A DNA stretch of 64,000 bases. It comes from Herbidospora cretacea. Lineage in GTDB: Bacteria; Actinomycetota; Actinomycetes; Streptosporangiales; Streptosporangiaceae. Numbering within the stretch: position 1 is the stretch's first letter; every line of letters begins with the position of its first letter. A program made the translations under genes and the position numbers. This document shows positions 1 through 64,000 of this stretch, one piece after another. Location of the stretch: NCBI RefSeq assembly GCF_001570605.1, contig NZ_BBXG01000017.1, positions 62,001 through 126,000 of the forward strand. The letters run 5' to 3'. The notes beneath the pieces are model-generated. The model saw nothing but the letters and a program-made list of their open reading frames with translations. It made no database searches and was not told the DNA's origin.

Positions 1-2596
1 CGTCGGAGGCGGCCCGCTCCCCGGCCAGGCGCTGGCGGTAGGTGACGAAGGAGTAGAACCGGAAGACGTTCACGTAGCGCTTGAGCTCGCGCGGGTTCGA
101 CGCCGCCAGGACCGGGAGCGCGCCGCGGATCGCCCGGTAGGCGTTCTCGTCGCTGTAGAGGTCGTCGAACACCCGGTCGGCGGCCAGGCGGGTCTCCGCC
201 CACAGGTGGCCGAGCGCCGAGGTCTCGCCCTCGGCCACCGCGAAGGTGTCCTGGGCGGCGCGGGCGGCGTCGTCGAGGGTGTCGACCCGTGCGCCGGAGC
301 CGCGGATCGCCCGTTCGATGCGGGCCACCATCGCCAGGTCGACCGACGGCCGGGCGGGGGCGGCGACCGGGGCGGAGCGCTGGGCCGGGATGTCCATCAG
401 GGCGCGCACGTAGTCGGGCAGGCGCGCGTCCTCGTCGAGCAGGGGCACCCGCAGCGGGAGCTGGACGATCTTCTCCAGGAACCGCCACCCCAGGTCCTCG
501 CGCAGGTGGGCGGGCATGCTCTCGGCCAGGTCGCGGTAGGCCACCTCGACGTGCGCGGCCACCACCTCGGGCTCCATGGCCAGCACGAACACGCAGTTGG
601 GGAACTCCCCGGCCAGGAACAGGTTGATCGCCTCGATCACCTGGGCGACCGCGCCCGAGGAGCAGCGGTCGAGGTCGTCCACGAAGACCACCAGGGGGCG
701 CTCCGAGGTGGCGACCAGATCGAGCACGTGTCTCATGTCGGTCTGGACGAGATGCAGGAAGCCCGTCCGCGCGCCGTAGCCGGGCCCGTCCCCGCTGAGA
801 GGGTCGGGGGCCCGGACCAGGGAGGCGAAGGCCGACTCGGCCGACTCGGTGAGGAAGCGCGCCAGGCGTACCGAGGCGGCGAAGACGGCGGCCACCGCGC
901 CACCGGAGGCGAGCGCTCCGGCCGTGCCGGACAGGAAGGGCAGCAGGGGCGAGGCCAGCAGGGACGCGCCCGACAGCAGCAGCGTCAGAACCAGCCCCAG
1001 CAGGACCGGGCCGACCCGCATGAGCGCCAGGTGGTAGGCGCGGCGGCGGACCGCCTCGCGGTCGACGCGGGCCAGGTTGAGCCGCAGCCAGAAGCGCTCG
1101 CGCTCGGCGCGGGGGAGGCGGTCGGTGATCTGGGTGATGATCTCGTGGGCGAGCCCGGCCCAGACCTGCTCGTCGTTCTGGTACATCCACGGGTTGAACC
1201 AGACCGTCGGCCGCCAGCTCCCCGAGGCCGACTCGACCGGGGCCGGCTCGCCGTCGGCCGCCTTGGCGGCGGCCCGGACCTCGGCGTTGGTGACGCCTTC
1301 CGCGCCGCGCCCGCCCGGCCACAGCCGGGCCATCAACCGGATGACCCGCGACGGCGGCCGGGCCGGGAGCGAGCGGGGGAGCCGCAGCTCACGGGCGTGC
1401 CCGATCGACGCGCCGGGGTCGAGCTGCTCCTGGATCATCCGCATCAGCGAGGTCTTGCCGGTGCCCCACGGCCCCTTGACCCCGATCGTGAGCGGCGGGC
1501 GGGTCTCGGCGTGCCGGATGAACGCGGCGATGGCCTCCGCGTAGACGCCGTGGCCGAGGTGGTCGTCGACGGTCCACCGGTCGGGGGTCAGCCGGGCCCT
1601 GGGCCGGGTCGCCTTGCGCCGGGCCCGCCAGCGGCGCAGCGCGCCCGGCAGGGCGGCCTTCTCCTCCGCGTCGAGCCGGGCCCGGCCGAAGTCGGTCACG
1701 GCCGGGTGGCTGAAAGGTTCACCGAGAAGGCCCCACTCGGCGAGTTCGGTGCGGGCCGCGCGGGCCCCGCCGAGCACCTCGGCCACCTCACCGGTCAGCC
1801 GCTCGCCCTCGGCCAGCAGGCTGCCCCGCCGCAGCAGCAGCTGCGCCTGCGGCGACAGGTGCTCGTCGTAGATCCGCGCCACCGCCTGCTCGGCCGACTT
1901 CGGCCGGGGCCCGCCCAGCATCGCGGCGGCCCGTTCGAAGACCGTGGGCAGCGTGCCCGGCACGGTGCCGCGCACCGCCACCGCCACGTCGAGCGCCTCC
2001 GGCGAGGTCAGCAGGTGGGGCAGGAACTCGGCGTGCTCGCCGAAGACGGCCAGGGCGTGGGCCAGCAGGTCGGCGACCGAGACCACGCCGTCGCCGCCGA
2101 GGTCGGCGTCGAAGGTCAGCAGCCCCTCGGCGACCACCTCGGTCAGCGAGGGCGCGCCGGGCCGGACCTCCGCGCCGACGGCCAGCCCCGTGGTCAGCGC
2201 GGCGGCGACGACGCCGGGCGGGGTGAGCAGGGCGCTGACGGTCTGCTCGTCGGGGGAGGCGCTGCCGATCCACCCGAAGTCGACGATCATCAGCACCGCC
2301 GAGGCGGTCGACTCCCCGGCGGAGCTCCCGAACCGCTTCACCAGCGCCGCGAAGTCGGCCCCCGACCAGGTCGCCGTCGACGGCCACCGCACCAGCAGCA
2401 GGTCGCCGGGCCGGCCGGACCCGAGGAACTCGGTCAGCCGCTCGTGGTCGCGGCGGCCGGCCTGGCAGGTCTCCACGGCATAGCCGGACGATCTGAGGGC
2501 ACTCGCCAGCCGCCGGGCCGGTGGATCCTGGTCCAGGAACACGAGAGCGCGGCGCGAGGTGACCGAAGGGGCGATCACGTCGGGAGAGAGGGGCAT
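1..2596 (-). CDS. KAP-family P-loop NTPase with N-terminal caspase-like (apparently inactive) domain, 3' end outside window
   Basis: The reading frame starts at an ATG at 2596 and runs off the window edge, giving 865 residues. Residues about 14-185 follow the order of bacterial caspase-like domains: a GDLLLV strand at 64-69, a VLMIVDFGW strand at 101-109, and a GGDG-VVSVADLL segment at 168-178. The catalytic His (expected as GHG after the first strand) and Cys (expected as DCCHSG) are replaced by WPS and DFGWIGS. A probable winged-helix segment follows at about 245-330. Walker A is GPWGTGKTS (375-383). Two hydrophobic segments (LLGLVLTLLLSG and following) lie between it and Walker B (VVFVDDLDRC), the insert typical of KAP NTPases. 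Domain naming is by eye; NTPase assignment is firm, the caspase-like call is moderate. Confidence 0.75.
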   Translation of the reverse strand, partial: MPLSPDVIAPSVTSRRALVFLDQDPPARRLASALRSSGYAVETCQAGRRDHERLTEFLGSGRPGDLLLVRWPSTATWSGADFAALVKRFGSSAGESTASAVLMIVDFGWIGSASPDEQTVSALLTPPGVVAAALTTGLAVGAEVRPGAPSLTEVVAEGLLTFDADLGGDGVVSVADLLAHALAVFGEHAEFLPHLLTSPEALDVAVAVRGTVPGTLPTVFERAAAMLGGPRPKSAEQAVARIYDEHLSPQAQLLLRRGSLLAEGERLTGEVAEVLGGARAARTELAEWGLLGEPFSHPAVTDFGRARLDAEEKAALPGALRRWRARRKATRPRARLTPDRWTVDDHLGHGVYAEAIAAFIRHAETRPPLTIGVKGPWGTGKTSLMRMIQEQLDPGASIGHARELRLPRSLPARPPSRVIRLMARLWPGGRGAEGVTNAEVRAAAKAADGEPAPVESASGSWRPTVWFNPWMYQNDEQVWAGLAHEIITQITDRLPRAERERFWLRLNLARVDREAVRRRAYHLALMRVGPVLLGLVLTLLLSGASLLASPLLPFLSGTAGALASGGAVAAVFAASVRLARFLTESAESAFASLVRAPDPLSGDGPGYGARTGFLHLVQTDMRHVLDLVATSERPLVVFVDDLDRCSSGAVAQVIEAINLFLAGEFPNCVFVLAMEPEVVAAHVEVAYRDLAESMPAHLREDLGWRFLEKIVQLPLRVPLLDEDARLPDYVRALMDIPAQRSAPVAAPARPSVDLAMVARIERAIRGSGARVDTLDDAARAAQDTFAVAEGETSALGHLWAETRLAADRVFDDLYSDENAYRAIRGALPVLAASNPRELKRYVNVFRFYSFVTYRQRLAGERAASD

Positions 2597-2748
2597 GGCC
2601 GACCACTTTAGAAATGGTCCAGGTCCCCGCCGCCCGTGGTTTGGGCAAAGTTTTAGCCTCAGACCCGCGCCGATTCCCCGTAAGTTCACGTCGCTCGGTT
2701 CGACTGTCCCCGCCTGCCGCGCGTAGCGTGAATCGTGAGGGAGGTCCG

Positions 2749-3729
2749 ATGGCTGCCGGTTCGGGGAGGTTCGCGGCGCGGATGAGAACACCTGCTGATC
2801 CGGCGATCGAGCTGGCCGAGGGCTTCACCAGCCGCGTGGTCGGCCGCACCGGCGAACGGGTCGGCGGGGTGACCTGGCACCAGGCCCCCGACGACGGCGC
2901 CTGCTTCGCCGACGGCGACGGCTGGATCTACGTGTCCAACTCCGAGATCCCGCTGCTCGGCGGGGTGTCCGCGCTGAAGTTCGGCCCCGACGGGTCGATC
3001 CGCAGCGGCTACCGCATCCTGTCGGGCACCGACAGCAACCGCGCCGGGGGCGCGACGTCGTGGAACACGTGGCTGTCGTGCGAGGACAGCAGCCGCGGCC
3101 GGGTCTTCGAATGCGACCCCTACGGCCACTTCGCCGCCATGCCCCGCCTGGCCATGGGCCTGTTCCGGCACGAGAGCGCCGTCTGCGACGAGACCGGCCA
3201 GGTGGTCTACCTGACCGAGGACCACCCCGAGGGCTGCCTCTACCGGTTCCGCCCCGTCGACTGGCGCGACCTGACGACGGGCGTGCTGGAGGTCATGGTC
3301 GGCGACGGCCCGGGGAAGGTGACGTGGTCACGCGTCCCCAACCCGGCGGCGACCGACGCGCCCACCCGCGACCAGGTCGAGGGCGCGGTGCGCTTCCAGC
3401 GGGCCGGGCGCTGCTCGACGTCGGGCGGCTTCTGCCACTTCTCGACCGACGACGACCGGGTGTGGTCCTACGACCCGTCGGCGGGCGAGCTCGCGGTCCT
3501 CTACGGGGCCGATCCGAGGCTGCTGGCCGGTGCGGGCGACCTGTTCGTCACCCGCGACGGCGAGATCGACATCATCGACGACGACGGCGCGGTCACCCCG
3601 CTGCTGCGCGTCGGCGGCCCGGAGAAGTCCATCGCGGGCCTGGCCTTCTCCCCCGACGGCGAACGCCTCTACTTCTCCTCCCGAACGGGAGGCGTCACCT
3701 ACGAGGTGACGGGCCCCTTCAAGGGCTGA
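2749..3729 (+). CDS. DUF839/PhoX-like beta-propeller protein
   Basis: A 326-residue protein starting at the ATG at 2749, chosen because GAGGGAGG lies at 2737-2744; the frame is open further upstream but lacks a ribosome binding site. The sequence has features of PhoX/DUF839 proteins: EGFTSRVVGRTGE near the N-terminus, then GWIYVSNSE, NTWLSCED, HESAVCDETGQVVYLTEDH, GCLYRFRP and FSPDGERLYFSS. PhoX enzymes are Ca/Fe-dependent secreted phosphatases of 450 residues or more with a Tat signal. This one is shorter and has no export signal, so a cytoplasmic relative of unknown substrate is more likely. It diverges from the KAP gene and stands alone. Confidence 0.72.
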   Translation: MAAGSGRFAARMRTPADPAIELAEGFTSRVVGRTGERVGGVTWHQAPDDGACFADGDGWIYVSNSEIPLLGGVSALKFGPDGSIRSGYRILSGTDSNRAGGATSWNTWLSCEDSSRGRVFECDPYGHFAAMPRLAMGLFRHESAVCDETGQVVYLTEDHPEGCLYRFRPVDWRDLTTGVLEVMVGDGPGKVTWSRVPNPAATDAPTRDQVEGAVRFQRAGRCSTSGGFCHFSTDDDRVWSYDPSAGELAVLYGADPRLLAGAGDLFVTRDGEIDIIDDDGAVTPLLRVGGPEKSIAGLAFSPDGERLYFSSRTGGVTYEVTGPFKG

Positions 3730-3811
3730 TCACCCACACGAGCTGCCCGCCGCCCCGGCCGCCGGCCGCGCCGACCGCGGACGGCGACCCGGGATCGCTG
3801 ACGTGTGCTCC

Positions 3812-4603
3812 TCAGGACGCCACTCCGGCGCGGGCCGAGGCGGCGTCCCGGATGGCGGCCTCGACCTTGTCCCGCAGGCCCTCGCTCACCCGCGCGTCGA
3901 GCGTGATCCGCCCGGGAGGGCCGGCCAGCGCGATCACCCGGGTGCCCAAAGTGGTCGCCTCGGTGACGTCGTGGGTGATGAACAGGACCGTGACCCCGGT
4001 GCTGCGCCACAGCTCCCGGATCTCCTCCTGCATCCGCTCGCGGGTGAAGGCGTCGAGGGCGCCGAAGGGCTCGTCCATCAGCAGCACCTTCGGCCGGGGC
4101 GCCAGCGCCCGCGCGATGGCGGCCCGCTGGCGCATCCCGCCCGACAACTCGTAGGGCTTCAGTTTGGCCGCGCCCTCCAGGCCGGTCATCGCCAGGAGCT
4201 CGGCCACCCGGGCGGCCCGTTCGGCGCGGGCCAGCCGGCGCAGGCCGAACCCGATGTTCCCGGCGACGGAGAGCCACGGGAACAGCCGTGGCTGCTGGAA
4301 CACCACGCCCCGCGAGGGGCCGGGCCCGGTCACCGGCGTCCCGTCGGCCAGCACCGTCCCGGCCGTGGGCGGGGCGAAACCCGCCACCAGGCTCAGCAGG
4401 GTGCTCTTGCCGCAGCCGGAGGGCCCGACGACCGTCAGGAACTCCCCGGCGGGGAGGGCCAGGTCGACCGGCCCGAGCGCCGGGCGGTCGCGGTAGACCC
4501 GCGTCACCGCCCGCAGCTCGATCGCCGGCGCGCTGGAAAGCGCCGGACCGGAGGCGGGCACATCCGCGCCGGGCTCGTCACCCCGCCGATCAGGGGAGGG
4601 CAT
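3812..4603 (-). CDS. ssuB: Sulfonate ABC transporter ATP-binding protein
   Basis: A 263-residue ABC ATPase of the nitrate/sulfonate/taurine class. Walker A is GPSGCGKST, the Q-loop follows as VVFQQPRLFPWLS, the signature is LSGGMRQR, and Walker B is VLLMDEPFGALD followed by a switch His in FITHDVTEA. The N-terminal 25 residues are a variable extension. It is the last gene of the ssu operon, and its start overlaps the 3' end of the substrate-binding protein gene by 14 bases, implying translational coupling. It energises import through the permease encoded two genes upstream. The exact sulfonate imported cannot be read from the sequence; ssuD in the operon argues for alkanesulfonates rather than nitrate. 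Confidence 0.9.
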   Translation of the reverse strand: MPSPDRRGDEPGADVPASGPALSSAPAIELRAVTRVYRDRPALGPVDLALPAGEFLTVVGPSGCGKSTLLSLVAGFAPPTAGTVLADGTPVTGPGPSRGVVFQQPRLFPWLSVAGNIGFGLRRLARAERAARVAELLAMTGLEGAAKLKPYELSGGMRQRAAIARALAPRPKVLLMDEPFGALDAFTRERMQEEIRELWRSTGVTVLFITHDVTEATTLGTRVIALAGPPGRITLDARVSEGLRDKVEAAIRDAASARAGVAS

Positions 4604-5585
4604 CGGTCAGCAGGCCCTTCTGGAAGACCGTCAGCTCCGGCACCGCGTCGAGCTGTTTCTGGCCGACCAGGAACTCCGCCGCGCTGCGGAGGTTCTCCGC
4701 GAGCTTGCCCGGGGCGCCGGCGGTGCCCAGGTACTCGGGGGAGCGCTGCTCGGTGGCGTCCAGGAGCACGAGCTGGCCCATCTGGCGGGCCGCCTCGGCC
4801 GGGTCGAGGTTGAGCTGGCGGCCGACGGCCGCGGCGGCGGCGGGCGGGTCGCTGCGGGTCAGCTTGACCGCGCGGTCCTGCTGCTTGATCCACTCGGCCA
4901 GGATGTCGGGGTGCCGGGTGGCGAACTCGGTGCGGACCACGGCCAGGTCGGCGGTCAGCTTGCCCTTGGCGGCCAGCTCGCGGCTGGTGGCCAGGACGCC
5001 GCCGTCCTTCTGCAGCTCGGCCAGGACCGGCGTCCACACGTAGGCGGCGTCGATGTCGCCCCGGGTCCAGGCGGCCTGGATGTCCGGCGGCTCCAGGTCG
5101 ATGACCTTGGCGTCGGTGACGCCGGCCTCGGCCAGGACGGCCAGGAGGCTGTAGTGGGCGGTCGAGGAGAAGGGGGTGGCGATCGTCTTCCCGGCCAGCC
5201 CGGCGACCGAGGTGATCTCCTTCTTGGCCACCAGCGCCTCGTTGTCGCCGATCACGTCGAAGATCCACGGCACCCGGTAGGGGATGTTCAGCGGCGCGGA
5301 CAGGCCACGGGTGACCGGCGAGCTCCCGGCCAGGCCGATGTCGATCGCCCCCGCGATCATGGCCGTGTTCACGTCGCCGCCGGAGTCGAACTTGCTCCAG
5401 GTGATCTCGGTGCCGGGCAGGGCTGTCTCCAGCCACTTCTGGTCCTTGACGATCAGGTCGCCGTTGGGGATGAGCTGGTAGCCGATGCGCAGGACCGTCT
5501 TCTTCTCACCCGGCGCCTCAGCCGGGGAGGAGCAGGCGGTGGCCGCGGTGGCCAGCACCAGCAGCGCCGCGATGACGCGTTTCAT
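4590..5585 (-). CDS. ssuA: Sulfonate ABC transporter substrate-binding lipoprotein
   Basis: A 331-residue periplasmic-type binding protein. The start at 5585 gives a lipoprotein signal (charged MKR, hydrophobic ALLVLATAAT, lipobox with Cys about residue 21 in TACSS), and AAGGAG sits just upstream. The mature part reads RIGYQLIPNGDLIVKDQKWLE, then TAMIAGAIDIGLAGSSP and AAWTRGDIDAAYVWTP, typical of the TauA/SsuA family. The protein is expected to be anchored on the outer face of the membrane and to deliver substrate to SsuC. It lies 11 bases after the permease gene and overlaps the ATPase gene downstream. Confidence 0.9.
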   Translation of the reverse strand: MKRVIAALLVLATAATACSSPAEAPGEKKTVLRIGYQLIPNGDLIVKDQKWLETALPGTEITWSKFDSGGDVNTAMIAGAIDIGLAGSSPVTRGLSAPLNIPYRVPWIFDVIGDNEALVAKKEITSVAGLAGKTIATPFSSTAHYSLLAVLAEAGVTDAKVIDLEPPDIQAAWTRGDIDAAYVWTPVLAELQKDGGVLATSRELAAKGKLTADLAVVRTEFATRHPDILAEWIKQQDRAVKLTRSDPPAAAAAVGRQLNLDPAEAARQMGQLVLLDATEQRSPEYLGTAGAPGKLAENLRSAAEFLVGQKQLDAVPELTVFQKGLLTDALP

Positions 5586-5596
5586 GGGGGGCTCCT

Positions 5597-6358
5597 TCAG
5601 ATGTGACGGCCGCGCCAGGGCACGAGCCGCCGGTCGAGCGTTTGCAGCAGGTAGTCGATGAGCAGCCCGGACAGGCCGATCACGATGATCCCCAGCACCA
5701 CCACGTCGGTCTGGTTGTAGCGCTGGGCGTCGCGCACCATCCCGCCGATGCCGGGCACGCCGTTGACGGTCTCGGCGGCGACGACGGTCGTGTACGCCAC
5801 CCCGACCGCCACCCGCACCCCGGTGACGATCTCCGGCAGCGCGCTGGGCAGCACCACGCGGTAGGGGATCTCCCACGGGCGCGCCCCGAGGGAGCGGGCG
5901 GCGTTCAGGTAGTCCTCGTGGACGCCCCTGACCGCGTCGGCGGTCGCGACGGCCACGGGAGGCAGTGCGGCGAGCAGCAGCAGCCACACCTTCGGCTCCT
6001 CGCCGATCCCGAACCAGATGACGAGGAGACTCAGGTAGGCCAGCGGGGGCAGCGTCCGGACGAACGTCACCAGCGGGTTGAGCAGCGTGCGCAGCACCGG
6101 CACGACCCCGATGAGCAGACCGAGCACGACGCCGCCGCTGATGCCGTAGAGGCAGCCGAGGACGATCCGGCGCAGGCTGGCCAGCAGGTGACCGGCCAGC
6201 GTGTGGCCGCTGTATCCCTCGGAGGAGGTGCGCAGGAGCTGGTCCCAGACGGCCAGCGGTTCGGGCACGAACACCGGCGGCCAGATCTTCAGCCAGGCCA
6301 CCACCTGCCAGACGGCGAGCAGGAAGAGCACGGCCCCCAGGCGCAGGGCGAGGTTCAT
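5597..6358 (-). CDS. ssuC: Sulfonate ABC transporter permease
   Basis: A 253-residue integral membrane protein with about six hydrophobic segments, beginning with LGAVLFLLAVWQVVAWL. The binding-protein-dependent transport (EAA) loop reads AARSLGARPWEIPYRVVLPSALPEIVTG, close to the family pattern EAA-x3-G. It has the length usual for TauC/SsuC permeases. The gene starts 9 bases after the ssuD stop and precedes ssuA by 11 bases, so the three are surely co-transcribed. Confidence 0.92.
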   Translation of the reverse strand: MNLALRLGAVLFLLAVWQVVAWLKIWPPVFVPEPLAVWDQLLRTSSEGYSGHTLAGHLLASLRRIVLGCLYGISGGVVLGLLIGVVPVLRTLLNPLVTFVRTLPPLAYLSLLVIWFGIGEEPKVWLLLLAALPPVAVATADAVRGVHEDYLNAARSLGARPWEIPYRVVLPSALPEIVTGVRVAVGVAYTTVVAAETVNGVPGIGGMVRDAQRYNQTDVVVLGIIVIGLSGLLIDYLLQTLDRRLVPWRGRHI

Positions 6359-6367
6359 GTCAGAGGG

Positions 6368-7432
6368 TCATTTCAGCAGCGGCAGCAGGAACTCGCCGGC
6401 CCGGATCGACTCCTCCAGGTGCGGCCAGCCGGAGAGGATGAACTCCTCCAGCCCGAGCGCGGCGTATTCGCGGATCTTCTGGGCCACCTCGGCGTACGAC
6501 CCCACCAGGGCGGTCCCGGCGCCCTCGCGGACCAGGCCGACACCGGCCCACAGGCCGGGGGAGATCTCCAGGTCGTCGGCGCTGCCGCCGTGGAGACCGG
6601 CCATGCGGGCCTGGCCGACGGAGTCCATCCGGGCGAAGCGGGCCTGGGCGGCGGCGATCCGGTCGGGGTCCATGCCCGAGAGCAGGTGGCGGGCGTAGGC
6701 CCAGGCCTCCTCGGAGGTGTCGCGGGCGATGACGTGGAGGCGGATGCCGTAGCGCAGGGTGCGGCCGGTCTCGGCGGTCAGCTTGCGCATGCGCTCCAGG
6801 CGCTCGGCGATCATCGCCGGGGGCTCGCCCCACATGAGGTAGACGTCGGCGTGCTCGGCCGCGACGCGCTCGGCCGCCGGGGACGCGCCGCCGAAGTAGA
6901 TCTCCGGCGGGTCGGCCAGCGGGGTGGCCAGGCCGGCGTTCTCGACCCGGTAGTGGTCGCCGGTGAAGGAGAAGGGCACGCCCTCCCAGGTCCGGCGCAG
7001 GACGTGGAGGTATTCGGCGGTCCGGGCGTAGCGCTCGTCGTGGTTCAGGAAGTCGCCGTAGGCGCGCTGCTCGGCGGGGTCGCCGCCGGTCACCACGTTG
7101 AGCCGGAGCCGCCCGCCGCTGATCTGCTGGAAGGCCTCGGCCTGCTGGGCGAGCAGGGTCGGCAGGGTGAAGCCGGGCCGGAAGGCGACCAGGATGCCGA
7201 GCCGGTCGGTCCGGGCCGCCACGGCCGCGCAGGTGACGAGCGGGTCGGGGCAGCCCAGGCCGACCGGGGTCAGCGCGGCCTCGAAGCCGGCCTCTTCGGC
7301 GGCGAGGGCCACTTGGGTCAGGTATCGGAGCGTGGGCTGCCGGACCGGCGCCGCGCCTCCCGCGACCGTCGTGGTCGCGGGACGCACGTAGTGGCCGTCG
7401 CCCGAGGTCGGGAGGAACCAGTGGAACCGCAT
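6368..7432 (-). CDS. ssuD: FMNH2-dependent alkanesulfonate monooxygenase
   Basis: A 354-residue luciferase-like (LLM class) monooxygenase. The N-terminus FHWFLPTSGDGHY, the ARTDRLGILVAFRPG strand, LNVVTGGDPAEQRAYGDFLNHDERYAR and IYFGGASPAAERVAAEHADVYLMWGEPP are the hallmarks of SsuD. SsuD oxidises alkanesulfonates to aldehyde and sulfite with reduced FMN delivered by a separate reductase. No reductase is in this operon; the NADPH-dependent FMN reductase at 43483 is far away and only a formal candidate. The gene begins 18 bases after the MarR-GNAT stop, so that regulator probably heads the operon. Confidence 0.92.
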   Translation of the reverse strand: MRFHWFLPTSGDGHYVRPATTTVAGGAAPVRQPTLRYLTQVALAAEEAGFEAALTPVGLGCPDPLVTCAAVAARTDRLGILVAFRPGFTLPTLLAQQAEAFQQISGGRLRLNVVTGGDPAEQRAYGDFLNHDERYARTAEYLHVLRRTWEGVPFSFTGDHYRVENAGLATPLADPPEIYFGGASPAAERVAAEHADVYLMWGEPPAMIAERLERMRKLTAETGRTLRYGIRLHVIARDTSEEAWAYARHLLSGMDPDRIAAAQARFARMDSVGQARMAGLHGGSADDLEISPGLWAGVGLVREGAGTALVGSYAEVAQKIREYAALGLEEFILSGWPHLEESIRAGEFLLPLLK

Positions 7433-7450
7433 GCCCCGGATCCTATTCCG

Positions 7451-8365
7451 CTAATTCCTATCAGTAAAGCCGGAAATATCGCGCTCCCAGATCTCGTCCA
7501 CGAACCCGTCGGCCTGCTCGGTCCCGGTGACCTCGAAACCGGCCGCCTGGTAGATCCGCCGGGCGGAGGTCAGCACGTCCCGCGTCCACAGCCGGATGCG
7601 CGTGTACCCGGCGTCGGCGGCGAAGCGCAGGCACTCCTCGACCAGGCGCGCGCCCACCCCGCGCCCGCGCGCCCAGGGCTCGACCAGCAGCAGCCGCAGC
7701 TGCGCCGTCCCCTCGTCGTTGCCGCGCACGCAGAGCACGCAGCCCGCCGGGCGTCCGTCGACCTCGGCGATCCACCCGGCCTGCCCGGGATCGTCGCGGT
7801 GGTCGAGGAAGTCGGCGCAGATCCGGGCGACCAGCGCCTCGAACTCGGCCCCCCAGCCCTGTTCGCGGACGTAGATCGCCGCGTGCCGCTGGACCACCCA
7901 GCCGAGGTCGCCGGGGCGGGGCGCCCGGATGACCACGGTGTCGCTCCGGGGCGCGCCGCCGAGGATCTCCCGGATGGCGGTCATGCTCGCCAGCAGGCGC
8001 GACAGGTCCGCGCCGTCGATCAGCGCGGCGACCTGCGCCGCCGACTTCCGGTCGAGATCCGTGTACGTCGCCCGCCCCGCCCCCGTCAGGGAGACGACCT
8101 GCCGCCGGGCGTCGTGGCCGGCCCGCTCCCGGGTCACCATCCCGTCGGTCTCCAGCCGGGTCAGCACGCGGCTGAGGTAGCCCGCGTCGATGCCGAGCGG
8201 GCGGCGGATCTCGCCGGTCTCCAGCGGGCCGGGGGCCTGGCCCAGTTCGTACAGGACCCTGGCCTCGGTCAGTGAATAGGGGGAGTCGTGCATGCCCGGA
8301 CCGAGCACGCCGATGACCTCGGTGTAGAAGCGGTTGAACGCCCGGACCTCCGCGACCGCATCCAT
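7451..8365 (-). CDS. Bifunctional MarR-type regulator / GNAT acetyltransferase
   Basis: A 304-residue fusion. The start at 8365 is preceded by AGGAG. Residues 1-150 form a MarR winged helix (LTEARVLYELGQ, ETGEIRRPLGIDAGYLSRVLTRLETDGMV, and the wing around RRQVVSLTGAGRAT). Residues about 155-300 form a GNAT domain (WIAEVDGRPAGCVLCVR, then LLLVEPWARGRGVGARLVEECLRFA, the acetyl-CoA loop, and RRIYQAAGFEVTG). Such fusions are common in actinomycetes, but their acetylation targets are mostly unknown. It lies upstream of ssuD in the same direction, and a near-perfect palindrome lies in its promoter, which suggests autoregulation and control of the ssu genes. Confidence 0.88.
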   Translation of the reverse strand: MDAVAEVRAFNRFYTEVIGVLGPGMHDSPYSLTEARVLYELGQAPGPLETGEIRRPLGIDAGYLSRVLTRLETDGMVTRERAGHDARRQVVSLTGAGRATYTDLDRKSAAQVAALIDGADLSRLLASMTAIREILGGAPRSDTVVIRAPRPGDLGWVVQRHAAIYVREQGWGAEFEALVARICADFLDHRDDPGQAGWIAEVDGRPAGCVLCVRGNDEGTAQLRLLLVEPWARGRGVGARLVEECLRFAADAGYTRIRLWTRDVLTSARRIYQAAGFEVTGTEQADGFVDEIWERDISGFTDRN

Positions 8366-8383
8366 TGCTCTCCTCAAGTAAAC

Positions 8384-8400
8384 CGTTGACTCAGGCAACG
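8384..8400. promoter_or_regulatory. Candidate MarR operator (17-bp imperfect palindrome)
   Basis: CGTTGACTCAGGCAACG is an inverted repeat with eight-base arms (seven of eight pairs match) around a single central base. It lies 19 bases upstream of the MarR-GNAT start and 54 bases upstream of the divergent lactonase gene. Size, symmetry and position suit a MarR dimer site. Binding is inferred. Confidence 0.55.
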
Positions 8401-8453
8401 ATAATGCGGATGCGCTAGGGTTCCAACCCCGCCCGCCTTGCCGAAGGAGCGAC

Positions 8454-9410
8454 GTGAACACGGTCTACATCGGGGGTTACACGCCGGACACCGGAGGGGC
8501 GGGACCGGGCGTGACCGTCGCCGCCCGCGCCGCGGACGGGTCCCTCACCGAGGCCGGCACGGCCGCCGCCTCCGGCCCCTCGTTCCTCGCCGCCCACCCC
8601 TCGCTCCCGGTCCTGTACGCCGTCGGCGAGGCCGACCACGGCACGATCACCGCCTTCGGCACCGCGACCGGCGAGCCCGAGCGCCTCGCCACCCGGTCGA
8701 GCGGCGGCAGCTCCCCCTGCCACCTGGCCGTCTTCGAGCACCTGCTCGCCGTGGCCAACTACGCCGACGGCATGGTGGCCCTGCACACCCTCGACGACGA
8801 GGGCCTGTTCACCGGCCCGCCCCTGCTGTTCCCGAACGACGGCGGCGGCCCCGACCCCGAGCGCCAGCGCGGCCCCCACGCCCACCAGGCGACCTTCGAG
8901 GCCGGCGTCCTTTACGTCACCGACCTCGGCGCCGACCAGATCCGCCAGTGGCGGGTCCGGCGCGAGGTCACCGAGCTCGAACCCGTCGCGCTCACCCCGG
9001 GCACCGGCCCCCGCCACCTGGTGAGCGCCCCGGGCGGCTGGTTCGTCACCGGCGAGCTCGACGGCCGGGTCCACGCCTTCGACCGCAACTGGAACCCCAC
9101 CGGCCACGCCCCCGCGAGCGGCCGCGAGGGCGTCAACTACCCCTCCCACATCCAGCTCCACCGCGACCGGCTCTACGTCGCCAACCGGGGGCCCGACACG
9201 ATCGCCGTGTTCGACCCCGAGACGCTGAAGATGATCGCCGAGGTCGACTGCGGCGGCGACTGGCCCCGCCACTTCGCGATCGACGGGGACGATCTCTACG
9301 TCGCCAACCAGCGCGGCGGCGGCGTCGTCCACTTCCGGCTGGCCGACGGCGTGCCGGAGCCGACCGGCCACGTGCTGGCCGTGCCGACCCCGACCTGCGT
9401 CCTCCTTTAA
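8454..9410 (+). CDS. Lactonase family beta-propeller (6-phosphogluconolactonase-like)
   Basis: A 318-residue protein from a GTG start at 8454 with AAGGAG upstream. It has repeated blades of the Pgl/cytochrome cd1-like seven-bladed propeller family: TVYIGGYTPDTGG at the start, then PSFLAAHPSLPVLYAVGE, SSPCHLAVFEHLLAVANY, GPHAHQATFEAGVLYVTDLGADQI, GTGPRHL and GDWPRHFAIDGDDLYVANQ. Members include E. coli Pgl, which hydrolyses 6-phosphogluconolactone, but many actinobacterial members have no proven substrate. It diverges from the MarR-GNAT gene. Its stop codon overlaps the stop codon of the convergent downstream gene in a shared TTAA. Confidence 0.85.
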   Translation: MNTVYIGGYTPDTGGAGPGVTVAARAADGSLTEAGTAAASGPSFLAAHPSLPVLYAVGEADHGTITAFGTATGEPERLATRSSGGSSPCHLAVFEHLLAVANYADGMVALHTLDDEGLFTGPPLLFPNDGGGPDPERQRGPHAHQATFEAGVLYVTDLGADQIRQWRVRREVTELEPVALTPGTGPRHLVSAPGGWFVTGELDGRVHAFDRNWNPTGHAPASGREGVNYPSHIQLHRDRLYVANRGPDTIAVFDPETLKMIAEVDCGGDWPRHFAIDGDDLYVANQRGGGVVHFRLADGVPEPTGHVLAVPTPTCVLL

Positions 9411-11953
9411 GGCGCGTCCGGCAGCCCGTCGCAGAGCGGGTTCGCGGCGGGCGGCTCGTCGGCGTCGAGCGGTCCGCAGCGGACCAGGGGCGGCGTCGGT
9501 TCCTTCTCGACCCTGAGCATGCCGACCGCCTTGTTCACCGGGTCGTGGCGTTCGCCGTGGCCGAAGTCGATGACGCCGCTCGACCCGTTCCACGCCGACG
9601 GGCCCGAGGTGCGGGCCAGGCGGTAGAGCACGTCGCCCCGGCTGGGCAGGTCGTCGCCCGGCCGGTAGGCGCGGTCGGCCGCCCGGTAGACCACGTCGAC
9701 CGCGTCGTAGGTCAGGATCAGGTTGTCGTCGGCGGCGTCGGCGTGCGCGCCGGCGCGCAGGGCGCTGACGAAGCCGGTCGGTTTGACCTCGCCCCACATC
9801 TCCCGGCTGGCCAGCGCCACGTAGTAGACCTCGGTCTGGGCCATCGCGGCGATCTCGGCCCGGTGGTCGGCGACCACCCGGATCACGTCGTCGCCCGCGA
9901 CCACCTTGAGCACCCCGGCCCCGCAGGCGCTGCTGCCCTCCAGGGCCTTGAGGAAGCCGACGAACTCGCGGGCGCGACCGGCGTACATGAAGACGTCGGC
10001 GTCGCGGGCGCAGGCGGCGGCGACCGCGCCCGACATGCCCTCGCGGGAGGCCCCGTAGGCGACCGGCGCGCCCACCTCGACCTTCTCGGCGGTGAGCGCC
10101 GTGGAGAAGTCCCCGGCCAGGTTGTTGGTGTAGGTGTCGTCGACCGTCCCGTCCTGGACGATCACCGCCGTCTCCGCCTTGAGGGTGCGGCGGGCGAACC
10201 GGGCCGACAGGGTGGCCTCGCGGAAGTTGGTCGGGCCGACGCGGAAGAAGTAGGGCGAGGGCCGGTCGCCGACGATGCCCAGGTCGTCGGCGGTGGCCGT
10301 GGTGGTCATGTTGGGGATCTTGGCGGCGTCGAACCGGTCGACCGCGGCCTCGACCCCGCCGACGCTGCGGCCCAGGCCCACCACCCCGACCAGATGGGGG
10401 TCGTCGTCGGCCAGCCGGGCCACCAGTTCGGCCGCCCGGCCGCCGTGGGCGTAGTTGTCGCCCGCGTTGACGATCAGGATGCGCAGCCGGAGCGGGTTCT
10501 GGAGGGTGCGCTGGTACTCCTCGGCGGCGGTCAGCTCGGCGACCATGCTGGGGAAGCGGGTGTCGTCCTGCGCGGTCTGCCGCACCGAGTATTCACCGAA
10601 CAGCGCCAGGGTGACGTACTGCGCCGACTCGACGGCGAAGGCGTTGTTGGCGTCGATGCGGCCGACCAGGCCGGCGATCGGCTTGGCGAACAGGCCGTCG
10701 GGGGCGGCGCCGTCGGCGTTGACCACGCCGACGCACTCGCCGCCCACCCGGTCGACGTAGGGGAGCCCGCCGCAGTGGGCCGCGCGCTCCGACAGGTTGA
10801 CCACCACGAACCCGATGATCAGGCCGGGCAGCACCGCCAGCACGACCGCCCAGTAGATCCAGGCGCGCAGCTGGTGCCCGGCGGGCCGGAAGCGGTGCGG
10901 GACGCCCGGGTGGGCGGCGTGGTCGCCGGGCCCGATCACCAGCCGGACCGGCATCCGGCGGCCCCGGTGCTCCCGCCGCCAGGTCCCGACGTGGCCGGTG
11001 ATGTCGGCGAGCGGGGTGGCCGCGATCGGCCGGGGCTCGGCGAGCTGGTCGGGCACGGCCGCGACCACGACCACCGGCACCGGATGACCGGTCAGCGCGG
11101 CGGCGTCCTCCAGCAGCCGCAGGAACCGGGCGTTCACCCCGCGGGGGTCGGCGACCTGTAATCGCAGCAGGCAGTAGAGCCCGCGCCCCCAGCTCGGCCA
11201 CGGGATGCGCCATTTCTTGTACGCCTGCCGCAGGTCCTCGCACATCGCGTTGACCGCCAGCCGTTCGATGTCCTCCGGCGAGGCGTTGGCCAGCCGCAGC
11301 GCGTACCAGGCGATCCGCTCCCACGACCCGCGCCGCAGCACCGGCTGGCGGCGGAACCAGCCGTAGAAGAACCAGCCCCGGATCGACGCGAAGCCCTGCG
11401 CCGCGACGCCGACCACGGCCACCAGCGCGCCCAGCACCCACGGCAGCACGCCGACCAGGTCGGTCGGCCCGGCCAGCAGCCAGACCACGATCGTGCCGAT
11501 CGGCACCCAGGTCAGCGCGGCCCGGCCGATGAAGAAGTCGGCGACCAGCCGCAGCGACGCGTCGGCGGGGCCGCGCCGCCGGTCGCGCAGCCGGCGGCGG
11601 AAGTCCTGGTAGCCCTCGTGGGACTGCGGCTCGGGCGCGTGGTGCTGCCCGGCGGCCCACAGCACGAACTGGGCCAGCGGGAACCGGGGCGGCGGCAGGA
11701 ACGAGCCGCCGACCGGCCGGCCGAGCTGGCCGCGCGGCCCCGCCAGGGCGGACACCAGCGCGAGCACCGACCCGTGCTCGCCGTCGCGGATCAGCGCGGT
11801 CGGCAGATGGTCGACGAACGGCGCGGTCAGCTCGGCGACGACGCCCGGCGCGTCGCGGCCGGTCACCAGCACGACGGGAAGCTGCTGGTCGCGCCGCCAG
11901 AACCAGGGCCGGCGGAGGAACCCGGCTAAGTCTCCACGCAGGTCTGCCGTCAC
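9407..11953 (-). CDS. Membrane protein with extracellular periplasmic-binding-protein-like receptor domain
   Basis: An 848-residue protein starting at a GTG at 11953 that overlaps the glpK stop (GTGA), so it is translationally coupled to glycerol kinase. Residues about 20-140 look like a cytoplasmic module beginning PVVLVTGRDAPGVVAEL, possibly a degenerate P-loop. Hydrophobic segments lie at about 145-161, 166-188 and 365-386. After the last one, residues about 440-760 resemble a type 1 periplasmic-binding fold of the branched-chain amino acid receptor kind (LRILIVNAGDNYAHGG, DPHLVGVVGLGRSVGG, YFFRVGPTNFREA, TAVIVQDGTVDDTYTNNLAG, VFMYAGRAREFVGFLKAL, LILTYDAVDVVYRA). It is probably a ligand-sensing membrane protein. 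No enzymatic or permease motif was recognised, and the function is unknown. Confidence 0.75.
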   Translation of the reverse strand: MTADLRGDLAGFLRRPWFWRRDQQLPVVLVTGRDAPGVVAELTAPFVDHLPTALIRDGEHGSVLALVSALAGPRGQLGRPVGGSFLPPPRFPLAQFVLWAAGQHHAPEPQSHEGYQDFRRRLRDRRRGPADASLRLVADFFIGRAALTWVPIGTIVVWLLAGPTDLVGVLPWVLGALVAVVGVAAQGFASIRGWFFYGWFRRQPVLRRGSWERIAWYALRLANASPEDIERLAVNAMCEDLRQAYKKWRIPWPSWGRGLYCLLRLQVADPRGVNARFLRLLEDAAALTGHPVPVVVVAAVPDQLAEPRPIAATPLADITGHVGTWRREHRGRRMPVRLVIGPGDHAAHPGVPHRFRPAGHQLRAWIYWAVVLAVLPGLIIGFVVVNLSERAAHCGGLPYVDRVGGECVGVVNADGAAPDGLFAKPIAGLVGRIDANNAFAVESAQYVTLALFGEYSVRQTAQDDTRFPSMVAELTAAEEYQRTLQNPLRLRILIVNAGDNYAHGGRAAELVARLADDDPHLVGVVGLGRSVGGVEAAVDRFDAAKIPNMTTTATADDLGIVGDRPSPYFFRVGPTNFREATLSARFARRTLKAETAVIVQDGTVDDTYTNNLAGDFSTALTAEKVEVGAPVAYGASREGMSGAVAAACARDADVFMYAGRAREFVGFLKALEGSSACGAGVLKVVAGDDVIRVVADHRAEIAAMAQTEVYYVALASREMWGEVKPTGFVSALRAGAHADAADDNLILTYDAVDVVYRAADRAYRPGDDLPSRGDVLYRLARTSGPSAWNGSSGVIDFGHGERHDPVNKAVGMLRVEKEPTPPLVRCGPLDADEPPAANPLCDGLPDAP

Positions 11954-13404
11954 CGCGCGGCCCACCCCCGCGACCGCTCCACCGCGCGCAGCCAGTCGTC
12001 GTAGGCCCGGTCGTCGCGGGCCCCCGGCTCGAACCGCCGGTCGAGCCGCCAGGTGTGCCTGAGCTCCTCGCGGGTCGACCAGACCCCGGCGCCGAGCCCG
12101 GCCAGGAACGCCGCGCCCAGCGCCGTCGTCTCCTGGATCTCGGGCCGCTCGACCGGGATGCCGAGCTGGTCGGCCTGGACCTGCATGAGCAGGTCGTTGG
12201 CGCTGCCGCCGCCGTCGGCCTTGAGCACGGTCACCTCCTCGGACATGGTGGCGACGATGTCGCGCACCTCGTAGGCGATCGCGTCGAGCGTCGCCCGCGC
12301 CAGATGTGCCTTGGTCGTACCCCGCGTGAGGCCGGTGATCGTCCCCCGGGCGTCCGGATCCCAATGAGGCGCTCCCAGGCCAGTGAGAGCGGGCACGAAG
12401 ACCACGCCGCCGGCGTCGGGGACCGACCGGGCCAGTTCCTCCGACTCGGCCGCCGTCGCGATCAGGCCGAGCCCGTCGCGCAGCCACTGCACCGCCGCGC
12501 CGGTCACGAAGATCGCCCCTTCCAGGGCGTAGGTCAGCTCACCCGAGGGCTCCTGCCAGGCGACCGTGGTGAGCAGCCCCGCCTCGGAGCCCACCGCCTC
12601 GCGGCCGGTGTTGACCAGGACGAAGGAGCCGGTCCCGTACGTGCACTTGACGTCGCCCACCTCGAAGCAGGTCTGGCCGAACAGCGCCGCCTGCTGGTCG
12701 CCGGCCATCCCGGAGATCGGCAGGTCGAGGCCGAGGAAGTGGGCGGGGTCGGTCCGGGCGATCTCGCCGTAGTTGGGCACCACCTCGGGCAGCAAATCGA
12801 GCGGCACCCCGAACAGGTCGCACAGCTCCGGTGACCAGGCCCCCGCGTGGATGTCGTAGAGAAGCGTGCGGGAGGCGTTCGACGGGTCGGTCACGTGGCG
12901 GGCGCCGCCGGTCAGCCGGGCCACCAGATAGCTGTCGACCGTGCCGACGGCCAGGTCCTTCGCCGCCCAGGCCTCCGGGTCGCGCTCGGCCAGCCAGGTC
13001 AGCTTGGTGCCGGTGAAGTAGGGGTCGAGGCGCAGGCCGGTGAGTTCGGTCACACGCGGTTCGTGACCTTCCTCGCGAAGACGGGCGCAGATGTCCGCCG
13101 AGCGCCTGTCCTGCCAGACAATGGCGTTGCGGGGGGCGTCCAAAGTGGTGGTGTTCCACACAACGGCCGTCTCGCGCTGGTTGGTCAGGCCGACGCACCG
13201 GACCGTGGTGCTTGCCCTGGCCAGAGCGGTGCGGCAGGCTGCCAGCGTCGCGCGCCAGATGTCGTCGGGCGCGTGCTCGACCCAGCCGGGCTCCGGGAAC
13301 CGTTGCTCGAATTCCTGGTATCCGCGGGAGTCGATGTGGCCGTCCTCACCCACCACGAGTGCGGTCACACCGGTCGTACCAGCGTCTATCGCCAAAACCG
13401 CCAC
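11950..13404 (-). CDS. glpK: Glycerol kinase
   Basis: A 484-residue FGGY-family kinase making glycerol 3-phosphate from glycerol and ATP. It shows the N-terminal phosphate loop AIDAGTTGVTAL, TNQRETAVVWN, WQDRRSADIC, GMAGDQQAALFGQ, CTYGTGSFVLVNTG and the C-terminal ADGGGSANDLLMQ. The start is a GTG at 13404 with GAGG just upstream. A perfect DasR-type palindrome lies 15 bases upstream. The next gene in the operon encodes the receptor-like membrane protein, not the usual glpF or glpD. Confidence 0.95.
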   Translation of the reverse strand: MAVLAIDAGTTGVTALVVGEDGHIDSRGYQEFEQRFPEPGWVEHAPDDIWRATLAACRTALARASTTVRCVGLTNQRETAVVWNTTTLDAPRNAIVWQDRRSADICARLREEGHEPRVTELTGLRLDPYFTGTKLTWLAERDPEAWAAKDLAVGTVDSYLVARLTGGARHVTDPSNASRTLLYDIHAGAWSPELCDLFGVPLDLLPEVVPNYGEIARTDPAHFLGLDLPISGMAGDQQAALFGQTCFEVGDVKCTYGTGSFVLVNTGREAVGSEAGLLTTVAWQEPSGELTYALEGAIFVTGAAVQWLRDGLGLIATAAESEELARSVPDAGGVVFVPALTGLGAPHWDPDARGTITGLTRGTTKAHLARATLDAIAYEVRDIVATMSEEVTVLKADGGGSANDLLMQVQADQLGIPVERPEIQETTALGAAFLAGLGAGVWSTREELRHTWRLDRRFEPGARDDRAYDDWLRAVERSRGWAAR

Positions 13405-13418
13405 GGCGCCTCACTTTT

Positions 13419-13430
13419 TGGTCTAGACCA
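13419..13430. promoter_or_regulatory. Candidate DasR-type operator upstream of glpK
   Basis: TGGTCTAGACCA is a perfect 12-bp palindrome identical to the core of the DasR-responsive element known from Streptomyces (A-S-TGGTCTAGACCA-S-T). It lies 15 bases upstream of the glpK GTG and 81 bases upstream of the phosphofructokinase start. A GntR-family repressor binding here would block glpK expression. The identity of the regulator is inferred from the motif. Confidence 0.6.
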
Positions 13431-13467
13431 TTGTTGCGCCGTCACGGCAGAATGCCACCGTCGGCGT

Positions 13468-13482
13468 CCAGACACAGTCTGG
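13468..13482. promoter_or_regulatory. Perfect inverted repeat upstream of phosphofructokinase
   Basis: CCAGAC-ACA-GTCTGG is a 15-bp perfect dyad 29 bases before the phosphofructokinase ATG. It could be an operator or a small hairpin in the leader. No family could be assigned. Confidence 0.35.
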
Positions 13483-13511
13483 CCGCGCTATCTCATATGG
13501 AGGAACCCGAC

Positions 13512-14537
13512 ATGCGTATTGGAGTGCTCACCGGTGGCGGCGACTGCCCCGGTCTGAACGCCGTGATCCGGGCCGTGGTCCGTAAAGGCGTCGGCGTCTA
13601 CGGTCACGAGTTCGTGGGGTTCCGCGACGGCTGGCGCGGCCCGCTTGAGGGCGACACGATGCCCCTCGACGTTCAGTCGGTCCGCGGCATCCTGCCGCGC
13701 GGCGGCACCATCCTTGGCTCCTCGCGCACCAACCCGATCAAGATCGAGGGCGGCGTCGAGCGCATCAAGGACAACCTTGCCAGCCTGAACATCGACGCCC
13801 TGGTCGCCATCGGCGGCGAGGACACCCTTGGCGTCGCCAAGCAGCTCTACGACCGGGGCGTCAAGGTCGTGGGTGTGCCCAAGACGATCGACAACGACCT
13901 CAACGCGACCGACTACACCTTCGGTTTCGACACCGCGGTGAACATCGCGATGGAGGCCATCGACCGCCTCCACACCACCGCCGAGTCGCACCACCGCGCG
14001 CTCATCTGCGAGGTCATGGGCCGCCACGCGGGCTGGATCGCGCTGCACGCCGGCATGGCCGCGGGCGCCAACGTCATCCTGATCCCCGAGAAGCCCTTCG
14101 ACATCGACAAGGTCTGCGAGTACGTCGAGTCGCGCTTCAAGACCCGCTACTCCCCGATCATCGTGGTCGCCGAGGGCGCCCACCCGGTCGACGGCCAGAT
14201 GGAGCTGCAGGCCGGCGAGCTCGACGCGTTCGGCCACGTCCGCCTCGGCGGCATCGGTGACCGTCTCGCCCAGGAGATCGAGAAGCGCACCGGCAAGGAG
14301 GCCCGCACCACGGTCCTCGGCCACATCCAGCGCGGCGGCACCCCGACGGCCTACGACCGCGTGCTGGCCACCCGCTTCGGCCTGGCCGCGATCGACGCCG
14401 TCCACGAGGGCGACTTCGGCAAGATGGTCGGCCTCCAGGGCACCGAGATCGTCCGCAGCGGCCTCGACGCCGCGACGGCCGAGCTCAAGACCGTGCCCGT
14501 CCACCGTTACGCCGAGGCCGAGGTCTTCTTCGGCTAA
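13512..14537 (+). CDS. 6-phosphofructokinase, probably pyrophosphate-dependent
   Basis: A 341-residue PFK starting at the ATG at 13512 behind TGGAGG. Key motifs are GGGDCPGLN (8-16), RGGTILGSSRTNP, GGEDTLG (101-107), PKTIDND (123-129) and GHIQRGG-type VLGHIQRGGTP. In E. coli ATP-PFK, positions 104 and 124 are Gly. Here they are Asp104 and Lys124, which in this family mark enzymes using pyrophosphate instead of ATP, as in the Amycolatopsis methanolica PPi-PFK. The residue numbering matches without gaps. The enzyme phosphorylates fructose 6-phosphate, reversibly if PPi is the donor. The gene stands alone between divergent glpK and a convergent MHYT gene. Confidence 0.9.
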   Translation: MRIGVLTGGGDCPGLNAVIRAVVRKGVGVYGHEFVGFRDGWRGPLEGDTMPLDVQSVRGILPRGGTILGSSRTNPIKIEGGVERIKDNLASLNIDALVAIGGEDTLGVAKQLYDRGVKVVGVPKTIDNDLNATDYTFGFDTAVNIAMEAIDRLHTTAESHHRALICEVMGRHAGWIALHAGMAAGANVILIPEKPFDIDKVCEYVESRFKTRYSPIIVVAEGAHPVDGQMELQAGELDAFGHVRLGGIGDRLAQEIEKRTGKEARTTVLGHIQRGGTPTAYDRVLATRFGLAAIDAVHEGDFGKMVGLQGTEIVRSGLDAATAELKTVPVHRYAEAEVFFG

Positions 14538-14550
14538 AGACCTCCTGATC

Positions 14551-15405
14551 TCACCTGCGCGGTGTGAACAGGTCGTCGCCCTCGGGGCGGCGGTGCGCCG
14601 CGCGGGTGGGCTGCGGGGGAAGGGGCGGGGCGGGCGGAGCGTTCCGGCGGCTCTGCAGGCGCTCCAGCAGTTCGGTGTCCTCGCGCATCTCGCGGGCCGA
14701 GGGCGAGAGCAGGATCGCGAGCAGCAGGCCCACGGTGATCAGGCTGATCCCGGCGATGAGCGGCAGCAGGAAGTCCATGGCGGCGGCGCCCGAGATCGCC
14801 CTGTCGCCGGGGGTGACGCTGAGGGCGTACATGCCGGTGTAGTGCATGCCCGTGACGGCCACGCCCATCATGAGGGCGGCGCCGGTGGTGGCCAGGGGGC
14901 CGTTGACCTTCAGGGTGAACCAGAGCGCGACGGTGGCCGCGACGATGGCGATCAGGACCGACAGGGCGACCAGCAGCGGGTCGTAGACGAGGGTGCCCGT
15001 CATGCTCATCGCGAACATGCCCAGGTAGTGCATGGCGCCGACGCCGGTGCCGGCCAGCAGGCCGCCGGCGAGCAGGCGGGGGAAGCCGTCGCCCTGCGCG
15101 ACGACGTACAGGCCGCCGTAGACGACGGCGACCGCGACGACCGCGGAGACGGCGGTCAGCCCGACGTTGTAACGGATCTCGTCACCGGTGACGTCGAAGC
15201 CCATCATGGCGATGAAGTGCATGACCCAGATGCCGGTGCCGCCGATGGCGAGCGCACCTCCGGCCAGCCACCGGTAGCGGGACGCGCCCTGCGCCGACCG
15301 TGCTCTGGCGGTCAGCAGCAGACCCAGGAGTGAACCGACGACGGACATCAGATACGCGAGGAGCGGTGTCAGGGCCCCATGGGAGAAGTGGTTGATATGG
15401 GACAT
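14551..15405 (-). CDS. MHYT-domain integral membrane sensor
   Basis: A 284-residue membrane protein. The ATG at 15405 is chosen because AGGAG lies 6 bases upstream. It has seven or so hydrophobic helices and three copies of the family motif: WVMHFIAMMGF, VGAMHYLGMFAM and TGMHYTGMYAL. MHYT domains are thought to bind copper through the conserved Met and His residues near the outer face and to sense a diatomic gas or redox state. The cytoplasmic tail (about residue 245 onward) is short and Pro/Arg-rich, with no GGDEF or kinase domain, so this is a stand-alone sensor. It is divergent from the histidine kinase gene. Confidence 0.87.
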   Translation of the reverse strand: MSHINHFSHGALTPLLAYLMSVVGSLLGLLLTARARSAQGASRYRWLAGGALAIGGTGIWVMHFIAMMGFDVTGDEIRYNVGLTAVSAVVAVAVVYGGLYVVAQGDGFPRLLAGGLLAGTGVGAMHYLGMFAMSMTGTLVYDPLLVALSVLIAIVAATVALWFTLKVNGPLATTGAALMMGVAVTGMHYTGMYALSVTPGDRAISGAAAMDFLLPLIAGISLITVGLLLAILLSPSAREMREDTELLERLQSRRNAPPAPPLPPQPTRAAHRRPEGDDLFTPRR

Positions 15406-15515
15406 GCGATCTCCTGGTTGTGGTTGCAACAAAATTATTGCACCGCTCCATCTGTGTCGTTTGTCCCTTTCAAGGGTTCATGTTCTGTTCGTTATGTAGT
15501 CGTGCGGTGACCGGC

Positions 15516-16622
15516 ATGAGCATCGAGACGCCCTTCTGGCGGGCCATCGCGGTGTTCCGGGTGTGCTCGCTCGGATACGCCCTCGTGCTCCTGATCGACG
15601 GCGGCGGATACGCCGACCCGGTCGCCGGATGGTCCGTGCTCGCCGTGATGGCGGCCTGGACGGCCTTCGCCACCTACGCCTACGCGCGCGACCGGCTCAG
15701 GGGCTGGCCGCTGCTCGTCGCCGACCTGGCCGTCACCGCCGCCTGCCTGCTGTCGTCCATCTGGGTCCAGGGTTTCGGCGGCGAGCGCGGCACCATGCCG
15801 ATCACCGCGACGTGGGTGGCCGCGCCGGTGGTCGCCTGGGCGGTCTACTCGGGCCGCCGCGCCGGGGCCGCGGCGGCGGCGGTGATCGCCGCCCTCGACG
15901 TCTGGCTGCGCGGGGTCGGCGTGCTCGACCTCAACACCGTCCAGATCAACGGCGCGGTCCTGCTGTTCCTCGCGGGCGTGGTGATCGGCCACGTCGCCCA
16001 GCTCTCCCGCCGGGCCGACGCGCTGATGCAGCAGGCCGTCGAGATCGAGGCGGCCGGACGCGAACGCGAACGCCTGGCCCGGGGCATCCACGACTCGGTC
16101 CTCCAGGTCCTCGCCCTGGTCCAGCGCAGGGGAGCCGAGATCGGCGGCGAGGCGGCCGAGCTGGGCCGCCTGGCGGGGGAGCAGGAGGCGGTGCTGCGCG
16201 AGCTGGTCCGCACCACCCCCCGCCCGCGTGTGGCCGAGACGGCCGATCTCAACGAGGTGCTGCGCCGGCACGCCTCCGCCACGGTCACCGTCGCCACCCC
16301 GGCGACCCCGCTCGACCTGCCCGCCCGCACCGCCGAGGAGCTGGAGGCCGCCGTCGCCAACGCCCTGAGCAACGTCCGGCACCACTGCCCCGAGGGCACG
16401 AAGGCGTGGATATTGGTCGAGGCGGAGGACGGCGCGATCACGGTGACCGTCCGCGACGACGGCCCCGGCATCCCCGAGGGCCGCCTGGCCGAGGCCGAGC
16501 GGTCGGGCCGCCTGGGCGTCTCCCAGGCGATCAGGGGCCGGGTGGCCGCCCTGGGCGGGACGGTCACGATTGTCTCCTCCCCTGAGGGGACGGAGATCGA
16601 GATGGTTATCGTGGCGCCATGA
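15516..16622 (+). CDS. Two-component sensor histidine kinase (NarL/DesK-type)
   Basis: A 368-residue kinase from the ATG at 15516; a GTG at 15507 is an alternative. The N-terminal 150 residues contain about five to six membrane helices with a short loop. The dimerisation and phosphoacceptor segment is of the HisKA_3 type, ARGIHDSVLQVLALVQ, with the phosphorylatable His near residue 191. The C-terminal ATPase has an N-box (AVANALSNVRHHC) and a G1 box (VRDDGPGIPEGRL). The gene overlaps the response regulator start by 4 bases (ATGA), so the two form a cognate pair. The input signal is unknown. Confidence 0.92.
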   Translation: MSIETPFWRAIAVFRVCSLGYALVLLIDGGGYADPVAGWSVLAVMAAWTAFATYAYARDRLRGWPLLVADLAVTAACLLSSIWVQGFGGERGTMPITATWVAAPVVAWAVYSGRRAGAAAAAVIAALDVWLRGVGVLDLNTVQINGAVLLFLAGVVIGHVAQLSRRADALMQQAVEIEAAGRERERLARGIHDSVLQVLALVQRRGAEIGGEAAELGRLAGEQEAVLRELVRTTPRPRVAETADLNEVLRRHASATVTVATPATPLDLPARTAEELEAAVANALSNVRHHCPEGTKAWILVEAEDGAITVTVRDDGPGIPEGRLAEAERSGRLGVSQAIRGRVAALGGTVTIVSSPEGTEIEMVIVAP

Positions 16623-17269
16623 GCGTGCGCGTCATGGTCGTCGACGACCACCCGATGTGGCGGGAGGGCGTGGCCCGCGACCTCGCCGAGGCCGGCTACG
16701 AGATCGTGGCCACCTGCGGCGAGGGCCGCCAGGCGCTCCGGGTGGCGGGGGCGGTCCGGCCCGACGTGGTCGTGCTCGACCTCCAGCTCCCCGACCTGCC
16801 CGGGGTCGAGGTGGCCCGGGGCCTGGGCGCCGCGGACGACCCGCCGAAGGTGCTGGTGCTGTCGGCCAGCGCGGAGCACGACGACGTGCTGGAGGCGGTG
16901 AAGGCTGGCGCGTCGGGCTATCTGGTGAAGTCGGCGAGCCAGGCCGACTTCCTCGACGCCGTGGCCCGCACCGCCCAGGGCGACGCCGTCTTCACGCCGG
17001 GCCTGGCCGGGCTGGTGCTGGGGGAGTACCGCCGTCTGGCCGCCCAGCCGAAGGCCGCCGAGGAGGGGCCCCGGCTGACCGACCGGGAGACCGAGGTGCT
17101 GCGGCTGGTGGCGAAGGGGCTGTCGTACAAGCAGATCGCCGAGCGGCTCGTGCTGTCGCACCGGACGGTGCAGAACCACGTGCAGAACACCCTGAGCAAG
17201 CTCCAGCTGCACAACCGCGTCGAGCTGGTGCGCTACGCCATCGAAAAAGGTCTGGCCGACCTCGACTAG
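16619..17269 (+). CDS. LuxR/NarL-family response regulator
   Basis: A 216-residue regulator. The receiver has the acidic pair VVDDHPMW, the phosphoacceptor Asp in VVVLDLQLPDLPG, LSASAEHDD with the switch Ser, and the conserved Lys in GYLVKSAS. The C-terminal LuxR helix-turn-helix reads LTDRETEVLRLVAKGLSYKQIAERL and HRTVQNHVQNTLSKLQ. It forms an operon with the preceding kinase. No target promoter can be named from the sequence. Confidence 0.94.
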   Translation: MSVRVMVVDDHPMWREGVARDLAEAGYEIVATCGEGRQALRVAGAVRPDVVVLDLQLPDLPGVEVARGLGAADDPPKVLVLSASAEHDDVLEAVKAGASGYLVKSASQADFLDAVARTAQGDAVFTPGLAGLVLGEYRRLAAQPKAAEEGPRLTDRETEVLRLVAKGLSYKQIAERLVLSHRTVQNHVQNTLSKLQLHNRVELVRYAIEKGLADLD

Positions 17270-17311
17270 AGTTAAAAGGTTCCCGCCAGTCTTTCCCGAA
17301 GGACCATCACC

Positions 17312-18508
17312 ATGACCATGACCGCTCTGGGTGAGCCCTGCGTGCTGCTCAAACTGGGCGAGATCGTCCTCAAGGGAAAGAACCGGGAGATCTTCGAGCA
17401 GCGGCTGCGCGCCAACATCAAGTTCGCCCTGGCCGGTTACGAGATCGACCTGCGCCAGCGCCACGGCGTGATCGCCCTGTTCCTGCCCGACGGCACCGGC
17501 GTCGACGTCGCCGAGAAGGTGGCCGCCCGGGTCAGCGAGGTGCCCGGCATCGTGCTGGTCCACCTGGCCTGGCGGGTCGCCAAAGACCCGGCGGTGGTCA
17601 CCAAGGCCGCGCTCGAACTGATCAGGGACACCCCCGAGGTGGCCCGCAAGGCCCGCTTCGCGGTCCGCTCGCGCCGCCGCGACAAGCGCTTCCCGATGAA
17701 GTCCAACGAGCTCGACTGGCACGTCGGCAGCGAGATCAACGACACCTACGGCCTGCCGGTCGACCTGAAGCGCCCCGAGCTGACCGTCTCGATCGAGGTC
17801 GACCGCGACGAGGTGTTCGTCTACATCGACAACCGCCCCGGCCAGGGCGGCCTGCCGGTCGGCACCAGCGGCCGGGGCCTGGCCCTGCTGTCGGGCGGCA
17901 TCGACTCGCCGGTGGCCGCCTACCGCATGATCCGGCGCGGCCTGCGGGTCGACTTCCTCCACTTCTCCGGCATCCCGTTCACCACGACCGAGTCGATCTA
18001 CAAGGCCTACGCCCTGGTGCGCCGCCTCGACGCCTTCCAGGGCCGCTCGCGGCTGTGGGTGGTGCCGTTCGGCAAGGCCCAGCAGTCGATCCGGGTGTCC
18101 GGCAGCGACAAACTGGCGATGATCGCCCAGCGGCGGCTGATGCTGAAGACCGCCGAGGAGGTCGCCCACCGCCACAAGGCGACCGCCCTGATCACGGGCG
18201 ACTCGCTCGGCCAGGTGTCCTCGCAGACGATGGCCAACATCGTCGCCCAGGACGGCGCGACCGACATGCCGATCCTGCGCCCGCTCATCGGCCTCGACAA
18301 GATGGAGGTCATCGCCGAGGCCCGCCGCATCGGCACCCTGGCCATCTCCGAGCTGCCCGACGAGGACTGCTGCACGATCCTGGCCTCCCGCCAGCCCGAA
18401 CTGGCCGCCAAGATCGAAGACCTGAAGCTGATCGAGAAGCGCCTCGACGCCGAGGAGCTCGCGGTCCAGCTCGCCGACCAGATCCAGTCCTACAAGCTAG
18501 AGGCCTGA
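17312..18508 (+). CDS. thiI: tRNA 4-thiouridine sulfurtransferase ThiI
   Basis: A 398-residue ThiI. The N-terminal ferredoxin-like and THUMP parts (LLKLGEIVLKGKNREIFEQRL) are followed by the PP-loop ALLSGGIDSPVAAYRM. It ends after the adenylation domain without a rhodanese extension, so the persulfide Cys of the E. coli enzyme is absent. A DEDCCTIL segment lies near the C-terminus. It adenylates U8 of tRNA for thiolation and may also feed sulfur to thiamine synthesis. AAGGA lies about 8 bases before the start; a second in-frame ATG is two codons on. It overlaps the convergent MFS gene by 12 bases. Confidence 0.92.
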   Translation: MTMTALGEPCVLLKLGEIVLKGKNREIFEQRLRANIKFALAGYEIDLRQRHGVIALFLPDGTGVDVAEKVAARVSEVPGIVLVHLAWRVAKDPAVVTKAALELIRDTPEVARKARFAVRSRRRDKRFPMKSNELDWHVGSEINDTYGLPVDLKRPELTVSIEVDRDEVFVYIDNRPGQGGLPVGTSGRGLALLSGGIDSPVAAYRMIRRGLRVDFLHFSGIPFTTTESIYKAYALVRRLDAFQGRSRLWVVPFGKAQQSIRVSGSDKLAMIAQRRLMLKTAEEVAHRHKATALITGDSLGQVSSQTMANIVAQDGATDMPILRPLIGLDKMEVIAEARRIGTLAISELPDEDCCTILASRQPELAAKIEDLKLIEKRLDAEELAVQLADQIQSYKLEA

Positions 18509-19687
18509 GCGCCTCACCGGGCTGAACACCCCGCCCGCCGCCACCAGCACCAGCCCGGCCCCCATCAGCGCCACCACCGTCGGCACCCCCCGCCCGGCCG
18601 CCGCGAACGTCGCCAGGGCCGCCCCGATCGGCCCGCCGGCGAAGTGGATGGTCCAGAAGGCCGCGGTGACCCGGCCGAGCAGGTGGGGCGGGGTGATCTC
18701 CTGCCGCAGCGACATCGAGCAGATCGCGCCGACCGTGATCGCCAGGCTGAACACCGCCATCAGCGCGCCGATCCCGGCCACCCCGGGCGACAGCGCGATC
18801 GTCACCATGGCGGTCCCCGCCGCCATCGTCGACCACAGCCACGTCGGCCCGAACCCGAGCCGCCGGCGCACCCGCGCCACCGCCATCGACCCGAGGATCC
18901 CGCCCACGGCCCCCGCGCCGAGCACGTAGCCGACCACCGCGTCCGGCTGCTCCAGGGTCTCCTTCAGGTGGAACACCACCAGGTCGTCCAGCCCGGCGGT
19001 CAGGAAGATCAGCGCCGTCAGCAGGATCGTCATGGTCCGCAGCACCGGGTTGCCGAGCAGGAACCGCGCCCCGGCCAGCCGCCCGCCGCTCTCCTCCTTC
19101 TTCTCGTACGGCCGCAGCCTGATGAACCGCAGCCCGAACGCGGAGACCAGGAAGGTGGCCGAGTCGAGCCCGATCGCGGCGACCGGCCCGAACGCGCCGG
19201 AGACCACCCCGGCCAGCGCGGGCCCCGCCACCCCCGCCGCCGCGTAGGTCGCGTAGAGGACCCCGTTGGCCCGGGTGATGTCGCCGGAGTCGACGATCGA
19301 CGGCAGCACGGTCACGTACGCGACGTTGAACACCATGCCGAGCACGGCCGCCAGGGGGACGAGCACGTAGAGCGGCCAGATCACCGGGGAGACCCACCAG
19401 AGGAGCGGGATCAGGCCGTACAGGAGGAACCGCCCGACGTCGCAGGCGACCAGCACCCGCCGCCGGTCGAACCGGTCGACGATGCCCCCGGCGAAGGTCC
19501 CGGCCACCACCGAGGCGACCCCCGTCAGGGCGGTCAGGACGCCCATCTGGGCGACGGACCCCGTCGCGTGCAGCGCCAGCAGGGGCACCGCCACGAACGA
19601 GAACGCGTCGCCCAGCACGGACAGCGTCTGCACGCCAAGGAGAAGAACGAAGCTCTTGTCACGGTAGAGATCCCCCGAAAACACCAC
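18497..19687 (-). CDS. MFS transporter (drug-efflux-like)
   Basis: A 396-residue, twelve-helix major facilitator. The loop between helices 2 and 3 reads GGIVDRFDRRRVLVACD, the family motif A. It resembles the actinobacterial MFS_3/enterobactin-exporter-like group (VQTLSVLGDAFSFVAVPLLAL at the start). The substrate is unknown. It reads toward thiI, and the two genes overlap at their 3' ends. Confidence 0.88.
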   Translation of the reverse strand: MVFSGDLYRDKSFVLLLGVQTLSVLGDAFSFVAVPLLALHATGSVAQMGVLTALTGVASVVAGTFAGGIVDRFDRRRVLVACDVGRFLLYGLIPLLWWVSPVIWPLYVLVPLAAVLGMVFNVAYVTVLPSIVDSGDITRANGVLYATYAAAGVAGPALAGVVSGAFGPVAAIGLDSATFLVSAFGLRFIRLRPYEKKEESGGRLAGARFLLGNPVLRTMTILLTALIFLTAGLDDLVVFHLKETLEQPDAVVGYVLGAGAVGGILGSMAVARVRRRLGFGPTWLWSTMAAGTAMVTIALSPGVAGIGALMAVFSLAITVGAICSMSLRQEITPPHLLGRVTAAFWTIHFAGGPIGAALATFAAAGRGVPTVVALMGAGLVLVAAGGVFSPVRRSGL

Positions 19688-19698
19688 GGGGGCGCACG

Positions 19699-20745
19699 CT
19701 ACACGGCGACCGACTCCCCGGCCAGGTCGCCGGCCGGGGTGCGGCCGAGCAGCGGCGCGAAGTCACGCATGATCTTGGCGAGTTCCGCCAGGTCGCCGTC
19801 GACGAGGGCCTGGGGGCCGTCGCAGAGGGCCTGCTCGGGGTGCGGGTGGACGTCGATGATCACGCCGTCGGCCCCGACCGCGACGGCCGCCCGGGTGAGC
19901 GGCAGCACCAGGTCGCGCCGCCCGCCGGAGTGGGACGGGTCGATGATCACCGGCAGGTGGGAGAGCCGCTGCGCCACCGGCACCGCCGACACGTCGAGGG
20001 TGTTGCGGGTCGCCGTCTCGAAGGTCCGGATGCCCCGCTCGCACAGCACGATGTCGAGGTTGCCGCGCTGGGCGATGTACTCGGCCGACATCAGCCACTC
20101 CTCGATGGTCCCGCTCATGCCGCGCTTCAGCATGACCGGCTTCCCGGCCGCGCCGACCGCCTGGAGCAGCGCGAAGTTCTGCGTGTTGCGGGTGCCGACC
20201 TGGAGCATGTCCGCGTACGACGCCACCAGCGGCACGTCGTGGGCGTCGACCACCTCGGTCACGATCGGCAGCCCGGTCTTCTCCCGCACGTCGGCCAGGA
20301 TGCGCAGGCCCTGCTCGCCGAGGCCCTGGAAGGCGTAGGGCGAGGTGCGCGGCTTGAACGCGCCGCCGCGCAGCAGGGTGGCCCCGGCGGCCTTGGCCAT
20401 CTGGGCGGCCTCAAGCGTCTGCTGCGGCGTCTCGACCGCGCACGGTCCTGCGATGAGGGTGACCGTGTCGGGCCCGATCGGGACACCGCCCACTCTCACC
20501 GTCGACCGGTCGGGATGGTTGTCCCGGCTCACCAGCTTGAAGGGCGTGGACACGCGCATGACGTCGGCGACGCCGCGCTGGCCGCGCAGGTTCAGGCTGG
20601 CGAACTGCTCGACGTCGCCGATCAGCCCGATGATCGTGCGATTCACTCCGCGGGACACGAACGCCTCACCGCCCGCCGCCGCGACCAGCGCGACGACCTC
20701 GGTGATGTCTTCCTGGGTGGCCTCCGGGGCCATGACGATGACCAT
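19699..20745 (-). CDS. aroF: 3-deoxy-7-phosphoheptulonate synthase, type I beta
   Basis: A 348-residue DAHP synthase catalysing the first step of aromatic amino acid synthesis from PEP and erythrose 4-phosphate. An N-terminal ferredoxin-like regulatory domain (residues 1-85) precedes the barrel. The barrel shows IAGPCAVET, LRGGAFKPRTSPYAFQG, GTRNTQNFALL, VMLKRGMSGTIEEW, CERGIRTF and IIDPSHSGG. This is the Thermotoga/Bacillus-like I-beta form, not the class II AroH form common in actinomycetes. AAGGAG lies 5 bases before the ATG. A strong hairpin and an aromatic-rich leader peptide lie directly upstream, pointing to transcription attenuation. Confidence 0.94.
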   Translation of the reverse strand: MVIVMAPEATQEDITEVVALVAAAGGEAFVSRGVNRTIIGLIGDVEQFASLNLRGQRGVADVMRVSTPFKLVSRDNHPDRSTVRVGGVPIGPDTVTLIAGPCAVETPQQTLEAAQMAKAAGATLLRGGAFKPRTSPYAFQGLGEQGLRILADVREKTGLPIVTEVVDAHDVPLVASYADMLQVGTRNTQNFALLQAVGAAGKPVMLKRGMSGTIEEWLMSAEYIAQRGNLDIVLCERGIRTFETATRNTLDVSAVPVAQRLSHLPVIIDPSHSGGRRDLVLPLTRAAVAVGADGVIIDVHPHPEQALCDGPQALVDGDLAELAKIMRDFAPLLGRTPAGDLAGESVAV

Positions 20746-20762
20746 TTCTTCTCCTTAACATG

Positions 20763-20802
20763 CGAAAAGCCCCGGGTCCTGTATCGGACCCGGGGCTTTT
20801 CG
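20763..20802 (-). terminator. Leader terminator/attenuator hairpin before aroF
   Basis: A perfect 17-bp stem (arms 20763-20779 and 20786-20802) with a 6-base loop. The transcribed strand ends GGGGCUUUUCG. It lies 14 bases after the leader peptide stop and 17 bases before the aroF ATG. No other gene could use it as a normal 3' terminator, so a regulatory role is likely. Confidence 0.8.
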
Positions 20803-20816
20803 ATCGCCTGTGGCTG

Positions 20817-20888
20817 CTAGCGCAGAACCATATGGCGAGCGGTCCTCACGGGTCCGTCGCCATACCAAAACAGGAATGCGCCAAGCAT
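20817..20888 (-). CDS. Leader peptide with Phe-Leu-Phe-Trp-Tyr run (aroF attenuator)
   Basis: A 23-codon frame, ATG at 20888 to TAG at 20817-20819. Residues 5-9 are FLFWY, so Phe, Trp and Tyr, the three end products of the pathway, are read consecutively. The peptide ends with HMVLR. The coding RNA can fold on itself: TATGGCGA (transcript of 20857-20864) pairs with TCGCCATA (20831-20838). Its CGGACCCG (transcript of 20849-20856) is exactly complementary to CGGGTCCG in the first arm of the downstream terminator (20785-20792). No Shine-Dalgarno sequence is seen, but a TATATT box 6 bases upstream suggests a leaderless transcript. Function is inferred from these features. Confidence 0.72.
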   Translation of the reverse strand: MLGAFLFWYGDGPVRTARHMVLR

Positions 20889-20894
20889 GGTCGA

Positions 20895-20900
20895 AATATA
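20895..20900 (-). promoter_or_regulatory. -10 element of the aroF leader transcript
   Basis: TATATT on the minus strand ends 6 bases before the leader peptide ATG. With the usual spacing, transcription would begin at or beside the A of that ATG. No good -35 hexamer is visible in the GC-rich DNA upstream. Confidence 0.5.
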
Positions 20901-20951
20901 TCGCACAACCCTGGTGCGGGCGCACCGCGGGACGGGTGACAGGATGGGCGG

Positions 20952-21563
20952 GTGCCGGAGACGTCCGAGGAGGAGAACCGGCTGCCCCCGGGTCAGTACG
21001 TCCCGCGCGGCAGGCCCGTGATGCACTACGGCAGGGTCCCGGCGTTCCGCCCGGCGACCTGGCGCCTCCAGGTGTTCGGCGCGACCGCGTCCGGGGAGCA
21101 GCACTTCCTGAGCTACGACGAGTTCGGCGACCTGCCCCGGGCGACGGTGCTGTCCGACGTCCACTGCGTCACCAAGTTCTCGATCATGGGCAACGAGTGG
21201 ACCGGCGTGCCCGCCCGCGCGCTGCTGGCCGCCGTGCCGCCCGCTCCCGGGGTCGGCCACGTGATGATCTGGGCCGAATACGGCTACAGCGCCAACGTCC
21301 GGATGAGCGACTTCGACCGCGAGTCGACGCTGTTCGCGACCGAGCTCGACGGCAAGCCGCTGAGCCCCGAGCGCGGTTTCCCGGTCCGCGCCGTGGTCCC
21401 GCACCTCTACGCGTGGAAGAGCGTGAAGTGGGTGCGCGCCATCGAATACCTGACCGAGGACCGGCGCGGCTTCTGGGAGGACCGGGGCTACCACAACGTC
21501 GCCGACCCCTGGCGTGAGCAGCGCTACTCATACCAGGAGGAGCCGGGCGAGGGCCCGCCGTAG
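20952..21563 (+). CDS. Sulfite-oxidase-like molybdopterin-dependent oxidoreductase
   Basis: A 203-residue protein from a GTG at 20952. It matches the molybdopterin-binding domain of the sulfite oxidase/YedY family: TWRLQVFGATASG, then LPRATVLSDVHCVTKFSIMGNEWTGV with the Cys ligand to molybdenum, HVMIWAEYGYSANVRM, GFPVRAVVPHLYAWKSVKWVRAIEYL and GFWEDRGYHN. There is no signal peptide and no haem or dimerisation domain, so this is a short cytoplasmic type of unknown substrate. It diverges from the aroF leader. Confidence 0.87.
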   Translation: MPETSEEENRLPPGQYVPRGRPVMHYGRVPAFRPATWRLQVFGATASGEQHFLSYDEFGDLPRATVLSDVHCVTKFSIMGNEWTGVPARALLAAVPPAPGVGHVMIWAEYGYSANVRMSDFDRESTLFATELDGKPLSPERGFPVRAVVPHLYAWKSVKWVRAIEYLTEDRRGFWEDRGYHNVADPWREQRYSYQEEPGEGPP

Positions 21564-21591
21564 CCCGGCCGGGAGGTCTAGTCTCGCCCGG

Positions 21592-22356
21592 GTGTGCTGC
21601 TTCGACCTGCCCTTCAGTCTCACCCCCGAGGCCGCCCGAGCGGCCCTGCCCCACCTGGAGAAGGCCGTCGGCGCCCCGCTGACCATCACCTCGGCGACCG
21701 AGGTCCTGGCGGGATCGGCGGCGGGCTGGACGGCGGCCGTGGCGGCCATGCGGGGGAGGCCCTCACGGACGGCGGTCCCCCTGATGATCATGGGTGAGGC
21801 GGTCGGGGCACTGGTCGCCCACACCCCGGCCGGGGGCCGCGAAAGGGCCACCGCTCTCCCTTGGGATCGAGCCCCGCTCCTCGCCACCGGCCCTGACGGC
21901 GAGCGCGGGTCGCCCGTTGAGGACGGCCCCGGCTCCTCTGCGCCCGAGCCGGGCTGTGACCTGCGCAACGCCGCCCGGTGGCTCTCCGACCAGCTCGAAC
22001 TGGATCACCTGCGCAGAAGGGCGGCCGAGGAGTCGATCCCGGTGGAGCTGGGCGGGCGGACCCGCTTCATCGAGCCGGGTGCCGTCTGGTTCGCCGAGGC
22101 GCGGGGCGACTACGTCAGGCTGCGCACGGCCGAAGGGGGCTTTCTCGTCCGGACCTCCATGGCCGCGCTGGAGCAGCGCTGGGCGCGGGCCGGGTTCATC
22201 CGGGCCCATCGCAGCACGCTCGTGAACGCCCGCCACGTGAGCGAACTGCGGTTCGCCGACGGGCGGGCGCTGCTGCTGGTGGGGACCGAGACGCTGCCGG
22301 TCTCGCGGCGGCACACCCGCGAGGTCAGGGAGCGCCTGACCGCTCGTCGCGCCTGA
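21592..22356 (+). CDS. LytTR-domain DNA-binding protein
   Basis: About 254 residues from a GTG at 21592; the frame is open to 21514, but that overlaps the previous gene. The first 130 residues have no recognisable domain and read like a globular alpha/beta region followed by a Pro/Gly-rich linker. Residues about 150-250 are a LytTR DNA-binding domain: IPVELGGRTRFIEPGAVWFAEARGDYVRLRT, FLVRTSMAALEQRW, GFIRAHRSTLVNARHVSEL and LPVSRRHTREVRERL. No receiver domain or kinase accompanies it, so the signal is unknown. Confidence 0.83.
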   Translation: MCCFDLPFSLTPEAARAALPHLEKAVGAPLTITSATEVLAGSAAGWTAAVAAMRGRPSRTAVPLMIMGEAVGALVAHTPAGGRERATALPWDRAPLLATGPDGERGSPVEDGPGSSAPEPGCDLRNAARWLSDQLELDHLRRRAAEESIPVELGGRTRFIEPGAVWFAEARGDYVRLRTAEGGFLVRTSMAALEQRWARAGFIRAHRSTLVNARHVSELRFADGRALLLVGTETLPVSRRHTREVRERLTARRA

Positions 22357-22452
22357 CACGCCGTCTGTCGCGATCAACCGGTGTGGCGCTGACCTGCGAA
22401 ATAAGGTGGGCCGCACGGATCCGGTCGTTCGGGGGACGGCCGGATCCGCCCG

Positions 22453-23289
22453 CTATCCGCGCAGCTTCTTCAGCAGGTCGATGTCCTGGCGGTGCTGGTC
22501 GGCCTTGCCGGGCGTCTCGATGCAGAGCGGCACCCCGGCCACCGCCGGATGGCGCATGACCTCGGCGAAGCCCTGCGCGCCGATGTGGCCGGCGCCGATG
22601 TTCTCGTGGCGGTCCTTCTTCATGCCGAGCAGGTCCTTCGAGTCGTTCGCGTGGATCAGCTTCAGCCGTCCCGGCGCGATCTCGTGGAGGGCGTCGAAGG
22701 TCTCCTTGACCCCCTCGGGCGTCGACAGGTCGTGGCCCGCGGCGAAGGCGTGGCAGGTGTCGAGGCAGAGCCCCGCCTTCGGGTGCCACTCAAGGGCCTC
22801 CAGGTAGGGGCCGAGGTCCTGGACTGTCGCGCACAGCATCTGGCCCTGCCCCGCCATCGGCTCCAGCAGCAGGTCGGGACCGTCGTCGGGGATCTCCTCC
22901 AGCAGCGGGAGGAGTTGGTCGCGCACCTGGAGGAGGGCCGCCTCGCGGGGCTGGCTGACCGCCGAGCCGGTGTGGACGACCACGCCCAGCGCCCCGATCT
23001 CCCGGCCCCGCCGCAGGGTGTGGCGGACCGACGCGACCGAGTTCTCCAGGGTCGCCTCGGTGGGGGAGCCGAAGTTGATCAGGTAGTTCGCGTGGACGTA
23101 GACCGGCAGGCCGCTCGCCCGCAGCTTCTCGTCCTCGGCCGGGTTGCCCTCGTTGAGGGCCCAGCCGCGCGGGTTGGTGACGAAGACCTGGGCCATCTCG
23201 GCGCCGATCTCGGCGGCGTATTTCAGCCCTCCGGTGGCCAGCCCCCCGGCCACCAGGACGTGGCCGCCGATCGCGTTTCCAGTGCTCAT
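22453..23289 (-). CDS. nfo: Deoxyribonuclease IV (AP endonuclease family 2)
   Basis: A 278-residue TIM-barrel endonuclease cutting 5' of abasic sites in base excision repair. Visible metal-site and family motifs are QVFVTNPRGW, VYVHANYLINF, GVVVHTGS, LLLEPMAGQG with the Glu ligand, GLCLDTCHAFAAGHDL, IHANDSKDLLGMKKDRHENIGAGHIG and CIETPG. Its length is usual for the family. It is transcribed away from the purine operon and is unlikely to share its function. Confidence 0.93.
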   Translation of the reverse strand: MSTGNAIGGHVLVAGGLATGGLKYAAEIGAEMAQVFVTNPRGWALNEGNPAEDEKLRASGLPVYVHANYLINFGSPTEATLENSVASVRHTLRRGREIGALGVVVHTGSAVSQPREAALLQVRDQLLPLLEEIPDDGPDLLLEPMAGQGQMLCATVQDLGPYLEALEWHPKAGLCLDTCHAFAAGHDLSTPEGVKETFDALHEIAPGRLKLIHANDSKDLLGMKKDRHENIGAGHIGAQGFAEVMRHPAVAGVPLCIETPGKADQHRQDIDLLKKLRG

Positions 23290-23319
23290 AGTGGCATCAG
23301 GTTACCCGGGGGTTTCGCC

Positions 23320-23341
23320 GGTTTGTGGCAACGTACAAACC
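23320..23341. promoter_or_regulatory. Candidate operator for the purine catabolic operon
   Basis: A perfect dyad with arms GGTTTGT and ACAAACC and an 8-base spacer lies between divergent nfo and uraD, 76 bases before the uraD start. A second perfect palindrome, GGGAGCTCCC, lies at 23367-23376. No regulator gene is adjacent; the binding protein is unknown. Confidence 0.5.
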
Positions 23342-23417
23342 ATCGGCCGCTCATGGACGGGGCTTTGGGAGCTCCCGCTGCTGGATTCGGCCGGAACCAG
23401 GTTGTGTACTGGCGACC

Positions 23418-23891
23418 ATGCGCGAACTGAGCCGGGACGACCTGCTGGCGTGCTGCGCGTCCGCCCGCTGGGCCGACGGCGTGGCCGGGCGGCCCTACTC
23501 CGACCTGCCCGCGCTCCTCGACCGCGGCGACTCGGTGCTGGCCATGCTGAACTGGGCCGACGTCGAGGAGGCGCTGGCCGCGCACCCCCGGATCGGGGAC
23601 CGCTCGCCGGGCGCGGACCGGGAGTCGGCGTGGTCGCGCGACGAGCAGTCGGGGACGGCCGCGGCCGGTCAGGACGTCCTGCGGCGGCTCCGGGAGGGCA
23701 ACCGCGCCTACGAGGACCGGTTCGGGCACGTGTACCTGGTCTGCGCGACCGGGAAGTCGGCCGGGGAGATGCTGGCGATCCTGGAGGATCGTCTGGGCAA
23801 CGTACCGGAGAAGGAACGGATGGTCGTGCGAGACGAACTCGGGAAGATCGTCCGGCTACGGCTGGCCAAGCTGTGGGAGGAGACCGCGTGA
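23418..23891 (+). CDS. uraD: OHCU decarboxylase
   Basis: A 157-residue 2-oxo-4-hydroxy-4-carboxy-5-ureidoimidazoline decarboxylase, giving S-allantoin in the last step of urate breakdown. The ATG at 23418 is chosen over an upstream in-frame start because family members begin just before LSRDDLLACC. The active-site AAHPRIGDRS carries the catalytic His, and FGHVYLVCATGKSAGEML and KLWEE are typical. It is the first gene of the purine operon, and its TGA overlaps the GTG of uraH. Confidence 0.92.
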   Translation: MRELSRDDLLACCASARWADGVAGRPYSDLPALLDRGDSVLAMLNWADVEEALAAHPRIGDRSPGADRESAWSRDEQSGTAAAGQDVLRRLREGNRAYEDRFGHVYLVCATGKSAGEMLAILEDRLGNVPEKERMVVRDELGKIVRLRLAKLWEETA

Positions 23892-24229
23892 CCCTCTCCA
23901 CCCACGTGCTCGACACCGCGCGCGGCTGCCCGGCGGGCGACGTCCACGTGAGGCTGGCCCGGCGGGCCGCCCACGGCTACGTCGCCCTCGCCGAGGGCCG
24001 CACCGACAAGGACGGCCGCATCAGGGAGTGGACGCCGCTCGGCCGTGAATGGACCGGGGAGCTGGAGGCCGCGACCTACCGGCTGATCTTCGACACCGGC
24101 GGCTACCTGGGGGACGACGCGTTCTTCCCCGAGGTCACGGTCGTCTTCACCATCGCCGACGCCGAGCAGCACCACCACGTGCCGCTGCTGCTGAGCCCGT
24201 TCGGCTACTCGACCTACCGCGGGAGTTAG
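23888..24229 (+). CDS. uraH: 5-hydroxyisourate hydrolase
   Basis: A 113-residue transthyretin-like protein. It has the N-terminal LSTHVLDTARGCPA with the active-site His and the invariant C-terminal YRGS. It hydrolyses 5-hydroxyisourate, the product of urate oxidase, to OHCU. Translation is coupled to uraD through a GTGA overlap, and uox starts 3 bases after its stop. Confidence 0.96.
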   Translation: MTLSTHVLDTARGCPAGDVHVRLARRAAHGYVALAEGRTDKDGRIREWTPLGREWTGELEAATYRLIFDTGGYLGDDAFFPEVTVVFTIADAEQHHHVPLLLSPFGYSTYRGS

Positions 24230-24232
24230 ACA

Positions 24233-25087
24233 GTGTTCGTGCTCGGCCCCAACCGCTACGGCAAAGCCGAGACCCGGGTCGTGCGGGTCACCCGGAACGG
24301 CGACGCCCACCACATCACCGACCTGAACGTCAGCACGTCGCTGTCCGGCGACATGACCGACGTCCACCTGACCGGTGACAACGCCGCGGTGCTGCCGACC
24401 GACACGCAGAAGAACACCGTCTACGCCTTCGCCGGGAAGCACGGCGTCGGCTCGGTCGAGGAGTTCGCCCTGCTGCTGGCCCGCCACTTCGTCGACTCCC
24501 AGCCGACGATCCACCACGCCCGCGTGGAGATCGAGGAGTACGCCTGGGAGCGCCTCGGCGACCACTCCTTCGCCCGCAGGGGCCAGGAGGTGCGCACCTG
24601 CCTGGTCCACTACGACGGCGAGAGGGCCACCGTGGTCTCCGGGCTCAAGGACCTGGTGGTCCTCAACACGACCGACTCGGAGTTCTGGGGCTACCTCAAG
24701 GACCAGTACACGACCCTGCCGGAGACCCGCGACCGGGTCCTGGCCACCGCCGTGACCGCCCGCTGGCGGCACGACGGCCCCGAGAAGGACTGGGACGCCT
24801 CCTACGGAACCGCGCGGGCGGCCCTGCTCGACGCCTTCGCGACCACCTACAGCCTGTCGCTCCAGCAGACCCTCTACGCCATGGGCGCCCGCGTCCTGAC
24901 CGACTGCCCGGACGTCTGCGAGGTCCGCCTCGAACTGCCCAACAAACACCACTTCCTCGTCGACCTGGGCCCGTTCGGCCTGGACAACGACGGCGAGGTC
25001 TATTTCGCCGCCGACCGGCCCTACGGCCTGATCGAGGGCGCCGTGCTCCGCGAGGACGCCCCCGGCGCCGGGAAGGCCTGGGACTGA
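24233..25087 (+). CDS. uox: Urate oxidase (uricase)
   Basis: A 284-residue cofactor-free urate oxidase. The catalytic Lys-Thr pair is visible in NRYGKAETRVVRV and LPTDTQKNTVYAFA. SLSGDMTDVHLTGDN and LPNKHHFLVDLGPFGL are further signatures. It converts urate to 5-hydroxyisourate with O2. The start is a GTG at 24233. Its TGA shares bases with the ATG of the next gene. Confidence 0.95.
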   Translation: MFVLGPNRYGKAETRVVRVTRNGDAHHITDLNVSTSLSGDMTDVHLTGDNAAVLPTDTQKNTVYAFAGKHGVGSVEEFALLLARHFVDSQPTIHHARVEIEEYAWERLGDHSFARRGQEVRTCLVHYDGERATVVSGLKDLVVLNTTDSEFWGYLKDQYTTLPETRDRVLATAVTARWRHDGPEKDWDASYGTARAALLDAFATTYSLSLQQTLYAMGARVLTDCPDVCEVRLELPNKHHFLVDLGPFGLDNDGEVYFAADRPYGLIEGAVLREDAPGAGKAWD

Positions 25088-25929
25088 TGGACTTCCTGCG
25101 CGCCACCACCTGGGCCGAGGCCCTGCGGATGAAGGCCGACCGGCCCGACGCGACGCCGGTCCAGGGCGGCACCGACGTCATGGTCGAGATCAACCTCGAC
25201 AAGGGCCGCCCGAAGGCCCTGCTCGACCTCACCCCGGTCGCCGAGCTGACCGAGTGGTCGGTGGAGTCCGGGAACATCAGGGTCGGGGCCGGGGTCACCT
25301 ACACCCGGGTCATCACCGAACTGGCCGACCGGCTGCCCGGTCTGGCCCAGGCGTCCCGGACGGTCGGCTCGCCGCAGATCCGCAACCGGGGCACCGTCGC
25401 GGGCAACCTGGGCGCGGCCTCCCCGGCGGGCGACAGCCACCCGCCGTTGCTGGCCACCGGCGCGATCGTCGAGGCGGAGTCGGTGGACGGCGTCCGGATG
25501 ATCCCGATCGGCGACTTCTACACCGGCGTGAAGCGCAACGCCCTGGCCGCGAACGAGCTGATCCGGGCGGTCCACGTGCCGCTCAGGGCCGGTCCCCAGT
25601 ACTTCTCCAAGATCGGCACCAGGAACGCGATGGTCATCGCGGTCTGCTCGTTCGGCATCGCGCTGAACGTGGCGGAGCGGACCGTCGGCACCGGCATCGG
25701 CTCCGCCGCCCCCACCCCGCGCAGGGCCGTCGAGGCGGAGGCCTTCCTGGCCGAGAACTGGTCTCCGGGGGATCCCGAGGTGGGCCGGAGGTTCGGGGAA
25801 CTCGTCGCCGCCGCGGCCGCGCCCATCGACGACGTCCGGGGCAGCCGGGACTACCGCGTCCACGCCCTGGCCGTGATGGCCCGCCGCACGCTCGGCTGGG
25901 CCTGGGAAGAACACAGGAGGACGTCATGA
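25087..25929 (+). CDS. Xanthine dehydrogenase FAD-binding subunit
   Basis: A 280-residue CoxM/XdhB-type subunit. The FAD pyrophosphate loop reads VQGGTDVMVEINLD; QIRNRGTVAGNLGAASPAGDSHPPLLA is the second FAD motif, followed by FSKIGTRNAMVIAV. It passes electrons from the iron-sulfur subunit to the flavin. It overlaps the 2Fe-2S subunit gene by 4 bases. The large molybdopterin subunit that should complete the enzyme is absent from this operon. Confidence 0.9.
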   Translation: MDFLRATTWAEALRMKADRPDATPVQGGTDVMVEINLDKGRPKALLDLTPVAELTEWSVESGNIRVGAGVTYTRVITELADRLPGLAQASRTVGSPQIRNRGTVAGNLGAASPAGDSHPPLLATGAIVEAESVDGVRMIPIGDFYTGVKRNALAANELIRAVHVPLRAGPQYFSKIGTRNAMVIAVCSFGIALNVAERTVGTGIGSAAPTPRRAVEAEAFLAENWSPGDPEVGRRFGELVAAAAAPIDDVRGSRDYRVHALAVMARRTLGWAWEEHRRTS

Positions 25930-26402
25930 GGGTCAACGTCACCGTGAACGGCGCGCCGATGGTCGCCGACGACGTGTGGCCGGGGGAGAGCCTGCTCTAC
26001 GTCCTGCGCGAGCGGCTCGGCCTGCCCGGCGCCAAGAACGCCTGTGAGCAGGGCGAATGCGGCTCCTGCACGGTCTATCTCGACGGCGTCCCGGTCTGCG
26101 CCTGCCTGGTCGCGGCCGGTCAGGCCGAGGGCCGCGAGGTCCGCACCGTCGAGGGGCTCGCCTCCGCCGGGGGCGACCTCGACCCGGTGCAGGAGGCGTT
26201 CGTCGAGTGCGGCGCCGTCCAGTGCGGTTTCTGCACGCCCGGCCTGATCGTCCAGGCCCATTCGCTCATCGAGAGCCACGACGGGGTGCCCGCCGACGCG
26301 GAGATCCGCGAACACCTGGCCGGCAACCTGTGCCGGTGCACGGGCTACGAGAAGATCCTCGACGCGGTCCGCCTGGCCGCCCGCCGGAAGGCCGGTCTGT
26401 GA
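25926..26402 (+). CDS. Xanthine dehydrogenase 2Fe-2S subunit
   Basis: A 158-residue CoxS/XdhC-type subunit with two clusters. The plant-ferredoxin-like motif is NACEQGECGSCTVYLDG followed by a further Cys, and the four-helix bundle motif is CGAVQCGFCTPG with NLCRCTGYEKIL. All eight expected cysteines are present. It is followed directly by a GTG-started deaminase gene (GTGA overlap), in the position where a molybdenum subunit gene would often be found. Confidence 0.93.
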   Translation: MRVNVTVNGAPMVADDVWPGESLLYVLRERLGLPGAKNACEQGECGSCTVYLDGVPVCACLVAAGQAEGREVRTVEGLASAGGDLDPVQEAFVECGAVQCGFCTPGLIVQAHSLIESHDGVPADAEIREHLAGNLCRCTGYEKILDAVRLAARRKAGL

Positions 26403-27727
26403 TCGTCATCGAGAACGCCCACATCGCCCCCGTCACCGGCCCGGAGATCCCCGCCGGCCACGTCGCGATCGACGGCAATCGCATCGCGGCGGTGGGAGCG
26501 GGGCCGTACGACGGAGACGGCGAGCGGATCGACGGGCGCGGCTGCCTGGTCACCCCCGGGCTGGTCAACACCCACCACCACCTCTACCAGTGGGCCACCC
26601 AGGGCCTCGCCCCCGACGGCACGCTCTTCGAGTGGCTCGTGGCCAGCTATCCGGTCTGGGCCCGGATGGACGCCGAGGTCGTGCACGGCGCGGCGACGGC
26701 GGGCCTGGCCTGGCTGGCGCTGTCGGGCTGCACCACCACGACCGACCACCACTACGTCTTCCCCAAGGGCCGGGGCGACCTGTTCGCCGCCGAGATCCAG
26801 GCCGCCGCCGAGGTGGGGCTGCGCTTCCACCCGTGCCGGGGCTCGATGGACCGGGGCCGCTCGCAGGGCGGCCTGCCGCCGGACGAGGTGGTCGAGACCC
26901 TCGACGAGATCCTCCAGGAGACCGAGGCGGCGGTCCGGAAGTACCACGACGCGTCCTTCGGCTCGATGCTCCGCGTCGCCGTCGCCCCCTGCTCGCCCTT
27001 CTCGGTCAGCGGCGACCTGATGCGCCAGGCCGCCGGCCTGGCCCGGTCGCTGGGCGTCCGCCTGCACACCCACGGCGCCGAGACCCTCGACGAGGACGAC
27101 CACTGCAAGGAGCAGTTCGGGATGCTCCCGGTCGAGTACCTCGAATCGCTCGGCTGGCTCGGCCCGGACGTGTGGATCGCGCACAGCGTCCACCTCACCG
27201 ACGCCGACATCGCCCGCTTCGCCGCGACGGGCACCGGCACCGCCCACTGCCCCTCGTCCAACGGCCGCCTCGGCGCGGGGATCGCCCGGGTCAGCGAGCT
27301 CCTGCGGGCGGGCGCGACCGTCGGCCTCGGCGTCGACGGGCCCGGCTCGGCCGAGTTCATCCCGCTCGCCGGGGAGATCCGCCAGGCCGTCCTGATGCAG
27401 CGGGCCCGCTACGGGCCGCAGGCGCTCACCGCCCGGCAGTCGCTGGAGATGGCGACCCTCGGCGGGGCCCGCTGCCTGGGCCGCGAGAACGAGATCGGCT
27501 CCCTGGAGCCGGGCAAGCTCGCCGACATCGCGATGTGGCGGGTCGACGGCCCCTACGCGGCGGCCGACGACCCCGTGGTCGCGCTCGCCCACGGCCAGAC
27601 GCCGCCCCTCGCCCGGCTCATCGTCAACGGGGTGACCGTGGTCGAGAACGGCGATTTGCGCACCGTCCCCGGCGACGCCGCCGGAGCGGCGGGGGCGCGG
27701 GCACACGCTCGGCTGCTTCGGTCATGA
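26399..27727 (+). CDS. 8-oxoguanine deaminase (amidohydrolase)
   Basis: A 442-residue AtzB/8-oxoguanine-deaminase-like amidohydrolase from a GTG at 26399. The metal-binding NTHHHLYQW, the SGCTTTTDHHYVFP segment, LHTHGAETLDEDDHCKEQFG, WIAHSVHL and the catalytic Asp in LGVDGPGSAEF are all present. In purine clusters, this enzyme converts 8-oxoguanine to urate, which fits a position beside uox. Guanine or another aminopurine is a possible alternative substrate. Confidence 0.87.
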   Translation: MIVIENAHIAPVTGPEIPAGHVAIDGNRIAAVGAGPYDGDGERIDGRGCLVTPGLVNTHHHLYQWATQGLAPDGTLFEWLVASYPVWARMDAEVVHGAATAGLAWLALSGCTTTTDHHYVFPKGRGDLFAAEIQAAAEVGLRFHPCRGSMDRGRSQGGLPPDEVVETLDEILQETEAAVRKYHDASFGSMLRVAVAPCSPFSVSGDLMRQAAGLARSLGVRLHTHGAETLDEDDHCKEQFGMLPVEYLESLGWLGPDVWIAHSVHLTDADIARFAATGTGTAHCPSSNGRLGAGIARVSELLRAGATVGLGVDGPGSAEFIPLAGEIRQAVLMQRARYGPQALTARQSLEMATLGGARCLGRENEIGSLEPGKLADIAMWRVDGPYAAADDPVVALAHGQTPPLARLIVNGVTVVENGDLRTVPGDAAGAAGARAHARLLRS

Positions 27728-27734
27728 TGACGGC

Positions 27735-28874
27735 ATGAAGGATCACGTCGTCATCGCACCGGACAAGTTCAAGGGCTCGCTGACCGCCCCCGAGGTCGCC
27801 CACCACGTCGCCGCCGGGCTCGGTGACGTGCCGGTGGTGCTGCTGCCGGTCGCCGACGGCGGCGACGGCACCGTGGACGCGGTCGCGGCCTGCGGTTTCA
27901 CCCGCGTCGAGGTGGAGGTGACCGGGCCGACCGGCCGGCCGATCCGGGCCTCGTACGCGGTCAGGGACGACACCGCCGTCGTGGAGATGGCCGAGGCGTC
28001 AGGTTTGCGCCGCCTGCCGGGTGGGCTGGAGCCGCTGACCGCCTCCAGTTCCGGCACCGGCGAGCTGATCGCCCACGCGCTCCGGGGCGGCGCGACCAAG
28101 ATCGTGCTGGGCCTCGGCGGGAGCGCCTGCACCGACGGCGGCACCGGCCTGGCCCGCGCCCTGGGCGCCCGCTTCCTCGACGCCGGCGGCGCCGAACTGC
28201 CGCCGGGCGGGGGATCCCTCAAGGACCTGGCCACGATCGACCTGTCCGGCTTCGACGCCGGCTCCGCCGAGTACGTCGTCGCCTCCGACGTCGACAACCC
28301 CCTGCTCGGCCCGCACGGCGCCGCCGCCGTCTACGCCCCCCAGAAGGGCGCCTCGGCCGACCAGGTGACGCTGCTGGAGACGGGCCTTTCGCGGCTGGCC
28401 GCCGTCGCCGTGCACACCCACGGCCTGACCGGGTCGGTCGAGCACGACGGGATCGTCCGCGCGATGGGCGTGGCCGGGCAGCCCGGCGCGGGGGCCGCCG
28501 GAGGCGTCGGCTTCGCCGCGCTCGCCTTCCTCGGGGCCTCGATCCGGCCCGGCATCGCCTACCTGCTCGGCCTGCTCGACTTCGAGACCCACGTCGAGGG
28601 CGCGCGGCTGGTCGTCACGGGGGAGGGCTCGCTCGACGAGCAGTCCCTCAGGGGCAAGGCCCCGGTCGGGGTGGCCGCCGCCGCCATGCGCCACGGCGTG
28701 CCCGTGGTCGCGGTCTGCGGGCGGCGTGAGGTCACCGACGACGACCTGCGCAAGGCCGGGATCGAGGCGGCGTACGCCCTGACCGACATCGAGCCCGACC
28801 CCGCCCGGTGCATGGCCGAGGCCGGGCCCCTGCTGGAGCGTCTGACCGCAAGAGTGGTGAGGGAGCATCTGTGA
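27735..28874 (+). CDS. Glycerate kinase
   Basis: A 379-residue GckA/GlxK-type glycerate kinase. It shows APDKFKGSLTAPEVA, PVADGGDGTVDAV, VLGLGGSACTDGGTGLARALGARF and VTGEGSLDEQSLRGKAPVGVA. Glyoxylate released from allantoin degradation is converted to glycerate, and this enzyme phosphorylates it for entry into glycolysis. Glyoxylate carboligase and tartronate semialdehyde reductase, which would link the two, are not in the window. GTGA overlap with allB follows. Confidence 0.9.
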   Translation: MKDHVVIAPDKFKGSLTAPEVAHHVAAGLGDVPVVLLPVADGGDGTVDAVAACGFTRVEVEVTGPTGRPIRASYAVRDDTAVVEMAEASGLRRLPGGLEPLTASSSGTGELIAHALRGGATKIVLGLGGSACTDGGTGLARALGARFLDAGGAELPPGGGSLKDLATIDLSGFDAGSAEYVVASDVDNPLLGPHGAAAVYAPQKGASADQVTLLETGLSRLAAVAVHTHGLTGSVEHDGIVRAMGVAGQPGAGAAGGVGFAALAFLGASIRPGIAYLLGLLDFETHVEGARLVVTGEGSLDEQSLRGKAPVGVAAAAMRHGVPVVAVCGRREVTDDDLRKAGIEAAYALTDIEPDPARCMAEAGPLLERLTARVVREHL

Positions 28875-30157
28875 CGGTTCTGGTCAGGTCACGCCGGGTG
28901 GTCACCCCCGAAGGGGTACGGCCGCTCGGCGTCGACGTCGTCGACGGGCGGATCGCGGGGCTGGTGCCGTACGACACCCCAGAGGGCCTGGACCTCGGTG
29001 ACGTCGCGCTGCTGCCCGGCCTGGTCGACACGCACGTCCACATCAACGAGCCCGGCCGCACCCACTGGGAGGGCTTCGCCACCGCGACCCGCGCGGCGGC
29101 GGCCGGGGGCGTGACGACGGTGGTCGACATGCCGCTCAACTCGCTGCCGCCGACCACGACCGTGCCGCACCTGGAGATCAAGAAGAAGGCCGCGTACGGC
29201 CAGATCGCGATCGACGTCGGCTTCTGGGGCGGCGCGATCCCCGGCAACCTCGCGGACCTGCGCCCGCTGTGGGACGCCGGGGTGTTCGGCGTGAAGTGCT
29301 TCCTGTCCCCGTCGGGCGTCGACGAGTTCCCCGCCCTCGACGGCGACGGCCTCACCCTCGCGCTCCGCGAGCTGGCCCGCTTCGACGGCCTGCTCATCGC
29401 GCACGCCGAGGACCCCTGGACGCTGACCGAGCCCACCGGCCCGTCCTACTCCGAGTTCCTCCAGTCCCGGACCCAGGAGGCCGAGGTCCGGGCCATCGAG
29501 ACGGTGATCGCGGTGGCCCGGGAGACCGGCGCGCGGGCCCACATCGTGCACGTCTCGGCCGGCGACGCGATCGCGGTGCTGCGCGAGGCCCAGGGGCACG
29601 GGGTGCGGATCACCGCCGAGACCTGCCCCCACTACCTGACGCTCAGCGCCGAGGAGGTCACCGGCACCGCGTTCAAGTGCTGCCCGCCGATCCGCGAGGC
29701 GGCCAACCGCGACGCGCTGTGGGCGGGCCTGGCCGACGGGACCCTGATGGGGATCGTCTCCGACCACTCGCCCTGTCCGGCCGACATGAAGGGCCTCGAC
29801 TCGCCCGACTTCGTCACGGCCTGGGGCGGGATCTCCTCCCTCCAGCTCGGCCTGCCGGCCATCTGGACCGAGGCCCGGTCGCGGGGCCACTCCCTGGAGG
29901 ACGTCGTCCGGTGGATGGCCAGGGGGCCCGCCGACTTCGCGGGCCTGCCCTTCAAGGGCCGCATCGAGGTCGGCGCGGACGCCGACCTGGTGGCCTTCGA
30001 CCCCGACGCGGAGTTCGTCGTCGAGGCCGGCGAGCTCGCCCACAAGAACCCGGTCACCGCCTACCAGGGGCGGCGGCTGACCGGGGAAGTCCAGCGGACC
30101 TGGCTGCGCGGCTCGGCCCCCGGGCACGGCCGGTTCCTCACGAGAGGCGCTCGATGA
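28871..30157 (+). CDS. allB: Allantoinase
   Basis: A 428-residue cyclic amidohydrolase from a GTG at 28871. Metal ligands and the carboxylated Lys are visible in DTHVHINEPGRTHWEG, FGVKCFLSPSGVDEFP, HIVHVSAGDAI and IVSDHSPCPADMK. The FLSPSGVDEFP and CCPPIREAANRD segments distinguish allantoinase from dihydroorotase. It opens allantoin to allantoate. It overlaps the allantoicase gene by 4 bases. Confidence 0.94.
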   Translation: MTVLVRSRRVVTPEGVRPLGVDVVDGRIAGLVPYDTPEGLDLGDVALLPGLVDTHVHINEPGRTHWEGFATATRAAAAGGVTTVVDMPLNSLPPTTTVPHLEIKKKAAYGQIAIDVGFWGGAIPGNLADLRPLWDAGVFGVKCFLSPSGVDEFPALDGDGLTLALRELARFDGLLIAHAEDPWTLTEPTGPSYSEFLQSRTQEAEVRAIETVIAVARETGARAHIVHVSAGDAIAVLREAQGHGVRITAETCPHYLTLSAEEVTGTAFKCCPPIREAANRDALWAGLADGTLMGIVSDHSPCPADMKGLDSPDFVTAWGGISSLQLGLPAIWTEARSRGHSLEDVVRWMARGPADFAGLPFKGRIEVGADADLVAFDPDAEFVVEAGELAHKNPVTAYQGRRLTGEVQRTWLRGSAPGHGRFLTRGAR

Positions 30158-31092
30158 CCTTCCGCCACCTGCCCGACCTGGCCGTCCGCTCCCTGGGAGG
30201 GTCGGTGATCGCCGCCAACGACGAGGCGTTCGCCGAACGCCAGGCGCTGATCCTGCCGCACCCCGCCCAGTTCCACACCCACGACTTCGGCGCCAAGGGC
30301 CAGATCTACGACGGCTGGGAGACCCGCCGCCGCCGGACCACCGGGCACGACTGGGCGATCGTCCGGCTCGGCCTGCCGGGCGTCGTCCACGGGCTGGTCG
30401 TCGACACCGCCTGGTTCAAGGGCAACTACCCGCCCTACGCCTCGGTCGACGCCTGCGCCGTCGACGAGCCGCTGGCCGCCCACGAGCTGACCGGCTGGAC
30501 CGAGATCCTGCCCAGGAGCCCCCTGGGCGGCGACCGCGAACACGAGTTCACCGTCGACGACCCGAACCGCTACACCCACGTGCGGCTCAACATCTACCCC
30601 GACGGGGGAGTGGCCCGCCTCCGGGTGCACGGCGAGGTCGTCCCCGACCCCGCTTTCCTGTACGGCCTGACCGTCGACCTGGCCGCGCTCGCCAACGGGG
30701 CCAGGGTGATCGACTGCTCCAACGAGTTCTACAGCTCGCCCAACAACGTCATCGCCCCGGGTCTGGCCCGCCACCAGGCCGAGGGCTGGGAGACCGCCCG
30801 CCGCCGCGACGACGGCAACGACTGGCTGGTGGTCCGCCTGGCCGGGCGCGGCACCGTCACCGTCGCCGAGATCGACACCACCCACCTGGTCTTCAACGCC
30901 CCCGGCTGGGTGTCGCTGTCGGGCCGCGACGGCGACGGCGACTGGTTCAGCCTGCTCGGCAAGTCCCGCCTCCAGCCGGACGCCCCGCACCGCTTCCGCC
31001 TCGACAGCGACCGCCCGGTCACCCACGTCAGGTGTGACATCTACCCCGACGGAGGCCTGGCCCGGCTGCGCCTGCTGGGCGACCTGCTGTGA
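30154..31092 (+). CDS. alc: Allantoicase
   Basis: A 312-residue protein made of two homologous halves, each ending in a jelly-roll motif: VRLNIYPDGGVARLRVHGEV in the first and RCDIYPDGGLARLRLLGDL in the second. KGQIYDGWETRRRR and AEGWETARRRDDGNDW are the paired active-site segments. It releases urea and ureidoglycolate from allantoate. It is the last gene of the operon, 55 bases before the convergent kinase gene ends. Confidence 0.95.
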   Translation: MTFRHLPDLAVRSLGGSVIAANDEAFAERQALILPHPAQFHTHDFGAKGQIYDGWETRRRRTTGHDWAIVRLGLPGVVHGLVVDTAWFKGNYPPYASVDACAVDEPLAAHELTGWTEILPRSPLGGDREHEFTVDDPNRYTHVRLNIYPDGGVARLRVHGEVVPDPAFLYGLTVDLAALANGARVIDCSNEFYSSPNNVIAPGLARHQAEGWETARRRDDGNDWLVVRLAGRGTVTVAEIDTTHLVFNAPGWVSLSGRDGDGDWFSLLGKSRLQPDAPHRFRLDSDRPVTHVRCDIYPDGGLARLRLLGDLL

Positions 31093-31147
31093 TGAGAAAG
31101 ATCTATGTCGCGAGCCACGGCCGGCCTTCGGCCGTCCGCGTCTCGCT

Positions 31148-33064
31148 CTAGTACCAGAGATGGATCGTGCTCCCGGCCGGCTGCTGGCCGAACGGCTGCT
31201 GGCCGCGGATCCGCTTGCCGGGGCCGCCGCCGCCGGGACCGCCCCGCGAGAACAGCTTGTGCACCTGGACCTTGAAGCCCGCCGCCTCTAACTCGCGCTT
31301 GCCCTCGTTGAGGTCCTTGAACCGCACGTCGGGGACGTTCACGAAGTCGGGGGCGGCGACCGACGGGTCCTGCTCCCAGGGCCACTTCCAGCCGGTGTCG
31401 GGGCCGCGCGAGACGGTCAGGCAGACCCGGGCGCCCTTGTCGACCTCGGCGCCGGCGGCCGGCTCCTGGGCGATGACGAGGTTGGCCTGCTGGTCGTCGA
31501 CGACCTCGTTGATGCAGCTCGGGTCGAAGCCGTTCTCCCGCATCAGCGCCTCGGCCTGGTCGCGGGGCAGGTTGACCACGTCGGGCATCAGCAGGCCCAT
31601 GCTGATCGCCAGGATGACGTTGGAGCCCTTCTCGACCTTCTTGCCGACGACCGGGTCGGTCTTGATCACCATGCCCCGGGCGACCGTGGTGCTCGGGGTG
31701 CGGCGGACGCGGGACACGTTCAGGCCCGCCTCGGACATCGCGACCCGGGCGTCGGCCTCGGTCATGCCCTCGGTCTTCGGCACGCCCACCATCTCGGGCC
31801 CGCGCGAGGCGATGATCGTGATGACCGAGCCGCGCTCGGCCTCGACGCCCTTGATCGGGCTGGTCTCCAGGACCATGTCCTTGGGGACCTTGGCGTCGAA
31901 GCGGCCCTCACCGATCTTGATGGTGAAGCCGTTGCTCTCGGCGAGCTGGCGGGCCGCCTCGATGTTGCGCTGGACCAGGTCGGGCACGACGGCCGTGCGC
32001 GGCAGCGTGAAATACCACCCGCTGAACGCGACGCCGCCCACCATCACCACGGCCAGCGCGACGATGAACCAGTTGACCTTGAACCCGCCCCGCGGCCTCG
32101 GGGGCCGGGTCTGGGTGACCTCGATGGCCGGCTGGATCATCGTGTGCGAGCCGGAGAAGAAGGCCTGCTCGGCCGGCTGCGGCCGGGCGGGCACGGCGTG
32201 ACGCCCGGTCGTGCCCTTCGGGAGGGTCCGGTGGACCTCGACCGCCGCCACCAGCATCGCGTTGGCGTCGTGGGGGCGGCCTGAGGGCTCCTTGGCCGTC
32301 GCCCTGGCGACCAGCGCGTCGAGCGTCGGCGGGATGTCGTAGGAGAACGACGACGGCGCGGGCACCGACTCGTGGACGTGGCGGTAGGCCACCGACACCG
32401 GGCTCTCGCCGCCGAACGGCTGACGCCCGGTGAGCAGCTCGAACAGCATGATCCCGGCGGCGTAGACGTCGCTGCGGACGTCGGCCTGGCCGGAGGTGAC
32501 CTGCTCGGGGGCCATGTAGCCGACCGTGCCGATCATAACGCCGCTGCGGGTCTGGTTGCCGCCCTCGATGGCCCGCACCAGCCCGAAGTCGACGACCTTG
32601 ACCCGGCCGTCTTCGGTCATCAGCACGTTCTCGGGCTTCACGTCGCGGTGGATCAGCCCGGCCTGGTGGGCGCTGCCGAGCGCCGCCAGCACCGGGATCA
32701 TGATCTCCAGCGCCTCGCGCGGGGCCAGCGGCCCCCGCTCGTCGAGGACCGCCCGCAGCGTCTTGCCGGGGAAGTACTCCATCGACAGGTAGACGTGGTC
32801 GCCGTCGGTGCCCTGGTCGAAGACGTGCACGATGTTGGGGTGGGAGAGCGAGGCGACGGACTTGGCCTCGCCGATGAACCGCCGGACGAACTCGGGGTCC
32901 TCTGCCAGCGACCGGTGCATCACCTTGATCGCGACCATGCGGTCGAGCCGGACGTCCAGAGCCAAATAGACGGACGCCATGCCGCCCCGGGCGATCCGGG
33001 ACTCGACGCGGTAGCGACCGTCGAGCACATGCCCGACGAGCGGATCGGAAAGCGTCGTGTCCAC
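31148..33064 (-). CDS. PASTA-domain Ser/Thr protein kinase (PknB/PknL-like)
   Basis: A 638-residue membrane kinase. The catalytic domain (about 15-280) has the glycine loop IARGGMASVYLA, Lys47 in VAIKV, HRDVKPEN (139-146), DFG (159-161) and the activation-loop GTVGYMAPEQ. A juxtamembrane linker rich in Thr precedes one transmembrane helix (about 331-352). Four extracellular PASTA repeats follow, which bind peptidoglycan fragments in this family. The C-terminus is Gly/Gln-rich. The neighbourhood, with an Rv2175c homologue 3.5 kb away, resembles mycobacterial pknL, although Rv-type PknL lacks PASTA repeats. Confidence 0.94.
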   Translation of the reverse strand: MDTTLSDPLVGHVLDGRYRVESRIARGGMASVYLALDVRLDRMVAIKVMHRSLAEDPEFVRRFIGEAKSVASLSHPNIVHVFDQGTDGDHVYLSMEYFPGKTLRAVLDERGPLAPREALEIMIPVLAALGSAHQAGLIHRDVKPENVLMTEDGRVKVVDFGLVRAIEGGNQTRSGVMIGTVGYMAPEQVTSGQADVRSDVYAAGIMLFELLTGRQPFGGESPVSVAYRHVHESVPAPSSFSYDIPPTLDALVARATAKEPSGRPHDANAMLVAAVEVHRTLPKGTTGRHAVPARPQPAEQAFFSGSHTMIQPAIEVTQTRPPRPRGGFKVNWFIVALAVVMVGGVAFSGWYFTLPRTAVVPDLVQRNIEAARQLAESNGFTIKIGEGRFDAKVPKDMVLETSPIKGVEAERGSVITIIASRGPEMVGVPKTEGMTEADARVAMSEAGLNVSRVRRTPSTTVARGMVIKTDPVVGKKVEKGSNVILAISMGLLMPDVVNLPRDQAEALMRENGFDPSCINEVVDDQQANLVIAQEPAAGAEVDKGARVCLTVSRGPDTGWKWPWEQDPSVAAPDFVNVPDVRFKDLNEGKRELEAAGFKVQVHKLFSRGGPGGGGPGKRIRGQQPFGQQPAGSTIHLWY

Positions 33065-33136
33065 GGCCTCGAGTTTACGGGTGATTTGCCACTTGCTGAG
33101 TGCAGGAATCCCAAACCGAGACCGAAACAGGAAGGT

Positions 33137-33913
<777 letters not shown>

Positions 33914-34114
33914 TCAGCCTCCCTGGACCGCGGTGAGAACCTCGACCCGGTCGCCCTCGGCCAGCGGGGTCGCGTCCCACGCGCCCCTGCTGACCACTTC
34001 GTCGTTGACGGCCACCGCGATGCCGGTGGCCTGCCCGGTGAGTGTCCTCACCGCCTTGGTGACGGTCGCCCCTTCGTCGAGGTCGCAGGGGTCGCCGTTG
34101 ATGGTGATGCGCAT
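33914..34114 (-). CDS. thiS: Sulfur carrier protein ThiS
   Basis: A 66-residue beta-grasp protein beginning MRITINGDP and ending in the Gly-Gly required for thiocarboxylate formation, within LTAVQGG. It lies between thiO (its start follows the thiO stop directly) and thiG (6 bases downstream). It donates sulfur in thiazole synthesis. Confidence 0.95.
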   Translation of the reverse strand: MRITINGDPCDLDEGATVTKAVRTLTGQATGIAVAVNDEVVSRGAWDATPLAEGDRVEVLTAVQGG

Positions 34115-35161
34115 TCAGATCCTCGCCGGAGAGCATTCGGGCATGAGATCGGCCTCGTCGAACAGGCCCGCGACGACGGCCTCGGCCGTCAGCGGCGCGA
34201 GCAGCACGCCCGCGCGGTGGTGGCCCGCCGCCACCCACACGTCGCGGTGTCTCCCCACGTAGGGGAGGTTGTCGGGGGTGCCGGGCCGCAGCCCCGCGAA
34301 GGTCTCGGCCAGGTCGAGCTCGGTGATCCCCGGGACGAGTTCGCGCGCGTCCCGCAGCAGCTCGTAGACCCCTCCGGCGGTGACCCGGGTGTCGAACCCG
34401 AGCTCCTCCATCGTCGCGCCGACCACGATCTCGCCGTCGTCGCGGGGGACCAGGTAGACGTCGGAGCCGCGCACCTTGCCGCGTACGCACCTCTGGAGCA
34501 GGCCGCGCGGGCCCCGCAGCCGCAGGATCTGGCCCTTCACCGGCCGGACGGGCAGCTCCGGGAGCAGGCTCGGGGTCCAGGCCCCGGCGGCGACCACGAC
34601 GTGACCGGCCCGCAGGTCGCCGAGGTCGGTGACGCGCTCCCTGACGATCCTCCCGCCCGCGTTCTGGAACGCCTGCTGGAGGGCCTGGGTCACCCGGCGC
34701 GGGTTCACCCACAGGTCGTCGCGGGCCAGCAGCCCGCCCCGCACGTTGGGCGACAGCATCGGCTCGGCCTGGCGGCACTGCCGCCCGGTCAGCCGCTCCA
34801 CCCGCAGCCCGAGCTTCTCCTCGAACGCGGCCAGCTCGTCGAGCTGCGCGAGGTCGTCGGCGTCGTAGGCGACCTCGACGGTCCCGTCGGAACGGAGGTC
34901 GACCGGGACGCCGCTCGCCTGTTCCAGTTCGGCCGCGAACCGCGGCCAGCGCTCCAGCGAGGCCAGGCCCAGCCGCAGCAGCGGCTCCTCGGTGTAGGTG
35001 ACCTCGCTGACCGGGGCGAGCATGCCCGCCGAGGCGCGCGTCGCCCGCGAGCCGGGATCGGGGTCGGCCAGCGTGACGGTGAGGCCCCGCGTGGCGGCCC
35101 TCCAGGCGATCGACAGCCCGGCTATGCCGCCGCCGATCACGAAAACGTCCGAAGCGTTCAT
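34115..35161 (-). CDS. thiO: Glycine oxidase ThiO
   Basis: A 348-residue FAD-dependent D-amino acid oxidase-family protein. The dinucleotide loop is VIGGGIAGLSIAWRAATRG. Further motifs are RATRASAGMLAPVSE and the C-terminal LRPGTPDNLPYVGRHRDVWVAAGHHRAGVLLAP. It oxidises glycine to the imine used by ThiG. It is the first gene behind the TPP riboswitch, with its ribosome binding site AAGGGAG inside the riboswitch 3' end. Confidence 0.94.
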   Translation of the reverse strand: MNASDVFVIGGGIAGLSIAWRAATRGLTVTLADPDPGSRATRASAGMLAPVSEVTYTEEPLLRLGLASLERWPRFAAELEQASGVPVDLRSDGTVEVAYDADDLAQLDELAAFEEKLGLRVERLTGRQCRQAEPMLSPNVRGGLLARDDLWVNPRRVTQALQQAFQNAGGRIVRERVTDLGDLRAGHVVVAAGAWTPSLLPELPVRPVKGQILRLRGPRGLLQRCVRGKVRGSDVYLVPRDDGEIVVGATMEELGFDTRVTAGGVYELLRDARELVPGITELDLAETFAGLRPGTPDNLPYVGRHRDVWVAAGHHRAGVLLAPLTAEAVVAGLFDEADLMPECSPARI

Positions 35162-35165
35162 CGCG

Positions 35166-35257
35166 CTCCCTTCGCCGGCATGATCCGGATCAGGTTCGAT
35201 AGCGGTCGGGAACCTGTGGAGTTCCCCTCTCAGCCCGGTCAGCCGGACTCCCGCGCG
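35166..35257 (-). ncRNA. TPP riboswitch (THI element)
   Basis: On the minus strand the element shows the conserved core pieces GGCTGACCGGGCTGAGAGG, GAACCTGATCCGGATCATG and CCGGCGAAGGGA, in that order. It lies immediately upstream of thiO, only about 4 bases before its ATG. The terminal P1 strand contains the Shine-Dalgarno sequence, so TPP binding should hide it and stop translation. No separate terminator stem is seen. Confidence 0.93.
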
Positions 35258-35388
35258 TCTTTGTCCAGAGTAATGCGAATTGATCGGATTCGCACAACAC
35301 GGAACCGTCCCACTGTGCGAGCTACTTACTCAATTCGTTACCGAATCTCCATTGGCGAGTGGGCCCGTCGGCAATCTAGGGTCTACTC

Positions 35389-36558
35389 GTGGATCACGTC
35401 GTGGTGGTGGGGGCCGGGCTGGCCGGCGTCCGGAGTGTCGAGGCCCTGCGGGCCCACGGTTACCAGGGGCGGATCACCCTCGTCGGCGAGGAGCCTCATC
35501 GGCCCTACGACCGGCCGCCCCTCTCGAAGGCGGTCCTGCTCGGCGACGCCGACTCCACGGTCGTCGACTCCGACCTGGAGGCCCTGAACGTCCGCCTGAT
35601 GCTCGGCACGGCCGCCAAGGGCCTGCGCGACGGCGTGCTGTCCACGACCGACGGCGAACTCGCCTTCGACGGCCTCGTGGTCGCCACCGGCGCCACCCCC
35701 ATCCGCCTGCGCGGCGAGGGCCACCAGCACGTCCTGCGCACCATCGACGACGCCCTGGCGCTCCGCGCCGTCCTCGTCGAGGATGCCCGCGTCGTGATCA
35801 TCGGCGCGGGCTGGATCGGCGCCGAGGTCGCCACCGCCGCCGCCCGCGCGGGCTGCCGGGTCACCGTCGTCGAGGCGGCCGGGGCTCCCGTGGCCACCGC
35901 CCTGCCGATCGGCCGCTACATGATCCCCTGGTACGCCGAGGCGGGCGTCGAACTGCTGCTCGACGCCACCGTCGGCAGCGTCGACCCCGACGGCCTGACG
36001 CTGATGAACGGCGACAAGGTCCCGGCCGACGTGGTGGTCACCGGCGTCGGCGTGCGCCCCAACGTCGCCTGGCTCGACGGCTCCGACGTCGAGCTCGACA
36101 ACGGCGTGCTGGTCGACGAGCACCTGCGCAGCTTCTCGCCCAACGTGGTCGCCGTGGGCGACTGCGCCAACTGGTACAGCCGCCGCTTCGGCCGCCGCAT
36201 GCGCGTCGAACACTGGGACACCGCCCTCGGCGCGCCCGACACCGCCGCCGCGACCCTCATGGGCGAGAACGCGATCTACGACCCGGTGCCCTACTTCTGG
36301 TCCGAGCAGTTCGGCCGGATGGTCCAGTACGCCGGTCACCACGCCGGCGCCACGCTGGTCCTGCGCGGCGATCCGGAGACCGACGCCAAGTGGGCGGCCT
36401 GCTGGCTGACCGCCGACCACCGCCTGACGGCCATCCTCACGGTGGACAGACCGCGCGATCTGGTGCAAGGCCGACGTCTCGTCGAAGGACGGCAAAGGCT
36501 CGACGCGACCCGCCTCGCCGACCCAAGCGTTACCCTTCGAGACTGCACCGTGGCGTAA
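35389..36558 (+). CDS. FAD-dependent ferredoxin-reductase-like oxidoreductase
   Basis: A 389-residue flavoprotein from a GTG at 35389. The FAD loop is VVVVGAGLAGVRSVEALR, PYDRPPLSK follows, the NAD(P)-binding loop is VVIIGAGWIGAEVATAAARAG, and the second FAD motif is NVVAVGDCAN. This is the pattern of rubredoxin/ferredoxin reductases that serve P450s and dioxygenases (the reductase-C domain follows). Its partner ferredoxin is not adjacent. It diverges from thiO. Confidence 0.88.
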   Translation: MDHVVVVGAGLAGVRSVEALRAHGYQGRITLVGEEPHRPYDRPPLSKAVLLGDADSTVVDSDLEALNVRLMLGTAAKGLRDGVLSTTDGELAFDGLVVATGATPIRLRGEGHQHVLRTIDDALALRAVLVEDARVVIIGAGWIGAEVATAAARAGCRVTVVEAAGAPVATALPIGRYMIPWYAEAGVELLLDATVGSVDPDGLTLMNGDKVPADVVVTGVGVRPNVAWLDGSDVELDNGVLVDEHLRSFSPNVVAVGDCANWYSRRFGRRMRVEHWDTALGAPDTAAATLMGENAIYDPVPYFWSEQFGRMVQYAGHHAGATLVLRGDPETDAKWAACWLTADHRLTAILTVDRPRDLVQGRRLVEGRQRLDATRLADPSVTLRDCTVA

Positions 36559-36601
36559 ACTGGGTGTTTCATGGTGGCGGACGTGTGGTAATGGTGGATT
36601 C

Positions 36602-36976
36602 GTGACGCTTACAGTTGCGCAGATCGACCGAGACACCGACCAGCTCGTGGGGGAGTGGCTCCCTCTCTCGGACGTGGCGAAGAAGCTCCAGCTCAGCATC
36701 GGCAGGGCGAAGCAGCTCATCAAGGACAAGAAGCTCGTGGGCGCCCGCAGGGGCGGCGGCGAGCCGCAGATCCCGGCGGTGTTCATCGCCGGAGACGATG
36801 TCATCAAGGGCCTCCCGGGGACGCTGACCGTGCTCGCCGATGCGGGCTTCAGCGAGGTGGAGTCCATCCGGTGGCTGTTCACCCCCGACGAGTCCCTGCC
36901 CGGCGCTCCCATCGACGCCATCAAGGCGGGGCGCCACACCGAGGTGAAGCGCAGGGCCCAGGCACTGGGGTTCTAA
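36602..36976 (+). CDS. Rv2175c-family DNA-binding protein
   Basis: A 124-residue protein from a GTG at 36602. The N-terminal winged helix-turn-helix reads WLPLSDVAKKLQLSIGRAKQLIKDKKLVGARR. The C-terminal part (VFIAGDDVIKGLPGTLTVLADAGFSEVESIRWLFTPDESLPG) is the conserved Rv2175c C domain. In Mycobacterium tuberculosis, Rv2175c is phosphorylated by PknL, which lowers DNA binding. Thr residues at positions 2, 4 and 12 are possible targets here. The PASTA kinase at 31148 is the nearest candidate kinase. Confidence 0.9.
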   Translation: MTLTVAQIDRDTDQLVGEWLPLSDVAKKLQLSIGRAKQLIKDKKLVGARRGGGEPQIPAVFIAGDDVIKGLPGTLTVLADAGFSEVESIRWLFTPDESLPGAPIDAIKAGRHTEVKRRAQALGF

Positions 36977-36997
36977 GGTCCATGGCAATGTGGGCGG

Positions 36998-37663
36998 GTG
37001 ACCGATTCCTCCCGGCGCAGACTCGCCGGTTCCCGCCTGTACCTCTGCACTGACGGCCGCCGAGAGCGCGGCGACCTGGTCGACTTCCTCGACGCGGCGC
37101 TCTCGGGCGGGGTGGACGTCGTGCAGCTCCGTGAGAAGGGCCTGGAGGCACGGGAGGAACTCGCCCTCCTCGAAGTCTTCCGCGCGGTCTGCGACCGGCA
37201 TGGAGCCCTGTTGTCGGTCAACGACCGGGCGGACATCGCGTGGGCGGCCAGGGCCGCCGGGTTCGGTCCCGACGTGCTCCACCTGGGTCAGGACGACCTG
37301 CCGGTCCCGATCGCGCGCGCGATGCTGGGCGAGGAGATCCTGATCGGCCGCTCGACCCACTCGGCCGCCGAGGCCACCGCCGCGTCGGCCGAGACCGGCG
37401 TCGACTACTACTGCTGCGGCCCGACCTGGCCGACCCCGACCAAGCCGGGCCGCCCCGCACCGGGCCTGCCGCTGCTGTCCCACGCGGCCGCCCTGCCCGC
37501 CGAGCGCCCGTGGTTCGCGATCGGCGGCGTCGACCTGGGCAACCTCGACGAGGTCCTCGCCCGGGGCGCGACCCGCGTCGTCGTGGTCCGCGCCATCACC
37601 GAGGCGGACGACCCGAAGGCCGCCGCCCAGGAGTTCAGCCGCCGCCTCGCGGAGCGCGCCTAG
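36998..37663 (+). CDS. thiE: Thiamine-phosphate synthase
   Basis: A 221-residue TIM barrel from a GTG at 36998. It shows [78 protein letters not shown] and [28 protein letters not shown]. It joins the thiazole and pyrimidine halves of thiamine. It starts 21 bases after the Rv2175c-family gene. Its stop codon TAG overlaps the stop codon of the convergent polyprenyl synthase gene in a shared CTAG. Confidence 0.94.
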
Positions 37664-38727
37664 TTGCGCCGGGTCGTGGCGGCCACGGCCAGGGCCTTGA
37701 GGGCCTCGCGGGCCTCGGCCTCGATCGGGGCCGCGTCCAGGACCGCCAGGGCCTCCCGGACGTAGGTCGTGATGAGCTCCTCCGCCGACGCCAGGGCGCC
37801 GGTGTCGACGATGACGCCCCGCAGGGTCTCCACGCCCTCGGCGTCGAGTTTGGCGTCGCCGACCAGGGCTCTCACCGCGTGGGCCTGGGACGGCGACGCG
37901 AGCTCCAGCGTCCGCGCGATGAGCATGGTGCGCTTGCCCTCGCGGAGGTCGTCGCCGGCCGGTTTGCCGGTCTCGGCGGGGTCGCCGAAGACGCCGAGCA
38001 CGTCGTCGCGGAGCTGGAAGGCGATGCCGACGTTCTGGCCGTAGCCGGCGCAGACCTGGTCGATCCACTCCTCGCGCGACTGGGCCGCCAGCGTCATGCC
38101 CAGGCGCAGCGGGTGCTCCACCGAGTACTTGCCGCTCTTGAACAGGGCCACCCGGCGAGCGCTCTCGAAGGAGTTCTCGCCGTGGGCCTGGGCGAGCAGG
38201 TCGAGGTACTGGCCGTTCATGAGCTCGGTCAGCATGTGGTCGAAGACCGGCTGGGCGGCGGCCACGCCCTCGGCCGGGACGCCGGAGGTCCGCCACAGCT
38301 CGCCCGACCAGATGAGGAGCAGATTGCCGACCAGGATCGCCGCGCCCTCGCCGAACTGGACCGCCGACCCGTGCCACCCGGAGTCGACGTGGAGCTTCTC
38401 GAAGCGGCGGTGCGCCGAGGGCATCCCGCGACGGAGGTCGCTGGAGTCCATCACGTCGTCGTGGACGAGCGCGCTCGCCTGGAGCAGCTCCAGGGCCGCC
38501 GCGGCCGAGATGACCGCCGGGTCGTCGCCGCCTCCGGCGGCGCGCCAGCCCCAGTAGCAGAAGGCGGGCCGCAGGCGCTTGCCGCCCGCCACGAAGTCCT
38601 GCACCGCGCCCAGCACAACGGCCAGATCGGGGTCGTCGAACGCCATCCGGTGGCGGTCGATGAAACGCTTGAGGGCCCGATCCACCTCGGGGCGGATGAA
38701 GTCCAAAGGCGCGGTGGCATTTGTCAT
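37660..38727 (-). CDS. Polyprenyl (geranylgeranyl-type) diphosphate synthase
   Basis: About 355 residues if the ATG at 38727 is used. That start has no Shine-Dalgarno sequence but has a TACCCT box 6 bases upstream, as in leaderless genes. An in-frame ATG at 38763 would add 12 residues. The first Asp-rich motif is [15 protein letters not shown] and the second is [14 protein letters not shown], in which the last Asp of DDxxD is replaced, as in the actinobacterial IdsA/GrcC group. GGKRLRP binds the diphosphate. Product chain length cannot be predicted safely. Position next to metF and the Rv2175c homologue matches idsA2. Confidence 0.9.
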
Positions 38728-38856
38728 GTATTGAGGGTATCTGGAGGTGATCGATTCGTTCATCAGGCGGGGTGGTTGTTGCAGGCGAGGTCCAATTCGA
38801 TCATCTTCTCCACCGCATTCCGCCGCCGTTCCGGCGGGACTAGTAACCTTGGCCGC

Positions 38857-39777
38857 ATGGCTCTGGGTCTCCCCTCACGCTTTCCCGACCGTGTCGCCAC
38901 CGTGAGGGAGCTCCTCGCGGCGGGCGAGCGGTCCTTCTCGTTCGAGTTCATGCCGCCGAAGACCCCCGAGGCGGAGCGGCAGCTCTGGCGGGTGATCCGG
39001 GAACTGGAGTCGCTGAAGCCGACCTTCGTCTCGGTCACCTACGGCGCGGGCGGCTCCACCCGCGACCGGACCGTCGACATCGTCGAGCGCATCGCCCACA
39101 GCACCACGCTGACCCCGGTCGCCCACTTCACCGCCGTCAACCACTCGGTGCGGGAGCTGCGCCACCTGATCGGCCGGTTCGCCGACGCGGGCGTGCGCAA
39201 CATCCTGGCCGTCCGGGGCGACCCGCCCGGCGACCCGATGGGCGAGTGGATCGCCCACGAGGAGGGCGTCCACTACGCCGAAGACCTGGTCCGGCTGATC
39301 CGCCAGTCGGGCGAGTTCTGCGTCGGGGTGGCGGCCTTCCCCTACAAGCACCCCAGGTCGCCGTCGATCGAGTCCGACGTCGAGTTCTTCGTGCGCAAGT
39401 GCCGGGCCGGCGCCGACTACGCGATCACCCAGATGTTCTTCGAGCCCGACGACTACCTGCGGCTCCGCGACCGGGTCGCGGCGGCGGGCTGCGACACCCC
39501 GATCATCCCCGGCATCATGCCGGTCACCAAGTTCGGCACGATCGCCCGCTCCGAGCAGCTCTCGGGCGCGCCGTTCCCGGCGAAGGTGGCCGAGCGCTTC
39601 GAACGCGTCAAGGACGACCCCGACGCGGTCTACCAGCTCGGCATCGAACACGGCGTCGACCTCTGCCGCCGCCTCCTCGACGAGGGCGCCCCGGGCATCC
39701 ACTTCATCACCTTCAACCGCTCGAACGCCACGCGAGAGGTCTACCAGGCCCTGATGCCCGCCGTCCCGGCGACCTGA
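38857..39777 (+). CDS. metF: Methylenetetrahydrofolate reductase
   Basis: A 306-residue FAD-dependent TIM-barrel enzyme, starting at the ATG at 38857. [18 protein letters not shown] carries the catalytic Glu; [61 protein letters not shown] and IIPGIMPVT are conserved. It makes 5-methyl-THF for methionine synthesis. It is divergent from the polyprenyl synthase gene and is followed by a strong terminator. Confidence 0.94.
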
Positions 39778-39785
39778 CGCACGAC

Positions 39786-39820
39786 AAAGGCGGGGCCGTC
39801 TCGATGACGGCCCCGCCTTT
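39786..39820. terminator. Bidirectional terminator between metF and the small peptide gene
   Basis: A perfect 15-bp stem (39786-39800 with 39806-39820) around a 5-base loop, with T-rich ends in both directions. It serves metF on the plus strand and the convergent peptide gene on the minus strand, whose stop lies 10 bases away. Confidence 0.85.
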
Positions 39821-39829
39821 TTCGTGGGA

Positions 39830-39961
39830 CTACGGCAGGGCGCACATCACGGCGTCGCGCCAGTCGTACTCGGCCCAGTTGTAGTCCGCGGAGTGGCCGC
39901 CGGTGATCTCGGCGAGCTCGGTCTCGTCGAGCGGGCGGGCGGAGGATGCGAAGTCGCTCAT
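39830..39961 (-). CDS. Small double-glycine leader peptide (possible RiPP/bacteriocin precursor)
   Basis: A 43-codon gene with ATG at 39961 behind AAGGGG. The first 22 residues end in LDETELAEITGG, the pattern L-x3-E-L-x2-I-x-GG typical of leader peptides cleaved by C39 peptidase-transporters or of RiPP precursors. The remaining 21 residues are acidic and rich in aromatic residues (two Trp, two Tyr), with one His and one Cys near the end in MCALP. An exact TTGACA lies upstream. No modifying enzyme, C39 transporter or immunity gene was recognised nearby; the upstream gene is a GNAT protein on the same strand. Confidence 0.68.
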   Translation of the reverse strand: MSDFASSARPLDETELAEITGGHSADYNWAEYDWRDAVMCALP

Positions 39962-39977
39962 GGGAACCCCTTGGGTG

Positions 39978-40005
39978 AGAGAACCTGTCGCGGCCACGCT
40001 GTCAA
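39978..40005 (-). promoter_or_regulatory. Candidate promoter of the small peptide gene
   Basis: On the minus strand, TTGACA (40005-40000) matches the consensus -35 exactly. TTCTCT (39983-39978) after a 16-base spacer is a weak -10. It lies between the GNAT stop and the peptide start, so the peptide could be transcribed separately. Confidence 0.45.
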
Positions 40006-40058
40006 AGTGATCTTGCAACCGTCTTGGGGATCACTGCCGCCCGCCTGCCGCGGCGTCT

Positions 40059-40604
40059 CTAGGCGGATGGCGCGAGGGGGAGGCGGGCCCCCGCGATGGC
40101 GTAGAGCTCCGAGCCGCCCGGGAAGGCGAAGGCGGTCATGAGGTCGTAGAAGCCGAGGCTCGCGTAGAGGTGGCGGGCGGCGGTGGGGGCGTCGTGGGTC
40201 GACAGGACGGCGGTGCGTTCCGGGCGGCCCTCGCACATGGTGTGGATCATGCGGCGGCCGACGCCCTTGCTCTGGTGGGCGGGGTGGACGTGGATCTCGG
40301 CCAGCTCCAAGGCGTCGCCGAACCAGTCGTCGGCCACCAGAGGGCCGGCCCGCTCGTAGAGGGACCTCTTCACCACGTCGTGCCACCACTGGCCGTGGGC
40401 GCCGTGGAAGCCGTAGGCGAAGCCGGCGATCTCGCCGCTCTCGGCGGTGGCCAGCACTCCGGCGAACGCCGGATAGGTCGTGTGGTTGCGCATTATGGCC
40501 AGCCGCCCCGACAGCTGGTCGGGCGGCGGGCGCATGGCGGCCGTGTAGATGCCCAGGACCGTGCGCAGTTCCGAGGCGAAGCTCTCGGGCCCCACCCGGC
40601 GCAT
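40059..40604 (-). CDS. GNAT-family N-acetyltransferase
   Basis: A 181-residue GNAT protein. The ATG at 40604 is preferred because CGGAGG lies 9 bases upstream; starts at 40613 and 40622 are also open. The acetyl-CoA loop is HPAHQSKGVGRRMIH, preceded by the strand LELAEIHV. RHLYASLGFYDLM is the C-terminal motif. FAYGFHGAHGQWWHD is a more specific stretch. A GNAT gene (Rv2170) occupies a comparable place near metF in mycobacteria. The substrate is unknown. It precedes the small peptide gene by 97 bases. Confidence 0.85.
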   Translation of the reverse strand: MRRVGPESFASELRTVLGIYTAAMRPPPDQLSGRLAIMRNHTTYPAFAGVLATAESGEIAGFAYGFHGAHGQWWHDVVKRSLYERAGPLVADDWFGDALELAEIHVHPAHQSKGVGRRMIHTMCEGRPERTAVLSTHDAPTAARHLYASLGFYDLMTAFAFPGGSELYAIAGARLPLAPSA

Positions 40605-40631
40605 CTCGATCATCCTCCGCACCCTAGCCGA

Positions 40632-41108
40632 TCACGCCACGTCGGCGGGTGTGCCCCCGGTCAGCGAGACCAGCTCGTCGAAGGTCGTCGGGAAGACCGT
40701 GTGGGGATGGCCCGCCGCGGCCCAGACGACCGGGTGCTTGCCGAGCCAGGTGTCGACCAGGGTCCGCACCGGGGCCGGATGGCCGATCGGGGCCACCCCG
40801 CCGATGGGGTGACCGGTGTGCTCGCGGACGAATTCGGGCGTCGCCCGGCGCACCTTCCGGACACCGATCAGCGCGGCCACCAGGTCGGTGTCGACCCGGT
40901 GGGCGCCGCTCGTGAGCACCAGCAGCGGGGCGCCGTCGGCGTCGAAGACGAGGCTGTTGGCGATCGCGCCGACCTCGCACCCGAGCTGTGCGGCGGCCGT
41001 CGCGGCGGTCGGCATCGCCTCCTCGAACACGACGATCTCCCCGGTCGCCCCATGAGAGCGGAGAATTCCGGCGATGTGGACAGCACTCGGCGGCAACTTT
41101 TCTGGCAC
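40632..41108 (-). CDS. YbaK/aminoacyl-tRNA deacylase family protein
   Basis: A 158-residue protein with the YbaK/ProX fold: TAAAQLGCEVGAIANSLVFDADGAPLLVLTSGAHRVD, then GVRKVRRATPEFVREHTGHPIGGVAPIGH and WAAAGHPHTVFPTTFDELVSLTGG. Family members clear mischarged tRNA such as Cys- or Ala-tRNA(Pro). It ends 27 bases upstream of the GNAT start at 40604 in the same direction and may be co-transcribed with it. Confidence 0.9.
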   Translation of the reverse strand: MPEKLPPSAVHIAGILRSHGATGEIVVFEEAMPTAATAAAQLGCEVGAIANSLVFDADGAPLLVLTSGAHRVDTDLVAALIGVRKVRRATPEFVREHTGHPIGGVAPIGHPAPVRTLVDTWLGKHPVVWAAAGHPHTVFPTTFDELVSLTGGTPADVA

Positions 41109-41170
41109 GCGCCAACTCTAAACAGATCGGATGGGACATGGCGGGTTGATAACGACACCATGCCCCCCAC

Positions 41171-41198
41171 TTGGACCAAACGCCCGTTGGGTTATGGT
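41171..41198 (+). promoter_or_regulatory. Candidate promoter of the L,D-transpeptidase gene
   Basis: TTGGAC (41171-41176) and TATGGT (41193-41198) are separated by 16 bases, 44 bases before the ATG. The two boxes also lie in an inverted repeat (TGGACCA at 41172-41178, TGGTCCA at 41195-41201), which could be an operator. Confidence 0.45.
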
Positions 41199-41241
41199 CC
41201 ATTGACCCGAGCTTTGTGTGCATTTGGAGGGGTTGGTAACA

Positions 41242-42042
41242 ATGGGGGTTCGGCAGCATCTGGCTGTCGCCGCCGCGATGATCACGGCGGGGGCCGTGCT
41301 TGCGATATCTCCACCGGCCATGGCGGCGCCGGTGGCCGTGCGGCAAACCGTGCAGCAGACCGTTCAGCAGACCGGGCAGCAGGCCGCGCCCGTCTGGGTC
41401 GCGCCCGGCAAGACGGTGAAGTTCGGCGCGAAGGGCAGCGTCGTCAAGGTCCTCCAGGCCCGCCTGAAGGAACTGGGCTACATGCCCGGCAAGATCGACG
41501 GCCGCTACGGCGGCGCGACGCAGAGCGCCGTCTGGGCCTTCCAGAAGGTCAACGGCATCAAGCCGACCAGCACCGTCGTGGCGAAGACCTGGCGTGCCCT
41601 GGAGAACCCGAAGCTCCCCAAGGTGCTCGCGCCGACCGGCAAGCCGACCCGCGCCGAGGTCAACCTGTCGACCCAGATCCTGGTCCTGTACGTCAAGGGC
41701 CAGATCAAGCTGATCTCGCACATCTCGTCGGGCAGCGGCATCCCCTACGTCGAGTACGCCACCTGGAACGGCACCCGCCAGCAGTTCTCCGGCGACGCCC
41801 GCACCCCCACGGGAACGTTCAAGACGACCTGGCGGCGCACCGGCTGGCACAAGTCCTATCTGGGCGAGCTCTACAACCCGATCTTCTTCAACGGCGGCAT
41901 CGCCTTCCACGGCGCGCTGTCGGTCCCCCTCTATCCGGCCTCGCACGGCTGCGTCCGCCTCCCGATGCACGTCGCGGAGGTCCTTCCCGGCCTCCTGGGC
42001 ACCGGAGTGCCGGTCATCGTGCGCGGGAAGTTCCAGCGCTGA
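41242..42042 (+). CDS. Secreted L,D-transpeptidase with peptidoglycan-binding domain
   Basis: A 266-residue exported enzyme. The ATG at 41242 follows GGAGGGG and gives a Sec signal (MGVRQHLAVAAAMITAGAVL, cleavage after AMA). A Gln-rich stretch (residues 38-55) leads to a PG_binding_1 domain (GSVVKVLQARLKELGYMPGKIDGRYGGAT). The C-terminal YkuD domain has HGALSVPLYPASHGCVRLP with the catalytic Cys. It cross-links or trims peptidoglycan outside the cell. A terminator follows directly. Confidence 0.93.
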   Translation: MGVRQHLAVAAAMITAGAVLAISPPAMAAPVAVRQTVQQTVQQTGQQAAPVWVAPGKTVKFGAKGSVVKVLQARLKELGYMPGKIDGRYGGATQSAVWAFQKVNGIKPTSTVVAKTWRALENPKLPKVLAPTGKPTRAEVNLSTQILVLYVKGQIKLISHISSGSGIPYVEYATWNGTRQQFSGDARTPTGTFKTTWRRTGWHKSYLGELYNPIFFNGGIAFHGALSVPLYPASHGCVRLPMHVAEVLPGLLGTGVPVIVRGKFQR

Positions 42043-42054
42043 CGTCGTTCCCCG

Positions 42055-42084
42055 AAGGCCCCGCTCCGGCGGGGCCTTTTTTCT
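42055..42084 (+). terminator. Rho-independent terminator after the L,D-transpeptidase gene
   Basis: A 10-bp GC stem (AAGGCCCCGC at 42055-42064, GCGGGGCCTT at 42069-42078) with a 4-base loop, followed by a T-rich run. It begins 12 bases after the stop codon. Confidence 0.92.
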
Positions 42085-42098
42085 TTCCCCGGCGATGA

Positions 42099-42114
42099 TC
42101 GAACGGGCATTCGA
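42099..42114. promoter_or_regulatory. Candidate LexA (SOS) box
   Basis: TCGAACGGGCATTCGA matches the actinobacterial LexA consensus TCGAAC-N4-GTTCGA at 11 of 12 defined positions. It ends 6 bases before a good -35 hexamer. The 42085-42379 stretch holds this site, the promoter and an otherwise featureless leader of the HEPN gene. Confidence 0.55.
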
Positions 42115-42120
42115 ACATTC

Positions 42121-42149
42121 TTGACTTTAGCATGGGTCGAAACTATGTT
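42121..42149 (+). promoter_or_regulatory. Candidate promoter of the HEPN gene
   Basis: TTGACT (42121-42126) and TATGTT (42144-42149) have a 17-base spacer. The start codon lies 230 bases downstream, so the transcript would have a long leader. Confidence 0.55.
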
Positions 42150-42379
42150 CGATGGAGGTGGGAGCGGGACTCGCGGCTCGCTCTCACCGCGTGGGTCCGG
42201 GCTTCCGTCATCGGCGGAAGGACGGATGTCGCGGCCCCACAGCTTCGGGCCGGACGGGGAGAGGGGAAGCTCCTCGTCCGGCCGCCCGATCCGGCGGAAA
42301 TGTCGGTGGGGTCTGCGACTGTTGACCCTGACCGGCGACGAGACCGCCGGTGGCCACTCGTTTAGGAGGCCGAACCACC

Positions 42380-42841
42380 ATGACCGGACCGCAGCAGAAC
42401 GGCCAGGGGTCCGCCCCGACCGGGCCCTCCAGCGGCCCCAAGGTGTCGCGGACCGTCCTCGCGCATCTCACCGACGCACGCGCCTGCCTCGCCGACGCGG
42501 CGACGGCGGGCAACCCGGCCGACCGCTACATCCACGCCCACCTGGCCGCCCTCCGATCGGCCGCGGCCATCCTCGCCGCCCGCCCCCAGCCGATCGACGG
42601 CCGGCGCCGCCGCCTGCGCAGCGCGTGGGAGCTCCTTCCCGAGGTCCAGCCCGAACTGTCCCAGTGGGCCGCCTACTTCGCCGTCAGCGCCAAGAAGCGC
42701 GCCGCGGCCGAGGCCGGGCTGGTCCACCTGGTGAGCGTCCACGACGCGGAAGAGCTCATCACCGAGGCGACGGCGTTCGTGACCATCATCGAGTCCACCC
42801 TCGGCGTGACGACCCAGGAGACGCTGCCCATGGCGGGATAG
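42380..42841 (+). CDS. SAV_6107-family HEPN domain protein
   Basis: A 153-residue, mostly helical protein with TAGGAGG upstream of the ATG. It reads VLAHLTDARACLADAATAGNPADRYIHAHLAALRSAAAILAARPQ, then RRLRSAWELLPEVQPELSQWAAYFAVSAKKRAAAEAGL, the layout of SAV_6107 HEPN proteins. The R-x4-6-H RNase motif of toxin HEPN domains is not evident. Function in actinomycetes is unproven. A LexA-like box upstream suggests a DNA-damage link. Confidence 0.82.
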   Translation: MTGPQQNGQGSAPTGPSSGPKVSRTVLAHLTDARACLADAATAGNPADRYIHAHLAALRSAAAILAARPQPIDGRRRRLRSAWELLPEVQPELSQWAAYFAVSAKKRAAAEAGLVHLVSVHDAEELITEATAFVTIIESTLGVTTQETLPMAG

Positions 42842-42847
42842 CGCGGG

Positions 42848-42880
42848 CTCCCGGATGCGTTTCCCCGCCGCATCCGGGAG
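42848..42880 (+). terminator. Hairpin after the HEPN gene
   Basis: A perfect 12-bp inverted repeat (CTCCCGGATGCG and CGCATCCGGGAG) with a 9-base loop lies 6 bases after the stop codon. There is no T-run, as is common in actinobacterial terminators. Confidence 0.7.
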
Positions 42881-42881
42881 C

Positions 42882-42916
42882 GGTTACCTTTGATAACCGA
42901 TGAACTGTCCGGTTAC
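42882..42916. promoter_or_regulatory. GGTTAC repeats upstream of the HxlR gene
   Basis: GGTTAC occurs at 42882-42887 and 42911-42916, and its partial inverse TAACC at 42894-42898 makes a 17-bp imperfect palindrome with the first copy. They lie just upstream of the HxlR start. The same hexamer recurs before the FMN reductase gene. Confidence 0.5.
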
Positions 42917-42931
42917 CGAAGGGTGAGTGCC

Positions 42932-43354
42932 GTGTCACACCAGACCGAGGCCCATCAGGCGCTGCTGTCGATGGGCCGGATGTGCCTCGAACACGATCCA
43001 GACGTCTTCCGGTCCGTGCTCGACCGGGTGGGCGACAAGTGGAGCCTGATTTTGATCGGCCTGCTCGACACCGGCTCGATGCGCTTCACCGAGCTGCTGC
43101 GCTCCACCCCCGGCATCTCCCGCCGGATGCTGACCCTCACCCTGCGCAACCTCGAGCGCGATGGGATCGTCCAGCGGACGATCTACCCCGAGATGCCGCC
43201 GCGGGTCGAATACGAGGTCACCGCGTTCGGCCACACCCTCGCCGACCCCGTTCTCGGGCTGGCCCGGTGGGCCGCCGACAACCAGAACACGATCGTCGCC
43301 AACCGCCGCGCCTTCGACGAGGCGGCCGGCGATCTCGGCGACGACCTGGACTGA
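42932..43354 (+). CDS. HxlR-family transcriptional regulator
   Basis: About 140 residues from a GTG at 42932 with GAAGGG upstream; a GTG at 42923 is an alternative. It has the HxlR pattern: DVFRSVLDRVGDKWSLILIGLLDTGSMRFTELLRSTPGISRRMLTLTLRNLERDGIVQRTIYPEMPPRVEYEVTAFGHTL (shown only as a pattern match to the family winged helix). Such proteins often respond to electrophiles or quinones and control a neighbouring reductase. Here, an FMN reductase gene follows 128 bases downstream. Confidence 0.92.
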   Translation: MSHQTEAHQALLSMGRMCLEHDPDVFRSVLDRVGDKWSLILIGLLDTGSMRFTELLRSTPGISRRMLTLTLRNLERDGIVQRTIYPEMPPRVEYEVTAFGHTLADPVLGLARWAADNQNTIVANRRAFDEAAGDLGDDLD

Positions 43355-43388
43355 GCCGGTCCCACCGGTGTGACCCGGTTCAGTTGAA

Positions 43389-43432
43389 GTTACCGGTTAC
43401 TGGCGTGTACTCAGTACTCATTGGTTACTGAG
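43389..43432. promoter_or_regulatory. GGTTAC repeats and dyad upstream of the FMN reductase gene
   Basis: GTTACC-GGTTAC at 43389-43400 and GGTTAC at 43423-43428 repeat the hexamer found before the HxlR gene. A perfect dyad CTCAGTA/TACTGAG spans 43410-43432. These are likely operator sites for the HxlR protein. Confidence 0.5.
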
Positions 43433-43482
43433 CAGGTGGCGGAGTCGGCTCCGCCGCCGCTTCACGCGAGAGGACCCCTCCC

Positions 43483-44046
43483 ATGACGCGCATCGGCATC
43501 ATCCTCGGCAGCACCCGGCCCGGCCGCAACGGTGAACAGGTCGCCCGGTGGGTGCTGGAGCACGCCTCGCGGCGCACCGACGCCACCTTCGAGATCATCG
43601 ACCTGCTCGACTACCCGCTCCCGCACTTCGACGAGCCCATGTCCCCCCTCATGGGCCAGTACCAGAACGACCACACCAAGGAGTGGGCCGCCAAGATCGC
43701 CTCCTACGACGGCTACGTCATGGTGACCCCGGAGTACAACCACTCGACCTCGGGCGTGCTGAAGAACGCGATCGACTACCTGTTCGCCGAGTGGAACAAC
43801 AAGGCCTTCGGCGTCGTGTCCTACGGGGGCGTGGGCGGCGCGCGGGCGGCCGAGCACCTGCGGCTGATCGGCGGCGAGCTCAAGATGGCCGACGTGCGCA
43901 CCAACGTCGCGCTGTCGCTGTTCACCGACTTCCTGGAGTTCACCAAGCTCGCGCCCAGCGACTACCAGGTGGCCACCCTCACCACCCTGCTCGACGAGGT
44001 CGTGGCCTGGAGCGCCGCGCTCGCCCCGCTGCGCCGGGCCGCCTGA
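43483..44046 (+). CDS. NADPH-dependent FMN reductase
   Basis: A 187-residue flavodoxin-like reductase. The FMN phosphate loop is IILGSTRPGRNGEQVARWVL, followed by VMVTPEYNHSTSGVLKNAIDYL and FGVVSYGGVGGARAAEHLR. Members reduce FMN, quinones or azo compounds with NADPH. GAGAGG lies upstream of the ATG. It is probably controlled by the HxlR protein encoded just before it. Confidence 0.92.
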   Translation: MTRIGIILGSTRPGRNGEQVARWVLEHASRRTDATFEIIDLLDYPLPHFDEPMSPLMGQYQNDHTKEWAAKIASYDGYVMVTPEYNHSTSGVLKNAIDYLFAEWNNKAFGVVSYGGVGGARAAEHLRLIGGELKMADVRTNVALSLFTDFLEFTKLAPSDYQVATLTTLLDEVVAWSAALAPLRRAA

Positions 44047-44054
44047 CCGGCGGG

Positions 44055-44963
44055 CTAGCGGGTGGCCGACCGGGCCAGCACGACGACCGGGCACGGGGCG
44101 GCCCGGACGAGCTTCAGCGACATGTCGCCGGTGAAGACGCGGCGCACGGGGCCGGCCGAACTCGAACCGCAGAGCAGCAGCTCGCCGGGGATCCACGTGG
44201 TCTCGGCCAGCGCGCGGGCCGCGTCGGGCCCGGCCACCACCTCGGTGCTGACGCCCTGGCGGAGGGCCGCGGTCCGGCGGGGGCCCCGGACGGCGGCCCG
44301 GAGGTCGCGCTCGTACCGGTCGCGGACCTCCTCGATGACGCCCTCCTCCACCTCGGGGGTGCCGTGCTCCGTGAGCAGCACGGTGATCAGGCGCAGGGGG
44401 ACCTCCAGCTTCACCGCCGCCCTGATGGCCAGAGGGAGGGCGTCGTCGCAGGTGGGGGACCTGTGGTAGGCGTAGGTGATGCGGGTCAGGGTGTCCGGCG
44501 GGTCGTTCGCGTAGCCCCTGGGGGCGATGGCCACCGGGGTGCGGGAGGTGTGCAGGAGCTGGTCGGCCGTGCCGCCCACGGCGATGCGGTCGCGGGGGCC
44601 GTGGGGAGCCGAGCCGACGACGATCAGGTCGCACTCCTCCTGGACCGACAGCCGCACCAGACCGAGCGCGGCGCTGCGGTGGGCGGTGGTGGCCGGCTCG
44701 ACGTCGGTCAGCCCGGCCTCCTCGCCGGCCTTGGCGGCGGCGGCCAGCGCCGCGTCCTGCCGCTCGCGCAGGTAGGCCTTCCACTCGGCGTCGACCCGGC
44801 CGGGGCCGGGCGTCTCCCACGTCGTCGGCCGCACGTTCGCCACGATCACGTGGCCGTTCAGCGCCCTGGCGATGACGCCCGACAGTGCCAGGGCGTCGCG
44901 GCCGCGGGCGTCGGGCGCGTACCCGGTGATCATCCTGATCGGGTGGGTGCGGACGGCGGGCAC
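44055..44963 (-). CDS. Universal stress protein, tandem domains
   Basis: A 302-residue protein with two USP domains. The ATP-binding pattern G-2x-G-9x-G-[ST] appears as GSAPHGPRDRIAVGGTADQLL in the first and GSSSAGPVRRVFTGDMSLKL in the second. The start is a GTG at 44963, 6 bases after the arginine deiminase stop, so the two form an operon. Such pairs are seen in hypoxia or stress regulons of actinobacteria; regulation here is not visible. Confidence 0.9.
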   Translation of the reverse strand: MPAVRTHPIRMITGYAPDARGRDALALSGVIARALNGHVIVANVRPTTWETPGPGRVDAEWKAYLRERQDAALAAAAKAGEEAGLTDVEPATTAHRSAALGLVRLSVQEECDLIVVGSAPHGPRDRIAVGGTADQLLHTSRTPVAIAPRGYANDPPDTLTRITYAYHRSPTCDDALPLAIRAAVKLEVPLRLITVLLTEHGTPEVEEGVIEEVRDRYERDLRAAVRGPRRTAALRQGVSTEVVAGPDAARALAETTWIPGELLLCGSSSAGPVRRVFTGDMSLKLVRAAPCPVVVLARSATR

Positions 44964-44969
44964 GGCTGC

Positions 44970-46193
44970 TCAGATCCCGTCGCGGTGCAGCGGGCAGCTC
45001 ATGCAGCGCGGGCCGCCCCGGCCGCGGCCCAGCTCGCTGCCCCGGATCGTGACGACCTCGATCCCGTTGGCCCGCAGGAAGTTGTTGGTGGTGGTGTTGC
45101 GTTCGTACCCGATGACCACGCCGGGCTCGACGGCGAGCACGTTGCAGCCGTCGTCCCACTGCTCGCGCTCGGCGGCGTGCACGTCCTGGGTCGGGGTCAG
45201 CACCCGGATGTCGTCGAGGCCGATGGCGCGGGCGATCGCCCGGTGCATGTCCTCCGGCGGGTGGTCGGTGACCTTGAGCTCCTTCTCGTTGTCACCGGGC
45301 TCGATCGTGTACGACGGCAGCATCCCCAGCCCCGCGTACTTGGTGAACACCCCGACGTCGACGTTGGTCATGACCGTGTCGAGGTGCATGAACGCGCGCG
45401 CCCGCGGCAGCCGCAGCGCCACGATCACCGTGGCCGAACCGGCCGAGAACAGGTTCTTGGCCAGCATCTCGACCGACTGCGCCTGGGTGCGCTCGCTCAT
45501 CCCGACCAGCACGGCCCCCCGCCCGAGGACCAGGACGTCGCCGCCCTCGATGGTGGCGGGCGCCATGGACGTGCCGGGATACCAGACGTGGAAGCGCTCG
45601 TCGGCGAACATCGGGTGGAAGCGGTAGATCGCCTCCATGTTGACCGTCTCGCGCCGCCGGGCCCGCTTGCGCATCGCGTTGACCGAGACGCCGTCGTAGA
45701 CCCAGCACGACGTGTCGCGTGTGTAGAGGTGGTTGGGCAGCGGCGGCAGCACGAAGTCGTCGGCGCCGAGCGTGTGGAAGACCAGCGACTTGGGGTCGCA
45801 GCCGAGCTCCAGGGTCTCCCGCTTGGTCAGCCCGCCGGTCAGGTAGGTCGCCAGCGTGCCGGGGGCCAGCGCGTCGAGGGCGTTGCGGATCTCGTCGGCG
45901 GCCATCGGGCCGATGAACCGATCGTCGACGCCGCCGTCGAGGATGTGTTTGCGGGCCTCGGGGATCTCGGCGGTCTCGCGCAGCAGGTCGTGGAGGAGGG
46001 TGACCCGGACGCCCCGCTCGTTCAGGACCTTCTGGAACTCCTCGTGCTCCTCGACGGCCCGGGCGACCCACAGGACGTCGTCGAAGAGCAGGCCGGTCAT
46101 GTTGGTGGGGGTGAGCCGTTTCAGCGCCAGGTCGGGGGCGTGCAGCAGCACGTGGTGGAGGCGCCCGACCTCGGAGGCGACGGTGAACGTCAT
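44970..46193 (-). CDS. arcA: Arginine deiminase
   Basis: A 407-residue guanidino-modifying enzyme from the ATG at 46193 (a GTG at 46214 is also open). Family motifs are [72 protein letters not shown] and the catalytic Cys in [13 protein letters not shown]. It hydrolyses arginine to citrulline and ammonia. ArcB, ArcC and the ArcD antiporter are not in the window, so the full ATP-yielding pathway is not encoded here. Confidence 0.95.
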
Positions 46194-46230
46194 GTCCGGC
46201 GACCTGCCCGTCACCGAATGTGGTCAAACG

Positions 46231-46458
46231 CTAGTTGATCGCCATGAAGGGCATCAGAAAGGCCGTTATCAGCACGATTCCGGCTACGGCCATGGCGGGA
46301 CGGCCGGTCATGAAGGCCGGGAGGATGGGGACCTCCCGATCCTGGGCCCGATCCTGGGAGCCGTGTTCGGCGAGGTCCTGGGCGAGCTGGGGGTCGCTCC
46401 GGCGGAAATGGCCCGCGATCTCGTCGAGAACGCGCCGCTCGGCCCGGGACAGCCTCAT
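46231..46458 (-). CDS. DUF3040 membrane protein
   Basis: A 75-residue protein from the ATG at 46458, with GAAGGA upstream. The N-terminus LSRAERRVLDEIAGHFRRSDPQLAQDL is the DUF3040 signature. A hydrophobic segment near the C-terminus (AMAVAGIVLITAFLMPFMA) is a single membrane helix. Most DUF3040 proteins have two helices, so this is a short version. Function unknown. Confidence 0.85.
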   Translation of the reverse strand: MRLSRAERRVLDEIAGHFRRSDPQLAQDLAEHGSQDRAQDREVPILPAFMTGRPAMAVAGIVLITAFLMPFMAIN

Positions 46459-46573
46459 GTGATCTTCCTTCAGTTGGCGAAACCGTGAAGGAAGTTTTAG
46501 CGTTATTTGTCCGAAATGACCAGACTTTGACCTGGTGCGATCACCCCGGCTCGCGGATGGGGTGATCGCGGGG

Positions 46574-47068
46574 TCAGAACGACTCGACGGCGCGGCGGGC
46601 CTCGGCGTCGAGAACACCCCAGGCGATGAACTCCTCGGTCAGCTCGGCCGGGGACCGGTCGTAGATGACGGCCAGGGACCGCAGGTCCTCCTGGCGGATG
46701 CTCAGCACCTTGCCGTTGTAGTCACCACGCTGCGACTGGATCGTCTGCGCATATCGGGCCAGCGGGCCGGCCTTGTCCTTCGGCAACTGGCTGAGGCGCT
46801 CAAGATCGATCACGAGCTTCGGCGTGGGCAGCAACGGTGAGGGCGCGGCGCCCCCGGGAAGCAGCTCGGACACCGGCACCCCGTAGAAATCGGCCAGCTC
46901 GGCGAGCTTCTGCACGGTCACCGCGCGGTCGCCACGCTCGTAGGAGCCCACCACGACGGCCTTCCAGCGGCCGCGGGACTTCTCCTCCACCCCGTGCAGC
47001 GACAAACCCTGCTGTGTTCGGATCGCGCGCAGCCGCGCGCCAAGCGACTTGGCGTAGTCAGACGGCAT
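46574..47068 (-). CDS. bldD: Developmental master regulator BldD
   Basis: A 164-residue regulator. The N-terminal helix-turn-helix reads YAKSLGARLRAIRTQQGLSL and GSYERGDRAVTVQKLAELADFYGVPVSELLPG. The C-terminal domain contains the complete cyclic di-GMP motif RGD-x8-RQED (within QSQRGDYNGKVLSIRQEDLR), which holds the ligand tetramer that dimerises BldD in Streptomyces. It represses sporulation genes during vegetative growth. The frame is open to 47119, but homology begins at MPSDYAKSL. It diverges from the pyr operon, the arrangement known in Streptomyces. Confidence 0.96.
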   Translation of the reverse strand: MPSDYAKSLGARLRAIRTQQGLSLHGVEEKSRGRWKAVVVGSYERGDRAVTVQKLAELADFYGVPVSELLPGGAAPSPLLPTPKLVIDLERLSQLPKDKAGPLARYAQTIQSQRGDYNGKVLSIRQEDLRSLAVIYDRSPAELTEEFIAWGVLDAEARRAVESF

Positions 47069-48926
<1,858 letters not shown>

Positions 48927-48930
<4 letters not shown>

Positions 48931-50216
48931 TCGTGATCAGGAACGCCCGCATACTGGGCGGCGAGCCGCGCGACATCCTCATCGCGAACGGGCTGATCTC
49001 CGAGATCGGCGCCGGTCTCGGCGGCGAGACGGTCATCGAGGCCGAGGGGCTCATCGCCCTGCCGGGCCTCGTCGACCTGCACACCCACCTGCGCGAGCCC
49101 GGCCGCGAAGACGCCGAGACCGTCGAGACGGGCACCCGCGCCGCCGCCATGGGCGGTTTCACCGCCGTCCACGCGATGGCCAACACCTCGCCCGTGGCCG
49201 ACACGGCCGGCGTGGTCGAGCAGGTCTGGCGGCGCGGCCAGGAGGCCGGCCACTGCGACGTCCACCCCGTCGGGGCGGTGACCAGCGGGCTGGAGGGCAA
49301 GCACCTGGCCGAGCTCGGCGCGATGGCCGACTCCCAGGCCCGCGTGCGGGTCTTCTCCGACGACGGCAAGTGCGTCAGCGACGCCGTGCTGATGCGGCGG
49401 GCGCTGGAGTACGTGAAGGCCTTCGACGGCGTCGTCGCCCAGCACGCCCAGGAGCCGCGCCTGACCGAGGGCGCGCAGCTCAACGAGGGCGAGGTCTCGG
49501 GGCGGCTCGGGCTCACCGGGTGGCCGGCGGTCGCCGAGGAGGCGATCATCGCGCGTGACTGCCTGCTCGCGGCCCACGTGGGGTCGCGCCTGCACGTCTG
49601 CCACGTGTCGACCGCGGGTTCGGTCGAGATCATCCGGTGGGCCAAGTCCAAGGGCTGGAACGTGACCGCCGAGGTCACCCCCCACCACCTGCTGCTGACC
49701 GACGGGTGCGCCGAGGCGTCGCCGGTGGGGCCGTACAACCCGATCTACAAGGTCAACCCGCCGCTGCGCACGCAGGAGGACGTGACCGCCCTGCGCGAGG
49801 CCCTCGCCGACGGCACGATCGACTGCGTCGCGACCGACCACGCGCCCCACCCGGTCGAGGACAAGGAGACCGAGTGGGCCGCGGCGGCCATGGGCATGAT
49901 CGGCCTGGAGACGGCGCTCAGCGTCGTCCAGGAGGCCATGGTCGAGACCGGCCTGCTCGACTGGGCCGGCGTCGCCGACCGCATGTCCTTCCGCCCGGCG
50001 CGTATCGGCCGCCTCTCGGGGCAGGGGTTGCCGCTCGAGGTCGGCGCCCCGGCGAACATCACCCTCTACGACCCGGCGGTCCGCACGCCGGTCGACCCGA
50101 CGGCGATGGTGTCCCGCAGCCGCAACACGCCCTACCAGGGCCTGACCCTGCCCGGCCGCGTCGTGGCGACCTTCCTTCGGGGTCGCCCCACCGTTCTTGA
50201 TGGGAAGCTTGTATGA
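48927..50216 (+). CDS. pyrC: Dihydroorotase
   Basis: A 429-residue type I dihydroorotase from a GTG at 48927 that overlaps the pyrB stop. Zinc ligands lie in [18 protein letters not shown], and further motifs are [41 protein letters not shown] and [15 protein letters not shown]. The usual carboxylated Lys is replaced by Asp in FSDDGK, as in bacterial type I enzymes of this subgroup. It closes carbamoyl aspartate to dihydroorotate. Confidence 0.95.
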
Positions 50217-51308
50217 CCGCTCTCTTGGTTCTGGAAGACGGGCGCGTCTTCGAAGGCGTGTCCTACGGCGCCGTCGGGGAGACGTTCGGGGAGATGGTCT
50301 TCAACACCGGGATGACCGGTTACCAGGAGACCCTCACCGACCCGTCCTACCACCGGCAGATCGTCGCGATGACGGCGCCGCACATCGGCAACACCGGCGT
50401 CAACGACGAGGACCCCGAGTCGGGCCGCGTCTGGGTCGCCGGTTACGTCGTCCGCGAGCCCGCCCGCGTCCACTCCAACTGGCGCGCCAACCGGTCGCTC
50501 GACGACTACCTGCGCGAGCAGGGCGTGGTCGGGATCGCCATGCGCGGCACCCGCGCCCTCACCCGCCACCTGCGCGAACGCGGCGCGATGCGGGCCGGCA
50601 TCTTCTCGGGGGACGCGCTGCCCCCCGTACGGGAACTGGTGGAGAAGGTCCGCACCAGCCCCGAGATGACCGGCGCCGACCTCGCGGCCGAGGTCGCGAC
50701 CACCGAGGCCTATGTGGTCCCGGCGATCGGCGAGAAACGGTTCACCGTCGCCGCCGTCGACCTCGGGATCAAGGGCATGACCCCCCACCGCATGGCCGAG
50801 CGCGGCTGTGAGGTGCACGTGCTGCCCGCCACGGCCACCGTCGAGGAGATCCTCGCGGTCGCCCCCGACGGCGTGTTCTTCTCGAACGGGCCGGGCGACC
50901 CCGCCGCCGCCGACCACGCCGTCGCGACGCTGCGCGGCGTGCTCGACGCCGGGAAGCCGTTCTTCGGCATCTGCTTCGGCAACCAGATCCTCGGCCGCGC
51001 GCTGGGGCTCGGGACCTACAAGCTCCGCTACGGCCACCGCGGCGTCAACCAGCCGGTCCAGGACCGCCGCACGGGCAAGGTCGAGATCAGCGCCCACAAC
51101 CACGGCTTCGCCGTCGACGCCCCCCTCGACGGCCCCTTCGACACCCCCTACGGGCGGGCCGAAGTCAGCCACGTCAACCTGAACGACGACTGCGTCGAGG
51201 GCCTGCGGCTGCTCGACCGGCCCGTGTTCAGCGTGCAATACCACCCCGAGGCCGCCGCCGGACCCCACGACGCGGCCTACCTGTTCGACGAGTTCTGTGA
51301 GGTCATGG

Positions 51309-51316
<8 letters not shown>
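50213..51316 (+). CDS. carA: Carbamoyl-phosphate synthase small (glutaminase) subunit
   Basis: A 367-residue class I amidotransferase. The catalytic Cys is in [17 protein letters not shown], and the His-Glu pair is in [14 protein letters not shown]. The N-terminal [14 protein letters not shown] and [17 protein letters not shown] are typical of CarA. It supplies ammonia to CarB. Its ATG overlaps the pyrC stop, and its stop lies 8 bases inside carB. Confidence 0.96.
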
Positions 51317-54587
<3,271 letters not shown>

Positions 54588-54601
54588 CAAGGGAGTTCGA
54601 C

Positions 54602-55462
54602 GTGGCCGGGAGCCCGGTGCAGGTGACGGGGACGGTGCTGACCATGCGCCGGGTCGACGCCTACCACGCGATGACCGTCGTCGCGCCGGGCATCGCCGAC
54701 CGCTTCCGGCCCGGCCACTTCGTCACCGTCGCCGTGGGCGGGCCGCGCACCTCCACCCTGACCCGGCGGGCCTTCGCCGTCCACGACGTGAAGCCCGACT
54801 ACGGCGGCACGGTCGAGCTGGTCTTCACGGTGCGCGGCGCCGGCACCGCCTGGCTGGCCGACCGCCGCGCCCGCGACCCGCTCGACCTGATCGGGCCGCT
54901 GGGCCGGCCCTTCCCGCTCCCGCGCGACCCCGCCTCGTGCCTGCTGGTCGGCTCCGAATACGGGGCCGCCGGCCTGTTCGCCCTGGCCGACGCGCTCCAG
55001 CAGCGCAACTGCCGGGTCGACTTCGTGCTGGGCGCCGCCTCCTCCGACCGGGTCTTCGGCGCCCTGCGCGCCCGCCGGATGGCCGAGACGGCGACCCTCA
55101 CGACCCGCGACGGCTCCCTGGGCGTACGGGGGTCGGTGGTCGACGTCCTGCCCGGCGTGATCGCCGACACCCACGCCGACGTCGTCTACGCCGCCGGGCC
55201 GATGGCGACGCTCGGCGGGGTCACCGCCGTGTGCGCCGACCTCGACATCCCCGTGCAGGTCAGCGTCGAGGAGCTGATGGCGTGCGGCATCGGCGTCTGC
55301 ATGACCTGCACCGTTCCCGTGATCGGCGACGACGGCGTCACCCGGATGACCAGGGCCTGCGTCGACGGCCCCGTCTTCCGCGGCGAGCGGGTCCGCTTCG
55401 GCGACCTCGGCACGATCCCCTTCGACGCCCACGGCGCGCCGGGAGGCGACCGTGCCCGCTGA
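54602..55462 (+). CDS. pyrK: Dihydroorotate dehydrogenase electron transfer subunit
   Basis: A 286-residue flavin-iron-sulfur protein from a GTG at 54602, 14 bases after carB. The FAD motif RAFAVHD follows a ferredoxin-reductase barrel, SCLLVGSEYGAAGLFALA binds NAD, and the 2Fe-2S cluster is formed by CGIGVCMTCTVP with a further Cys in TRACVDGP. Together with PyrD it forms a class 1B dihydroorotate dehydrogenase using NAD. Its 3' end overlaps pyrD by 11 bases. Confidence 0.93.
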   Translation: MAGSPVQVTGTVLTMRRVDAYHAMTVVAPGIADRFRPGHFVTVAVGGPRTSTLTRRAFAVHDVKPDYGGTVELVFTVRGAGTAWLADRRARDPLDLIGPLGRPFPLPRDPASCLLVGSEYGAAGLFALADALQQRNCRVDFVLGAASSDRVFGALRARRMAETATLTTRDGSLGVRGSVVDVLPGVIADTHADVVYAAGPMATLGGVTAVCADLDIPVQVSVEELMACGIGVCMTCTVPVIGDDGVTRMTRACVDGPVFRGERVRFGDLGTIPFDAHGAPGGDRAR

Positions 55463-56411
55463 CATGCGCACCTACCTGGCGCACGTCGAGCTGCCCAACC
55501 CCATCCTGACCGCCGCCGGCTGCGCCGGGACCGGCCGCGAGCTGGCCCCCTTCGCCGACGTGACCCGTCTGGGGGCCCTGACGACCCCCACGATCACGAT
55601 GTCGCCCCGGGCGGGCCGGCCCACCCCCCGCATGGCCGAGACGCCCTCAGGGCTTCTCAACGCCGTGGGGCTCCAGGGGCCCGGCATCGAGGCGTTCCTC
55701 AGCCGCGAGCTGCCCTGGCTGGCCGAGCGGGGCGTCCGGACCGTGGTGTCGATCGGCGGCGGCAGCGTCGCCGAGTTCTCCGCGCTGGCCCGCAAGCTCA
55801 CCGGGGCCCCCGGCGTGACCGCTCTCGAGGTCAACCTGTCGTGCCCCAACGTCGAGGACCGGGGCCGCGTCTTCGCCCGCGACCCCTCGGCCGCCGGTGA
55901 GGTCGTCTCGGCGGTCCGGACCGGCGCCCGCTACGACCTGCCCGTGATCGCCAAGCTGGCGCCCGACGTGGCCGACGTGGTCGCCATCGCCAAGGCCTGC
56001 GTCGACGGCGGGGCCGAGGCCCTGTCGATGATCAACAACCCGGTCGGCATGGCCATCGACGTCGACCGGATGCGCCCGGCCCTGGCCGCCGGGACCGGCG
56101 GCCTGTCCGGCCCCGCCATCAGGCCGCTGGCCGTCAAGGCCGTGTGGCAGGTGCACGCCGCCCTGCCCGGCACCCCCGTCATCGGCATGGGCGGCGTCAC
56201 GAGCGGCCGCGACGCCCTTGAGCTGGTCCTGGCCGGAGCGTGCGCGGTCGCGGTGGGTACGGTCCTGTTCCACGACCCGTACGCCGGGCACCGCGTGCTG
56301 AGAGAGCTGGAGGAACTCCTCCAGGAGCGCGGCTTCGACCGGCTCGCCGACGCGGTGGGACTGGCCCACCGCCCGTCCCACCGCACCGATCGTGAGGAGA
56401 GTTCCCTGTGA
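55452..56411 (+). CDS. pyrD: Dihydroorotate dehydrogenase, class 1B catalytic subunit
   Basis: A 319-residue FMN barrel from a GTG at 55452. The catalytic base is the Cys in [13 protein letters not shown]; class 2 enzymes have Ser. [58 protein letters not shown] and [21 protein letters not shown] are conserved. It oxidises dihydroorotate to orotate and passes electrons to PyrK. The pyrK neighbour and the Cys agree on class 1B. Confidence 0.95.
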
Positions 56412-57112
56412 CGCCCGCACCCATCGCCGTCGCCCTGGACGCGCCCGACCTGGAGACCGCGGCCCGCTGGGCGAGCCTGGTGACCCCGCACGTCTCGACC
56501 GTCAAGGTCGGCCTCGAACTGTACCTGCGGTACGGACCGGACGTGATCGCCTCCGTCCGGGGAGCCAGCGGCGTGTCGGTCTTCCTCGACCTGAAGCTCC
56601 ACGACATCCCGAACACCGTCGCCGGGGCCACCAAGGCCGTCGCCCGCCTGAAGCCGGCGTTCCTGACGGTGCACGCCTCCGGCGGGGCCGCGATGATCCG
56701 GGCGGCCGTCGAGGCGGCCCCTCAGACGCGCATCGCGGCCGTCACGGTGCTCACCTCGCTCTCCGAGGCCGACCTGGCCGCCATCGGGCTCCAGGGGCCG
56801 CCTCAGGACGCCGTACGCCGTCTCGCCGCCCTCGCGGTGGGGGCGGGGGCCCAGGCGCTCGTCTGCTCGCCCATGGAGGTCGCGGCCGTCCGGGCCGAGG
56901 TGGGGGAGGGCATCACGCTCATCACCCCCGGCGTCCGCCCGGCGGGGGCCGACTCGCAGGACCAGGCGCGCGTCGCGACCCCCGAGAGAGCCCTTGCCGA
57001 CGGCGCGGACCTCCTCGTGATCGGACGCCCGATCACCGGCTCGGCCGACCCCGGCGCGAGCGCCGCGGCCATCGCCGCGGCCCTGAGGCGCACATCACTG
57101 TCCCGCCCCTGA
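56408..57112 (+). CDS. pyrF: Orotidine 5'-phosphate decarboxylase
   Basis: A 234-residue barrel from a GTG at 56408 overlapping the pyrD stop. The catalytic Asp-Lys-Asp array is [68 protein letters not shown] and [10 protein letters not shown] complete the family pattern. It makes UMP. It is the last pyr gene here; pyrE, needed just before it, is not in the window. Confidence 0.96.
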
Positions 57113-57273
57113 TGAGGCCGTTTTCGTCGACGCACAGTTAAATTCTGATTACTGGGCGTAGTTTATTTGGATTTCTTTGCTAGAAACAGGTCTTGACGTT
57201 GCCGGATGGGGCAAGGACCAGCTAATTTCCCCTCTCGTCCGAGTACATCGACAGAAATTCGAGGTGACCCGGC

Positions 57274-57597
57274 GTGGCTCTTCCTCCCCTGACCCCCGAG
57301 CAGCGCGCCGCAGCACTTGAGAAGGCTGCGAAGGCCCGCAAGGAGCGTGCTGAGGTCAAGAACCGCCTCAAGCATGGCGCGGTGTCTCTTGCCGAGGTGC
57401 TCAAGGATGGGCAGACCGATGACGTCATCGGCAAGATGAAGGTCTCGGCTCTGCTTGAGTCGCTCCCTGGCGTGGGCAAGGTCCGCGCCAAGCAGCTGAT
57501 GGAACGTCTTGGTATCGCCGAATCCCGCCGCGTGCGCGGACTTGGCGCCAACCAGCGCGCTTCTCTGGAGCGCGAATTCGGTGGCGCGGAAAGCTGA
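57274..57597 (+). CDS. mihF: Mycobacterial-type integration host factor
   Basis: A 107-residue DNA-bending nucleoid protein from a GTG at 57274 with GAGGTGA upstream. LPPLTPEQRAAALEKAAKARKERAEVKNRLK is the N-terminal helix and LESLPGVGKVRAKQLMERLGIAESRRVRGLG the helix-two-turn-helix DNA-binding part. It uses more mixed codons (CTT, CTC, GGT) than its neighbours, as expected of a very highly expressed gene. A 160-base AT-richer region upstream carries its promoter. Confidence 0.96.
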   Translation: MALPPLTPEQRAAALEKAAKARKERAEVKNRLKHGAVSLAEVLKDGQTDDVIGKMKVSALLESLPGVGKVRAKQLMERLGIAESRRVRGLGANQRASLEREFGGAES

Positions 57598-57657
57598 GGC
57601 TACGCTTCGGCCATCCCCGGGGATGGCCGGGGTCCGCGTCACATCTGGGGGCATTGA

Positions 57658-58305
57658 GTGACCACGACGTCCTGGTCCGACGGCAATACGGCTCACGAGG
57701 CCGCGGAGACCGGAGGGGACGGGACGCGATACGGTTGCCCCATGCCTCTGACACGCCTGACGGTCCTGTCGGGGCCGTCCGGCGTCGGCAAGTCCACGGT
57801 CGTCGCCGAGCTCCGGCGGGCACACCCAGAGGTGTGGCTGTCGGTCTCGGTGACCACCAGGAAACCCCGCCCCGGCGAGATTCACGGGGTGGAATATTAC
57901 TTCGCCGACGACGCCGAGTTCGATCGGCTCATCGCCGGCGGAGACCTGCTGGAGTGGGCCGAGTTCGCCGGCAACCGCTACGGCACCCCACGCGCCGCGG
58001 TCGAGGAACGCCTGTCCAAGGGCGAGCCCACCCTCCTGGAGATCGACCTCCAGGGAGCGCGCCAGGTCCGGGCCAGCATGCCCGAGGCCCTGCTCGTCTT
58101 CCTCGCCCCGCCGACCTGGGAAGAGCTCGAACGCCGCCTGCGCGGACGGGGCACCGAACCACCCGACGTGATCGCCCGCCGCCTCGAGGCCGGGCAGATC
58201 GAGATGGCGGCCGAGAAAGAGTTCGACCTCACCCTTGTCAACACGTCGGTGCAAGAGGTATGTCGGCGGCTGATAGATTTGATGGCTGACGATCCGACTA
58301 GCTAG
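57658..58305 (+). CDS. gmk: Guanylate kinase
   Basis: A 215-residue kinase if the GTG at 57658, preceded by GGGGG, is used. An ATG at 57742 would begin at [11 protein letters not shown], where homology to other Gmk proteins starts, so the first 28 residues are uncertain. The P-loop is [34 protein letters not shown] binds GMP, followed by [14 protein letters not shown] and [13 protein letters not shown]. It converts GMP to GDP. Confidence 0.94.
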
Positions 58306-58317
58306 GGGACCCGCACT

Positions 58318-58587
58318 GTGACCACCAGCGCCGCCTATTCCGAGGGCATCACCAACCCGTCGATCGACTCGCTCCTCGACGTCGTCGACAGCAAGTACAG
58401 CCTGGTGATCATGGGCGCCAAGCGCGCGCGTCAGATCAACGCCTACTACTCGCAGCTGGGCGAAGGCCTCCTGGAGTACGTCGGCCCCCTGGTCGAGACC
58501 CACGCCCAGGAGAAGCCGCTCTCGATCGCGCTCCGCGAGGTCTCCGAGGGCCTGCTGACCTCTGAGCCCATCGAAGGCGCTGTGTAA
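58318..58587 (+). CDS. rpoZ: RNA polymerase omega subunit
   Basis: An 89-residue omega subunit from a GTG at 58318, 12 bases after gmk. [34 protein letters not shown] is the conserved core, and the C-terminal [15 protein letters not shown] is typical of actinobacteria. The last codons (GGC GCT GTG TAA) are also the first bases of a short tandem repeat that continues into the intergenic DNA. Confidence 0.96.
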
Positions 58588-58683
58588 CTGGCGCGTGCTT
58601 CGCACGCGCGGGCGCTGTGTCTGATGGCGCGTGCTCCGCACGCGCGGGCGCTGTGTCTGATGGCGCGTGCTTCGCACGCGCGG
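58576..58683. repeat. Three tandem 35-36 bp repeats with identical hairpins at the rpoZ 3' end
   Basis: Units begin at 58576, 58611 and 58647, each starting GGCGCTGTGT. Each carries a perfect 8-bp hairpin GCGCGTGC-N3-GCACGCGC (58591-58609, 58627-58645, 58663-58681). The first unit starts inside the last codons of rpoZ, so the array arose by duplication of the gene end. The first hairpin may be the rpoZ terminator. Confidence 0.85.
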
Positions 58684-58773
58684 CTCGGGCGCTTTGAGCC
58701 TGTTTCTTCCCTCGTCGCTCCGGTTCGCTTCGCTCTCCTGCGCTCCTCAGTCCAGAAACAGGCGCGCCCGAGC
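58683..58773. repeat. Long inverted repeat downstream of rpoZ
   Basis: GCTCGGGCGC (58683-58692) and GCCTGTTTC (58698-58706) pair in order with GAAACAGGC (58755-58763) and GCGCCCGAGC (58764-58773), with only a 5-base bulge. The 48-base loop contains short CGCTC-type repeats. It can form a stable stem of 19 pairs. Confidence 0.75.
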
Positions 58774-58935
58774 GGGCACCTGGGGACTGGCACCTGTGAC
58801 GTTTGACGTGGCGGGATTTAATCTGGCCTGACGGCGCGTGTCCGTGTTCGACGGCGCGCGCTTTCGTCTGTCTGCATCCCTTCGCGCACAAGCCCGTTTG
58901 GGTCTTATGTGAACGTGGGTATCTGCGTCCCCCAC

Positions 58936-59224
58936 GCAAGCGTCTGTCTGGACGCCCCGCCCGCGTGTATGTCGTATACCCCGTGCACGTGGGGTTGGGC
59001 GTTTTGCGGACGCGCGTTTCTGCGTCCCCGCGCAAGCGTCTGTCTGGACGCCCCGCCTGCGTGTATGTCGGATATCCCGTGCACGTGGGGTTGGGCGTTT
59101 TGCGGACGCGCGTTTCTGCGTCCCCGCGCAAGCGTCTGTCTGGACGCCCCGCCTGCGTGTATGTCGGATATCCCGTGCACGTGTGGGGTTGAGCGTTCTG
59201 CGCACGCGCTTTCTGCGACCCCGC
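58936..59224. repeat. Tandem 96-bp repeat, three copies
   Basis: Copies begin at 58936, 59032 and 59128, each opening GCAAGCGTCTGTCTGGACGC. The first two differ at about 3 of 96 positions; the third is more diverged and one base longer. Decayed copies with the TGTCTGTCTG core continue to about 59720 at irregular spacing. The period is a multiple of three, so long repetitive frames appear on both strands, but none looks like a protein. Confidence 0.85.
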
Positions 59225-60121
59225 GTAGTTGTCTGTCTGCGCGTCCCCATCCATGTGTATGTCGGAACGTTCACGTGCCTGTGTATTGGAGCTCCTACAC
59301 CCTCCAAGCCTCCATGCACGCGTGTGGCTGAGCGGTCTGCGTCCGCCGCGTAGGTGTCTGTCTGAGCGCCCCCTTACGGGTGGTCGGGACCCCCACGCGC
59401 GTCCTGTCTGAACTCCCTGCGCACTCCAAGCCCTTGCGCACGCGTGTAACCGAGCGTTCTGCGTCCCCCGCGTGTGTCTGTCTGAGCGCCCCATCCACGT
59501 GTTGCCAGGACCTCATGCAGGTGTCTGTCTGAACATCCTGCGCACTTCGAGCCCTCATGCACGTGTTTGCCTGAGTGTCTGCGCACGCGGGTATCGGCGG
59601 CTCCGCTACGCGCCTGTTTGAGGCCTGCACACACGCCTGTTTGGGGTCTCGTGCGCGTTGAGGCCACCGCGCACGCGCGTGCCGGAGCCTCCCCACGGCG
59701 GGCGCCTGACTGAGGACCTTTGGGTGTGCTCCCACAGCAGTGCCACATCCTCGATCCACTCCACCCGGTCCTCAACGCCGCCGCCGCGCTTGGCCTCCGT
59801 GGGGTCCTGTGGTCGGTGATCTCCTGGGTGGCCTCCTCTTGGTGGTGGTTGTGGTCCCTTGGGCAGGTTGCTGGCGAGCGGGTTCAGCGCCTTGGTTCAT
59901 GGAGGGGCACTGTGTCCGTGTTTCTTGGTGTCCTGAGGCTTTGGTCTCAGGTGTTCGTTGCGGGGGGAAGTGGAGCGGTGGTTGGCGCCGGGTGCGGGGC
60001 GTGCTCCGGGCGGTGGGCGGGGTCGGGGTGGGCGGAGCCGTAACGGAGAAAAGAGGTTTTCGGTGGTGGGTCGGGGTGGTGGGGGCTGAGGGCTTCTGGT
60101 GGTGGTCGGTAGGGTTTCTGT

Positions 60122-61321
60122 GTGGCGAATCGGGTGGTGCTGGGGGTTTCCGCGGGGATCGCGGTCTATAAGGCGTGTGAGCTTCTTCGGTTGTTTACCG
60201 AATCGGGGCATTCTGTCCGTGTTGTACCTACGCGGGATGCTTTGCGGTTTGTGGGGGAGCCGACGTGGGCGGCGCTTTCGGGGAATCCCGTTTCGGCTGA
60301 GGTGTGGGATTCGGTGGAGGAAGTGCCGCATGTGCGGATCGGGCAGAGTGCCGATCTTCTGGTGGTGGCGCCCGCGACCGCCGACATTCTCGCCAAGGCC
60401 GCTCACGGGCTCGCCTCCGATCTGCTGACCAACACGCTGCTGACCGCGCGCTGTCCCGTGGTGTTCGCGCCGGCCATGCACACCGAGATGTGGGAGCACC
60501 CGGCGACCCAGGCCAACGTCGCGACCCTGCGGGCGCGGGGGGCGATCGTGATCGAGCCCGCTGTGGGGCGGCTCACCGGGGCCGACACGGGTAAGGGGCG
60601 GCTGCCGGATCCGGCGGCGATCTTCGAGGTGTGCCGGAACGTGCTCAAGGGGGTCACTCCCGATCTGGCGGGGCGGCGGGTCGTCGTGTCGGCCGGGGGG
60701 ACGCGGGAGGCGATCGATCCGGTGCGGTTCATCGGGAACCGGTCGTCGGGGATGCAGGGGTACGCGCTGGCGCGGGTCGCCGCCGCCCGGGGGGCCTCGG
60801 TCACGCTGGTCGCGGCCAACGTCTCGCTGCCCGATCCTGCGGGGGTGGACGTGGTGCGGGTGGAGTCGGCGCTGCAGCTGCGGGAGGCGGTGCTCGCGTC
60901 GGCCGTGGACGCCGACGTGGTGGTGATGGCGGCGGCGGTGGCGGACTTCCGGCCGGTGGCGGCGAGTCGTTCGAAGATCAAGAAAACCGGGGACGAGCCC
61001 GAGGCGATTCATCTCACCAAGAACCCGGACATTCTGGCGGAGCTCGGAGAGCGACGCCGGGCGGGCGTCACGTCGCCCACGGTGATCGCGGGGTTCGCCG
61101 CCGAGACGGACGACGTGCTGGCCAACGGGCAGGCGAAGATGGCCCGGAAGGGTTGTGACCTGCTCGTCGTCAATCAAGTGGGAGAGAATCTCGCCTTCGG
61201 GACCCCGGACAACGCGGCCACCGTCCTGGTCGCCGGAGGGGAGCCGGTCGAGATCCCGCGCGGGCCCAAGGACGACCTCGCCGGGGTGGTCTGGGATCTG
61301 ATCGCCGCCCGGCTGGTGTAA
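60122..61321 (+). CDS. coaBC: Phosphopantothenoylcysteine decarboxylase / phosphopantothenate-cysteine ligase
   Basis: A 399-residue bifunctional enzyme from a GTG at 60122. The N-terminal flavoprotein half reads VVLGVSAGIAVYKACELLR, the catalytic PAMHTEMWEHPATQ contains the family PxMNxxMW-like motif with His-Thr in place of Asn-x, and LTGADTGKGRLPDP follows. The CoaB half has VVVSAGGTREAIDPVRFIGNRSSGMQG and SKIKKTGDEPEAIHLTKNPDIL. It makes phosphopantetheine for CoA. The first 200 bases have more T and less G+C at third positions than usual for the window. Confidence 0.94.
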   Translation: MANRVVLGVSAGIAVYKACELLRLFTESGHSVRVVPTRDALRFVGEPTWAALSGNPVSAEVWDSVEEVPHVRIGQSADLLVVAPATADILAKAAHGLASDLLTNTLLTARCPVVFAPAMHTEMWEHPATQANVATLRARGAIVIEPAVGRLTGADTGKGRLPDPAAIFEVCRNVLKGVTPDLAGRRVVVSAGGTREAIDPVRFIGNRSSGMQGYALARVAAARGASVTLVAANVSLPDPAGVDVVRVESALQLREAVLASAVDADVVVMAAAVADFRPVAASRSKIKKTGDEPEAIHLTKNPDILAELGERRRAGVTSPTVIAGFAAETDDVLANGQAKMARKGCDLLVVNQVGENLAFGTPDNAATVLVAGGEPVEIPRGPKDDLAGVVWDLIAARLV

Positions 61322-61414
61322 CGCACCGGTTCGCGGGAGAAAGAGGGAATGGGGCCCATAAAAGGCCCGTATGGCCCTCCGGGACGGGCCCCCGGGCACA
61401 TGAAGGAGATGGCC

Positions 61415-61771
61415 ATGCCCGTGTCCGCCGCGATCCGGGAGCGGTGCCGCGCCCTGCTGCCGCCGGGCGAGGACCTCCGCTACGTCTTCCCGGCCTACGC
61501 CGAGGGGGCCGGCTATCTCGTCGTGGTGACCGACCGGTCGATCACGGTCCTGGCCACCAAGGTGTTCGGGCGGCACGAGCCCGCCTCGGTGTGGGCGCGC
61601 CATCCGCGCCGCACCCGGCTCGGTCCGGTCGACTTCTCGCCGGGGCCCGTCATCGAGCTCGGCGGCGTGTCGTTCGAGGTGGCCGACGAGTACGTCGCGG
61701 TCGTCGGGGCGGCCGACGCCGAGGCGTTCGCGCCGGGGGACCTGCCGCGCGATCCCCTCCCTGATTTGTAA
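61415..61771 (+). CDS. Hypothetical protein
   Basis: A 118-residue protein from the ATG at 61415, preceded by GAAGGAG; the frame is open to 61349. It reads as a single small beta-rich domain: LRYVFPAYAEGAGYLVVVTDRSITVLATKVFGRHEP, then VIELGGVSFEVADEYVAVVG. Alternating strands and the VVVTDRSITVL stretch resemble bacterial PH-like domains, but no family was recognised. It sits between coaBC and metK on the same strand. Confidence 0.75.
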   Translation: MPVSAAIRERCRALLPPGEDLRYVFPAYAEGAGYLVVVTDRSITVLATKVFGRHEPASVWARHPRRTRLGPVDFSPGPVIELGGVSFEVADEYVAVVGAADAEAFAPGDLPRDPLPDL

Positions 61772-61861
61772 CGTGAGACGGTTTCGCGGGGGTGAGGGTC
61801 GTCCGGCTACACTCAGCGAAGCCATTTAGCCGTCAGCAGCCGCTGCATGAGGAGCCACGAG

Positions 61862-63049
<1,188 letters not shown>

Positions 63050-63057
63050 TTTTCCCC

Positions 63058-63090
63058 AGATCCCCGGGCCATGGTCCGGGGATCTTCTTT
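63058..63090 (+). terminator. Terminator after metK
   Basis: A 10-bp stem (AGATCCCCGG at 63058-63067, CCGGGGATCT at 63076-63085) with an 8-base loop and a short T-rich tail, 9 bases after the stop codon. Confidence 0.85.
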
Positions 63091-63112
63091 GTGCTGGTAG
63101 GACTTGGGCCTT

Positions 63113-64000
63113 GTGAGCGAGGGTTCGCAGGAGGCGCTGATCGCGCTCCCGGCCGAAGCGCCCGCCCCGGGGGCCCGGGGGCGGGGCGCTCCCGTTCCCG
63201 CTGCCTGGTCGCCGGTGGCGCGGGTGGTCGTCGACAACCCTCTGCCGCACCTCGACCGCCTCTTCGACTACCTCGTGCCCGAGGGGATGTCGGACGCGGC
63301 GTTGCCGGGGGTGCGGGTGCGCGTGCGGTTCGCCGGGAAGCTGACCGACGCCTTCCTGGTGGAACGGGTCGAGGCCAGCGAGCATCAGGGGACGCTGCTC
63401 TTTCTCGACCGGGTGATCTCGCCGGAACGGGTGCTGACACGGGAGATCGCCGATTTGGCGCGGGCCGTGGCCGATCGGTATGCGGGGACACTGTCCGACG
63501 TGCTGCGCCTGGCGATCCCGCCGCGACACGCCCGGGCGGAGTCCTCGGGGCGGGGGCGGGCGGAAGACGTCTCCCCGCAGGGTGTGACGCTGGCGGACGC
63601 TTCCCTGCACGTGGCCGCCGCGGGCGTGATGCCGGCGGACGCTCTCCGGGGTGGCGCGGGGCCGGTGGACACTTCCGGTCGGGGCGTGACCTCGGCAGAC
63701 GTCTCCCGGAGAGGCGTGACCTCGGCGGCCTCCGCGCGGGGCGGGGCGTCGGCGACCATGCGGATCGGTGGCGGAGCGTCGCCGGGGGCGAGCGGGCCGA
63801 ATCCTGAAATGTCGGGTGGCGAAGGTGGCCTGCCGCCCATCGCGCCAGAGGCACCTGATCCCGTGGAAGTGGCTGCTTCGGGCACGCCGGGCGCGGGTCC
63901 CATGGACGGGGCTGTTTCAGCCGAGCAGGGCGTGGGTCCAGTGGGGGTGGATGCTTCGGCTGGGCCAGGCGCTGGCCCCATAGAGGCGGCTGCTTCGGTC
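63113..64000 (+). CDS. priA: Primosomal protein N' (PriA), 5' part, with low-complexity insertion
   Basis: The frame opens at a GTG at 63113 and runs to the window end (296 codons). After a 28-residue extension, the 3'-DNA-binding domain begins: ARVVVDNPLPHLDRLFDYLVPEG, VRVRVRFAGKLTDAFLVERV and SPERVLTREIADLARAVADRYAGTLSDVLRLAIPPRHAR. From about residue 142 the sequence becomes a Gly/Ala/Ser/Pro-rich, repetitive stretch (GVTLADAS, GVTSADVS, GVTSAAS and similar) of at least 155 residues. Actinobacterial PriA is often a degenerate helicase, but an insertion this long is unusual. The helicase part lies outside the window. Confidence 0.85.
   Translation, partial: MSEGSQEALIALPAEAPAPGARGRGAPVPAAWSPVARVVVDNPLPHLDRLFDYLVPEGMSDAALPGVRVRVRFAGKLTDAFLVERVEASEHQGTLLFLDRVISPERVLTREIADLARAVADRYAGTLSDVLRLAIPPRHARAESSGRGRAEDVSPQGVTLADASLHVAAAGVMPADALRGGAGPVDTSGRGVTSADVSRRGVTSAASARGGASATMRIGGGASPGASGPNPEMSGGEGGLPPIAPEAPDPVEVAASGTPGAGPMDGAVSAEQGVGPVGVDASAGPGAGPIEAAASV

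Follow-up and report, generated by a model that had tools for sequence, protein, structure and literature searches.

The aroF gene of Herbidospora cretacea, carried on the 64,000-nucleotide stretch of DNA analyzed here (contig NZ_BBXG01000017.1, positions 62,001 to 126,000; hereafter the window), is very probably controlled by a ribosome-mediated transcription attenuator, in which the supply of charged tRNA for phenylalanine, tryptophan, and tyrosine sets transcription of the gene, as judged from the comparison of sequences. The parts of this unit, their conservation, the reading frame of the leader peptide, an antiterminator with covarying strands, and the position of the aromatic codons relative to the switch are established by the analysis, and the attenuator interpretation put forward by a first-pass annotation of the window is supported overall. 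The kind of control is already known from trpL, pheL, and the aroR leader of Corynebacterium glutamicum; what is new is a sensor of three amino acids, its association with a type I-beta enzyme, a composite antiterminator, and a sister version on chorismate mutase.

Organization of the aroF leader

The elements of the unit all lie on the minus strand. A −10 box (TATATT, 20895..20900) ends 6 nt before the ATG of a leader peptide gene of 23 codons and a stop (20817..20888; ATG at 20888, TAG at 20817) that encodes MLGAFLFWYGDGPVRTARHMVLR, and residues 5–9 of this peptide are specified by TTC CTG TTT TGG TAT (Phe-Leu-Phe-Trp-Tyr, 20862..20876), with TTT TGG TAT as the core. The end of the control codons runs into segment 1 (TATGGCGA, 20857..20864), the 5′ strand of a hairpin (1:2) in the predicted fold, whose complement TCGCCATA forms segment 2b (20831..20838). 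Between them lies segment 2a (CGGACCCG, 20849..20856), the 5′ strand of the antiterminator, whose complement CGGGTCCG (20785..20792) is at the top of the 5′ arm of the terminator, an assignment that rests on covariation. On the evidence of a helix energy test, segment 2b may alternatively pair through its TCGCC with a GGCGA located between stop codon and terminator (20804..20808), which would be the 3′ strand of a second antiterminator helix.

The stop codon is followed by a 14-nt spacer and then by an intrinsic terminator with a perfect 17-bp stem and a 6-nt loop, GATACA (20763..20802), evident in both sequence and fold. The stem carries T runs on both strands and is trailed by CTTTTCG, a short U run. 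Downstream are the ribosome-binding site AAGGAG (20751..20756) and aroF itself (19699..20745), encoding a type I-beta DAHP synthase of 348 aa with a ferredoxin-like regulatory domain; the product scores over the cut-offs for NCBIfam TIGR01361 and NF006421 and also matches Pfam PF00793 and PF18152. This layout bears out the first-pass description of a 23-codon frame with FLFWY at residues 5–9 directly before aroF and of a perfect 17-bp terminator 14 bases beyond it. The same holds for the claim that the terminator serves no upstream gene, since the next gene upstream, for an Oxidored_molyb protein (Pfam; 20952..21563, plus strand), is divergent.

The 126-nt leader folds with a predicted free energy of −72.5 kcal/mol (z −7.07), which none of 200 shuffled sequences equaled. 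A simple pattern scan listed neither the −10 box, because there is no matching −35 element, nor the terminator, because its tail rule needs five T; it reported another stem, of 5 pairs, upstream of the box (20918–20902). Across the whole window, only a TPP riboswitch elsewhere (RF00059, 59.5 bits, 35150–35264, minus strand) reached the gathering score of any of the 4227 Rfam families, and a permissive search of the leader region gave F6 at 28.2 bits (gathering score 46) and Thr_leader at 25.9 bits (gathering score 55), with others further off.

The aroF product shares 94–97% protein identity with its counterparts in six genomes of the same genus, the top named matches being H. galbida and H. 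yilanensis (97%). It is the sole strong type I match in its own genome, where the second match has an E value of 9e-4. A single type II DAHP synthase gene is present elsewhere in that genome, and the 330 nt upstream of it hold no frame in which three aromatic residues fall within a span of six; the upstream stretch examined for the genome's CM_2 match likewise holds no aromatic leader.

Conservation within the family

Searches of 120 sampled genomes from the GTDB family of Herbidospora located aroF in 117, a part of which were fetched, and the collection of 113 aroF-type upstream regions (the window, six from the same genus, 26 loci, and 80 further stretches) spans 111 genomes and 64 genera. 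A script that looked for a short aromatic frame followed by a terminator recovered the unit in 106 of these regions. An RNA model, R1, built on 76 leaders (73 within the 113-region set and three outside it), added four that the script had missed (L146, L158, L174, and L184, the last truncated by a contig end). With these four, leader and terminator are accounted for in 110 of the 113 regions; the tally by genome is 110 of 111 and by genus 63 of 64, and the conservation of a short aromatic frame in relatives that the first-pass annotation had proposed as a check was found, with frame, terminator, and competing pairing in those 63 genera. When R1 was run class-wide on 394 genomes, 41 family genomes matched, 40 of them with at least 80 bits, and 35 of these 40 matches adjoin aroF by coordinates; the exception below 80 bits is a genome (G021) with no aroF match.

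The three regions without a leader are L179 (G119) and two second copies of aroF, L161 (G076) and L168 (G037), which have perhaps been freed from amino acid control. Second copies of aroF, with 74–78% identity, occur in several genomes of the family (G076, G037, G110, G084, and G033). In one member of the genus (L008 in G003) the DNA upstream of the −10 box is, by eye, unlike that of its sister species, with leader and aroF conserved; the upstream neighborhood seems to have been replaced, and the change marks the 5′ edge of the unit.

Not every codon of the predicted sensor is conserved. Residues 5 and 6 of the leader peptide are FL in the window, and the six sister genomes have LS, IS, VS, or FS there, so that the five-codon run FLFWY was rejected as the conserved signal. 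What stands of the proposed five-codon sensor is its core, Phe-Trp-Tyr, encoded by TTT TGG TAT. The C-terminal half of the peptide is likewise conserved (e.g., RTVRxQxLR). The terminator lies 17 nt from aroF in the window and 17–108 nt from it among genuine leaders.

Probable translation and codon content of the leader

Evidence that the short frame is translated comes from its spacing. In all 76 aligned leaders, the CCC of the pairing element lies a multiple of three nucleotides from the start codon, at six distances between 30 and 45, and the spacer from stop codon to terminator occurs in all three phases (30, 21, and 25 leaders). On these frame distances, the locus has the short leader frame upstream of a structural gene that an attenuator calls for. 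In 61 of 76 leaders a TANNNT box stands 6–7 nt ahead of the start, compared to 1 of 1386 other ATG or GTG codons in the same upstream regions, a contrast that is somewhat inflated because the leader starts were chosen partly by a TANNNT at 5–8 nt. The mRNA of the leader peptide is probably leaderless, with a −10 box at a fixed distance, and the suggestion of a leaderless start drawn from the TATATT box alone is consistent with this pattern.

Of 97 distinct family peptides, 93 have phenylalanine, tryptophan, and tyrosine among their first 15 residues, and phenylalanine and tyrosine are found in all 97. The codons themselves are unusual for these genes: the 98 distinct leaders contain TTT 122 times and TTC 65 times, compared to 0 and 215 in 33 aroF coding regions, and TAT 93 times and TAC 51 times, compared to 1 and 143. 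Part of this enrichment may reflect constraint on the RNA, given the relatedness of the leaders and the location of TAT in a stem; the TTT codon sits outside the stem that holds TAT. The use of rare codons in leaders is an early proposal that has been labeled an oversimplification (in a part of PMC1183508).

Competing RNA pairings

The pairing of CGGACCCG with CGGGTCCG (helix a) is kept in 91.6% of cells over six pairs and shows both-sided changes in four of the six, counts that are inflated by the relatedness of the sequences. Its covariation score of 0.195, compared to 0.121 for shuffled alignments, was reached by none of 500 shuffles, and sliding the partners by 1–3 columns reduced pairing to 7–59%. 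Extended to eight pairs, the value is 0.843, and 2000 permutations averaged 0.776 and peaked at 0.807; the outermost pairs fail often, the eighth forming in 38 of 76 leaders. A clear case is L133, in which the leader has CCGGTCCG opposite CGGACCG. Most of the double changes reduce to two main types, GGACCC/GGGTCC and CGGCCC/GGGCCG, which makes the number of independent events smaller than the number of cells. Covariation backs this predicted antiterminator, whose formation would exclude the terminator, and the intrinsic terminator between leader and aroF is itself conserved as a predicted stem, of 17 bp in the window.

A further helix (b), which was not part of the first-pass prediction, extends the antiterminator by pairing RNA from the 3′ half of the leader frame with the spacer that separates stop codon and terminator. 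Its mean energy is −14.26 kcal/mol, compared to −11.03 when shuffled and −12.26 when strands are swapped between species, and it beats the shuffled mean in 66 of 76 leaders (mean z −1.31). Examples include GTTCGCC/GGCGAAC, GGTCTG/CAGACC, and GCGGCTGCC/GGCAACCGC.

Family support for the upstream hairpin 1:2 is weak. The 8-bp stem TATGGCGA/TCGCCATA is predicted in the fold of the window, and across the family hairpin 1:2 has a mean of −10.95, compared to −9.06 shuffled and −10.65 swapped, beating the shuffled mean in 66 of 76. By eye, the outer pairs of the stem are lost in relatives, with mainly GGCGA/TCGCC retained, and L114 folds best into another hairpin. Of the two competing pairings proposed from the window alone, and of the compensatory changes anticipated in both stems, the antiterminator half is thus upheld by covariation and the upstream hairpin is less well supported, given the small difference between real and swapped energies.

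The consequence of ribosome position was simulated with the 3′ arm of the terminator not yet made and a distance of 12 nt between the ribosome edge and the A site, pairing being expressed in relative units. Mean antiterminator pairing is 1.01–1.17 with the A site 1–6 codons before the last aromatic codon, 0.67 with the A site on that codon, and 0.14–0.31 at 3–9 codons past it, rising again from 10 codons past. Ribosome edges of 10 and 14 nt move the fall by about one codon, and folding only the RNA downstream of the ribosome reproduces it (0.86 to 0.63, with a floor near 0.5). Two results run contrary to the simple model: pairing is high with no ribosome at all (0.85, or 0.81 in the downstream-only fold), and it is 1.06–1.08 at the stop codon when upstream RNA is allowed to take part. 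With these values, the off state would have to rest on folding kinetics, hairpin 1:2 being formed early, and on a terminator that is much the more stable structure. Tyrosine may be sensed weakly, because its codon comes last in the cluster and a stall there already makes part of the antiterminator strand inaccessible (0.67).

Proposed mechanism

From these parts we infer a start site, premature termination, stalling, and induction. RNA polymerase would initiate at or beside the ATG of the leader and a ribosome would load on the leaderless end. When the aromatic amino acids are ample, the ribosome would clear TTT TGG TAT, and behind it hairpin 1:2 (GGCGA with TCGCC) could form, concealing CGGACCCG in its loop; with that strand concealed, the terminator would halt transcription ahead of aroF. 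Should any one of the three charged tRNAs become scarce, the ribosome would be expected to stall on the control codons and cover strand 1, leaving CGGACCCG and the TCGCC that follows it available to their downstream partners, CGGGTCCG and GGCGA. The antiterminator so formed would block the terminator and aroF would be transcribed. In these bacteria the aromatic pathway is probably induced by a mechanism that senses the end products.

Alternative explanations

Terminators in 5′ leaders can be controlled in several ways, and stalling at this locus is a prediction, so it is conceivable that a protein or small molecule controls the hairpins and that the short frame is translated only to time the polymerase. 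Such a switch would leave unexplained why the aromatic codons are fixed before the pairing element at distances that are multiples of three and why the codon content matches the end products of the enzyme; with no Rfam family near its gathering score at the leader, we regard it as improbable. Slightly less probable again is control of translation, in which a stalled ribosome would free or hide the ribosome-binding site of aroF. The terminator of the window ends only 17 nt before aroF, so the structure could reach the start region, but among genuine leaders that distance extends to 108 nt, and the covarying partner is an arm of the terminator and not AAGGAG.

Two further readings are the least likely, and both carry very little weight. 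The T runs on both strands mean that the stem could end transcription from either side, as would a plain terminator of antisense or divergent transcription that stands beside an accidental short frame; this is, in our view, refuted by conservation, with leader and terminator together in 110 of 113 family copies, and the −10 box is found at only 1 of 1386 other start codons. The conserved C-terminal half of the peptide (RTVRxQxLR) could point to a functional small protein, but the strands that build hairpin 1:2 and the second antiterminator helix come from the same nucleotides, and no match was found for five leader peptides in NCBIfam or for the peptide of the window in Pfam. The ribosome-mediated attenuator therefore remains the preferred reading.

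Leaders of similar design across the class

Outside the family, the leader is more often absent than present. aroF was detected in 103 of 296 class genomes searched, 76 of which lie outside the Herbidospora family, and among 59 upstream regions drawn from these 76 genomes an aromatic leader was found in 26: 18 of 57 by script and reading, six (L292, L295, L298, L305, L311, and L313) by R1 and a second reading, and two (L235 and L250) by the class-wide search. R1 applied to the 39 script-negative regions (51526 bases) returned ten rows from six loci; one candidate, L329, was discarded for want of the box. Among the first 20 non-family leaders, 13 carry tryptophan by residue 15 (in MQRQFYGVGDAPGW it comes after the cluster), as do two of the six later ones (L295 and L305). 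The tryptophan rule is loose outside the family, as leaders without it include MRTTYFFGHLPGAP-like and MRNRFFSYGDAP-like peptides.

The class-wide search also yielded full-length R1 matches of up to 58.7 bits in another family (f18), and those examined sit before a chorismate mutase gene of about 95 aa, with leaders such as MLTQTTFLFTYGNRPTGCHGRAA. The enzyme used as query (P0001) is over the cut-offs for NF005894 and TIGR01808 and matches CM_2. The f18 genus g85 is, from sequence matches, probably Streptomyces: the TrpL1 peptide pattern of S. lividans has an exact match in all five g85 genomes tested and none in the genome of the window. A search with P0001 in 246 class genomes gave matches at 75 places in 71 genomes, and 70 of these places, the 30 best and 40 more, were surveyed. 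Leaders were present at 28 of the 30 best (25 by script; L345, L348, and L353 by eye), including all 21 g85 regions, and absent at L357 and L360. A further 15 were found among the other 40, mostly of an FFYGYR type (e.g., MLNAQRRFFYGYRPAVPVV, family f4); in this set L373 is cut by a contig end and L371 was left out of the count. In total, 43 of 70 chorismate mutase regions examined have a Phe/Tyr leader of the same design, and most of the places in family f17 have none by scan.

The 45 distinct chorismate mutase leader peptides (those at the 43 regions plus L232 and L243) all hold phenylalanine and tyrosine. Tryptophan appears in the first 15 residues of only four of them, and in one of the four it is inside the aromatic cluster, compared to 93 of 97 family aroF leaders (Fisher p 2e-26, relatedness ignored). 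Codon content follows the enzyme, since chorismate mutase leads to phenylalanine and tyrosine and not to tryptophan; in both the family aroF and the chorismate mutase leaders, the codons for the end products of the enzyme form a cluster. For six genomes both an aroF and a chorismate mutase region were in hand, and none of them has the leader on both. In G142, G204, G215, and G271 it precedes chorismate mutase only, as if the control point had moved, and in G133 and G262 it was detected by scan on neither.

On balance we favor the view that a single attenuator design provides aromatic amino acid control in a large part of the class Actinomycetes, placed either on aroF (phenylalanine, tyrosine, and mostly tryptophan) or on chorismate mutase (phenylalanine and tyrosine), with codons that suit the branch point and tuned by TTT and TAT, which are rare in aroF. 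For the Herbidospora family this offers a testable regulatory switch for the entry of carbon into the aromatic amino acids, one that, through the chorismate mutase version, probably extends to Streptomyces, and both are groups that make many antibiotics out of aromatic precursors. With a three-amino-acid leader and a two-amino-acid sister, nature provides a comparison for learning how an attenuator combines multiple signals. The leaders also add a family that Rfam lacks, and NCBIfam likewise has no match for the five peptides tried.

Comparison with known systems

In Escherichia coli, pheL reads phenylalanine codons before the chorismate mutase gene pheA, and both ilvL and thrL read codons for at least two amino acids; we know of no E. 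coli leader of this kind that combines phenylalanine, tryptophan, and tyrosine. The chorismate mutase leaders described here resemble pheL in the position of phenylalanine codons before such a gene and are otherwise different leaders in different bacteria. The aroF of C. glutamicum is a type I-alpha enzyme, and its aroR leader is reportedly leaderless. Compared by description alone, aroR is without tryptophan and precedes the type I-alpha gene, whereas the Herbidospora leader reads tryptophan before a type I-beta gene; they have in common a leader peptide with aromatic codons, ribosome-mediated attenuation, and a position before an actinobacterial DAHP synthase gene. As described in parts of PMC7356990, PMC11802643, and PMC4046766, aroR is a Phe-Tyr-Phe leader before aroF (cg1129), credited to Neshat et al. 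in 2014, and a part of PMC11802643 gives a response to phenylalanine limitation with tyrosine having no effect. Because aroR reads Phe-Tyr-Phe, the first-pass statement that known actinobacterial attenuators of this kind read tryptophan runs does not hold. Leader replacement, done for aroR in C. glutamicum (in a part of PMC7356990), is a direct route to changed precursor supply.

The trpL/trpE and trpS attenuators of Corynebacterium and Streptomyces read only tryptophan (portions of PMC1262725 and PMC8079986); the aroF leader shares with them the short peptide, terminator, and antiterminator, and their transcripts in S. lividans are leaderless (a portion of PMC8079986). The same portion of PMC8079986 presents eight S. 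lividans leaders, none of those shown being located before chorismate mutase, and the word "chorismate" is absent from the main text of that paper; a section of PMC1262725 reports no conserved RNA structures before phenylalanine or tyrosine operons in Actinobacteria. There is no mention of aroF, aroG, or aroH in PMC2965389, of "chorismate" or "attenuat" in PMC8914203, or of "chorismate" or "DAHP" in PMC3765725, and among the matches listed from the open-licence PMC literature no title or abstract opening reports the present leader family. Leaders of aroF and aroH have been predicted in Shewanella (in a section of PMC2659441). The uORFC-13-1 motif (24 representatives, in a section of PMC8632094) lies before aroF of Acholeplasma and is similar in having a short upstream frame with at least one phenylalanine codon beside a terminator; it differs in belonging to another phylum, in having a ribosome-binding site, and in reading phenylalanine only.

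R1 also matches threonine leaders before thrS, their terminators being similar. In the family of the window and in others, a leader with threonine codons, typically of the form M(Q/K)RA..(T)TTTPE..PAR, and with a GCCCCGGGG-type terminator precedes the threonyl-tRNA synthetase gene (L238, L240–L242, L245–L247, L249, and L251; the L249 gene is over the cut-off for TIGR00418). The known analogue of these is the thrL of S. lividans, located before thrS (a portion of PMC8079986), which has the same general architecture as the aroF leader but with threonine codons and a tRNA synthetase gene.
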